Source of the DNA: an uncultured Rubrobacteraceae bacterium
GTDB lineage: Bacteria; Actinomycetota; Rubrobacteria; Rubrobacterales; Rubrobacteraceae
DNA length: 38,279 nt
NCBI GenBank assembly: GCA_902806095.1
Contig: CADCVF010000027.1
Span: 1 to 38,279, forward strand
Direction: 5' to 3'
Below the pieces are notes generated by a model. It did no database searches and was not told where the DNA came from. It was given only the letters and a program-made list of their open reading frames with translations. Both the position numbers and the translations under genes were made by a program. Positions 1 to 38,279 of the stretch are shown piece by piece. The first letter of the stretch is position 1, and every line of letters begins with the position of its first letter.

Positions 1-1714
1 AAGGGAGTGGGCCAAAGAGGGCGTGATGGTCGAGTGGAAGAAGCTTTTGCCCCATGAGGGTCCAAGGCCCTTGTTGCCCAAGAGGTGGATAGTGGAGATA
101 GTCTGAACGCAAATGACAAAAACGTACCTGCTCGCTGCTTGGATCGGTGGGGAGCACGTAACGGATCTCCACTTCCTCACCCGTGACGATCACCCGGTCG
201 ATGAGTAGTTCCACCAGCTTCCTTCTTTGCTCGAAGGTCGCGTCGGCGAGTCCCCCGCGCACCCTCTCGCAGAAATCATCGATGGAGTCGGCCACTCCGG
301 CAAGTTCCATGCGCTGGCGGGACTGGGACCGAAGCTGCCTCTCCTGGGCTGCAAGAGATTCGTCTCTTTGTTCGAGGTCCTTGCGGCGCCTCTGGTACTC
401 AGCCAACGGAATGACCTCCCCGAGGTAAGCTTCGGTCAGCCGCTCCAACTGGCGCCCGAGGGCTGAGCAGCCCTTGCGGAGGTTCTCCTGGCGCGCTTTG
501 AGCTCCTGCGGCAGCCACTCGCCGCCGTGCGCTCGCCCCAGCGCGTCCGTGATGGACTCGGGATGGGTCAATACTTCGCACAGATCCTTCCAGACGATCT
601 CGTCGAGCTGCTCGGCCGGAGCGTAGCGCGAGGAGCATTTCTCCTCCGGGGCGCTCTGAGCTTTGTTGAACTTGCCCGAACACACGTAGTATCTCTGCTT
701 TCGGTCGTTGTTCTTCCCGAAGGTTTTGGCGACCGCTATGGAGGCCAGCATGCACTCTCCGCAGCTTACCAACGCCCGCAGGAGGTGCTCGTTGGCCTTG
801 TTGTTGCGCCTGGCGAAGGACTTGTTCTTGGAGAGCTTCTGTGCGACGAGGTCGAACTGCTCCTGACCGACCACCTCAGGCACCTCCCCAATGAAGATCC
901 ACTCCTCCGGCGGAAGCGGATCGGAGGAGTTGTGGGGATGGCCTATGGGGTGGGTGGCCGAGCGCCGGATCCTGGCGGGACGGTAGTGCACGCGCCCAGC
1001 GTAGACTTTGCCCGTGTAGACGGGGTTGGTCATGATCCCGCGCAGGGTGGCGGTGCTCCACGCCTTCCCGCCTCTCGGAGCGGGAACGCCCATATCCCGC
1101 AGGTGTCGGGAAACGCCGAAGAGGCTCATCCCCGGCTCGAGGTAGGCGGCGAAGATCTCCGCGACCACCGCGGCCTTCGCCTCCTCGAGGCTCACCCCTG
1201 CCGGGTCGCGGGGCCGGTCGGGGTCCACCCGCAAGCCGTAGGGTACGTGCGTCCATGGCAACAGAAGCCCCGCCTTGTACTTGGCGAGCCTCCCCCGGCG
1301 CATCCTCTCGGCGAGCAGCGTCCTCTCGTACTCGGCCACTGCCCCGCGGATCTGCAAAAGGAGTTGGTCGTTAGGCTCCGAACTCATCGGCCTCTCCACG
1401 AACTCCACCTTACAGCCGACCTTCTCGAACTCCTCGACGAGAACCATCTGGTGGACATAGTTGCGCGCCAGCCGATCCGGGGACGCCACCACGACGGCCT
1501 CGAACTCCCGCATCCGCGCCTTGTCGCGCAGGGCGTCGAGGGCGGGCCGCTTCAGCGTCGTCCCGCTGTAGCCGTCGTCGCGGAAGATGTCCTCCTCCGC
1601 AAGCTCCCATCCCTCCTCCCTGGCATACTTCGACACCATCTCCAACTGTTGGTCAATCGTCTCGAGTTTGACCTGCCTGGAGGTCGAGACCCGGACGTAC
1701 GCCGCCACCCTCAT
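1..1714 (-). CDS. Large serine recombinase, C-terminus beyond window edge
   Basis: Reading the minus strand from the ATG at 1714 gives an open frame of at least 571 codons that leaves the window without a stop. The N-terminus has the serine-recombinase resolvase fold: AAYVRVSTSRQ with the nucleophile at Ser10, then DDGYSGTTLKRPALD, and SPDRLARN near residue 90. A recombinase domain follows (SLFGVSRHLRDMGVPAPRGG, then TLRGIMTNPVYTGKV). A zinc ribbon comes next (CGEC near residue 320, then YYVCSG and EKCSS), and then a coiled-coil stretch rich in Arg, Glu and Gln. This is the domain order of phage- and transposon-type large serine integrases, which join attP and attB sites. The start has a GGAGGAG ribosome site directly upstream. 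The gene is probably the integrase of an element lying to the left. No attachment site could be recognised. Confidence 0.93.
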   Translation of the reverse strand, partial: MRVAAYVRVSTSRQVKLETIDQQLEMVSKYAREEGWELAEEDIFRDDGYSGTTLKRPALDALRDKARMREFEAVVVASPDRLARNYVHQMVLVEEFEKVGCKVEFVERPMSSEPNDQLLLQIRGAVAEYERTLLAERMRRGRLAKYKAGLLLPWTHVPYGLRVDPDRPRDPAGVSLEEAKAAVVAEIFAAYLEPGMSLFGVSRHLRDMGVPAPRGGKAWSTATLRGIMTNPVYTGKVYAGRVHYRPARIRRSATHPIGHPHNSSDPLPPEEWIFIGEVPEVVGQEQFDLVAQKLSKNKSFARRNNKANEHLLRALVSCGECMLASIAVAKTFGKNNDRKQRYYVCSGKFNKAQSAPEEKCSSRYAPAEQLDEIVWKDLCEVLTHPESITDALGRAHGGEWLPQELKARQENLRKGCSALGRQLERLTEAYLGEVIPLAEYQRRRKDLEQRDESLAAQERQLRSQSRQRMELAGVADSIDDFCERVRGGLADATFEQRRKLVELLIDRVIVTGEEVEIRYVLPTDPSSEQVRFCHLRSDYLHYPPLGQQGPWTLMGQKLLPLDHHALFGPLP

Positions 1715-1874
1715 GGTACTCCTCCTTGCCGTTCGCGCTCGCGTTTGCGCCCGGAGCGCGAGCTTGCTCGTTTTCGAGGCTCCACTGCAGGATGGCCTGG
1801 TACGCCCGATCCCAGCGTTGCCTCCCATCCGGGCGTTCCATCGCTTCCCGACGTACGTGCCACCGACGTTTCAT
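1653..1874 (-). CDS. Small hypothetical protein overlapping the recombinase start
   Basis: A 73-aa ORF begins at ATG 1874 behind a GGAGGAG ribosome site at 1878-1884, with a short 3-nt spacing, and overlaps the first 62 bases of the recombinase gene. It is basic and hydrophilic, with Trp-rich segments (KRRWHVRREAMERPDG, DRAYQAILQWSLENEQ). The overlap suggests translational coupling with the recombinase, and the order suggests an accessory gene of the same element. I recognise no family. The last ~20 codons lie over the recombinase start in another frame, so only the first ~50 residues look clearly protein-like. Confidence 0.45.
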   Translation of the reverse strand: MKRRWHVRREAMERPDGRQRWDRAYQAILQWSLENEQARAPGANASANGKEEYHEGGGVRPGLDLQAGQTRDD

Positions 1875-2025
1875 CGTCTCCTCCGTGCCGAGTGATCCCG
1901 GCAGGAGGATAGGCCGAGCCTGCGGTCGCCACGTCAGTTTGGCGGCGTGTCGGGTTTGGACGACGGCGAGAGTGGCCGAGCGAGAGCCGCGCAGGCCGGA
2001 TCATGCAGAACTTGTCATTTGCGAG

Positions 2026-2181
2026 CAGTCCATCGAACGCGATTTCGCGTGGGTATCGCGCTTTCGGCGGTTGGTAAAGGATTACGAGCGGCTGCCCGAG
2101 AGGGTGGCGGGGTTGCACTTCGTCGCCTTCGCTTGCCTTTTCCTCCAGCAGGCGGCCGGCATCCTCAGCCCAGGTTCATAA
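2026..2181 (+). pseudogene. IS5-type DDE transposase, C-terminal remnant
   Basis: The plus-strand frame contains IERDFAWVSRFRRLVKDYER followed by LPERVAGLHFVAFACLFLQQ. This matches the highly conserved end of IS5/IS427-type transposases, usually of the form VERTFAWL.R.RRL..DYERLPE with a hydrophobic last helix. The conserved Glu of the DDE triad is in the IERDFAW block. Nothing upstream in any frame resembles the rest of a transposase, so only about 50 codons survive. The remnant ends where the neighbouring integrase breaks off, which suggests the insertion sequence disrupted that integrase and then decayed. Confidence 0.7.
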
Positions 2182-2923
2182 CACGCTCTAGGGCCTTCTG
2201 TGGCAGCGTTAGGGTACGCCTGCTGCTCTGTGTCTTGGGTGCGCTGCATTCACCCTCGTGCAGGGTGCGCTCTACCCTGATGGTACCCCGCTCCAGGTCT
2301 ACGTCCTCATACCGTAGGGCCAGTGTCTCACCTATTCTTAACCCAACTAGTGAACATAGATAGAACACCCCCTCGAATCTACCCCCACGTACAGTCTCTA
2401 GCAGACGCCGCAGCTCGTCGGGTGTGAGTACGTTCTTCTCCTTCCGCTCCTGTTTGGGTGCCTTCACATCCTCCAGGGGGCTATCCCGTATGTGCTTATC
2501 GCGTACCGCGTCCCTCATGGCTTGCTTCAGGATGACGTGCACGCGTCCTACCGTGGACGGTGTTAGACCGTCTGAGAGTAGACGCCGGTACATCGCTCTC
2601 ACATCTGCCGGGGTGAGTTTACATAGCCGCACGTCTCCTATGTGCGGGTTAACCCTGTTCCGTACCATGCTCTCCTGTACGTGCCACGTCCTACCGCTGA
2701 CAGTGTTACGCCTCTCTGCCATCCAGCCGTCTACGTATAGTCCTACAGTCAGCTTGTCTGCTGGTACGTATCCGTCGTCTCTGTCCTTCAGTGCCTCTCT
2801 GAGAGCCTTCCTAGCTTCACCCTTGCTCTTGCGGTAGATGTACCTAACCTTGTCTTTTGCGTCTCTGTATTGCGCTACCCAACGTCCGTCTTTGCGCTGG
2901 TATACGCTGCCTTCCGCTGTCAT
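2165..2923 (-). pseudogene. Tyrosine recombinase (phage-type integrase), C-terminally truncated
   Basis: From ATG 2923, with GGGAG upstream, the product has 252 residues against about 370-400 for the family. The N-terminal AP2-like arm-binding region (GSVYQRKDGRWVAQYRDAKD), the SAM-like core-binding domain (about residues 58-150) and the start of the catalytic domain are present, including the first catalytic Arg in LVGLRIGETLALRYEDVDLE and the beta-hairpin PKTQSSRRTLTLP. The frame stops just after ALERVMNLG, so the HxxR box, the second His and the nucleophilic Tyr are missing and are not found downstream in any frame. The break coincides with the IS5 remnant. Codon use (more CTA, GTA, AGA) and GC content are visibly lower than in neighbouring genes, which fits horizontal origin. 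It is not expected to be active. Confidence 0.88.
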
Positions 2924-3066
2924 TTACTGTCACTCCCAACTGTCAAGGGAGCGGGAATGTTGACTTGCGCAGGGAAATCTTTATCGTTACCTTTATCAGG
3001 TCGATAAACAAGTAGCCCCACCCTCGGGGCGCGAACATCCTGCGGGAGGCCCCGATCCACGCGCCG

Positions 3067-4203
3067 GTGCCCAGGTCCGAGATACCACAAGAGACGCCAC
3101 TAACCCACGGCGGGCGTCGGCAACGCCGCGAGCAGCAGAGGAAAGCCCACCGTAGACTCCAGCGCCGGCGTCTCCTTGTTGCGCTGCCTGCCCTGATCGG
3201 AATCCTCACAGGCCTGCTCTACTTTGCGCTCTCGATGGAGAGAGAACCGGTAGCCCGCCTCGAAGTCCCAACGGTCGGGTCCGGCCAGGAGGACCCCACC
3301 GCAGGGTTGCAGATGGGCTCGAACCCTGATCCTCGCGGCTCTGGGGCGGCCACAGGCGCCACCCGCGTCGAGACGGAGCTAACCGAAGTGAAGGCGGAGC
3401 CCCTGCACAGCGAGCTTGGCCAGATAGCGCGGGCGCATCCCGCCACCTACGGGGTTGTGATCCTGGACCCCTCCTCAGGCGAGAGGGTGGCGATGGACGC
3501 CGACCGGCGCTTCCTCGCGGCTAGCCTCAACAAACTGCCCGTCCTGATGACGCTCTACAGGGCTGCAGCCAGCGGCGAGGTGGACCTCGACGACGAGATC
3601 TCCATGCAGGCCTCCGACGTGCAGGCTTACGGTACGGGCGTGCTCTACACCTATCCTGTCGGGCGCACCATGACCTTGCGCGAGTGTGCCAGGCTCCTGA
3701 TCAAAGAGAGCGACAACACGGCCTGGAAGATGCTCGACAGGTACCTCGGAAGGGATTACATCAGGGCTGAGTTGTACCGTGTGGGCGCTCGCTCGACGGA
3801 GTACTGGCTCCCCAACACCACGACCCCAAACGACGTCCTGCTTATGCTGGAGAAGATCTCTGATCCCTCCTATACCACCCCCGACCTCTCGGCAGAGATG
3901 CTCGACGTCATGACGAACACTGCCTTCGAAGACCGCCTGCCCAAGCCTCTCCCGGAAGGGACGAGAGTCGCGCACAAGATCGGCTACTACGGGGCCACCT
4001 TTGCCGACGCCGGGGTAGTCTTCCCCGAAGGCGCGCGCGACGCCAGAGACGCCTATCTCATCGTCGTGATAACCGACGACACGAGCGAGTTGGTATCGCG
4101 CGACGCCATGCGGGAGATGTCCCTTGCCACCTACCGCATCCTGTCCGAGCCAGCACAGACCAGCACGAAGGACGCTCGCGACAGCAGGGAGCAAGGATCG
4201 TAG
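3067..4203 (+). CDS. Membrane-anchored class A beta-lactamase-fold serine hydrolase
   Basis: The product is 378 aa from GTG 3067. A basic N-terminus (RRQRREQQRKAHRRLQRR) and one hydrophobic segment (about residues 36-56) form a type II membrane anchor, followed by a ~60-residue linker. The beta-lactamase/transpeptidase fold then carries the nucleophile motif SLNK (Ser153, Lys156), the SDN loop (residues 215-217) and HKIG (303-306) in place of KTG. I see no omega-loop Glu in the usual ExxLN context, so classical penicillin hydrolysis is doubtful. A cell-wall-related esterase or peptidase of the beta-lactamase2 (PF13354) type is as likely. The start is uncertain: no well-spaced ribosome site precedes 3067, and the frame is open back to 3016. 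Confidence 0.8.
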   Translation: MPRSEIPQETPLTHGGRRQRREQQRKAHRRLQRRRLLVALPALIGILTGLLYFALSMEREPVARLEVPTVGSGQEDPTAGLQMGSNPDPRGSGAATGATRVETELTEVKAEPLHSELGQIARAHPATYGVVILDPSSGERVAMDADRRFLAASLNKLPVLMTLYRAAASGEVDLDDEISMQASDVQAYGTGVLYTYPVGRTMTLRECARLLIKESDNTAWKMLDRYLGRDYIRAELYRVGARSTEYWLPNTTTPNDVLLMLEKISDPSYTTPDLSAEMLDVMTNTAFEDRLPKPLPEGTRVAHKIGYYGATFADAGVVFPEGARDARDAYLIVVITDDTSELVSRDAMREMSLATYRILSEPAQTSTKDARDSREQGS

Positions 4204-4327
4204 ATGACGAAGTCTCCAGCACTAGGCCGAGAAGAGGCGCTGGCCCGAGACGGCACACAGACTGACACATAAAGTGAGGTACCAACCTACGGTAAACTGC
4301 ACATTCGCTAAAGAGCGAAAACAGTAA

Positions 4328-4402
4328 GCTGAATTGCTGACAAGCGTAGGCCTGAAAGGCAGGAGCGTGCTGACTAGCTGACTTGCTGAAATGCTAACAA
4401 GT
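4328..4402. repeat. Modular intergenic repeat, copy 1
   Basis: The site reads GCTGAATTGCTGACAAGCG, then a variable segment containing the hairpin GCCT-GAA-AGGC, then GCGTGCTGACTAGCTGACTT and GCTGAAATGCTAACAAG. The same constant blocks recur at 12753, 14293, 25027, 27295 and 30577. It lies in the spacer after the beta-lactamase-fold gene and ends about 30 bases before a doubtful 60-aa ORF. Confidence 0.8.
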
Positions 4403-4429
4403 TGAGACAACGAGAGGGGGAATGCATAA

Positions 4430-4612
4430 ATGAGGTATCTGCTGGTGGTCTTAGGTGCGGGGGAGGTGAGATCTAACGAGAGGTTCTACGAAATAGGTAT
4501 AGGTGCCTGTGCGGGCGACGACATCGACTCCGAGGCTACCATGTATACCGTAGATTCCGGTACTCGCTCCCAAACAGAGGCCCCTGACCCGCACATTATT
4601 AAGAAACGTTAA
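4430..4612 (+). CDS. Doubtful 60-aa ORF
   Basis: An ORF from ATG 4430 has a purine-rich GAGGGGG stretch about 11 bases upstream. Its product is acidic in the middle (ACAGDDIDSEATMYTVDSG) and has no recognisable domain, signal peptide or membrane segment. Apart from this ORF, the 504 bases between 4204 and 4707 hold only repeat copy 1 and a possible promoter (TTGACA near 4641) for the secreted protein at 4708. The ORF may be chance. Confidence 0.25.
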   Translation: MRYLLVVLGAGEVRSNERFYEIGIGACAGDDIDSEATMYTVDSGTRSQTEAPDPHIIKKR

Positions 4613-4707
4613 GAGAATCGTAGAAGTTATTGGCAACAGTGTTGACATTGTGGGCTAAAGGTGAAAAAATGCGACCTGTAGAGGCAGATCTCGAATAGGA
4701 GGTAGAG

Positions 4708-5133
4708 TTGAAGAAGGTAATGTTGTTAGCGGCTATGTTGGCCATGGTATTGGCCGCCGCCGTCCCGGCTCTGGCGCAGTCGGTGACGCAGGTTGGCAGT
4801 GGCAATGTAGCTTGCGTCCAGACTGCCATACAGGCAGAGGTCGGTAAGGTGCAGATAAGCCAGTATGGGGATAACGTCAACATCCAGAACATATCCCAGG
4901 AGTGCAACGTAGGCGTGCCCGTGGTTGAGGAGGTTCTCACCGCTGCTCCGGCCGCCACCGCGTCCGCCCCGGCTGCCGCGCAGTATCAGTACTCTGCCCC
5001 GGCTGCCGTGCAGTATCAGTACTCTGCCCCCGCTGCCGAGCTTCCCCCAACGGGTGGTTCGTCGCTCATAGCGCTCGGTGCCGGTGTCCTGCTCGTAGCC
5101 GGTGGCCTTCTGGCCCGCAGGATCGTCCGCTAA
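4708..5133 (+). CDS. Secreted cell-wall-anchored protein with curlin-like repeats and LPPTG tail
   Basis: The TTG start at 4708 is fixed by AGGAGG at 4697-4702. The 141-aa product has a signal peptide (MKKVMLLAAMLAMVLAAA, cleavage after ALAQ near residue 24). The mature part contains QVGSGNVACVQ and QISQYGDNVNIQNISQ, which resemble the curlin pattern QxGxxNxA...Q of curli and related amyloid subunits, though the spacing is not perfect, and two Cys. Next come Ala/Pro-rich 10-residue repeats (QYQYSAPAAV). The end is a sorting signal: ELPPTGG, a hydrophobic helix, and the tail ARRIVR. It is expected to be attached to the wall by a sortase, which is not in this window. A Rho-independent terminator follows, so it is probably a single-gene transcript. 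Confidence 0.85.
   Translation: MKKVMLLAAMLAMVLAAAVPALAQSVTQVGSGNVACVQTAIQAEVGKVQISQYGDNVNIQNISQECNVGVPVVEEVLTAAPAATASAPAAAQYQYSAPAAVQYQYSAPAAELPPTGGSSLIALGAGVLLVAGGLLARRIVR
4966..5039 (+). repeat. 30-bp tandem repeat inside the LPPTG protein gene
   Basis: Two near-identical 30-bp units (4966-4995 and 4996-5025) and a partial third encode SAPAA-x-QYQY stalk repeats just before the LPPTG motif. Each unit contains CAGTATCAGTACT, itself a small inverted repeat. In-frame tandem units like this commonly vary in copy number between strains. Confidence 0.85.
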
Positions 5134-5156
5134 GCGACCGGACGAGGCTTAACCAG

Positions 5157-5183
5157 GCGGGTCCCTTCGGGGGCCCGCTTTTT
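5157..5183 (+). terminator. Rho-independent terminator
   Basis: The stem GCGGGTCCC pairs with GGGGCCCGC (one G-T pair) around a TTCG loop and is followed by TTTTT. It lies 24 bases after the stop of the LPPTG protein and separates it from the polysaccharide locus. Confidence 0.9.
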
Positions 5184-5256
5184 CGTGCCGGCTTCGTCCG
5201 CCCGGTGGCTTGTATTCGGGGGGTATTGTGGATATCCTCATGGGCGGTGATCTTGC

Positions 5257-6060
5257 TTGAGCCGTGTGATCTTCAGACTCTCCGCGGGTTTTCTGGTGGG
5301 GGTTTTGGCCCTGCTGGCCACGTTTCTATACCTGTCGGATTACTACACTGGCGAGCAGCAGCGCCTGGCCGCTGCCGGAGACGTTGCGGGGGCGATGGAG
5401 GCTTCGCGGAAGGCGATTCGCCTGGATCCCTTCGACACCGATGCGCTCCAGGCGCAGTCCTCCTTTCTATGGCGGCAGCAGAAAAAGCACGATAGGGCAG
5501 TCCTGGCTTTGAGGGATGCGATAGAGCGGGACCCCAACAACTACCTGCCTTACCTGACGCTGGCCAATCTCAGGCTCGCTGTAGGAGATCTAGACGCTGC
5601 GGCGAAAGGCTACCGTGATGTGCTCGGGCTCAACCCGAACGCCGTTGCGGCCAGAAGTTCTCTTGCGTACACGCTCGCGAGACAGGGAAAGCTGCGGGAG
5701 GCCAGAGAGAAGTACGAGGCGCTCGAGGAAGAGAAGAGCATCACCTACCAGGGTCTCTACGATCTTGGCAGGATCCAGGTACGAACCGGCGATCCGCTCG
5801 AAGGTGCGAAGAATATAAGGCGTGCCAGGCGCATGGCGGTCGCCGAACTGAACAGGCCGCGTAGACCGGTAGAAGAACGGCAGCTCTTGGTCTCTATGGA
5901 CCTCGCCACCGCCGATGCGTTCGTCGTTCAGGGTCGGTATGGGCAGGCGCGCAGGATTCTCGCGCAGAGCCCATCCGAGCAGGCGCCTGGCCTTCTGGAG
6001 TTGCTGAACGTGGACCCCGCGGCCTATCGTGAGCAGGTAATCAACAGTGACATCTACTAG
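5257..6060 (+). CDS. Membrane-anchored TPR protein, first gene of the polysaccharide locus
   Basis: The 267-aa product starts at TTG 5257. One N-terminal membrane helix (FLVGVLALLATFLYL, about residues 10-25) is followed by repeated helix pairs of TPR type: GDVAGAMEASRKAIRLDPFD, then HDRAVLALRDAIERDPNNYL, then GDLDAAAKGYRDVLGLNPNA, then GKLREAREKYEAL. Such proteins scaffold envelope complexes. Its stop overlaps the start of the Wzz-like gene by 14 bases, so it is probably translated together with it and may act in assembly of the polysaccharide machinery. No catalytic motif is visible. Confidence 0.82.
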   Translation: MSRVIFRLSAGFLVGVLALLATFLYLSDYYTGEQQRLAAAGDVAGAMEASRKAIRLDPFDTDALQAQSSFLWRQQKKHDRAVLALRDAIERDPNNYLPYLTLANLRLAVGDLDAAAKGYRDVLGLNPNAVAARSSLAYTLARQGKLREAREKYEALEEEKSITYQGLYDLGRIQVRTGDPLEGAKNIRRARRMAVAELNRPRRPVEERQLLVSMDLATADAFVVQGRYGQARRILAQSPSEQAPGLLELLNVDPAAYREQVINSDIY

Positions 6061-6775
6061 CGGCCGGGGCTGGCGGGACAGAGCGAGGGACGATCCCTCG
6101 CTCTCTGAGATCCTCTACGTACTGCAGAGGCGGCGTCTGCTGGTCGTCGGGGTCGTGCTGGTCCTTGCTGGCATCGCCCTGCTCTTCGGGATCTTCCGCG
6201 AGCCGGTATACACCGCCGAGGCGACGGTGAGCGTCAGGCCGCAGGAGGAGCTGGAAGGTGAGGAGGCCATGCTTGCCTTCCTCGAGGAAGTGCGTGGCGC
6301 CGTCGTTACGCAGGAGATGTTGAGCGAGGTAAGGCGCCGGGCCGGCTGGGAAGCCGAGCCGAAGGCGTTCTCAGAACGGCTCGATCCGAGGACGGTCGTT
6401 GACAGGGACGGCGGGCCAGGGTTAGAGATACGATTCCTCGGCAACGAGCCTGGTCAGGCGGCCCTTGCGGCGAATGCTTACGCCGAGTTGTTCGCCCGGG
6501 GAGTCGAGGACCTCAGCGAGCGGCCGCTCGCCGACGGCGTACCGGTCGCTGAGGCTGTCGTAGAGCAGAGAGCCGTGCCGGGAGATTACAGTCCCAGGCC
6601 CCTGATCTACGCGGCCATAGCTGCAGGAGCAGGTTTGCTGATAGGGGGCGCCGCCGCTCTTATACTCGAGGGGCGGGCCAGCGGCTGGCGGGGCGTACGC
6701 GACGTCGAATTAACGCTGAGGGTGCCGGTGCTGGGGGCCATACCGGACTACTCTTCGAGGAAAACCGAGGGTTGA
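6047..6775 (+). CDS. Wzz-type polysaccharide chain-length regulator
   Basis: A 242-aa protein from GTG 6047. An N-terminal helix ends in LQRRRLLVVGVVLVLAGIAL (first membrane segment about residues 31-50). A ~130-residue extracytoplasmic domain follows (YTAEATVSVRPQEELEG, then GLEIRFLGNEPGQAALAANA), and then a second membrane segment (about 186-207) with a short cytoplasmic tail ending VPVLGAIPDYSSRKTEG. This two-helix layout is that of Wzz/CapA-type co-polymerases, which set chain length and pair with a CpsD-like ATPase, here encoded directly downstream. The gene overlaps the TPR gene and lies 1 base from the ATPase gene. Confidence 0.87.
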   Translation: MTSTSGRGWRDRARDDPSLSEILYVLQRRRLLVVGVVLVLAGIALLFGIFREPVYTAEATVSVRPQEELEGEEAMLAFLEEVRGAVVTQEMLSEVRRRAGWEAEPKAFSERLDPRTVVDRDGGPGLEIRFLGNEPGQAALAANAYAELFARGVEDLSERPLADGVPVAEAVVEQRAVPGDYSPRPLIYAAIAAGAGLLIGGAAALILEGRASGWRGVRDVELTLRVPVLGAIPDYSSRKTEG

Positions 6776-6776
6776 A

Positions 6777-7409
6777 GTGAGGCGTGGGGCGATAAGCGAC
6801 GCGGGTGCCCGGGGGTTGCTCGACCCCGACTCACCCGTGAGGCGTCACTACGAGGAACTGGCGGGCAACCTTCTGAGGATGGGGGGGACGGGTAGCGTCG
6901 TCGTTACCAGCCCCGAGCCTGGCACCGGGCGGACCAGCATCTGCCTCGGCCTCGGGGCCGCCCTGGCCGGCATGGGGCGGCGGGCCGCCGTCGTTGACTG
7001 CAACCTCGAAAACTCGCAGTTGCACAGGATGCTCGGCGAACCGAACTTCGTCGGGCTTACCAGCGGTCTCGACGACAGTAAGCCCTTGGAGCACTTTGGG
7101 TATGAGGTCATCCCTGGACTCCTGGTCGTCCCGACAGGTCCCATTCTGTTGGACCCCGTCTCCCTTCTGGAGGATGAGGGGGTCCCGAAGGCAGTGCGAG
7201 GCCTGCAAGAGAGCCGGGACCTCGTGCTGCTCGACGCGCCTGTAGCGGCGCGGGTGCTACGGTCCCCGAACCTCCTTGGCGGCTTTGACGGGGTCTTGCT
7301 CGTCGTCCACGCTTCCCGGACCCTCAAGAGCGTCGCCCGTGAGACGACGGACGACCTTCTGGAAGCGGGTGCCAACCTGCTCGGGGTGGTGTTGAACGGA
7401 TGTTCTTGA
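6777..7409 (+). CDS. CpsD/BY-kinase-like P-loop ATPase with altered Walker A
   Basis: A 210-aa product from GTG 6777 with GAGG upstream. HYEELAGNLLRMG matches the N-terminal EAYR-type helix of CpsD/CapB proteins. Walker A reads SPEPGTGRTS (residues 45-54), with Arg52 where the invariant Lys is expected. Walker A' is AAVVDCNLE (71-79), and DLVLLDAPV near residue 150 stands for Walker B. The Tyr-rich C-terminal tail of bacterial tyrosine kinases is absent, as the protein ends VVLNGCS. It probably partners the Wzz-like protein as a structural or regulatory ATPase and is unlikely to be an autophosphorylating kinase. Whether it binds ATP is open. Confidence 0.83.
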   Translation: MRRGAISDAGARGLLDPDSPVRRHYEELAGNLLRMGGTGSVVVTSPEPGTGRTSICLGLGAALAGMGRRAAVVDCNLENSQLHRMLGEPNFVGLTSGLDDSKPLEHFGYEVIPGLLVVPTGPILLDPVSLLEDEGVPKAVRGLQESRDLVLLDAPVAARVLRSPNLLGGFDGVLLVVHASRTLKSVARETTDDLLEAGANLLGVVLNGCS

Positions 7410-7434
7410 TGCGCGATCGCCCCGGGGCGAAGGA

Positions 7435-9069
7435 GTGAGGGAAGTCCAGCCCCCCGGCGACGCCAGCGAGCGCTTCTCCGGTACGGAACACAAAGAGGAC
7501 GGGGAGAAGCACCGCCGTCCGGGCCGGCTGCTTGGCGTTTTCAAGGGTCTTGTCATGCTGGCGCTCCTGGCCGCCACGGCCTACGGGATGCTGGATGCCG
7601 GCCTCTACAGGGACGAGCTCTGGCTGCCTGTCGCCGCGGGCATTCTGGCGCTGTTGTTCGTAACGCTGTTCGTACGCGGGTTCTATTGGGATCTGCCCTC
7701 TGTCGGCATCCTGCTGGTCGGGCTGCTGGCGGCGCTCGTTGCCGTAAAGGGGCTCTCCATGGTCTGGACGATAAGCGAGACTGAGACCATCAAGGAGACT
7801 CTGCGCTCCTCTATGTACCTGGCGGCCTTCCTTATGGCCCTGGCTGCGCTTACCTCGGGGCGGCAGGTCGGCTCGCTCATCGACGCCTCGGTCATCATGG
7901 TCGCGGCGGTCGCAGGCTACGGGCTCCTGCAGAAGTTGAGCCCGATCGAGTACCCGGTTCGCTCCCTGGATGGGGTAAGGATGGACTCGACCCTACAGTA
8001 CTCCAACACTACTGCCGTCATCCTGGGGATGGGGGTGGTGCTGGCCCTGGCGCGGATGAGTACGCTGCGCAGTTTCGTCCTGAGGGGGCTCTACGCTGCC
8101 GTCACGCTCTCTTTCATTATCGCACTCTACCTCACGGTCTCTCGCGGCGGCATCGGGTCCCTCGGGATAGGACTCATCGTCCTCTTCGTCTTCACGAGTG
8201 GCCGCCTGCGGATGCTCGCCGACCTTCTCCTTCTCTCGTTGCCCGGCGCCTGGCTCTGGTGGCAGATGCAGAGTCTCCCTGGGTTACTCGGGACCGACGT
8301 CTCACGTCAGCAGAAGATCGCCGACGGGACTCTATTCAGGAACGATCTGATCGTGGCCCTCCTCGCGGCCTTCGTGCTGCAGGCCGCCTACGCCGTCCTA
8401 ATGAACCGCTACGAGCTGGCGTCAGGGATCAGGCGATGGCTCGGAATCCTCGTCGTGGCCGGAGGAGTGCTTGCCGTCGTATTGGGCGCTTTCCTCGTCG
8501 TCGACAGGTACGGTGGTCCCGGGCAGGCCTACTCGACTCTCCTCGGCAACGCGAACGAGACAGGGAACGCCGGCCAGAGGCTCGCCTCGCTAGATATCAG
8601 CTCCAGGGGAGACTACTGGAGGGTCGCCTGGGCGGCGTGGAAGGAGCGCCCCCTCACAGGTACGGGGGCAGGGACCTTCCAGTACACATGGCTGGAGGAC
8701 AGACCGGGGCTCAAGGGCGTCAAACAGGTCCACAATGTGTATCTCGAGCAGGGCACCGAGTCCGGCTTGTTCGCCTTTCTGGCCCTGCTCTCTTTTGTGG
8801 CTGTCCTCGTCGGCTACACAGGGAGGGCCGTCTGGCGCTCGGGTCCGCAGGGAGAACGACGGCTCCTTCTGGCCGGGCTGGGCTCCGCGCTCATGGCCTA
8901 CCTCGTCTCCTCGGCGTTCGAGTGGCATTGGTACCTCCCGGCCTCGACGCTTTTCTTCTTTATCCTCGCCGCTGTCGCAGTGAAGTTCGCCTCCAGGGAG
9001 GACTGGGGTGCCGCCGAAGCTCCCAGCGCCGAGAGTGGGACTGAGCGTCCGACTCCGCACCCCCGTTGA
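7435..9069 (+). CDS. O-antigen ligase / Wzy-like polysaccharide polymerase
   Basis: A 544-aa integral membrane protein with about 11-12 hydrophobic helices. The start is taken at GTG 7435 but could lie slightly downstream. The large loop near residues 385-440 has the family signature SRGDYWRVAWAAWKERPLTG then GTGAGTFQYTW and KQVHNVYLEQGTESGLF, which includes the conserved Arg and His of the Wzy_C/O-antigen ligase family (PF04932). The likely role is polymerising lipid-linked repeat units on the outer face of the membrane. It follows the Wzz and CpsD-like genes and overlaps the next gene by 4 bases, so they are in one transcription unit. Confidence 0.9.
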   Translation: MREVQPPGDASERFSGTEHKEDGEKHRRPGRLLGVFKGLVMLALLAATAYGMLDAGLYRDELWLPVAAGILALLFVTLFVRGFYWDLPSVGILLVGLLAALVAVKGLSMVWTISETETIKETLRSSMYLAAFLMALAALTSGRQVGSLIDASVIMVAAVAGYGLLQKLSPIEYPVRSLDGVRMDSTLQYSNTTAVILGMGVVLALARMSTLRSFVLRGLYAAVTLSFIIALYLTVSRGGIGSLGIGLIVLFVFTSGRLRMLADLLLLSLPGAWLWWQMQSLPGLLGTDVSRQQKIADGTLFRNDLIVALLAAFVLQAAYAVLMNRYELASGIRRWLGILVVAGGVLAVVLGAFLVVDRYGGPGQAYSTLLGNANETGNAGQRLASLDISSRGDYWRVAWAAWKERPLTGTGAGTFQYTWLEDRPGLKGVKQVHNVYLEQGTESGLFAFLALLSFVAVLVGYTGRAVWRSGPQGERRLLLAGLGSALMAYLVSSAFEWHWYLPASTLFFFILAAVAVKFASREDWGAAEAPSAESGTERPTPHPR

Positions 9070-9992
9070 AGCTGATGGGCGCACCTTTCTCACGGCTGCC
9101 AGGAGGTTTCTACGTGGACCTGGGGAAGGGGGACCACAGAAGCTCTGTCTTTCTGGCGGGGAGCGGACGGAGCGGGACCACGTGGCTCTCGCAGATCATC
9201 AATCACAGAAGGGGATATCGCTACATCTTCGAACCCTTCAACCCGAGAGAAGTCGGCAAGTTGGGGCACTTCAGGACCAAACATTACCTGAGGCCCGAAG
9301 ACAGGAGGGAGGAGTTCCTCGAGCCGGCCCGCCTCGTGCTCACGGGCGGGCTCAGGGACCCCTGGACCGACCGGTTCAACGGACGCTTCGTCGCGAGGCG
9401 GCGCCTGATCAAGGACATAAGGGCCAACTTGCTCCTCGGCTGGATGCGCGTGAACTTCCCCGGAATGCCGATCATTCTCCTGCTCAGGCATCCTTGCGCC
9501 GTCGTGGCATCCAGGCTCGGTCTCGGGTGGAAGGATAACCTTTCGGAGACGATGGAGCAGCGGGAATTGGTAGAGGACTTCCTTCTCCCCATGGAGGCGG
9601 AGATTCGGGCCGCCCAAGGCGACTTCGAGCGCCACCTCTTCCTGTGGTGCATAGATAACTACGTTCCCCTCAAGCAGTTCGGACCTCAGGAGTTGCACCT
9701 CACCTTCTACGAGAACCTGCTCGTGCGTCCCGAATCGGAACTACAGATCCTGTTCTCCTCCCTCGGCGAGGACTACTTCGACGAACGTGTCTACGCCAGA
9801 CTGAGACGCCCTTCTCCCCTGAGCCGGAAGAACGCGCCCGCTCCTTCCGTGGAAGGGTGGCGTACTCGTGTGAGCGCCCACCAGCTGGAGAGAGCCAACG
9901 AGATCCTGCGCCTCTTCGGCCTCGACCACCTCTACGGCGAAGGGACCATGCCCGACCCCTCCGGCGCCTACGCCCTGATGGACGGGGTGTAG
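9066..9992 (+). CDS. Sulfotransferase of the polysaccharide locus (first of three)
   Basis: The product is 308 aa from TTG 9066, overlapping the polymerase stop; ATG 9075 is the alternative start. The PAPS-binding loop is AGSGRSGTTW (residues 31-40, matching the 5'-PSB motif). The 3'-phosphate site is represented by LLRHPCAVVASRLGLGW, with the conserved Arg and Ser. LTFYENLLVRPESEL is the family's C-terminal YE(D)L..P element. It should transfer sulfate from PAPS to a carbohydrate hydroxyl. No PAPS-synthesis genes lie in the window. Its place between the polymerase and the glycosyltransferases implies the sulfate goes on the glycan made by this locus. Confidence 0.88.
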   Translation: MKLMGAPFSRLPGGFYVDLGKGDHRSSVFLAGSGRSGTTWLSQIINHRRGYRYIFEPFNPREVGKLGHFRTKHYLRPEDRREEFLEPARLVLTGGLRDPWTDRFNGRFVARRRLIKDIRANLLLGWMRVNFPGMPIILLLRHPCAVVASRLGLGWKDNLSETMEQRELVEDFLLPMEAEIRAAQGDFERHLFLWCIDNYVPLKQFGPQELHLTFYENLLVRPESELQILFSSLGEDYFDERVYARLRRPSPLSRKNAPAPSVEGWRTRVSAHQLERANEILRLFGLDHLYGEGTMPDPSGAYALMDGV

Positions 9993-10010
9993 GGAGTAGG
10001 AGGCTCCCTC

Positions 10011-11141
10011 GTGCACAAGCCGCCGGTGGTGATCCTCGCCAGTGTAAGGTGGGACTTCCTCTGGCAAAGGCACCAGACGCTCGCCACCCTCTTCGCCGGC
10101 GCCGGCTATCCTACCGTATTCGTCGAGACCACGGGTCTCGCCAACCCCCTTCCGACCAAAGATACGCTGAGCAAGGTCTTCGCGCGGGTTCGTCGCTCCG
10201 GTGGCGCGGGAGAGAAGCCGCCGGCTGGAAAGAACCTCACCGTGTACGCGCCCCTCACCGCCCCGCCTACCTACGGAGCATTCCGGTGGTCGAATGCGAA
10301 ACTCCTCGTTCCGCGCGTCCTCAGCGACCTCAGGAAGATAGCCGGCCCCCATCCGGTCGTCGTGGCCCATCCGCCGACGAGGACGACTCTGGGTCTGATC
10401 TCCGGCCTCGACCCGAGGCTCGTACTCTACGACTGCTCGGACGACTATGAGCATTTCCCCGGCGCTCCGAAGGACATCGGAGAGACGGAGCGCGAGCTCT
10501 TCCTGCGCGCCGACCTCGTCTCCTGTACCTCGGAGCAACTGCTGAAGAAGGCTAGACGCGTCAGGCCCGACGCCTTTCTTAGCGGCCCCGCCGTAGACTA
10601 CGAGCGATTCGCGCCACTGCAAGATCCCCACCCCGACAAAGGGGTAAGCACCGTCTGCTTCTTCGGCCACGTGAGCTTGGAACGCATCGACTTCGGCGCC
10701 ATGCGGGCTATCGTAGGGGCAGGCTTCGAATTGCGTATCGTCGGCGGCCTCGGCAGCGTAGAGAAGGGTTTCTTCGAAGAACCCGGAGTCGACTACAGGG
10801 GAGAGGTGCCCCACGCCCTGCTGCCTGCCGCTCTCGCCGGTGTTGACGCTTTCGTACTGCCTTACAAGGTCAACGGTCTCACCCACTCTATCTCGCCGGC
10901 CAAAACCTACGAGTGCCTGGCCACGGGCAAGCCCGTCGTGACCGCCCACCTACCGGCGATGCAGGATCTCGCCGGGTACCTCTACCTTGCGCAGAGGCCG
11001 CAGGATTACGTGGGGGTTCTGCGAAACTTGAAGCATCTCGAGACCGAGGAGAAGAGGCGCGCCCGCATCGAACTCGCGCGCAAGAACTCCTGGGACATCC
11101 GCTTTCTGGAGTTGGAGGAGGCCCTGTGGCGCCTCCTGTAG
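10011..11141 (+). CDS. TuaH-like glycosyltransferase (GT-B fold)
   Basis: Starts at GTG 10011 after a GGAGTAGGAGG stretch; 376 aa. The N-terminal motif SVRWDFLWQRHQTLATLFA and TVFVETTG are typical of TuaH-like family 4/1 glycosyltransferases. LVLYDCSDDYEHFPGAP follows in the middle. The C-terminal nucleotide-sugar domain has SPAKTYECLATGKPVV, which holds the conserved Glu that contacts the donor ribose. No membrane segments are seen, so it is a cytoplasmic enzyme adding sugars to the lipid-linked unit. It overlaps the next gene by 16 bases. Confidence 0.87.
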   Translation: MHKPPVVILASVRWDFLWQRHQTLATLFAGAGYPTVFVETTGLANPLPTKDTLSKVFARVRRSGGAGEKPPAGKNLTVYAPLTAPPTYGAFRWSNAKLLVPRVLSDLRKIAGPHPVVVAHPPTRTTLGLISGLDPRLVLYDCSDDYEHFPGAPKDIGETERELFLRADLVSCTSEQLLKKARRVRPDAFLSGPAVDYERFAPLQDPHPDKGVSTVCFFGHVSLERIDFGAMRAIVGAGFELRIVGGLGSVEKGFFEEPGVDYRGEVPHALLPAALAGVDAFVLPYKVNGLTHSISPAKTYECLATGKPVVTAHLPAMQDLAGYLYLAQRPQDYVGVLRNLKHLETEEKRRARIELARKNSWDIRFLELEEALWRLL

Positions 11142-11941
11142 AGCCTCGCGGGGGCAGGATCGACGTTCTTGGTGTGGGTGTGGACCCAATAACCGTGGCG
11201 GAGCTGCACGCGGAGATCGCACGCCTGGCGCAGGGAGGAACGCTCGGTCTCGTATTGAACGTGAACGCCCACTGTCTGAACCTCTGCTATAGAGATTCTG
11301 CACTGCGGGCCTCTCTGAACGGCGCTGACGTCGTCTTCTGCGATGGGGCTGGGGTCATGCTGGCGGCGAGGATGCTCGGTGGGCGCATCCCAGCACGTAT
11401 CACCTACGCAGCCTGGATCTGGCGGCTGGCCGATTTCGCTGCGGCCGAGGGCTTCTCTCTCTACTTCCTCGGCGCCAGGCCCGGTGTGGCGCAGGAGGCT
11501 GCCAGGAAGTTGAGAGAACGTTGTCCCGGCTTGAGGATCGTCGGTGTCAGTCACGGCTACTTCGACCACTCGGCCGGGAGCGCCGAGAACGAGGCGGTCC
11601 TCGAGGAGATCAACGCCGCCGCCCCTGACATCCTGCTGGTCGGCCTCGGGATGCCGCTCCAGGAGACCTGGCTGACGGAGAACAGAGACCGGCTCGACGC
11701 CGGCGTCGCCCTTACCTGCGGTGCCGCCTTCGACTACGCCTCCAAGAGGGTGCGTCGCGGCCCGCGCCTCCTGACCGAGAGCGGTTTCGAGTGGCTGGCG
11801 CGGCTCCTCCACGAGCCCCATCGCCTGTGGCGACGCTACCTCCTCGGCAACCCCCTCTTCCTGTGGCGAGTCCTGAGACAGCTCCTCTTCAGGCTGGCCG
11901 GGAGAGGAGCTGTCAAGGACCCGCCCCAGGATCGTCGTTAG
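11126..11941 (+). CDS. WecG/TagA/CpsF-family glycosyltransferase
   Basis: GTG 11126 is chosen as the start because GGAGGAG lies at 11114-11120 with 5-base spacing, and it places the gene 16 bases into the end of the preceding one. The product is 271 aa. Family landmarks are IDVLGVGVDPIT, LVLNVNAHCLNL, ADVVFCDGAGVMLAARMLGG, LYFLGARPGVAQEAARKL and PDILLVGLGMPLQETWL. This GT26 family transfers ManNAc(A)- or glucose-type residues to a lipid-linked acceptor as an early step in building wall or capsule glycans. It is the last plus-strand gene of the tight operon and converges on the next sulfotransferase, with a 29-base overlap of the 3' ends. Confidence 0.9.
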   Translation: MAPPVEPRGGRIDVLGVGVDPITVAELHAEIARLAQGGTLGLVLNVNAHCLNLCYRDSALRASLNGADVVFCDGAGVMLAARMLGGRIPARITYAAWIWRLADFAAAEGFSLYFLGARPGVAQEAARKLRERCPGLRIVGVSHGYFDHSAGSAENEAVLEEINAAAPDILLVGLGMPLQETWLTENRDRLDAGVALTCGAAFDYASKRVRRGPRLLTESGFEWLARLLHEPHRLWRRYLLGNPLFLWRVLRQLLFRLAGRGAVKDPPQDRR

Positions 11942-12701
11942 CGCGATCCGGAGCCGGCTCGCGTGTCAGACGGTCGTACACGGCCTCGGCCCTGGAGATC
12001 AAGCCCCTACGTTTCGGATCCTCCAGTTCGTATCCCACTTCGCGCTTTTTCTTCTCTCTGGTGGCGAACGGACGTGAGGCTTTGTTCTCCCATGACGCTT
12101 CCCCGAACCTTTTCCTGGAGTTTCTCTCGATGCGGGCGAACACGCCGTCGACGTTCCTTTGGTCGTGACGAAACACAGAGTAGGTCGTCCCGAACCTGTC
12201 GTTTATGCGTCGGATGACCTCTCCGAAGTCCCCTGTTACCTCTTCGAAGAGTCCGAGGACGTAGGAATCACGGTACCCTTCGACGGTCTCGTAGAAAGAT
12301 AGATAGTACCTGAGAGCCTGGTCGACGGAGATCGGGTCTCGTATGGCGAACGACAGCACGGCGTCCTTGGGCTTTCGTATCAGAACCAGGGTGGGTACCC
12401 GCCACCGTGCGGCCCTGATCACTTGCGCGGGAACGTGAAGTCCGTGGGCGATACGCACCCTCTCGCTTTGCGCCCTGTTGAAGGCCACCCTGGCAAACGA
12501 GTTGGCCGACCTCGGGAACCCCTCCATGACCAGTTGCGTCTTTGGGGTCACGACGCGCGCCTGGTCCTTGCGCGCCAGCCGGTACAAACCGTAGAAAGCT
12601 GCCGGGTGCTTGCCCGCGTAGGTCTGGAGCCACTTCTCGAACCCGAACACGGCGGGGTGTTCATCCACTTGGGACTCAAACCGCTCCTCGATGTCTCTCA
12701 C
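11913..12701 (-). CDS. Sulfotransferase-like protein (second of three), minus strand
   Basis: The PAPS-loop-like motif is EGFPRSANSFARVAF and the second motif is LVLIRKPKDAVLSFAIRDP. Both are typical of the sulfotransferase family, here with Asn in place of the usual Thr at the end of the loop. GTG 12701 is chosen because GGAAGG at 12709-12714 is well spaced, giving 262 aa. The frame is open to ATG 12752, but that codon has no ribosome site and abuts repeat copy 2. It is the only minus-strand gene within the polysaccharide locus, with its own promoter region facing the WbaP gene. The C-terminus is rich in Arg and Lys. Confidence 0.8.
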   Translation of the reverse strand: MRDIEERFESQVDEHPAVFGFEKWLQTYAGKHPAAFYGLYRLARKDQARVVTPKTQLVMEGFPRSANSFARVAFNRAQSERVRIAHGLHVPAQVIRAARWRVPTLVLIRKPKDAVLSFAIRDPISVDQALRYYLSFYETVEGYRDSYVLGLFEEVTGDFGEVIRRINDRFGTTYSVFRHDQRNVDGVFARIERNSRKRFGEASWENKASRPFATREKKKREVGYELEDPKRRGLISRAEAVYDRLTREPAPDRANDDPGAGP

Positions 12702-12752
12702 TCCTCCGCCTTCCACCTTGCCGGCTCTTGTCAGACCCTCAATCTTACACAT

Positions 12753-12831
12753 TTAGCATTTCAGCCAGTCAGCAAACTAAATGCTGACTGGCTGAGAGCC
12801 GCCGCAGGCGGCGTGCTGAATTGCTGACCAG
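12753..12831. repeat. Modular intergenic repeat, copy 2, with 14-bp perfect inverted repeat
   Basis: TCAGCCAGTCAGCA (12761-12774) and TGCTGACTGGCTGA (12782-12795) are exact inverse copies 7 bases apart. They are followed by the hairpin GCCGCC-GCA-GGCGGC and the constant block GTGCTGAATTGCTGACCAGC. It fills the divergent spacer between a sulfotransferase gene and the WbaP-like gene. Confidence 0.85.
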
Positions 12832-12832
12832 C

Positions 12833-12869
12833 GCGGGTTTAGGAAGGGGTGGCCCCTTCCTAAACCCGC
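12833..12869. repeat. 37-nt perfect hairpin with TGG loop, type A
   Basis: GCGGGTTTAGGAAGGGG (12833-12849) pairs perfectly over 17 bp with 12853-12869 around the loop TGG. No T-run follows. The right arm reaches the expected -35 position of the promoter at 12883. A second hairpin of the same design is at 22114-22150. Confidence 0.9.
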
Positions 12870-12882
12870 TGTCTTGTGGCGG

Positions 12883-12888
12883 TATACT
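12883..12888 (+). promoter_or_regulatory. Probable -10 box of the WbaP-like gene
   Basis: TATACT lies 18 bases before the GTG start at 12907. The predicted transcript would have a leader of roughly 10-15 bases carrying GGAGG at 12897-12901. The -35 region falls in the right arm of the perfect hairpin and has no good consensus. Confidence 0.55.
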
Positions 12889-12906
12889 CCTTGCACGGAG
12901 GACTCC

Positions 12907-14292
12907 GTGCGGACCTTGAGAGACATCCCTAAGAGGCTCCTTGGCTTCAAGCTGCTGCGGCGCTTTACGAGCGTCCTCATTCTGGTGCTCGCAGACGCTC
13001 TCGCGCTCGGGTTGGGAGGGGCCGCCTGGGTCGCCGGCAGCAGGTCGGATCCGATCATCGGACTCGCGCCGTTGTTGCTCGCGGCCTGGATCACGCTCTT
13101 CGCCGCTTTCCGCCTCTACGACAGGGCACCCGTACGCCGCAGCCCCGGGGGGCTCGTGGGAGCCGCATTTTGCTGGGCCGGGTTGGTGACGATCGGGGCG
13201 ACGATCTACCCAGAGAGCGGTCTCGGGCTCGGGGAGATAGTGTCGGCCGCCGTACTCGGCTTACTGTGCTCCGGCGCGCTCAGGCTCCTCTACGAGCGCG
13301 CCATAGGTAGGATCTACCGCCGCGGCTTCGGACAGACTCCGGTTCTGCTGCTTGGGGATGACGAAGGCCGGGCGCGGTTGCGCCGGATGATGGAGCGTGC
13401 GCCCGGCGCCTACGTACTGGCGGGTGAGGTGGACCTCGGAAGCGGGGGGGCCGACGGGTACCTCGCGTCGGTAAGGGAGGTGTTGGACCGCACACAAGCA
13501 CGTGGTGTCGTCCTCGTAGGGGCTGAGGGTTTGCCCGCTGAGGAGCTCCTCGAGCTCGTCCACTCGGTGCGGTTGCGTGGGGTGCCGTTGAGGGTGGTGC
13601 CTGGCGCTTTCGCCTTGATGCGGGGCCGTACCATACTATCGGAAGGCATGGGGTTGCCACTCCTCGAGGTCCACTACCCGGGGCTGGACAATACTCAACG
13701 GACCCTAAAGCGTGTCCTCGATGTGACGGCCTCCGTAGGTGGGCTCGTGCTCCTCTCGCCCTTCTTTCTGGCCGTGGCAATTGCGGTCAGGCTCGATTCG
13801 CCAGGGCCCGTGCTCTTCCGTCAGAAGCGCGTCGGGGCAGATGAGAAAGTCTTCGTCTGCTACATGTTTCGCTCCATGCATAGGGACGCCGAAGTACGCC
13901 AGGCTGCCCTCGAGGATCTCAACGAGGTCGAGGGTCCGGCCTTCAAGATCAGGGACGATCCTCGCGTGACCAGGGTCGGGCGCTTCCTGCGGCGTTGGAG
14001 CATAGACGAATCGCCCCAGCTCGTGAACGTCCTCAAAGGGGAGATGAGCCTGGTCGGCCCAAGACCCCTGCCGGTACGTGACTTCCTGGGGATGGATGAT
14101 TCCCATAAGAGGAGGCTAGGGGCGGTCCCCGGGATGACCGGCTACTGGCAGACCAGCGGCCGCTCCGACCTCTCCTTCGAGGAGATGGTGCGTCTGGACC
14201 TCTACTACATAGAGAACTGGTCGCTCTCATTCGACCTCAAGATCATCCTGAAGACCCTCGGTGCCGTTCTACGCCGCGAAGGCGCATACTGA
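12907..14292 (+). CDS. WbaP-like polyprenyl-phosphate hexose-1-phosphate transferase
   Basis: GTG 12907 follows GGAGG with 5-base spacing; 461 aa. Four or so N-terminal membrane helices and a CoA-binding-like domain (TPVLLLGDDEGRARLRRMM) precede the catalytic PNPT domain: a re-entrant helix (LDVTASVGGLVLLSPFFLAV), then DSPGPVLFRQKRVG, then MFRSMHRDAE, then RFLRRWSIDESPQLVNVLKG, then MSLVGPRPLP and PGMTGYWQTSGRS. The enzyme moves a hexose-1-phosphate, often glucose or galactose, onto undecaprenyl phosphate to begin repeat-unit synthesis, at the cytoplasmic face. It supplies the lipid-linked substrate for the two glycosyltransferases, the flippase and the polymerase of this locus. Confidence 0.93.
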   Translation: MRTLRDIPKRLLGFKLLRRFTSVLILVLADALALGLGGAAWVAGSRSDPIIGLAPLLLAAWITLFAAFRLYDRAPVRRSPGGLVGAAFCWAGLVTIGATIYPESGLGLGEIVSAAVLGLLCSGALRLLYERAIGRIYRRGFGQTPVLLLGDDEGRARLRRMMERAPGAYVLAGEVDLGSGGADGYLASVREVLDRTQARGVVLVGAEGLPAEELLELVHSVRLRGVPLRVVPGAFALMRGRTILSEGMGLPLLEVHYPGLDNTQRTLKRVLDVTASVGGLVLLSPFFLAVAIAVRLDSPGPVLFRQKRVGADEKVFVCYMFRSMHRDAEVRQAALEDLNEVEGPAFKIRDDPRVTRVGRFLRRWSIDESPQLVNVLKGEMSLVGPRPLPVRDFLGMDDSHKRRLGAVPGMTGYWQTSGRSDLSFEEMVRLDLYYIENWSLSFDLKIILKTLGAVLRREGAY

Positions 14293-14450
14293 CTCAGCAT
14301 TTCAGTACGCTCAGGTTTTGCCTTCGCTTGTCAGCCCGGTGGCTCCGCCACCTCGTCAGCATGTCAGCAAGTACTTGCGCAAGCGAAAGCTGACTAGCTG
14401 AAATGCTGACAAGCGCCCGTCAGGGCGCGTGCTGACAAGCTGAAATGCTC
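14293..14450. repeat. Modular intergenic repeat, copy 3
   Basis: The left half carries reverse-orientation blocks (TCAGCATTTCAG at 14294, ACGCTCAGG and GCCTTCGCTTGTCAGC at 14307-14335) and the hairpin GGTGGC-TCC-GCCACC. The right half carries forward blocks (GCTGACTAGCTGAAATGCTG, ACAAGC) around GCGCCC-GTCA-GGGCGC and ends GCTGAAATGCTC. The whole is an imperfect inverted arrangement about 157 bases long. It abuts a TAAAAT box at 14451 in front of the sulfatase-like gene. Confidence 0.85.
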
Positions 14451-14503
14451 TAAAATAGCGGCGTCCCGGGAATGCGGCTACCTGGCAATCGGGGGTACGA
14501 GAA

Positions 14504-15838
14504 GTGAACGTCATACTGGTGATCCTGGACAGCCTCAGGAAAGATCACATCGGGGCTTACGGCAACGACCGGATACAGACCCCCAACCTCGATGCGCTCG
14601 CGCAGGAGAGCCTGCGTTTCACCAGGGCCTACCCTGAGTCGTTGCCGACGCTCTGCGCCCGCAGGGCGATCCACACGGGCATGAGGACCTGGCCTTTCAG
14701 GGACTTCGTCAGGCTTCCGGGGGAGACCTTCCAGCCGGCCGGCTGGCAGCCGATCCCCGAGGTGCAGACCACGCTCTCCGAGACCCTGTTTGCGTCCGGC
14801 TACAGCACGGCCCTGTTCGCCGACACCCAGCCTATGTTCCATCCCTCGATGAACTTCCAGCGCGGTTTCGCGGTGTTCGAGTGGATGCGGGGCCAGGAGC
14901 GTGACCGTTTTCGTCCCAAGCTGGGCGTCCCCGAGGAGCAGATAAGGCAGAGGACCGTCCCTGGCAACGACGCTAACATGGTCGACAAGGTGCGCCAGCA
15001 CCTGGCCAATACGCAGGACCGCAGGACCGAAGAGGACTGGTTCGCCCCGCGACTCTTCACCAGGGGGATGGACTACCTCGAGCACGCGGAAGCTGGACAG
15101 CCCTTCTTCCTGGTTATAGATAGCTTCGACCCACACGAGCCGTGGGACCCGCCCGAGAAGTACGTCGAGTCCTACAGCGAAGGCTACGAGGGCAGGGACC
15201 CCACCGTACCCAACTACGGCACCTCGGACTGGATCGACGAGGTGGAACTGCAGAGGATGAAGGCACTGTACGCGGGAGAGGTGACGATGGTCGACCGCTG
15301 GTTCGGCCACTTCCTCGACAAGATGGAGTCTACAGGCCGCATGGAAGACACCCTGCTTCTCGTTCTGGCCGACCACGGCGTGGCCCTCGGTGAGCACGGC
15401 TACACGGGCAAGCCGTTCGGGGCGCTCTGGCCCGAGTTGACGGACATACCGTTCTTTATCAGGCATCCCGAGGGCAAGGGGGCAGGTCAGACCAGCGACT
15501 ACTTCGCCTCTACCCACGACATGGCGCCGACGATCCTCGGCGCTGTCGGCCTCCTGCCGTTCGAGCAGATGGACGGCGAGTACCTGAACGTCCTGCTCGA
15601 AGGATCGGAGCCAGGGCCACGCTCCCACTTCACGCTCGGCTACAACGAGTACGTGTGGACCCGCGACGAGAAGTACGCCATGTTCAGCGTAAACGACCGC
15701 TCCGACCCACGGCTCTACGATCTCAGGAGCGATCCGGACATGAACCATGATATCGCCGGAGACAACCCCGGCATCGTCAAACGGATGTTCGATGACTACA
15801 TCCTAAAGGACGCCGGAGGCTCGCTACCTCGCGTCTGA
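14504..15838 (+). CDS. Sulfatase-superfamily hydrolase with Thr at the catalytic position
   Basis: The product is 444 aa from GTG 14504, with GGGGG ten bases upstream. The alkaline phosphatase/sulfatase fold is clear: VILVILDSLRKDHIGAYG (metal-binding Asp9), TPNLDALA, FLVIDSFDPHEPWDPP and ADHGVALGEHGYTGKP. In the active-site loop, SLPTLCARRAIHTG aligns with the sulfatase C/S-x-P-x-R motif as Thr49-Leu-Cys51-Ala-Arg53. Formylglycine formation at the standard position is therefore not expected. A Thr-type phospho- or sulfo-hydrolase or transferase is the safer reading; Cys51 is two residues off register. It sits between the initiating transferase and the flippase, among three sulfotransferases, so it may edit substituents on the glycan. 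Confidence 0.83.
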   Translation: MNVILVILDSLRKDHIGAYGNDRIQTPNLDALAQESLRFTRAYPESLPTLCARRAIHTGMRTWPFRDFVRLPGETFQPAGWQPIPEVQTTLSETLFASGYSTALFADTQPMFHPSMNFQRGFAVFEWMRGQERDRFRPKLGVPEEQIRQRTVPGNDANMVDKVRQHLANTQDRRTEEDWFAPRLFTRGMDYLEHAEAGQPFFLVIDSFDPHEPWDPPEKYVESYSEGYEGRDPTVPNYGTSDWIDEVELQRMKALYAGEVTMVDRWFGHFLDKMESTGRMEDTLLLVLADHGVALGEHGYTGKPFGALWPELTDIPFFIRHPEGKGAGQTSDYFASTHDMAPTILGAVGLLPFEQMDGEYLNVLLEGSEPGPRSHFTLGYNEYVWTRDEKYAMFSVNDRSDPRLYDLRSDPDMNHDIAGDNPGIVKRMFDDYILKDAGGSLPRV

Positions 15839-15880
15839 TCCCTGAAACGACCGGGGGCTTTCCGTTCTGCCGAAAACCTC

Positions 15881-15886
15881 TATAAT
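15881..15886 (+). promoter_or_regulatory. Consensus -10 box of the flippase gene
   Basis: TATAAT sits only 8 bases before GTG 15895. Transcription would start about at that codon, giving a leaderless mRNA if 15895 is the start. The alternative GTG 15934 has GAGGGAG at 15916-15922 and would have a normal leader. Confidence 0.6.
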
Positions 15887-15894
15887 CTGACGCC

Positions 15895-17571
15895 GTGACT
15901 TCGAGACGGGACTTTGAGGGAGAACGAAACCGCGTGCGCGATGAGAAGGTCTCCAACGATGCGCCTACTGCGGAGCAGGTAGACGAGCCGGTCGGACCCA
16001 AAGACGACGACACTTACGTCGCGAAGGTCGCGCGCGGCGCCGGCATAAGCACGGCCGGACAGGGGATCGGGCGTGTAATCGGGTACGTGACCCAGGTCGT
16101 AATCGCCCGGCTGCTCGGCGCACAGTTCTACGGCTTCTATGCTGCAGGCGTCGCGCTCATCAACGGCTTGCAGATACTCTCCAGGTTCGGCATGGAAAAC
16201 GGTGTGGTGCGCTACGTCGCCCATTACAGAGAGCACGAGGATGCCGCGCGGGTGCGGGGCACCATAGTGATGGCCCTGCTGTTCCCGATAGCGTTGAGCC
16301 TCGTTCTCTCCGCCGTGCTGTTCTTCGGAGCAGGCTTCATAGCCGGCACCGGCTGGCTGCAAGAGAACGGGACCCTGATGGTAGGCGTGTTGCGAGGGTT
16401 CGCGTTCGTGCTGCCGTTCTTCGTGTTCATGAGCATGACAGCGTGGGCCACCCAGGGTTTCCAGACCGTGACCTACGCGGCCTACATCCAGCAACTCATA
16501 CGTCCTGGACTGTTCCTGGCCTTCGTCGGTGTTTGTTACGTGCTCGGGGCCAAAATCTTCGGTGTAATAGCCGCCTACGCGCTCGCGATGTTCCTCGCCG
16601 GAGTCGTCGGGCTCTACTACCTGAGGAAGCTCTTTCCCGATCTCTTCGACCCCCGGGCGCAGACCAGGTTTGAGACGAAGGCTCTCTTCGGCGTCTCTAT
16701 CCCGATGAGCATTACGCAGGGCGCCCAGTACCTCAACAACTTCTCCGCCGTCCTGATCCTGGGCATCTTCGCCGCCGGGGCCCCTGTCGGCATCTTCAAC
16801 GCCGCCGCGCGAACAGCCACTTTTTTGACTGCGGTTCGTTTTGCCTTCAGCGGCATCTTCTCCCCGATTATCTCAGGCCTCCACGCGAGGCAGGACACGG
16901 AGGAGATGGGCAGACTCTATAAAGACGTGTCGCGTTGGATCTTCACCGGCGCGTTCGCGCTTTTCCTGGTGATCGTGGTCTTCGGCCCCGAGGTGATGGG
17001 GATCTTCGGGGAGGCATTCGGGGCTGGCGTTACGGCTCTTGTCATCGTCGCCGTCGCGCAGCTCTACAGCTCTTCCGTCGGACCCGCGCCGCGGATGCTC
17101 GCCATGACCGACAACCAGAACTTCGCCATGATCGCAACCTCCGTCGCCGCCGTTACGGGCGTGATCGTAAGCTTCATCCTCATACCTCGCTTCGAGGTTC
17201 TTGGAGCCGCCATCGGGATGGCTACAGCGATCGTCGTCGAGAATACGGGGACGATGTCCGCCGTGAAGTGGCGGCTCGGGTACTGGCCGGTCAACGTAAT
17301 GTGGCTGAAGCCTCTGGCAGCGGGCGCCATCTCCGGAACCGTGACGTACTTATTGAAGGTCACCTTGCCGCTCGATGCTATGTTCGGGTTCCTGCCGGTG
17401 CCTGTGACCGTTCCCACGATAATGCTGCTCGGCGGTTTCCTCGGCGTGCTGTTCTTGGGACTGCTATGGTTGTTCGGCTTCTCCGAGACGGACAAGGAAT
17501 TCTTGGGTACTTTCTGGAACGTCGCGCGGCGAGCCCTGCCGAAACGGTTCCGAAAGGGGAATCAGGAGTGA
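15895..17571 (+). CDS. Wzx-like polysaccharide flippase
   Basis: The product is 558 aa from GTG 15895 (545 aa from the better-preceded GTG 15934). A ~45-residue charged cytoplasmic N-terminus is followed by about 14 hydrophobic helices of the polysaccharide-transporter/MATE superfamily. ARGAGISTAGQGIGRVIGYV and VIARLLGAQFYGFYAAGVAL form the conserved first two helices. It should flip lipid-linked repeat units across the membrane for the polymerase. Its stop overlaps the start of the third sulfotransferase gene, so the two are co-translated. Confidence 0.9.
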   Translation: MTSRRDFEGERNRVRDEKVSNDAPTAEQVDEPVGPKDDDTYVAKVARGAGISTAGQGIGRVIGYVTQVVIARLLGAQFYGFYAAGVALINGLQILSRFGMENGVVRYVAHYREHEDAARVRGTIVMALLFPIALSLVLSAVLFFGAGFIAGTGWLQENGTLMVGVLRGFAFVLPFFVFMSMTAWATQGFQTVTYAAYIQQLIRPGLFLAFVGVCYVLGAKIFGVIAAYALAMFLAGVVGLYYLRKLFPDLFDPRAQTRFETKALFGVSIPMSITQGAQYLNNFSAVLILGIFAAGAPVGIFNAAARTATFLTAVRFAFSGIFSPIISGLHARQDTEEMGRLYKDVSRWIFTGAFALFLVIVVFGPEVMGIFGEAFGAGVTALVIVAVAQLYSSSVGPAPRMLAMTDNQNFAMIATSVAAVTGVIVSFILIPRFEVLGAAIGMATAIVVENTGTMSAVKWRLGYWPVNVMWLKPLAAGAISGTVTYLLKVTLPLDAMFGFLPVPVTVPTIMLLGGFLGVLFLGLLWLFGFSETDKEFLGTFWNVARRALPKRFRKGNQE

Positions 17572-18512
17572 GAGGCGGCGCGACAAGCCCGGTCAAGGTG
17601 CTCTACGTCGCTGGGCTCGGACGGAGCGGTAGCACGATCCTGGCGAACACCCTGGGGCAGGTCGAGGGCTTCTTCTCCGGGGGCGAGCTGAACTTCATCT
17701 GGAAGCACACCCTGATCGAAAACAGGCTCTGCGGCTGCGGCAAACCGTCTCGGGAATGCGAGTTCTGGGGACCGGTCTTCGACACAGAGTTTGGCGGCCA
17801 GAGCGAAGCGCTAGCCCGCGAGATGATGCGGCTACAATATTCCGGCGCACGCACCCGCCACATCCCCTTGATGCTGACGGAAGGCGGGAGGCGGAAGATA
17901 GAGGAGCGTCTGGGCAAGTTCCTGGACAACACAGGCAGATTGTACGAGTCTATCCAGTCAGTCTCTGGCAGCCGCGTGATCGTCGACACCTCCAAAGAGC
18001 CTGCTTACGGCTACGCCCTTGGTATGGTCCCTGGAGTAGACCTTCGTGTCCTTCACCTGGTCAGGGACCCGAGGGCCGCCGCTTACTCCTGGGCGAAAAA
18101 GAAGCGCCAGCCCGACAGTGCCGAGCGCGAGTTCATGCACCAGAAGTCCCCGACGCAGAGCGCCGTCCTCTGGGACGCCTGGAACGCTGCTATCGAGGTC
18201 CTCTGGCGCCAGATGCCAGCCAGGTACCTCCGCTTGCGCTACGAGGACTTTATCGCTGACCCCCGTCGCAGCTTCGAGGAGATCCTGAAGCTCACGGGTG
18301 AGGAAAACGCGGAGTTGCCGCTGGTGGGGGAGCGTGACGTCAAGCTCGGTATTAGCCACACCGTCTCAGGCAACCCGAACCGCTTCGATACGGGCACCGT
18401 CGAGCTACGCCAGGACCGCGCGTGGCAGAAACAGATGAATCCTCGCGACAGGGCCCTCGTTACCGCGCTGACCCTGCCGCTGCTGACGCGCTATCACTAC
18501 TCGGTAAGGTAG
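17568..18512 (+). CDS. Sulfotransferase (third of three)
   Basis: GTG 17568 overlaps the flippase stop (GTGA junction), giving 314 aa. The PAPS loop is VAGLGRSGSTILANTLGQ (about residues 13-30). The second motif is LHLVRDPRAAAYSWAKKKR, with the conserved Arg and Ser of the 3'-phosphate site, and LRLRYEDFIADPRRSFEEIL is the C-terminal element. Two Cys pairs (CGCG, then CEFWG) near residue 48 are typical of a bacterial subgroup that carries the insertion LCGCGKP..EC. Coupling to the flippase suggests sulfation of the lipid-linked unit before export. Confidence 0.9.
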   Translation: MRGGATSPVKVLYVAGLGRSGSTILANTLGQVEGFFSGGELNFIWKHTLIENRLCGCGKPSRECEFWGPVFDTEFGGQSEALAREMMRLQYSGARTRHIPLMLTEGGRRKIEERLGKFLDNTGRLYESIQSVSGSRVIVDTSKEPAYGYALGMVPGVDLRVLHLVRDPRAAAYSWAKKKRQPDSAEREFMHQKSPTQSAVLWDAWNAAIEVLWRQMPARYLRLRYEDFIADPRRSFEEILKLTGEENAELPLVGERDVKLGISHTVSGNPNRFDTGTVELRQDRAWQKQMNPRDRALVTALTLPLLTRYHYSVR

Positions 18513-18545
18513 CGAAGATACGCACCCCACCGGTGACACAAAGTC

Positions 18546-19163
18546 TTACGACTTTGGCTTCTTGCCGATGCTGACCATCTCGGGCTGCACGCCCTCCGGG
18601 GGGCCGTCGCCGAGCTCTTCGTCGCGGTACTGATAGACGCCGCGGCAGGTGTGGCCGCCGGTGGTCCGCTTCTCGGTGTAGGAGAGCTTGACGTTCGGGT
18701 TTATGGCGCTGACCATCGCCTTCTCGTACGTCGAGAAAGCGGCGCAGGGCTTCACGTCCCAGCCGGGGACGCCTTCGTTGCCCATCCCGCCGAACCACGG
18801 GCAGCGGTCAGCGTTTATCACGTACTCGCCTTCCTTGGTCTCGGTCAGTGTGATCTCGATGTCGAAAAAGCGGTTGGCCAGCATGACCACGTCGACGGTG
18901 TCCTTCATGGTTTTGACGCCGAGCTGCTCGCGCAGATCGCTACCCTGCTTCTCGCCGATGCGGCTCATGGCGAGCTTGCCGACCTTCTGACCGTCGTAGC
19001 CGAGGTCGTCGGCGGCACGGATCATCTCGTCCAGGATGACGCCAGTCCCCGCCGACGCGGCCTTCCACTTGTACCACGTCGGACCAGGCAGCCCGAGCTT
19101 CATCGCCCAACGCGCCAGAAAGAGCGGGAGTTTCGGAAGACCGTAGACCTTTAGCCACTTCAT
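18546..19163 (-). CDS. Probable L-2-amino-thiazoline-4-carboxylate hydrolase-like protein
   Basis: A 205-aa protein from ATG 19163, supported by AAAAGGA at 19173-19179 and a TATAAT box at 19204-19209. An upstream GTG at 19202 in the same frame would precede the expected transcription start. The C-terminal half has INADRCPWFGG, then KPCAAFSTYEKAMVSAINPN, then TGGHTCRGVY. That pattern (CP.., C, then GD/GxxC) recalls the ATC hydrolase family (PF14196), many members of which are uncharacterised. The N-terminus is basic with a short hydrophobic stretch. It converges on the third sulfotransferase and is probably unrelated to the glycan. Confidence 0.6.
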   Translation of the reverse strand: MKWLKVYGLPKLPLFLARWAMKLGLPGPTWYKWKAASAGTGVILDEMIRAADDLGYDGQKVGKLAMSRIGEKQGSDLREQLGVKTMKDTVDVVMLANRFFDIEITLTETKEGEYVINADRCPWFGGMGNEGVPGWDVKPCAAFSTYEKAMVSAINPNVKLSYTEKRTTGGHTCRGVYQYRDEELGDGPPEGVQPEMVSIGKKPKS

Positions 19164-19203
19164 AATATAGAGTCCTTTTCTCCGCTTGCTTCGATGGATC
19201 ACT

Positions 19204-19209
19204 ATTATA
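19204..19209 (-). promoter_or_regulatory. -10 box for the ATC-hydrolase-like gene
   Basis: On the minus strand TATAAT lies 40 bases before ATG 19163. It favours that ATG over the in-frame GTG at 19202. No clear -35 box was found. Confidence 0.5.
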
Positions 19210-19423
19210 CCCGTCCCACGATTTCAACACCTCAAGATCATACCTGCAGGATCCTGTTCAAGGGAGCATGAACCTGCTAATCTGCCCTGGAGTGCGGGGC
19301 GACCACTTCTACTGACGGGCTACGCCGGTCGAGATCCAGGAGCGGATCTTGCAAGGAGGAAGGGTTCGTGGCAGCTTTGCTAAGATACCCCGAGCGTCGA
19401 GGGAGAGAGACGAGGAGTAGGGC

Positions 19424-19936
19424 ATGACGAGAAGGTTGACGGTGCTTTTGGTGGGGGCGGCAGTGGCCGCGCTGGTCGTGGCTATGGCCGGTGCGGCAGT
19501 GGCCCAGAGCGCGGCGAGCGTGATCCAGTGTGAGCCCGGCCCGCCCCAGGTGTGCAAAGGCACGCCGGCTAAAGACGACATCACCGGCAGCAGGAGCGCC
19601 GACAACATCTTCGCCTTCGGCAGCGCCGACTCGGTGGACGGCAGGCGGGGCGACGATCTGGTGCTGGGAGGCAAGGGCCAAGATCTCCCTGGCAAGGGAG
19701 GGGGCCTTGAAGGCGGGCCTGGAGACGACACGGTCAGAGGCCAGCGCGGTGACGACACGGTGCAGGATCAGGTAACCGCCGATAAGGACAGGCTCTTCGG
19801 CGGCCGTGGCAACGACCTGGTCAACGGGGCTGACGGTGACAGCCGCGACACCGTCAACTGCGGCCCCGGCAACGACTTCTTCGACGCTGATCCCGGTGAC
19901 AAGGTCAACTTGAACAACTGCGAAAAGCCCTTCTAG
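19424..19936 (+). CDS. Secreted RTX-type calcium-binding repeat protein
   Basis: The product is 170 aa from ATG 19424, with GAGGAG upstream. A signal peptide (about residues 1-28, ending AGAAVAQ) leads to glycine- and aspartate-rich nonapeptides: DDLVLGGKGQD, GGPGDDTVRGQRGDDTV, DRLFGGRGNDLVNGADGD and CGPGNDFFDADPGD. These are hemolysin-type repeats that fold into a calcium-loaded beta-roll. Three Cys in the mature part may form disulfides. No enzymatic domain is attached, so it is probably a structural or calcium-binding surface protein. The next gene starts 14 bases downstream. Confidence 0.85.
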   Translation: MTRRLTVLLVGAAVAALVVAMAGAAVAQSAASVIQCEPGPPQVCKGTPAKDDITGSRSADNIFAFGSADSVDGRRGDDLVLGGKGQDLPGKGGGLEGGPGDDTVRGQRGDDTVQDQVTADKDRLFGGRGNDLVNGADGDSRDTVNCGPGNDFFDADPGDKVNLNNCEKPF

Positions 19937-19950
19937 TAGAAGGTAAGGCA

Positions 19951-20691
19951 ATGACTACCCAAGGTTCTGGCGGACCGGATAGCCCAATGAGCGAACAGAT
20001 CACAAGCAGGAGGCGTTTCCTCAAACAGTCAGCCCTCGCCACCGCGGTTGTTGCCGTCCCCTACCTGGCCGGCAAGCGTGTGGCCTTCGGCAACGAAGGT
20101 GCCAAAGGCGCCGACGCCGCGCTAGATCGGGAACTCGTAGCCATGCGTGGAGGACCTAAGGGCGTCATCGCCATCGTGCAGCGAGGCCAGCACCGGGAGG
20201 TCCACGCCTTCGGGGTCCGTAACCTGAAAGGCGGTCTGCCCCTGCGCGCAAACGACCACATGCGTCTCGCCAGCGGGGCCACCGCGCTCTCTTTGGTTAG
20301 CAAGGGCGTGCTCTCGTTAAACGACACGATCGGCGAATTATTGCCCGAGCTTCCAAAGGCCTGGCGTGCGGTGAGGCTGCGCCAACTGCTCAATCACACC
20401 AGTGGGATACCCGACTCCTCTAACGAACCCGACTTTGTGGCCGCGGTCGTGGCAAACCCCAGAAATCCACCTCCGCCGGAGGAGTTGCTCTCGTTCATAG
20501 AGGACAAGCCGCTCGACTTCGAGCCTGGTACTCGCTATCGATACTCCAACTCCGACAACATCGTTGTCGGGCTGATGATCGAGGCGGCGACCAACCACTC
20601 CTACGAGAGCCAGCTCCAGAAGCAGGTTTACGGACCGCTGGGAACTGAAGAACAGGACAAGCTAGCCGTGGCGATCCAGCAGGGGTATTGA
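19951..20691 (+). pseudogene. Class C beta-lactamase-like protein, damaged and truncated
   Basis: The 246-aa ORF has a twin-arginine signal (SRRRFLKQSALATAVVAVPY). Class C fold landmarks include LRQLLNHTSGIPD, PGTRYRYSNSDNIVVGLMIE (the YxN motif) and LQKQVYGPLG. Two defects are visible. The SxxK segment reads HMRLASGATALSLVSKGVLS, about six residues shorter than the usual form, so no Lys follows the Ser at +3. The protein also stops about 17 residues after YGPLG, whereas homologues continue for 100 or more residues, including the HxG/KTG motif. I therefore read it as a decayed gene. It lies between two secreted-protein genes on the same strand. Confidence 0.7.
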
Positions 20692-20742
20692 GCCAATCGG
20701 ATCCCACTCATGTCGAAAAGCAACTCTACAAAGGAGGAGAAC

Positions 20743-21984
20743 ATGCACAGTACAAGGATAGTCGCGCTCACGGTTGCCGTTGCTCTGGTTTTGGCCCTGG
20801 TGGGATTCGGCAACGCGGGAAAGACGCAGGGCGACGCTTCCGGCGCCAAGGAGTCTACCCAGAGCTCGTCCAAAAGGACGGCCGAGGTCCAGGAGTTCAC
20901 CCCGATCGTGGCAGAGGTGCCCCACGCTCCGATTCCGTTTGAGGGATCGGACGGAAGAACACACCTGGTGTACGAGCTCGAGGTGACCAACTTCACCAGT
21001 GGGAAAACAGCCATCGAGCGCCTCGAGGTGCTCGACGCCGATACCGGCGATGCCGTCGCCACCCTCAACGCCAGAGAGGTGGCGGGCCGCCTCCAGCCCG
21101 CCGGCCTTCGGGAGACCGTCGACACCTTGGCTCCTTCAATGGCGGCCAACGTCTTCCTGCACGTGAGCTTCGACAAAGCCAATCAGGTGCCCGAGCGGCT
21201 GGTCCACCAGTTGTCTGTGCGGGCCGAAGCCGCACCACCCGGCCAACAGAAGATCACCGAGAAGACAGGACGGACCGAGGTCGACCGCCGCGACGTTAAG
21301 GTGGTCGGCCCCCCGCTAAGGGGCTCGAATTACCTGGCCGCCGACTCGTGTTGCGACGCGACCCGCCACACGCGGGCGACGCTCCCGATCAACGGCAAGG
21401 TCTGGCTCTCCCAACGCTACGCCGTCGACTACGAGCAGCTCGACGCCAACAACCGTATCTGGAGCGGCAAGAAGAGGGAAAACCTCGACAACTATACGAT
21501 CTACGGGAAGAAGGCGATTGCAGCCGCCGACGGCAAGGTGGTCAAGGTGATCGACGGTCTCCCCGAGCAGGTGCCCGGAATCTTTCCCGAGGGAATCAGC
21601 CCCGAGGAGGCCGACGGCAACTCGGTGATCCTCGACCTTGGCGGCGGAAACTACGCGCTCTACGCCCACTTCCAGCCTGGCAGCATCCGCGTGGAGGAAG
21701 GTGATCGGGTAGAGCGGGGTGACGTGCTGGCGCTGGTCGGCAACTCGGGCAACAGCCTGGCGCCACACCTGCACTTCCACGTGATGAACGGTCCTTTGTC
21801 ACTGGCCTCTAATGGGCTGCCCTATGAGGTAGACTCGTTCACGGTAACTGGCCGGAGCCCCGGCACCGAGGCGTTCGACAAGGCAGAGGCCGAGGGCACG
21901 CGTCTTAAGATCACCCCGGTCAAACCTCCCGAGATGGTCACCGACGCCATGCCCCTCGACCAGCGCGTGGTGGACTTCGACTGA
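20743..21984 (+). CDS. Secreted M23-family (LytM-type) metallopeptidase
   Basis: ATG 20743 is chosen because AAAGGAGGAG lies just upstream; the frame is open 11 codons further. The 413-aa product has a signal peptide (RIVALTVAVALVLALVGF) and an N-terminal beta-rich domain. The C-terminal M23 domain has RYAVDYEQ (Asp229 as zinc ligand, with Tyr226 in a position often held by His), YALYAHFQPGSIRVEEGDRV and HLHFH (342-346), the zinc-binding HxH. M23 enzymes cut peptidoglycan cross-links. The altered first ligand is common in an actinobacterial subgroup and may still bind zinc. Confidence 0.87.
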   Translation: MHSTRIVALTVAVALVLALVGFGNAGKTQGDASGAKESTQSSSKRTAEVQEFTPIVAEVPHAPIPFEGSDGRTHLVYELEVTNFTSGKTAIERLEVLDADTGDAVATLNAREVAGRLQPAGLRETVDTLAPSMAANVFLHVSFDKANQVPERLVHQLSVRAEAAPPGQQKITEKTGRTEVDRRDVKVVGPPLRGSNYLAADSCCDATRHTRATLPINGKVWLSQRYAVDYEQLDANNRIWSGKKRENLDNYTIYGKKAIAAADGKVVKVIDGLPEQVPGIFPEGISPEEADGNSVILDLGGGNYALYAHFQPGSIRVEEGDRVERGDVLALVGNSGNSLAPHLHFHVMNGPLSLASNGLPYEVDSFTVTGRSPGTEAFDKAEAEGTRLKITPVKPPEMVTDAMPLDQRVVDFD

Positions 21985-22295
21985 TCCCCAGGGATAGGAA
22001 GTTACTTTTCGGGAAGACCGCAGAGAAGACGTATAGAGTGCTTAGAACGCGAGCAGTGCGAGCTCTGGTGGCGGCTTCGCCGCCGGAGTCCCGCCCCGGT
22101 CTCGGCCCTCACAGCGGATAGCTGAAGGGTTGGACCCTTCAGCTATCCGCGCAAGTCAGAACGTGAGCACATCATCTAGCCAGCGTTTCTTACGCCAACT
22201 GATCGGACACGAGAACACCTAGAGATAGTGTAAGCTGAGGCGGATCAGGTCACGGTCCAGCGGGACACCGGAGGTGCCTATGTTATCTTCGACTC
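21985..22295. other. Intergenic stretch, 311 bases, no gene
   Basis: This lies between the M23 gene and the 3' end of the minus-strand phosphatase, so both transcripts run into it. It holds a small hairpin GGCGGC-TTC-GCCGCC at 22070-22084 and the 37-nt perfect hairpin at 22114-22150. No T-run follows either hairpin, and no ORF of note was seen. Confidence 0.8.
22114..22150. repeat. 37-nt perfect hairpin with TGG loop, type B
   Basis: GCGGATAGCTGAAGGGT (22114-22130) pairs perfectly with 22134-22150 around the loop TGG. Length, loop and the GCGG/CCGC ends are the same as in the hairpin at 12833-12869, but most inner bases differ in a paired way. The GCTGA element also occurs in the modular repeats. 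Confidence 0.9.
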
Positions 22296-24030
22296 TTATC
22301 TAATGGCTTCACCACGAGCCGCTCTCTCCTGGGCCCGTATCCGCTCCGTGTCCGTCTCGACGAGCGACGCCGAGCGCGAGGGGACCTGTGTCTCACCCGC
22401 TTGCTTCAGACCGGGATTGCCGGCTTCGGTTACGAAAGACGCTCGCGTGTAGATCTGCGCGCCGGGCTGCTTGACGTAGGGGAGCACCCGATAGTCTGCT
22501 CTCCATTCCTGAGGAGTGAGCGTGCAGCGGACGTAGCCGCGCTGACCGTTGAAGAATTCGATGTGCGGGTTCTCGTCAACCACGGCCTCGTTGCCTGGGG
22601 TCGTGTCCGCCCCGTCGCCGCCCGAGGTGATGGAGCTACCAACGAACTCGACGCCGAGGGTTTTCGAGCCCTGATCGTAGAAGTCCGCCTTGAGGTTGTT
22701 TGCCCAGTTGTTGTGCACATCTCCGGTCAGGACGACCGGGTTGGCGATGTTCCGCTCCCCGATGTAGCCTAGGATCCTGTTCCTGGAACCGAGATAGCCG
22801 TCTCAGGCGTCCATGCTGTAGCGTTCGGCGTCTGATGTGTCGAAGTCCCGCTGGGCCATAAAGACCTGCTGGGCGAGAACATTCCATGTCCTGCTCGATG
22901 AGGAGAGACCATCGAGGAGCCACTTCTCCTGCGCGGCTCCCGTCAGCGTGCGGGCCGGGTCTTGCTGCTCGGGGTTGGGCGGGTCGGTCCCGTCGCCAGC
23001 GGCCTGATCGTCCCTGTACTGTCGCGTATCCAGGACGTTGAACTCGGCGAGGTTGCCGTACGCGACGCGCCTGTACAGCAGCATGTCCGGGCCCTGCGGC
23101 ACCGAGGAACGTCTCAGGGGCATGCGCTCGTAGTACGCTTGGTAGGCCGCCGCCCGGCGGCGCAGGAACGCCTCCGTCGTGGGTGTCTGGCTTCCCGCCT
23201 CGGGAATCTCATCGGCATAGTTGTTCTCGACCTCGTGGTCGTCCCAGGTGACGGCCCATGCGGAGGCCGCATGCGCCGCCTGCAGATCCTCGTCGGTTCG
23301 GTACTGGGCGTGACGATTTCGGTAGTCCGAGAGGGTGATGATCTCCGGTCCGCTGTGAGCCCTTACGTTGCCACCTGGGGCGACGTACTGGTTGGGGCCG
23401 TACTCGTTAGATGTAGTCTCCGAGATGAAGGACGAGGTCCAGGTCCTCGTCGCTCATGTGACGGTAGGCCGTGAAGTATCCATGCTCGTACTGCTGGCAA
23501 GAAGCGAAGGCGAAGTTCATCTCGGCGAGGGCGGCTCCCAAGGCCGGAGCGGTCTTCGTCCTGCCGACCGGGCTGAGGTCCGAACCCGCACGGAATCGGT
23601 AGAAGTATTCTCTTGCCGGCGACAATCCCCCTACTTCGACGTGGACCGAGTGGGCCAGCTCAGGGCGCGCGAACGTATCGCCTTCCCTGACTATACTCCG
23701 GAACCTCTCGTCGGTGGCGACCTGCCACTGTAGCGTCACCCTTCTATCCGGCATCCCGCCGCCGTTCAGCGGGTCCGGGGCAAGGCGTGTCCAGAGTACG
23801 ACGCCGCCAGGCAATGGGTCCCCAGAGGCGACACCGAGTTTGAACGGATAGTCAGGGAACCGCGCCTGGGCCATAGCCCTCTCCGTGAAGGGGCCAGCTC
23901 CGAATACAAGCGCCGCCGCGCTCGCTCCGGTCAGCTTCACGAAGGTTCGACGGTCGATCTCTCCCATTCGAGAGACGGGTTCGACACGCCGTTTTCTCCA
24001 GTTACCCTCTATGCTCACGAGTTCCTCCAT
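22296..24030 (-). pseudogene. PhoD-type alkaline phosphatase with one frameshift and one nonsense codon
   Basis: A Tat signal ([20 protein letters not shown]) is followed by the PhoD N-terminal domain ([20 protein letters not shown]) and the metallophosphatase core: [20 protein letters not shown] and LVLHLGDYI. At 23407-23409 the frame hits TAA because one extra A follows ATCTA. In the shifted frame the protein continues as YEYGPNQYVAPGG, SAWAVTWDDHEVENNYA and LDTRQYRDDQ. At 22803-22805 an in-frame TGA stands where Trp is expected (YSMDA-stop-DGYLGSR). The same frame then runs through PVVLTGDVHNNW to the natural stop at 22296. All metal-ligand blocks survive in pieces. Over 1.7 kb there are only these two lesions, so inactivation is recent or they are sequence errors. 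Confidence 0.85.
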
Positions 24031-24205
24031 TCCTGGCCTGTTCTTCTATGTACGAAAGCCTAGCAGTGGCACCCAGGAGCGTTGTTTCAAACGGGTGAAT
24101 TCGACTTTAATAGCGGATTAACTCTTCGAACATCCTTCCGGTTCCCCGGAAGCCTGGTGATGGCGTATCATCTCACCGGTTCGTTCAGTTCGGCAGGAAG
24201 GAGTC

Positions 24206-25024
24206 ATGAAAATCACGCGTACCGGAACTCCGCCCGAGCCCAGGTTGCCTTCCTCCCTGAGGTTGGGAGAGCTACCTGATGTACTGCTCGGACATGCGGA
24301 GGCCCTGGTGGAGCGGCTCCTCGCCAGAGCACCAACATATGAGACTGTTGGCTGGGAGAAGGCACTCGATGACCTCGCGGCCCGCTTTGGGAACGTCGCT
24401 GAGGTTCTTGAGGAGCCTGCGCTCCTGGAGGTGGAGGAGCGCACGCGCCGGTTGCTCGCGGACATTCGCCACGAGGACCCTTACGTACCCCACTGGGCCG
24501 CCGATTCGGTCATGGCGCGCTGTTGCTATCTCGCGTGCCGCCTGATCGAACCGGAGGTAGTCGTCGAGACCGGAGTGGCCTACGGCGTGAGCTCCGCTTT
24601 CATACTCAAAGCGCTGGAAGAAAACAGACGCGGCACGCTCTACAGTGTAGACCTGCCGCCCCTGCGTAGGGAGGCCGACAGGTCCTGGGGCGTGACCGTT
24701 CCCGACGAGTTGCGGCGCCGTTGGAGGCTACACTGGGGATCGAGCGCCAGGATCCTGCCCCGGCTCCTCCGAGAGATCCCTATGGTGGACCTCTTCGTAC
24801 ACGATAGCCTGCACACCCACAGGAACATGCGCCGCGAGTTCGACACCGTATGGCCCCGTCTCCGGAACGGAGGCTTACTCCTGGCCGACGATGTCGAAAG
24901 GAACCACGCCTTCGGCCAACTACGGCAGAAAGATCCAGCGCTCTGGCGCGTAATCGAGGACAGAGAAGAGTCACCACTCCACGGTAAGGCCGCACCCGTG
25001 GTGTTCGGGATCGCGATGAAATAG
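24206..25024 (+). CDS. Class I SAM-dependent methyltransferase
   Basis: The product is 272 aa from ATG 24206, with AAGGAG upstream. A ~100-residue helical N-terminal part precedes a Rossmann-fold domain: VVVETGVAYGVSSAFILKAL (SAM-binding motif I, with the acidic VETG), GTLYSVDLPP (motif II) and VDLFVHDSLHTHRNMRREFD, then GGLLLADDVERNHAF. This is the layout of the Methyltransf_24 type found next to glycan and secondary-metabolite genes. The substrate cannot be told. It stands alone between the broken phosphatase and pgi, and ends against repeat copy 4. Confidence 0.85.
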   Translation: MKITRTGTPPEPRLPSSLRLGELPDVLLGHAEALVERLLARAPTYETVGWEKALDDLAARFGNVAEVLEEPALLEVEERTRRLLADIRHEDPYVPHWAADSVMARCCYLACRLIEPEVVVETGVAYGVSSAFILKALEENRRGTLYSVDLPPLRREADRSWGVTVPDELRRRWRLHWGSSARILPRLLREIPMVDLFVHDSLHTHRNMRREFDTVWPRLRNGGLLLADDVERNHAFGQLRQKDPALWRVIEDREESPLHGKAAPVVFGIAMK

Positions 25025-25026
25025 GA

Positions 25027-25203
25027 ATTCAGCACGCTCAGGCTGACGCCTTCGCTTGTCAGCACTTCAACTCGTTAGTTTGTACAGACCCTAGCTGACA
25101 TGCTGAAAGCGAGGGCCCGCAAGGCCCGAAGCGTACTGACAAGGCGGCGCAGCCGCCGTGCTGACAAGCGACAGCCGGAGGCTGGAGCGTGCTGAAATGC
25201 TAA
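25027..25203. repeat. Modular intergenic repeat, copy 4 (longest)
   Basis: Reverse blocks (TTCAGCACGCTCAGG, then GCCTTCGCTTGTCAGC at 25048-25063, identical to copy 3) are followed by forward blocks TAGCTGACATGCTGAAAGCG, GCGTACTGACAAG, GTGCTGACAAGCG and GAGCGTGCTGAAATGCTAA. Between the forward blocks lie the hairpins GGGCC-CGCAA-GGCCC, GGCGGC-GCA-GCCGCC and CAGCC-GGA-GGCTG. The stop codon of pgi (25200-25202) is inside the last block. It fills the spacer between two convergent genes. Confidence 0.88.
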
Positions 25204-26498
25204 TATCCCGGCCTTCCCATCCTCTTGTATGTGATCTGCTTTCCGGCCTCGACACCCGGCTGGTCGAAGGCGTTGACGCCGTAGAGGACTCCGGCGATGG
25301 CGGTCTGGACTTCGAGCGCCTGGAAGAGGTAGCCGAGGTTCTCTTCGTTTAGCTCGCCGAGCGTTATTGTCGAGTTGGGGCGCCCGGCTTCGGTGAGAGC
25401 CCTCCGCGTGGCGTCGCACTCGACGTTCAAGAGCTCTGCCATGGTGTGTCCCCCGAGGTAGCCGACGCCTTCGAGATCTCCGTAGACTCCTGGTATCGGC
25501 AGGTCGCGCGGGTGGTTCTCGACTTCGACGATCTCGATCACCTTGTCCTGGGGACCCTGCATGTAGAGTTGGACCTGCGAGTGCTGGTCCGTGGTACCGA
25601 CGGCGCCGTGGGGCGTCGAGCCCTTGCCGTCTTTGCCCAGGGATTCGGCCCAGAGCTGGACGAACCAGGCTGCGAGCCGCTCCAGGGCGTCGGCGTAGGT
25701 CATCATAACCCTGACGTTGCGTCCTCTCGCGGTGTCCATTAGGTAGTGCATGGCAGCCCCTACGGCCGCAGGGTGCTCGGCGCCCTGCTCGTTCACCTCG
25801 TCTACGCACTGCGCCGCGCCGGCGAGCAGCGCGGCTACGTCGAGCCCGGTTACGGCGGCGGGCAGCAGTCCGACCGGTGTGAGGACCGAGAACCGGCCGC
25901 CAACGTCTGGCGGTATAGGCAGCACTTCGAGGTCTTCCCGGTCGGCTATCTGCTTGAGAAACCCTTCCTCCGGGTCCGTCGTGGCAATCGTACGTCCCTG
26001 GAATCCGAAGTCTCCCAAAGAGTCTACGAGGACGCCCCGGATCACGAGGAAGTTCGCCATCGTCTCGGCGGTCGAGCCTGACTTGGTGACGACGTTGACC
26101 CAGGTTCCGTCAGGGTCGGCGACGTCGAGGATGGCGGAGAGCGTCGCAGGATCGGTGTTCTCCGCGAAGTGCAGGCGCGGACCGCGACGGGTTTCGCCAG
26201 AGAGCGCGTTGTAGTAGGGATGGCTCAGCGCCTTGTGCAAAGCCATAGGGCCGAGCGCCGAGCCCCCGATGCCGACATGGATGAAGTCCGCCGCTCCCGA
26301 GGTCCGGATCTCCTCCGCTACGCGCGCCGAAGCCTCGGCGTACTCGGCAGTCTTCGGCAACCGCATAAAGCCCGGCGGGTCCCCGAGAAGCTCGTCCGCG
26401 GCCTCGCGCAGGCGCTGTTGTATCTCGTCCAGCTCCCCGCTCTGCAGACCGCCCTCCACCTCCATGAGGTTCTGGTAGTCGAAGGTGACCTCGGCCAT
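25200..26498 (-). CDS. pgi: Glucose-6-phosphate isomerase
   Basis: A 432-aa cytosolic enzyme from ATG 26498 with GAGGAG upstream. It interconverts glucose-6-phosphate and fructose-6-phosphate in glycolysis and gluconeogenesis, and supplies hexose phosphates for sugar nucleotides. Signatures are IHVGIGGSALGPMAL, VTKSGSTAET (137-146, phosphate binding), GGRFSVLTPVGLLPAAV, QLWAESLGKDGKG and GTTDQHSQVQLYMQGP (catalytic His). The length matches the short bacterial type rather than the ~550-aa type. Its stop codon is embedded in repeat copy 4. Confidence 0.96.
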   Translation of the reverse strand: MAEVTFDYQNLMEVEGGLQSGELDEIQQRLREAADELLGDPPGFMRLPKTAEYAEASARVAEEIRTSGAADFIHVGIGGSALGPMALHKALSHPYYNALSGETRRGPRLHFAENTDPATLSAILDVADPDGTWVNVVTKSGSTAETMANFLVIRGVLVDSLGDFGFQGRTIATTDPEEGFLKQIADREDLEVLPIPPDVGGRFSVLTPVGLLPAAVTGLDVAALLAGAAQCVDEVNEQGAEHPAAVGAAMHYLMDTARGRNVRVMMTYADALERLAAWFVQLWAESLGKDGKGSTPHGAVGTTDQHSQVQLYMQGPQDKVIEIVEVENHPRDLPIPGVYGDLEGVGYLGGHTMAELLNVECDATRRALTEAGRPNSTITLGELNEENLGYLFQALEVQTAIAGVLYGVNAFDQPGVEAGKQITYKRMGRPGY

Positions 26499-26527
26499 GT
26501 TGGGGCTCCTCTCTGTTCCTGTATCTC

Positions 26528-26557
26528 TTACAAAGACAGTTTAGAACAGGGTATAAT
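26528..26557 (+). promoter_or_regulatory. Promoter of the endonuclease III gene
   Basis: TTACAA (26528-26533) and TATAAT (26552-26557) are 18 bases apart. ATG 26569 is 11 bases after the -10 box, so the leader is only about 4-6 bases and holds no ribosome site. The mRNA is probably leaderless or nearly so. Confidence 0.65.
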
Positions 26558-26568
26558 CCCCGGCCATC

Positions 26569-27204
26569 ATGAAACCATCCGCCGCACCCGCCCGGGAAGT
26601 AATTCCCCGCCTGAAGGCGGAGTACCCTGACGCGCGTACCGAGCTTGACTGGTCGAACCCCCTGGAGCTCCTGGTAGCGACGATCCTCTCCGCCCAGACC
26701 ACCGACGTGCAGGTCAACCGGGTGACTGAGGACCTCTTCGCGAAGTACCACAAGGCAGAAGACTACGCCGTCGCCGCCCCCGACGCGCTCGAAGAAGACA
26801 TCCGCCCGACCGGCTTCTACCGCAACAAGGCCCGCTCCTTGCGGGGCATGGCCCGCGCGCTCGTAGAGGAGCACGGGGGAGAGGTCCCCCGCACGATGCC
26901 CGATCTCGTGGCCCTGCCCGGCGTCGGCCGCAAGACGGCCAACGTGGTCCTCGGCAATGCTTTCGGCACGAACGAGGGCATCGTAGTGGACACCCACGTC
27001 CGCCGCGTCTCGAACAGGCTAGGCCTCACCGAGAATCAGGATCCCGTGAAAATAGAGCAGGACCTCATGAGGTTAGTGCCAGAAGAGGACTGGACCATCT
27101 TCTCCCACCTCCTGATCCTCCACGGGCGCCGAACGTGCCAGGCCCGAAAGCCGGACTGCCCGAACTGCGTCCTCAACCATGTCTGCCCCTCAGCCAACCT
27201 CTAA
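26569..27204 (+). CDS. nth: Endonuclease III
   Basis: A 211-aa DNA glycosylase/AP lyase for oxidised pyrimidines in base-excision repair. LVATILSAQTTDVQVNRVT is the N-terminal helix-rich core. The helix-hairpin-helix LPGVGRKTANVVLG carries catalytic Lys122, and VDTHVRRVSNR carries catalytic Asp141. The C-terminal [4Fe-4S] loop has Cys190, Cys197, Cys200 and Cys206 in the exact C-x6-C-x2-C-x5-C spacing. It is divergent from pgi. Confidence 0.96.
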   Translation: MKPSAAPAREVIPRLKAEYPDARTELDWSNPLELLVATILSAQTTDVQVNRVTEDLFAKYHKAEDYAVAAPDALEEDIRPTGFYRNKARSLRGMARALVEEHGGEVPRTMPDLVALPGVGRKTANVVLGNAFGTNEGIVVDTHVRRVSNRLGLTENQDPVKIEQDLMRLVPEEDWTIFSHLLILHGRRTCQARKPDCPNCVLNHVCPSANL

Positions 27205-27294
27205 GCACCTTCATCGGTGACCAAGGCGTTTCGCACAAGTCCTGACCCGTTGGAATCGTATATTGGGCCACAAGCGCTCGACTGTAAGCAAGAA

Positions 27295-27311
27295 GCTGAA
27301 ATGCTAACAAG
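27295..27311. repeat. Modular intergenic repeat, copy 5 (single block)
   Basis: GCTGAAATGCTAACAAG matches exactly the end block of copy 1 (GCTGAAATGCTAACAAG). It has no variable hairpin and lies between nth and the tRNA promoter, 20 bases before the TATAAT box. Confidence 0.75.
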
Positions 27312-27330
27312 ATGTTCGGCCCGGAGATCG

Positions 27331-27336
27331 TATAAT
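27331..27336 (+). promoter_or_regulatory. -10 box of the tRNA-Ser gene
   Basis: TATAAT is 24 bases before the 5' end of the tRNA. No -35 consensus was seen at the usual distance. Confidence 0.6.
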
Positions 27337-27359
27337 CTGGGCCACACCAGAATGTATGA

Positions 27360-27444
27360 GGGGGCATGGCAGAGCGGACGAATGCGCTGGTCTTGAAAAC
27401 CAGAGGCGGTAGAACGCCCGAAGGTTCGAATCCTTCTGCCCCCG
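27360..27444 (+). tRNA. tRNA-Ser (anticodon UGA)
   Basis: The acceptor arms GGGGGCA and TGCCCCC pair over 7 bp with discriminator G. The anticodon stem CTGGT/ACCAG encloses CTTGAAA, giving anticodon TGA. A long variable arm (AGGCGGTAGAACGCCC) marks a type II tRNA, and GAAGG-TTCGAAT-CCTTC is the T arm. CCA is not encoded. It reads UCA and UCG/UCU serine codons by wobble. Confidence 0.97.
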
Positions 27445-27614
27445 CTTTCGGGACCGTAGCCCCGTACAGAAGTTCCTCTTTCGCCGGGTCTGTTAAAAAT
27501 TGTTAAAATAATGGAGACTTTTGCGTTTCGATTCTGTACACTGTGGGTACCTTCTCAACTGGAGAAGACAAGTGCAGGCCACTTGAGAGATAGAGTAGAC
27601 AGAAGGAGGACTGG

Positions 27615-27842
27615 ATGAAGAGAGCAATTTTTCTGGCTATGGCCGCTCTCCTGGCCATGCTGATCTTGGTGCCGATGGCAGTGGCTCAGGACACCACCAT
27701 GATGATGATGGAGACTACGATGATGGCCGGCGGTGAGGCTGGCGGTATTCCGGAGAGCGGTGGTCCTGCCATCCTTCTGCCGGCGGCCGCGTTGCTTCTC
27801 GGGTCGGGCATCCTGACCTACGCGATTCTGCGGCGCAGGTAG
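27615..27842 (+). CDS. Tiny secreted protein with LPxTG-like tail
   Basis: ATG 27615 follows AAGGAGGA; 75 aa. The signal peptide (MKRAIFLAMAALLAMLILVP, cleavage after AVAQ) leaves a mature part of about 50 residues: a Met/Thr run (DTTMMMMETTMMAGG), a short Gly-rich stretch, then IPESGG, a hydrophobic helix and the tail RRR. IPESG before helix plus Arg tail is laid out like a sortase sorting signal, but differs from LPxTG at several positions. With so little mature protein it may be a small wall or membrane peptide. The upstream region has GTTAAAA direct repeats near 27491-27510. Three terminators follow. Confidence 0.75.
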   Translation: MKRAIFLAMAALLAMLILVPMAVAQDTTMMMMETTMMAGGEAGGIPESGGPAILLPAAALLLGSGILTYAILRRR

Positions 27843-27859
27843 AGACCAGCTAGAGCATT

Positions 27860-27889
27860 AAGGGCCGGTCCGAGAACGGGCCGGCCCTT
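27860..27889 (+). terminator. Terminator 1 of three (GC-rich hairpin, weak T-run)
   Basis: AAGGGCCGGTCC pairs with GGGCCGGCCCTT around GAGAAC, a 12-bp stem with one G-T pair, 18 bases after the stop codon. Only two Ts belong to the stem end, so by itself it is weak in the forward direction. Confidence 0.65.
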
Positions 27890-27899
27890 CTGGAGCCGG

Positions 27900-27932
27900 G
27901 GGAGAGCCTGCACTTTCCTGGCTCTCCCTTTT
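27900..27932 (+). terminator. Terminator 2 of three
   Basis: GGGAGAGCC pairs with GGCTCTCCC (9 bp, perfect) around an 11-base loop and is followed by TTTT. Confidence 0.85.
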
Positions 27933-27934
27933 GC

Positions 27935-27961
27935 GGCCGCCGGTTCCCCGGCGGCCTTTTT
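27935..27961 (+). terminator. Terminator 3 of three
   Basis: GGCCGCCGG pairs with CCGGCGGCC (9 bp, perfect) around TTCC and is followed by TTTTT. Apart from these hairpins, the 340 bases from 27843 to 28182 show no gene. Confidence 0.9.
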
Positions 27962-28182
27962 GCTGCGTGATCCGGGAGATTCAAGAGGGCTGCGCCGGTG
28001 GCCTGCGGTTCGTCGGGACACGTTCAGGGTATCGTCGGGTTGTGATCGGTGACATACTCTTGTGTAGAGAGGCGATCGACGGGTCTTGGGTGAATAGGTC
28101 ATAGACCCGTTCTCGAGCAAGGTGGGGCGTATGAGACGGGTGTGGATTCGGTCAAAGGTCAGAGGATGATCAGGAGAGAGTC

Positions 28183-29040
28183 GTGATCCGACGCAATCAA
28201 GGTACGTTCCTGGTTGCGTCCGCCCTGGTAGTGTTGTTCCTTCTGGCTTTTACTCTTGCCAGTGTGGAGGGCAAGCTGCCCGTGCTGGCTCTAGATCTCA
28301 CAGAACACCTCTTCGGGATCGTACTCGCGGTGTTCGTTTTCGAGCGGATGCTCGCCTGGCGAGAAGAGCGCCGGTGGCTCCCGGCAAAGGACTGGCTGTA
28401 TCTGATTCTGCTCGAGACGATCGACGATCTCCTCAAAGAACTGCTTCCTGCTGCGGTTCCTCGGGGAGAGGTAGAGGCCGACGAGAAGGTCGCCGTCTAT
28501 GAGGTAACCGGAGAGCGGATTCATGTTGGCCAGACCGTTCGTTACAGTCCGCTGCGGCTGTTGGTCAGTCCGGGTGAGAAGGAACTGCAGTCCCACATCG
28601 CCTGGTACGCCGGGGAACTGGGACCGTCGCGATACGTGGATGTGGCCAAGAAGGCGTTGACGGAGGCCAGGGAGCGGATCAGGGAGACGTTCGGATCCTC
28701 TGCCCGGTTGATGGAAGCGGACATCACGACCATGTTGATCGGCTTCGAACAGTCGGCTATGGCCGCCATGAGGCATCTTGACTCGGCCGCGGACATGCGA
28801 AAGGAAAAGTCGGAGGATTCGTCGCATCGCGATGACGGGCCATCGACAACGCAGGGAACGAGAGAAGCCGATTATGAGCTGGCCTTCGTCTGTAGCATTA
28901 TCGTAGAGTCCGTCATCGATTCGGCGATGAAGCCGAAGGCGTGGCTCGAGGATCAGAGGCACACTCGAGAGGGTCGATCACTCTTCCGGCGCCTCCAGGC
29001 GAGCAATCGAGCCGGAAGGGGTCAGAAGAAGCGCATCTGA
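28183..29040 (+). CDS. Hypothetical protein with two N-terminal membrane helices
   Basis: GTG 28183 follows GGAGAG; 285 aa. Two hydrophobic segments (about residues 10-29 and 40-56, the latter LFGIVLAVFVFERML) are followed by a ~220-residue cytoplasmic part rich in charged helices (AKKALTEARERIRETFGSSA). I recognise no family. The C-terminus is basic (FRRLQASNRAGRGQKKR). The next gene, a membrane-anchored Mrr-like nuclease, is on the same strand 116 bases away and has the same two-helix-plus-cytoplasmic-domain plan, so the two may work together. This is inference from position only. Confidence 0.72.
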   Translation: MIRRNQGTFLVASALVVLFLLAFTLASVEGKLPVLALDLTEHLFGIVLAVFVFERMLAWREERRWLPAKDWLYLILLETIDDLLKELLPAAVPRGEVEADEKVAVYEVTGERIHVGQTVRYSPLRLLVSPGEKELQSHIAWYAGELGPSRYVDVAKKALTEARERIRETFGSSARLMEADITTMLIGFEQSAMAAMRHLDSAADMRKEKSEDSSHRDDGPSTTQGTREADYELAFVCSIIVESVIDSAMKPKAWLEDQRHTREGRSLFRRLQASNRAGRGQKKRI

Positions 29041-29156
29041 GGCCTATCCGAAACTTTCCACCGTTACCAATGGAGGGGGTTGCGGTGGCAAGGAAGGCAC
29101 TATACTCCAATGAGCGGCATTGTGGCGCAAGAAGCAGGGTACGTCAAGCTGGAGTA

Positions 29157-29876
29157 ATGGCTGGGTCGAGAAAGCAACCGGATAGAATCCTGGGCGGTGG
29201 GGCCATCGGGGTCGTGGCGCTACTAAGCATCGTGTCGCACGACAGTATGGGGCTGATGGAGGGACTCAAATGGTTGCTCGGTGGGCTCCTTCTGATAGGG
29301 GTCGTCGTCGCCGTTGCGTTGGTACCCTGGTACCTGTGGAACAGGCTTACGACCCCGACCGCCGAGGAGCTCTCGTTACGCTTCGAGGCAGTCCGCTCCA
29401 TGAGCGGAGCCCAGTTCGAGGTCTTCGTGGCCGACCTCTTCAGGGCGATGGGGCATAGAGCGGTGGTGCTCGGGGGAGTAGGGGATCAAGGCGTCGACGT
29501 GATCGTGAATCGTCGTGGCGAGCGTGTCGCCGTACAGTGCAAGAACCACAAAGGGCCCGTGGGTAACAATCCCGTGCAGGAAGTCTTTGCCGGAGCGCAG
29601 TATCATCGGTGCGTGGAGGCCTGGGTCGTGGCCCCTGCCGGCTACACCAGTGGAGCTATCGCCCTGGCGAGGAGTACTGACGTCTCGCTCTTCGATGCCC
29701 ACTCCGTACACAAATGGATCAGGAAAGTGGGCAGTCCCGAGAAGGAGCTGGTGGACGATACAGTGTCGGAGATCAGAGCCTCTCCCCCCGAAAAGACGCC
29801 TATCACAAAAGAGACACCGGAGGCGAGAAAGAGGGCCATCTGGCATCCACACCCCGACGACCCACCAGAGGGTTAG
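29157..29876 (+). CDS. Membrane-anchored Mrr-like restriction endonuclease
   Basis: ATG 29157 is chosen because GGAG precedes it; the frame is open much further upstream. 240 aa. Two membrane helices (about residues 11-27 and 38-60) precede a PD-(D/E)xK nuclease domain of the Mrr_cat type (PF04471): MSGAQFEVFVADLFRAMGHR (Glu88), VGDQGVDVIVNRRGERVAVQ (Asp114) and QCK (Gln127, Lys129), then AGAQYHRCVEAWVVAPAGYT. Mrr enzymes cut modified DNA. The membrane tether suggests action at the envelope, for example on incoming DNA, but related tethered proteins are mostly untested. The Pro-rich tail is disordered. Confidence 0.85.
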   Translation: MAGSRKQPDRILGGGAIGVVALLSIVSHDSMGLMEGLKWLLGGLLLIGVVVAVALVPWYLWNRLTTPTAEELSLRFEAVRSMSGAQFEVFVADLFRAMGHRAVVLGGVGDQGVDVIVNRRGERVAVQCKNHKGPVGNNPVQEVFAGAQYHRCVEAWVVAPAGYTSGAIALARSTDVSLFDAHSVHKWIRKVGSPEKELVDDTVSEIRASPPEKTPITKETPEARKRAIWHPHPDDPPEG

Positions 29877-29881
29877 AGTAG

Positions 29882-30400
29882 TCAGAACTTCTCCATTCGC
29901 CCCTCGGGGGTATATCTCCAGCGACGCAAGTACTCACCGGGTTCTGCTATCGTATAGGGGCCACACCCGAAATCGTCGATGCCGATGATGCCCTCCCCTG
30001 GGTGGGTATTGAACTCGGTGTACGCGAGCGCCTTATCCGCCAGTCGAACGCTGGCATAGTCCCAGGCGTACTGCGGTTCCTCGAGCGAGCGTCTGCCAGC
30101 GACGATCCTGGCCCCCAGAGGAGTCCGGCAGACAGCCGCCTCGCAGCCCATGTGAAGCTTCCTGTTGTTCACATAGCCGCGCTCGTCGACCTGCTCGAGG
30201 GCGAACAGAGTGGGGTCGTCGTCGGCTCTTTGCTCGTGTTCGGGCGATGGTGCCGACGGGCTCGTGGGAGAATGCTCCGGTGCAGATATTGGGTCGGGGG
30301 ACCTCCTGGAGGCTTCCGACACCATCGTCCACGTGATCCAAAGTCCGATGGCTATCACCAGGCACTCCAGCGCGAGCATGAACCAGGCAAACCAGATCAT
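29882..30400 (-). CDS. Hypothetical single-pass membrane protein
   Basis: The product is 172 aa from ATG 30400, with no strong ribosome site. An N-terminal membrane helix (FAWFMLALECLVIAIGLWIT) is followed by a Ser/Pro-rich linker and a ~110-residue domain with CEAAVCRTPLGARIVAGRR and GIIGIDDFGCGPYTIAEPGE. I recognise no family. Its 3' end is 5 bases from the end of the Mrr-like gene (convergent), so the two transcripts must overlap. Confidence 0.65.
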   Translation of the reverse strand: MIWFAWFMLALECLVIAIGLWITWTMVSEASRRSPDPISAPEHSPTSPSAPSPEHEQRADDDPTLFALEQVDERGYVNNRKLHMGCEAAVCRTPLGARIVAGRRSLEEPQYAWDYASVRLADKALAYTEFNTHPGEGIIGIDDFGCGPYTIAEPGEYLRRWRYTPEGRMEKF

Positions 30401-30576
30401 CTCGTGTTGCCCACCGCCCTCATCGGTAGTTCGCCCTTGTAGATCTTATCCGCCTTCGGATTCTATCTCCTCCGTAGCCCGATCCAAGAGACACCTTCGT
30501 GCCGACCACAACCTCCAGCTCTGGAGCGCGACGTTTCTCCGGCTACACTATCGGATACGATGGAGCGTTGCCTGAT

Positions 30577-30614
30577 CTTTCAGCGCTTCAGCAAAAGCTG
30601 ACCAGCTGAAATGC
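30577..30614. repeat. Modular intergenic repeat, copy 6
   Basis: TTTCAGCGCTTCAGC, AAAA, then GCTGACCAGCTGAAATGC form an imperfect inverted repeat (12 of 15 arm positions pair). It ends 2 bases from the stop codon of the HMA-like gene, much as copy 4 abuts the stop of pgi. Confidence 0.8.
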
Positions 30615-30615
30615 C

Positions 30616-30879
30616 CTAGATATCCCAGAGATTTCGTTCCTCCGCGATAGTGCTCCTGACCGAGAGCCTGGAGACCCTGTAGCCGGCCTCTTCGACGGTG
30701 TGCTTGATCTCTTCCTGCTCGGCCTTCCCTCCCTCGAACGAGACAGCCACCACGTTCCCCGGCGCGTTGACCTCGACGTCGGAGACAAAGTCGAGCGTCC
30801 TCAAGGCCTCGTCGATATCTTCCAGAGCCGTACCCTCTTTGGCCGCTGGTCTATTGATGTAGACGTGTACGTCTGCCAC
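30616..30879 (-). CDS. HMA-fold protein lacking the metal-binding CxxC
   Basis: GTG 30879 is chosen because AAAGGA lies about 8 bases upstream; 87 aa. The beta-alpha-beta-beta-alpha-beta pattern of heavy-metal-associated domains is visible: VHVYINRPAA, then LEDIDEALRTLDFVSDVEVN, then NVVAVSFEGGKAEQEEIKHT and VEEAGYRVSRL. The MxCxxC loop is replaced by INRPAAKEG, so it should not carry Cu or Zn in the usual way. It may be a regulatory or adaptor domain. No metal transporter is adjacent. Confidence 0.75.
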   Translation of the reverse strand: MADVHVYINRPAAKEGTALEDIDEALRTLDFVSDVEVNAPGNVVAVSFEGGKAEQEEIKHTVEEAGYRVSRLSVRSTIAEERNLWDI

Positions 30880-31416
30880 GGTCGGTTCCTTTCTCTCAAG
30901 CAGTCTCAGCCAATGCAAAATTGACCTGTGTGCCCCTCATATACCCCGAAGGATCGCGAAACATCCGCCGCTTCGGGCGAGACGGGTGGCAGAAGTTAAG
31001 CCTTTGGCGTCTTGCAGAGGCCGCCGAGGCTTTGGGGCTAGACGTGATTTTCCGCGCCAGGCACTCCGCTTCGAGCACCACGAGGCCAGCAACAATCGGT
31101 TAGCGGCGAAGCGTGGCCGATACGGCGCCACAGCCACACGGAATTCATCCAGGGCTGCTCGTATCCGCCGACCTCAGAGACTCGACCCAACGCCACGCGC
31201 GAAAAGGCGGTTTTGCAGGGTAAACGCCACGCAGATGAGCAAGACGCGGCGGGATCGACTGAGGGCGCTATATTGAATTCCTTGCTACAATGTCGAATGT
31301 CTTCACGCAAGGCTTGTCACTGTAGGACCCACGCGTGGTGAGTGTGCTCGCAACGGTACAGGGCAGCACGAAACAAGCCGCCAAGAAGTCGCCCGGGGAC
31401 CCGAAAGGAGGAGGCG
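30880..31416. other. 537-base stretch without a convincing gene
   Basis: The first ~35 bases are the upstream region of the HMA-like gene. A plus-strand frame at 30921-31103 reads FGRDGWQKLSLWRLAEAAEA followed by LGLDV, which resembles the end of a helix-turn-helix or antitoxin-type protein, but it has no start signal or complete domain and is probably a remnant. Overlapping frames in 31000-31310 have low-complexity, Arg-rich translations. The last bases hold AAAGGAGGAG, the ribosome site of the next gene. Confidence 0.6.
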
Positions 31417-31883
31417 ATGAGCGACGAGAGCTGGCGCGGAAGGGTCGGCCGTTTGGATGAGGCGGAGATCTCCATGTTCCTCGCTGAGGCGCACCTGGCC
31501 CGCCTAGCCTGCCTCGATGACGAAGGCTGGCCACACGTGGTGCCCTGTTGGCAAGAGTGGGATGGTAGCTCGTTCTGGGTGATTCCCCGCGAGAAGTCCG
31601 CCTGGGCCCCCTACCTGGCCAACGACTCTCGGTGTGCGATCAGCGTCGACGAACCGGTAGGACTACGAAAAGTCGTCGCGCAGTGCACCGCCCACATGGT
31701 CGAGGAGCCGAACACAGGCGGCCGGTGGGTGCCATCGCCGAGCGCATGAGCACCCGCTATCTGGGAGAGAACGGCCCGAAGTACCTGGAGCCCACCCTGG
31801 ATAAGCCCCGTTGGCTGTTCCGGCTGGACCCGGTGAAGGTGCAGACCTGGCAGGGCGTGGACTGGGCCGCACGATACAAGTGA
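31417..31883 (+). pseudogene. FMN-binding split-barrel (pyridoxamine phosphate oxidase-like) protein, frameshifted
   Basis: ATG 31417 follows AAAGGAGGAG. The first frame gives a flavin-reductase-like split barrel: ISMFLAEAHLARLACLDDEG, PHVVPCWQEWDGSSFWVIPR and CAISVDEPVG. Near 31730 (GGTGGGTGCC) one base appears to be missing. The first frame then ends in PSPSA, while the next frame carries the natural continuation AIAERMSTRYLGENGPKYLE and PRWLFRLDPVKVQTWQG and stops at 31883. Joined, the protein would be about 155 aa, normal for the family. The stop overlaps the start of the M20 gene (TGATGA). Confidence 0.82.
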
Positions 31884-33128
31884 TGAGCACTCCGGGGCCA
31901 CAGGGTCCGGACGTCCTCGACATCGCCAGGGAGCTGGTACGCACTCCCAGTCCCAACCCGCCCGGCGACGAGCGTGCTGCCGCGGCACTCGTGCGTGACT
32001 TGCTCTCGGAACTGCAACTCCCTAGAGCCAGGGTCATTGCCCGCAACGAGTCGAGGCCCAATGTGCTCATCACCCTGGATTTCGGATCCGGAGGACGGCC
32101 CCTCGTACTCTCGGGCCACCTCGACACCAAGCCTGTCGCCGACGCTACCTGGAGCGTAGATCCCTTCGGGGCTGAAGTCGAGGGAGACAGGCTTTACGGG
32201 CTCGGCTCCGCGGACATGAAAAGCGCACTCGCTGCGATGCTGGCAGCGGCCTCGCGCTTGGCCAGCGACGCCCCATCCCGCGGTCGGCTCGGCCTGCTCT
32301 TCACGGCCGATGAGGAAAACGGCTCTGCCTAAGGCCCACCACGTGGCCCAGAGTGTTCCTCTATATGCCGGCGGCGTCGTCATCGGTGAGCCGGGCGGCA
32401 TCGACGGGGACTACGACAGGCTGCACCTGGCGAGCCGTGGCATCGCCAGGCTGCGTCTGGTCGCCGGCGGCCGGCAAGGACACTCGAGTTTGTCCGACGA
32501 GCTCAGCACCCGCAACGCCGGGGTGGACGCCGCCCGTCTCGTCACCGAGGTCGCAGATTCCCTGGCTGCGGATACCTCCGCAAACGTGCACGGGCTCAGC
32601 GGCTGGACGCCGACGGTCAACACTGGGATGGCCTACCACGGTGGTGTCGGCTTCGGGGTGCTGACGGGGGTGATGGCCGTTGACACCGAGGTGCCACTGC
32701 TCCCAGAAATGCGGCGAGAGGACGTTCGTGAGGCGTTTACCGTCCTGGTGGAGCGCGTCTCCCAGGAGACCGGAAGCGACCTACGGATCGAGTTCGACCA
32801 GCCGCCGAGCGACTGGCTGCCTGCCACCCTCGTCGCCCCCAGCGACCCACTCGTCGCGGAGGCGCGGGCGGCCTGCCGGACGGTCTTGGGTACCGAACCC
32901 ACCAATGCGGTCTTCCCTGGCACCACGGACGCGACGTGGTTCAGCGCTATCCAGGGTCTACCCTCCCTACCGGCCCTCGGCCCCGGCCTGCTGCGCCGCG
33001 CCCACGCCGCCGAGGAGTGGGTATCTATCACGGCAGTGTGTCAGGCGGTCGAGATCTACACCCACCTCGCTAGGACCTACTGTTCCGGAGACCCTATTCC
33101 GGCCGCGCACCAGGAGATCCAACGATGA
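31883..33128 (+). pseudogene. M20-family metallopeptidase, frameshifted
   Basis: From ATG 31883 the first frame gives the M20 N-terminus: ARELVRTPSPNPPGDE, LVLSGHLDTKPV (zinc ligand His and catalytic Asp), LYGLGSADMKSALAAML and LFTADEENGSA, then TAA at about 32330. Two bases lost, or one gained, at GCCTAAGGCC explain it. The next frame carries on at once with HHVAQSVPLYAGGVVIGEPG, the dimerisation domain with GRQGHSSL, and the final zinc-ligand region RAHAAEEWVSI. The joined protein is ~415 aa, usual for the ArgE/DapE/carboxypeptidase group. The substrate is unknown; the neighbours suggest amide or amino-acid catabolism. Confidence 0.85.
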
Positions 33129-34039
33129 CGGGATGCGGCATTATCGACGCCTACGCGCACGTCTTCCGTCCGGCGGCAATCTCGTTGCGAGAGGTCGACG
33201 AGTTGGCGTCAGCTGGCCGCGACGCCCCGGTAGAGGACCTGCTCGAGCTCATGGCGGGTAGCGGAGTGGACGCCGCGGTGCTAGTCTCCCTGGACGCCCA
33301 CGACGACTATGTCGCCAGGGTGCTCGCCGATTACCCGAAGACCTTCGCCGCCATCGCCGTCGCCGCGCCCGCCGAGCTGCGAACCGGTGGCACCCGCGGC
33401 GTAGAGAGCCTGCGCGCCCGTCGGAACCGCTTCGGCTTCCACGGCCTGCGTACCCAGTGGATAGGCGAGCCCGGGCAGCCGGTAACGGACTCCCCGGCGC
33501 TGCCGGTCCTGCGCTACCTCGCCGAGCAGGGACTGCTGCTGTGGACCTACCTTCCCCCTGACCAGCTGCCGCTGCTGCCCGATGTCGTCCGCGAGATGCC
33601 CGAGCTGCGGGTGGTACTCAACCACATCGGTTTCTGCCCGCATGACATGCAGATCGACCAGCACCGGCGTCCGCGCTTCGACGATCCCTTCCCCGAGTCG
33701 ACCGTGCAACAGGTGCTGCGGCTCAGCGAAGCCGGTGGCGTGCACCTCATGGTCTCGGGCCAGTACGCCCTGTCGACGCAAGCTCCGCCGTACCCCGACC
33801 TGTTCAGGGTGATCCGTCGTTTCGCCGAGGCATACGGACCACAGCGCCTGCTGTGGGCTTCTGACTACCCCTGGACCCGCGACGTGCCAGGCTACCGGGC
33901 CATGCTCGACCTCGTCCCTGAGGTTCTGCCAGATCTGGACGCAGAGAGTCTCGCCCGCGTGCTCGGCGGCACCGCAATAACCCTGTTCCCCCATCTCGCC
34001 GGCGGGCCCACCTCAGGCACGACAGCATCTCCTGTCTAG
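33125..34039 (+). CDS. Amidohydrolase (PF04909-like)
   Basis: ATG 33125 overlaps the M20 stop (ATGA); 304 aa. The TIM-barrel amidohydrolase signs are IDAYAHVF at the N-terminus, VVLNHIGFCPHD in the middle and LLWASDYPWTRDVPGY with the catalytic Asp near the end. The usual first metal motif DxHxH reads D-A-Y-A-H, so the first metal His is replaced by Tyr. Metal binding may be altered, or the enzyme may work with the remaining ligands, as in some 2-pyrone-dicarboxylate lactonase relatives. It is the only intact gene of this three-gene operon. Confidence 0.82.
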   Translation: MTGCGIIDAYAHVFRPAAISLREVDELASAGRDAPVEDLLELMAGSGVDAAVLVSLDAHDDYVARVLADYPKTFAAIAVAAPAELRTGGTRGVESLRARRNRFGFHGLRTQWIGEPGQPVTDSPALPVLRYLAEQGLLLWTYLPPDQLPLLPDVVREMPELRVVLNHIGFCPHDMQIDQHRRPRFDDPFPESTVQQVLRLSEAGGVHLMVSGQYALSTQAPPYPDLFRVIRRFAEAYGPQRLLWASDYPWTRDVPGYRAMLDLVPEVLPDLDAESLARVLGGTAITLFPHLAGGPTSGTTASPV

Positions 34040-34062
34040 CGGCTCCACAAGAGAGGATTCCG

Positions 34063-34137
34063 ATGTCCCGCTCAACTCTGGACGCCGGCAGGAGGCCACG
34101 CTCGGGTACCATCAACCGTGCTATCCGGATGGATTAG
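34063..34137 (+). other. 24-codon micro-ORF downstream of the amidohydrolase
   Basis: ATG 34063 follows GAGAGGA and reads MSRSTLDAGRRPRSGTINRA followed by IRMD before TAG. It could be the stub of a fourth operon gene lost by deletion or a chance ORF. No family can be named from so few residues. Confidence 0.25.
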
Positions 34138-34245
34138 AGTAGAGCTTGCCTGGCAGCGCTATCTCGCAGGAACGCCTTGTGAGCCGTTTTGGAGTACCCT
34201 AAGGTGCTTCCCTGAGGCGCGCCTACAAATAGAGGAGGAAGGCCA

Positions 34246-35445
34246 TTGCGTCCCCAAGAGTCCACAACCGGCAACGAGCTGGCGCTTCCCTCGACGATCG
34301 CCAGCTCCATGCCCGTCTCGCGCATACGCGAGGTCATGGATCTGGCCTGGGAGGATCCGGAAGCCATCCACCTCGAGGTGGGGGAGCCCAACTTTCCCAC
34401 ACCCTCCCACATTATAGAAGCCGCCAACGAGGCTTCTAAGGCTGGCCATACCCGCTACGCCCCCAACGCAGGGGTTCCTGACCTGCGCGAAGCTTTGGCG
34501 GACAAGGTCATCCGGCGCAACGGGTATGAGGCGCGCCAGGATCAGGTGGTGGTTACGCAGGGGGGTATCCAGGCCCTCTACCTGGTGCTTCGCGCCCTGC
34601 TCGAACCAGGGGATGAGGTACTGTTGCCTGACCCCGCTTGGCCGAACTTTCGCATGATCGCCCACCTGCTCGGGGCGCGTGTGCTCCCTTACCCACTTCT
34701 TGCGGAGGGAGATTTCCTGCCTCGTCCCGAAGACCTCGAGCGCCTGGTGACGCCGCGGACCCGTGCGATCCTCGTCAACAGCCCGTCGAACCCGCTCGGG
34801 ACGGTGTTGCCGCGCGAACTCGCCCAGACTTTGCTCGACTTCGCCCGTAGTCGGGGCCTATGGTTTATCGCGGACGAGGTCTACGACGAGCTGGCTTTCG
34901 ACGACACCTTCGTCAGCGTCGGGTCGGTGGCCGATCCGGACGACCGGCTGGTCTCGGTCTACTCTTTCTCCAAAGTCTACGCGATGACCGGGTGGCGAGT
35001 GGGCTACCTGGTGGCCCCGCCCGACCTGGCCAACCTCCTCACCGGGATGCAGGAGCCGATCATCTCCTGCGTCAACACCCCGGCCCAGATGGCGGCTCTG
35101 GCCGCCGTAACCGGCCCCCAACAGGTCGTGCGAGAGATGCGCGACGCCTACAGGGAGCGTCGCGACGAGCTGCTCGAGGTCCTGGATCGCGGTGGCCTGA
35201 CTTCAACCCGGCCCTCGGGAGCCTTCTACGTGTGGACCGACGTCTCAGAGGCGGGTGTGCCGTCGATGGAACTCGCCCGTTCCCTGATCGAACACCAGCA
35301 CATGGCCGTCGCGCCGGGCAGCGCATTCGGCGAGCTCGGCGAAGGCTACGTGCGCCTGTCTCTAGCTTCCTCGAGGGAGGATCTGCTCGAGGGAGCCTCA
35401 CGTCTCGCCCGGTTCGTTCATCACCTCGGCGAAGCGCAGAGCTGA
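34246..35445 (+). CDS. Class I/II PLP-dependent aminotransferase
   Basis: TTG 34246 is set by AGGAGGAAGG just upstream; 399 aa. PLP-binding features of the aspartate aminotransferase fold are all visible: LEVGEPNFPTP, YAPNAGVPDLREALA, VTQGGIQALYLVL, NSPSNPLGTV, the Asp210/Tyr213 pair in IADEVYDELAF, and the Schiff-base Lys243 in YSFSKVYAMTGWRVGYL. It transfers amino groups between amino acids and 2-oxo acids; the exact substrate cannot be told. Together with the M20 peptidase and amidohydrolase upstream it may form an amino-acid catabolic group, although 206 bases separate them. Confidence 0.92.
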   Translation: MRPQESTTGNELALPSTIASSMPVSRIREVMDLAWEDPEAIHLEVGEPNFPTPSHIIEAANEASKAGHTRYAPNAGVPDLREALADKVIRRNGYEARQDQVVVTQGGIQALYLVLRALLEPGDEVLLPDPAWPNFRMIAHLLGARVLPYPLLAEGDFLPRPEDLERLVTPRTRAILVNSPSNPLGTVLPRELAQTLLDFARSRGLWFIADEVYDELAFDDTFVSVGSVADPDDRLVSVYSFSKVYAMTGWRVGYLVAPPDLANLLTGMQEPIISCVNTPAQMAALAAVTGPQQVVREMRDAYRERRDELLEVLDRGGLTSTRPSGAFYVWTDVSEAGVPSMELARSLIEHQHMAVAPGSAFGELGEGYVRLSLASSREDLLEGASRLARFVHHLGEAQS

Positions 35446-36120
35446 GGGCAGCGTCTTACAAAGCGAGCTCACGGCTAGTCTCTCGGTGGCACCGGTGCGA
35501 ACAGAGCGCGGCTGAGTGCTCTCCGCCCTCGCGGAGAAGGACATCGGCAAGACGGACTTATGCTCCTGACTGTCGAGAAGTCCAAGGGTTGCATGAGCAT
35601 TTCGTAGGTACGAGGCCCACTGAGGACTGGTATATTCACCCAAGTGCGTGGCAGGGAGATTCTACGAAGTTCGCCCGGCTTTGGGGGTTCATACTATGAT
35701 GTGCTTGGTCAGGTAGATGATAAAGACCGCCCCTGCCCCGAGGCCCTAAGCCCTCCCTCACTCCATCACCCGCGAAAGTAGCCACCTGGTATACAAAGAT
35801 AGTCCATTTGGCGTATGTGCTCTGGCCCGCCCTGATAGTACAATCTGATTAATCGTTAAGCTGGGCACCCTCTGAGATCCCCCTCCCAAGAGCGGCCCGG
35901 CTTTTCTGTTGCCTGTGGGAACGGTCCGGGGTCCTACGGACCGGAAAAATGGGTCGAATTGTGTATTGTGTTTGGCTTACTCCGTGCGACGATAAGGTTC
36001 GGTTGGTAGACAACCCGGCGCTGACGTCAGGAGGGGGAGCGCCGGGTTGTTGTATCTTTCATTCCTACCCACCACGCCCTCACGAAGACACGGCCGGCTC
36101 TCGCTGGGGTTTGAGGCCTC
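35446..36120. other. 675-base intergenic region with three hairpins
   Basis: This lies between the aminotransferase (+) and a minus-strand operon, both converging. The first ~370 bases have no credible ORF. Then come TACAAT at 35839-35844 with TTGGCG 15 bases before it, AGCTGGGC/GCCCGGCT followed by TTTT (35859-35905), CGGTCCG/CGGACCG (35922-35943), and a perfect 13-bp stem ACAACCCGGCGCT/AGCGCCGGGTTGT (36010-36050). The hairpins may be terminators for both directions or parts of a small RNA. Confidence 0.6.
36010..36050. terminator. 13-bp perfect hairpin, probable two-way terminator
   Basis: ACAACCCGGCGCT (36010-36022) pairs exactly with AGCGCCGGGTTGT (36038-36050) around a 15-base loop. It lies 71 bases beyond the stop of the minus-strand gene ending at 36121. 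T-runs on both sides are weak. Confidence 0.5.
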
Positions 36121-36366
36121 CTATCCTGCTACCCTTTGGGGCAGACGTTGCTCGAGGCGTTCTCTCAGCAGATCTGCCTGCCACTGGCGTGCCTTCTGGC
36201 TGCGGTGCGGCCCTTCGGCCAACTCAGAGAGCAGCCCACCCGGCTCGGTCTTCAGGACCTCTACCAACGCCTCCTCCAAAGGCAGCCCGCTCCGCTCGGC
36301 CAAAGCCTTCGCCTGGCGTCCTAGTACTTCCAAAGCCATCTCTGAGACTGTCTGCCCTGGTTGCAC
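36121..36366 (-). CDS. Small helical hypothetical protein
   Basis: GTG 36366 is chosen because AAGGAGGAG lies about 7 bases upstream; the frame is open to 36537. The 81-aa product is nearly all charged helix: MALEVLGRQAKALAERSGLP, LEEALVEVLKTEPGG, then RSQKARQWQADLLRERLEQR. I recognise no named family. It is the last of three small genes in a row on the minus strand and was probably co-transcribed with them. Confidence 0.62.
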   Translation of the reverse strand: MQPGQTVSEMALEVLGRQAKALAERSGLPLEEALVEVLKTEPGGLLSELAEGPHRSQKARQWQADLLRERLEQRLPQRVAG

Positions 36367-36676
36367 GCACTTCTCCTCCTTCTCGGGATGCTCCAGGAGC
36401 TTGCGAGTGCTTCCCAGCCAACTCCTTCTGTTCTGAGGTCCCTCTTGCTCTAGAGCAACGCCTTGGCCGCTGTGGACCTCTACGATCTCTGATCTCTTCC
36501 AACTCGTGGTGCCAGAACAGCTGCATGCGCCCCTCATCCAGCTGCACGTCGAGGGCCAGGTACTCGGGGTTGCCCCACCTTCCGCTTATCGTGCCCGTGA
36601 GCCCCCACCACTCCGAGCGCCACCCGGACTCGCCCACCCTCACCCTCGTGCCGATCACCGCTTCTTCCGAGGTCAT
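36224..36676 (-). CDS. Small hypothetical protein (beta-rich), C-terminal end uncertain
   Basis: ATG 36676 follows GAGGAGG at 36682-36688. The first ~65 residues look real: TSEEAVIGTRVRVGESGW, then RSEWWGLTGTISGRWG and EYLALDVQLDEGRMQLFWHH. This is the pattern of a small SH3-like barrel with short beta strands. After ELEEIRDR the frame becomes low-complexity and Arg-rich and overlaps the next gene by 143 bases. In the frame of that next gene the same DNA reads VALEQEGPQNRRSWLGSTRK, which looks more protein-like, so a frameshift may have split one longer coding region. Confidence 0.55.
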   Translation of the reverse strand: MTSEEAVIGTRVRVGESGWRSEWWGLTGTISGRWGNPEYLALDVQLDEGRMQLFWHHELEEIRDRRGPQRPRRCSRARGTSEQKELAGKHSQAPGASREGGEVRATRADSLRDGFGSTRTPGEGFGRAERAAFGGGVGRGPEDRAGWAAL

Positions 36677-36723
36677 AAGAACCTCCTCAGGTCCTCCGCC
36701 GCTCTCTTGCGCTGGCCTATACG

Positions 36724-36942
36724 CTAGCCTAGGGGTTGGTCCCTCGGGTGCCACGAGCTGAAGAGGTGCCCCACGAAGACCACGGCCTGCTCTACGCCCA
36801 TCCCTTCTCCCCTGAGCCTCTCGTACTCGCTTAGGAAAGCCCACGAGTCGGTGGCGCCCCGAAGCATGTGCAAGGCCTCTTCGTCGGTGTAGGGGGCGAC
36901 TACACTCTCCGCAACCCTCCTCTTTGGGTTGTACCAACGCAT
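36724..36942 (-). CDS. Small helical hypothetical protein, first of three
   Basis: ATG 36942 follows AAGGAGAA at 36949-36956; 72 aa. The sequence MRWYNPKRRVAESVVAPYTD then EEALHMLRGATDSWAFLSEY and ERLRGEGMGVEQAVVFVGHL is plausibly a small soluble helical protein. I recognise no family. The two genes downstream on the same strand are likewise short and unknown. Confidence 0.65.
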   Translation of the reverse strand: MRWYNPKRRVAESVVAPYTDEEALHMLRGATDSWAFLSEYERLRGEGMGVEQAVVFVGHLFSSWHPRDQPLG

Positions 36943-37237
36943 TCTTGTTCTCCTTCCCCTTCCCCAAGGAGATGATTCAAAAGGTGTAGCTATGGTACAC
37001 CAAAAGGTGCAGCTTTGTAACCCAAATCTACAAAGCGCGAGCAATAGGCGAGCCTGGACTTAGATCATGGCGCGCTCCAAGGCCTGCCCACAGGCCTGTC
37101 CACACACTACATTGTGCTTGACGTTGCTTTGAGGTTGTGGTTAGATACAGGGAGATTACTGTCGATACTTTCGATCAGTGAGCGACTTCTGTGTGCGCCT
37201 TCCGGCATGGACCTTGTTCATGTTGGAGGAGCCCAAA

Positions 37238-37921
37238 ATGGCAAAACGCGTACACCTCGCAGACGACCACACCATGTTCAGGGAAGGCTTGGAGTCCATC
37301 CTGGCCTCAAGCGGAGGAGAGGGCATAGAGGTCGTGGGACGATCCTCCACCGGGGGAGAAGACGCCCTGGCCCTCATCGAGGAGAACAAGCCCGACGTGG
37401 TCATCGCGCAGATAGACGCAGACCTTAATACGGCCAGGGAGGTCCTCTTAAGGATACGCTCCTCCTCTCCTGACTCCAAGATCATCGTGCTCACCATGTT
37501 CGACAACCTCCGCTACCTCAAGGCCCTCTCCAAGATGGGCATCGACGCCTACATCCACAAGAGTTCTTCCAGCAAGGATCTCCTGGCCACCATCGACGCT
37601 GCAAGCCGCGAGCCGGATGGAGAGAACGTGGTGGTCTCGATGCCCCGTGGCCTGCTGGAGCGAATGGGTGAAGAGCCGGTGGGAATGCTCTCTGAGAGGG
37701 AGACGGAGATAATGGTGCTTGCAGCCCGCGGCCTCTCCAACTATCAGATATCAGAAGAGCTGCACATCTCTGAGGCGACGGTCAAGCGCCACCTGGCAAA
37801 CGTCTACAAGAAGATAGGGGTTGGCTCTAGGAGTGAGGGGGTGAGGAAGGCCTTGATGGAGCAGTGGATAGGCCTTGCGGAGATAACCTCAGCCGACGGG
37901 GACGGCTCCTCGGGCGGCTGA
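37238..37921 (+). CDS. NarL/LuxR-type response regulator without phosphoacceptor Asp
   Basis: ATG 37238 follows GGAGGA at 37225-37230; 227 aa. The receiver domain has the acidic pair in VHLADDHTMFREGLESILAS and the conserved Thr and Lys (IIVLTMFDN, AYIHKSSSSKD). At the phosphorylation site KPDVVIAQIDADL has Gln58 where Asp is invariant, although Asp60 and Asp62 are close by. The C-terminal LuxR-type helix-turn-helix is complete: LSERETEIMVLAARGLSNYQ, then ISEELHISEATVKRHLANVY. No histidine kinase is adjacent. It is probably an orphan regulator that works without phosphorylation or uses a displaced Asp. Targets are unknown. Confidence 0.88.
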   Translation: MAKRVHLADDHTMFREGLESILASSGGEGIEVVGRSSTGGEDALALIEENKPDVVIAQIDADLNTAREVLLRIRSSSPDSKIIVLTMFDNLRYLKALSKMGIDAYIHKSSSSKDLLATIDAASREPDGENVVVSMPRGLLERMGEEPVGMLSERETEIMVLAARGLSNYQISEELHISEATVKRHLANVYKKIGVGSRSEGVRKALMEQWIGLAEITSADGDGSSGG

Positions 37922-38238
37922 GCGCCACCTCTATTCACCGGATTGCGTGGAATATAGATTCTCAGAAGTCCATTTGCACGATCGTGCATAGTTCGCCCTC
38001 CTAGGGGCGTGAGAATGGCTTCTAAGGCCCTTCACGCCGCGTGGCGGAGGTGTCTTCATCTTGTGGTGTTGGATGGATATGCAGGGAGACGAGAGTAATC
38101 CCGCTCCGGCCCGTCCCGAACCACTAAGAAGAGTGTGGAAAGGATCGCTCCGTCCTTCGGGGATTATGGCGACTACAAACATTTGTCTGCTTTAGGGTAG
38201 TATCTACCGTTCCGCTTTGTTGATGGCATAATGAAGGC
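37922..38238. other. 317-base intergenic stretch, no gene
   Basis: It contains the exact 14-bp palindrome TGCACGATCGTGCA (37975-37988) just after the response regulator gene and a small hairpin CGCCC-TCCTAG-GGGCG around 37993. No credible ORF or terminator with a T-run was seen. Confidence 0.6.
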
Positions 38239-38279
38239 ATGGCTAAGATACTCTACCCGCAGGTAATCACCGAAGACCT
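38239..38279 (+). CDS. Start of an unidentified gene, truncated by the window end
   Basis: ATG 38239 opens a frame (MAKILYPQVITED) that runs off the window. Its ribosome site is weak (AAGG only 2 bases upstream), and ATG 38231 in another frame competes. Thirteen codons are too few to name a family. Confidence 0.35.
   Translation, partial: MAKILYPQVITED

Follow-up and report, generated by a model that had tools for sequence, protein, structure and literature searches.

The window—the whole stretch of 38,279 nucleotides analysed here, part of a Rubrobacteraceae-like draft genome of 3.83 Mb in 85 contigs (G000)—contains just two inverted repeats with perfect arms of 17 bp when loops of 3–20 nt are allowed. 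One, cap hairpin 1 (12833–12869), consists of the arms GCGGGTTTAGGAAGGGG and CCCCTTCCTAAACCCGC on either side of a TGG loop; the other, cap hairpin 2 (22114–22150), of GCGGATAGCTGAAGGGT and ACCCTTCAGCTATCCGC around the same three bases. Neither is assigned to a strand. A sequence-only reading of this DNA had given arms, loops and positions exactly so, and had raised the question of whether such arms are equally frequent in shuffled sequence; twenty dinucleotide shuffles of the window yielded none of 15 bp or more. The folding energies are –33.0 kcal/mol for hairpin 1 and –31.9 kcal/mol for hairpin 2, with z-scores of –6.6 to –10.7 on either strand. The only Rfam covariance-model match in the window at the gathering score is a tRNA (27360–27444), and no known family covers the hairpins.

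Hairpin 1 adjoins an intact array of modular repeats (12761–12832). This is made up of a module with a 14-bp inverted repeat, TCAGCCAGTCAGCA…TGCTGACTGGCTGA (12761–12795), related copies of which occur elsewhere in the genome; a short G+C hairpin, GCCGCC-GCA-GGCGGC (12798–12812), which recurs in other arrays; and, on the plus strand, a junction unit, GCTGAATTGCTGACCAGC (12815–12832), which connects array to cap and is identical at most sites. On its outer side, read on the minus strand, the cap is preceded by AAGACA (12870–12875), where the motif of the family as a whole is TNAYA. A TATACT box follows 13 nt after the end of the hairpin, and beyond it, at 12907, comes a sugar transferase gene (PF02397). 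Between 12880 and 12912 the sequence CGGTATACTCC…GGAGGACYCCRTG in front of this gene resembles a –10 box and ribosome site. The gap is divergent, as the sequence-only reading stated, but the ORF on its other side (minus strand, 11913–12716, 267 aa), which adjoins the hairpin, has no Pfam match. This sequence, CGGTATACTCC and GGAGGACYCCRTG alike, is conserved in two relatives, G002 and G007, where the segment CGGTATACTCC lies 3′ of the end of another gene and has no hairpin; the element has thus arrived at a place immediately ahead of a probable –10 box.

An M23 peptidase gene, ending 129 nt away, and a fragment of PhoD, ending 145 nt away, flank hairpin 2. The fragment, a minus-strand ORF of 140 aa (22296–22718), matches just the last 80 positions of PhoD (PF09423), and so may be the remnant of a gene. 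The outer flank of the hairpin reads TCACA (22109–22113, plus strand); its other side adjoins a decayed array remnant, GCAAGTCAG (22151–22159, minus strand), through a junction like that at intact sites, C57:35935 for example. Upstream, at 22070–22084, stands GGCGGC-TTC-GCCGCC, a short G+C hairpin of the type found in the arrays, and hence the decayed element to which cap 2 belongs may extend to both sides of it. Both hairpins had been described as lying beside GCTGA blocks and as having GAAGGG or a second sequence next to the loop. The first description is right for hairpin 1, whereas at hairpin 2 it applies just to the remnant; GAAGGG touches the loop at 12833, but at 22114 one T intervenes.

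The two hairpins belong to a sizeable family. A search of the genome with hairpin 1 and its flank returned 45 matches, which divide into array units and hairpin units, and a covariance model built from 13 hairpin copies identifies about 60 places (118 matches, most palindromes being matched on both strands), with E-values down to 8e-13. This number is a lower bound, the covariance search having scored 150 of 1982 first-look candidates, and these members, at least ~60 of them, answer the possibility, foreseen by the sequence-only reading, that the genome might hold no others. Shuffles and copy number together rule out a chance origin. Apparently only one copy, itself a weak match, falls inside a called gene, so these are short extragenic palindromes in many copies, as REP-type elements are. 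The suggestion that they form a second structured family tied to the modular repeats is borne out: nearly all of the ~60 places are joined to GCTGA/TCAGC arrays. A TGG loop and exactly 17 bp are not, however, general features of the family; other members have stems of about 12–17 bp and many different loops.

What is common to the family is a consensus of GCGG, five variable paired bases, GGAAGGG, a short loop and the mirror arm. In a set of 54 distinct copies, the four outermost pairs are nearly fixed, as are pairs 10–15, and the variation resides at stem positions 5–9, where 262 of 270 pairs are Watson–Crick, with up to four pair types at each position, far above shuffles, and without a single G–T wobble. 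The compensation seen between the inner bases of the two window hairpins thus extends throughout the 54 copies, and complementary stem change, another trait of REP-type sequences, is displayed at positions 5–9. The family is patchy: its model matches 10 of 39 genomes of the Rubrobacteraceae, in 5 of 13 genera.

Architecturally, the hairpin is an end cap. With few exceptions it is joined, by the same end of its own, to one end of a GCTGA/TCAGC array (GCTGANNTGCTGACCAGC followed by GCGG, for example); its outer flank is TNAYA and its inner flank GCTGGTCAGC or GCATTTCAGC. GCTGA blocks in inverted orientation and short G+C hairpins make up the arrays, and entire stop-to-stop gaps fold as branched structures of up to –141 kcal/mol in 245 nt. 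A second family of caps, TGCAAAGAGG-loop-CCTCTTTGCA, occupies the same place at 12 sites in G000 and about 30 in the relative G006, and caps with still other sequences exist. Some TGCAAAGAGG-loop-CCTCTTTGCA caps close the other end of an array, also beside stop codons (L078 3201–3230, L049 2827–2860, L064 3115–3145 and L181 1805–1837). Elsewhere, arrays without a long cap hairpin fill the entire gap between two convergent stop codons (L157 15066–15146 and L161 3348–3531). In combining with arrays, short G+C hairpins and other caps, the family forms mosaics with other motifs, as REP/BIME elements do.

The position of the caps relative to genes is far from random. With genes called on the draft genome by our own codon-usage script, and distance measured from the outer edge of the hairpin, oriented by its array, to the stop codon of the gene ending there, 28 of 61 sites in G000 lie within 15 nt of a stop codon, versus 3.6% of intergenic positions per side. 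Most of these stop-linked hairpins lie 0–3 nt from the stop codon, or contain it. The same proximity is found in relatives, at 14/24 sites in G008 and 10/11 in G006. At three G006 loci (L138, L140 and L144) the stop codon is part of the palindrome or of its edge, for example TAGAGCGG…CCGCTCTA; in that genome the stop codon at the cap position can be TAG, TAA or TGA. About half of the G000 copies, on the other hand, are not at a stop codon, and the loose motif TNAYA precedes the hairpin whether or not one is present, so a target preference could explain part of the association. Arrays favor convergent gaps. In a 400-kb sample of G000 picked regardless of hairpins, 9 of 21 arrays lie in such gaps, which number 49 of 387, and in G006 14 of 18 do, such gaps numbering 27 of 174, so that convergent gaps make up 13–16% of all gaps in the two sets; inspection revealed no clear member of the cap family in that sample, and so it furnishes statistics for arrays only.

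The caps themselves lie in convergent gaps at 25 of 59 sites and in divergent gaps at just 4, hairpin 1 among these exceptions. The doubt cast on a terminator role by the divergent setting of hairpin 1 does not, therefore, apply generally. The same counts weigh against reading the hairpins as operators, or as structured DNA to which a protein binds, and hairpin 1 as a regulator of the sugar transferase gene, as do the location of most copies at gene ends and the presence of the same promoter-like segment, without the hairpin, in G002 and G007. Perfect symmetry, with the base and apex of the stem conserved and the middle variable, is what an operator might show, and the TATACT box so close to hairpin 1 is conserved in both relatives, but as an account of the family we find this very improbable.

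Could the caps be ordinary intrinsic terminators of single genes, alike by chance or convergence? Stable hairpins after stop codons, enriched in convergent gaps, are what one would expect of terminators. We give this reading very little credence, however, because GCGG, GGAAGGG and the array junction are fixed, because the hairpin is missing from the orthologous gene ends of relatives and is swapped as a unit, and because there is no T-run. This last point had been made for the two window hairpins at the outset, and it stands: neither they nor the family flanks have a true T-run, the one hit of a lax scan, at 12833 on the tail TGTCTTGTGG, comparing with 0.4 expected by chance. Canonical intrinsic terminators are rejected on this account. 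T-tract terminators are rare throughout G000, array neighborhoods included, and their scarcity leaves room for another 3′-end device.

The most informative comparisons are with G008, a sister species (its contigs are named Rubrobacteraceae MAG MGR_bin48) whose flanking sequences are 81–96% identical to those of G000. At 11 of 15 comparable sites G008 retains a family hairpin in the same place; the orthologue of hairpin 1 differs by a compensated change of A–T to T–A. Over the first 13 pairs at the 11 sites, 27 pair changes are two-sided, the bases still being paired, and 6 are one-sided. For 10 of the 11, the G008 hairpin is matched more closely by 5 to 34 of the 60 remaining G000 copies than by its own orthologue, although one of these ten, C72:30433, reflects not a swap but a deletion in G000. 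After a stop codon that the two genomes share, at C69:40801, come hairpins with largely unrelated arms. Since most orthologous hairpins are no closer than unrelated copies, despite such similar flanks, it follows that they have been replaced as units; hairpins are exchanged between the sister species entire. This, together with the lack of wobble pairs, suggests that a process at the DNA level may underlie the variation, and compensated changes alone are no proof of selection on RNA.

In two other relatives the hairpin is absent: none was present at nine orthologous gene ends examined in G002 and G007. The native stop codon survives ahead of the hairpin at C59:69316 and C69:40801, while at C25:37829, C11:65215 and C39:64786 the gene end has been rewritten, such that the stop codon is now inside the hairpin. 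Target duplications, sought through empty sites at C80:41356 and 12833, could not be read at either, the surrounding gene order being different. The plsY-like gene at C80:41356 (L075) contains TTCCGCTATACT in relatives without the hairpin as well (L192, L196, L203 and L206), and the hairpin's outer end therefore falls on sequence that is older.

These observations lend some weight to the idea that the elements are selfish, non-autonomous DNA of the MITE or REP-like kind with no function for the host, the hairpin being an end recognized by a transposase and TNAYA the target or tag. Insertion at gene ends would simply be the least harmful, and would find the motif there, since both TGA and TAA fit TNA. 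The outer motif is independent of gene orientation, sister species differ by presence and absence as well as by swapping, distribution within the family is patchy, and several gene ends have been rewritten by the element. Yet mere avoidance of genes would not predict a spacing as tight as 0–3 nt from the stop codon, and the variety of stop codons at the cap position in G006 includes TAG. Nor is there a dedicated transposase: G000 has only two Y1_Tnp genes, both IS200/IS605 genes paired with TnpB and neither flanked by caps nor near any, and a RAYT-driven REPtron is rejected for the same reason. We regard a purely selfish origin as possible, but doubtful.

The interpretation we favor, and consider reasonably probable, is that these are REP/BIME-like mosaic repeats of the Rubrobacteraceae in which the cap would act as a 3′-end RNA hairpin behind stop codons. 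Each element strings together inverted GCTGA/TCAGC blocks and short G+C hairpins, and has a long cap hairpin at one end or at both. It settles at the ends of genes, where only a few bases separate the cap from the stop codon; in some cases the cap carries that codon. When transcribed, the cap would fold (at about –32 kcal/mol, similarly on both strands) right behind the terminating ribosome. There it would define the 3′ end of the mRNA, blocking 3′ exonucleases and helping polymerase to stop without a U-run, and it might also slow the termination of translation, an effect reported for REPs of E. coli that lie no more than 15 nt from stop codons. Exchange of caps would proceed through the GCTGA blocks, by recombination or conversion, or else through a putative transposase acting in trans. 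Against a 3′-end role in RNA are the copies away from stop codons, and hairpin 1 itself, in its divergent gap before a probable promoter. A bolder proposal, and one we think rather unlikely, is that the cap is a mobile cassette, with or without a stop codon of its own, that a dedicated mechanism delivers to gene ends and that is afterwards exchanged as a unit among them. Such caps would be changeable 3′-end modules whose 5-bp middle, hypervariable yet perfectly paired, tunes translation termination and mRNA decay.

Most descriptions of REP-type palindromes come from Proteobacteria, and debate continues over both the means of their spread and their role after stop codons. Here a comparable family appears in a deep actinobacterial lineage without the usual tag and transposase, and comparison of sister species shows whole palindromes being substituted at individual gene ends whose neighborhood barely changes. 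The origin of compensated changes can thus be tested, unit exchange versus stepwise selection, and covariation in such hairpins should not be taken as proof of RNA function.

Several known systems invite comparison. Non-autonomous derivatives of IS200/IS605 elements have no coding capacity, and end in a hairpin next to a short unpaired motif. The caps likewise are non-coding, element-end hairpins next to a short unpaired motif, but they do not flank either of the two resident IS200/IS605 copies, and no link to TnpA was found. The GTAG- and CGTC-tagged REP super-families are short, mostly extragenic palindromes, present in tens to hundreds of copies and often behind coding regions, with complementary stem changes, mosaics and a patchy distribution among species; the CGTC REPs have no dedicated transposase (Di Nocera et al. 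2013, PMC3733652). In copy number, extragenic location, covariation, mosaics, patchiness and, as regards CGTC REPs, the want of a transposase, the caps resemble these and REP/BIME elements (PMC3733652). They differ in having no neighboring RAYT and in being joined to GCTGA/TCAGC arrays, and neither a GTAG nor a CGTC unpaired tag was found beside the hairpin in the family flanks. That survey of REPs does not mention Actinobacteria or Rubrobacter (PMC3733652), and we found no paper in the open-access literature that links Rubrobacter with such repeats. The caps, then, resemble the REP elements of other bacteria but apparently constitute a separate set, hitherto undescribed.

Two further systems concern the ends of transcripts. 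Terminators without U-runs have been proposed that consist of hairpin clusters, mostly within 20–50 nt of the stop codon and favored at high G+C (PMC8355165); those are individual structures derived by folding, whereas the caps are a repeated family of swapping units with much longer stems. In E. coli, REPs no more than 15 nt from a stop codon are reported to stall ribosomes and down-regulate translation, and 446 of 4,072 (~11%) lie that near by the survey count (PMC12306157). The caps place a stable hairpin within the same distance, at 28/61 sites versus ~11%, and although their sequence and host are unrelated to those of E. coli, they may, by analogy, affect translation in a similar way.
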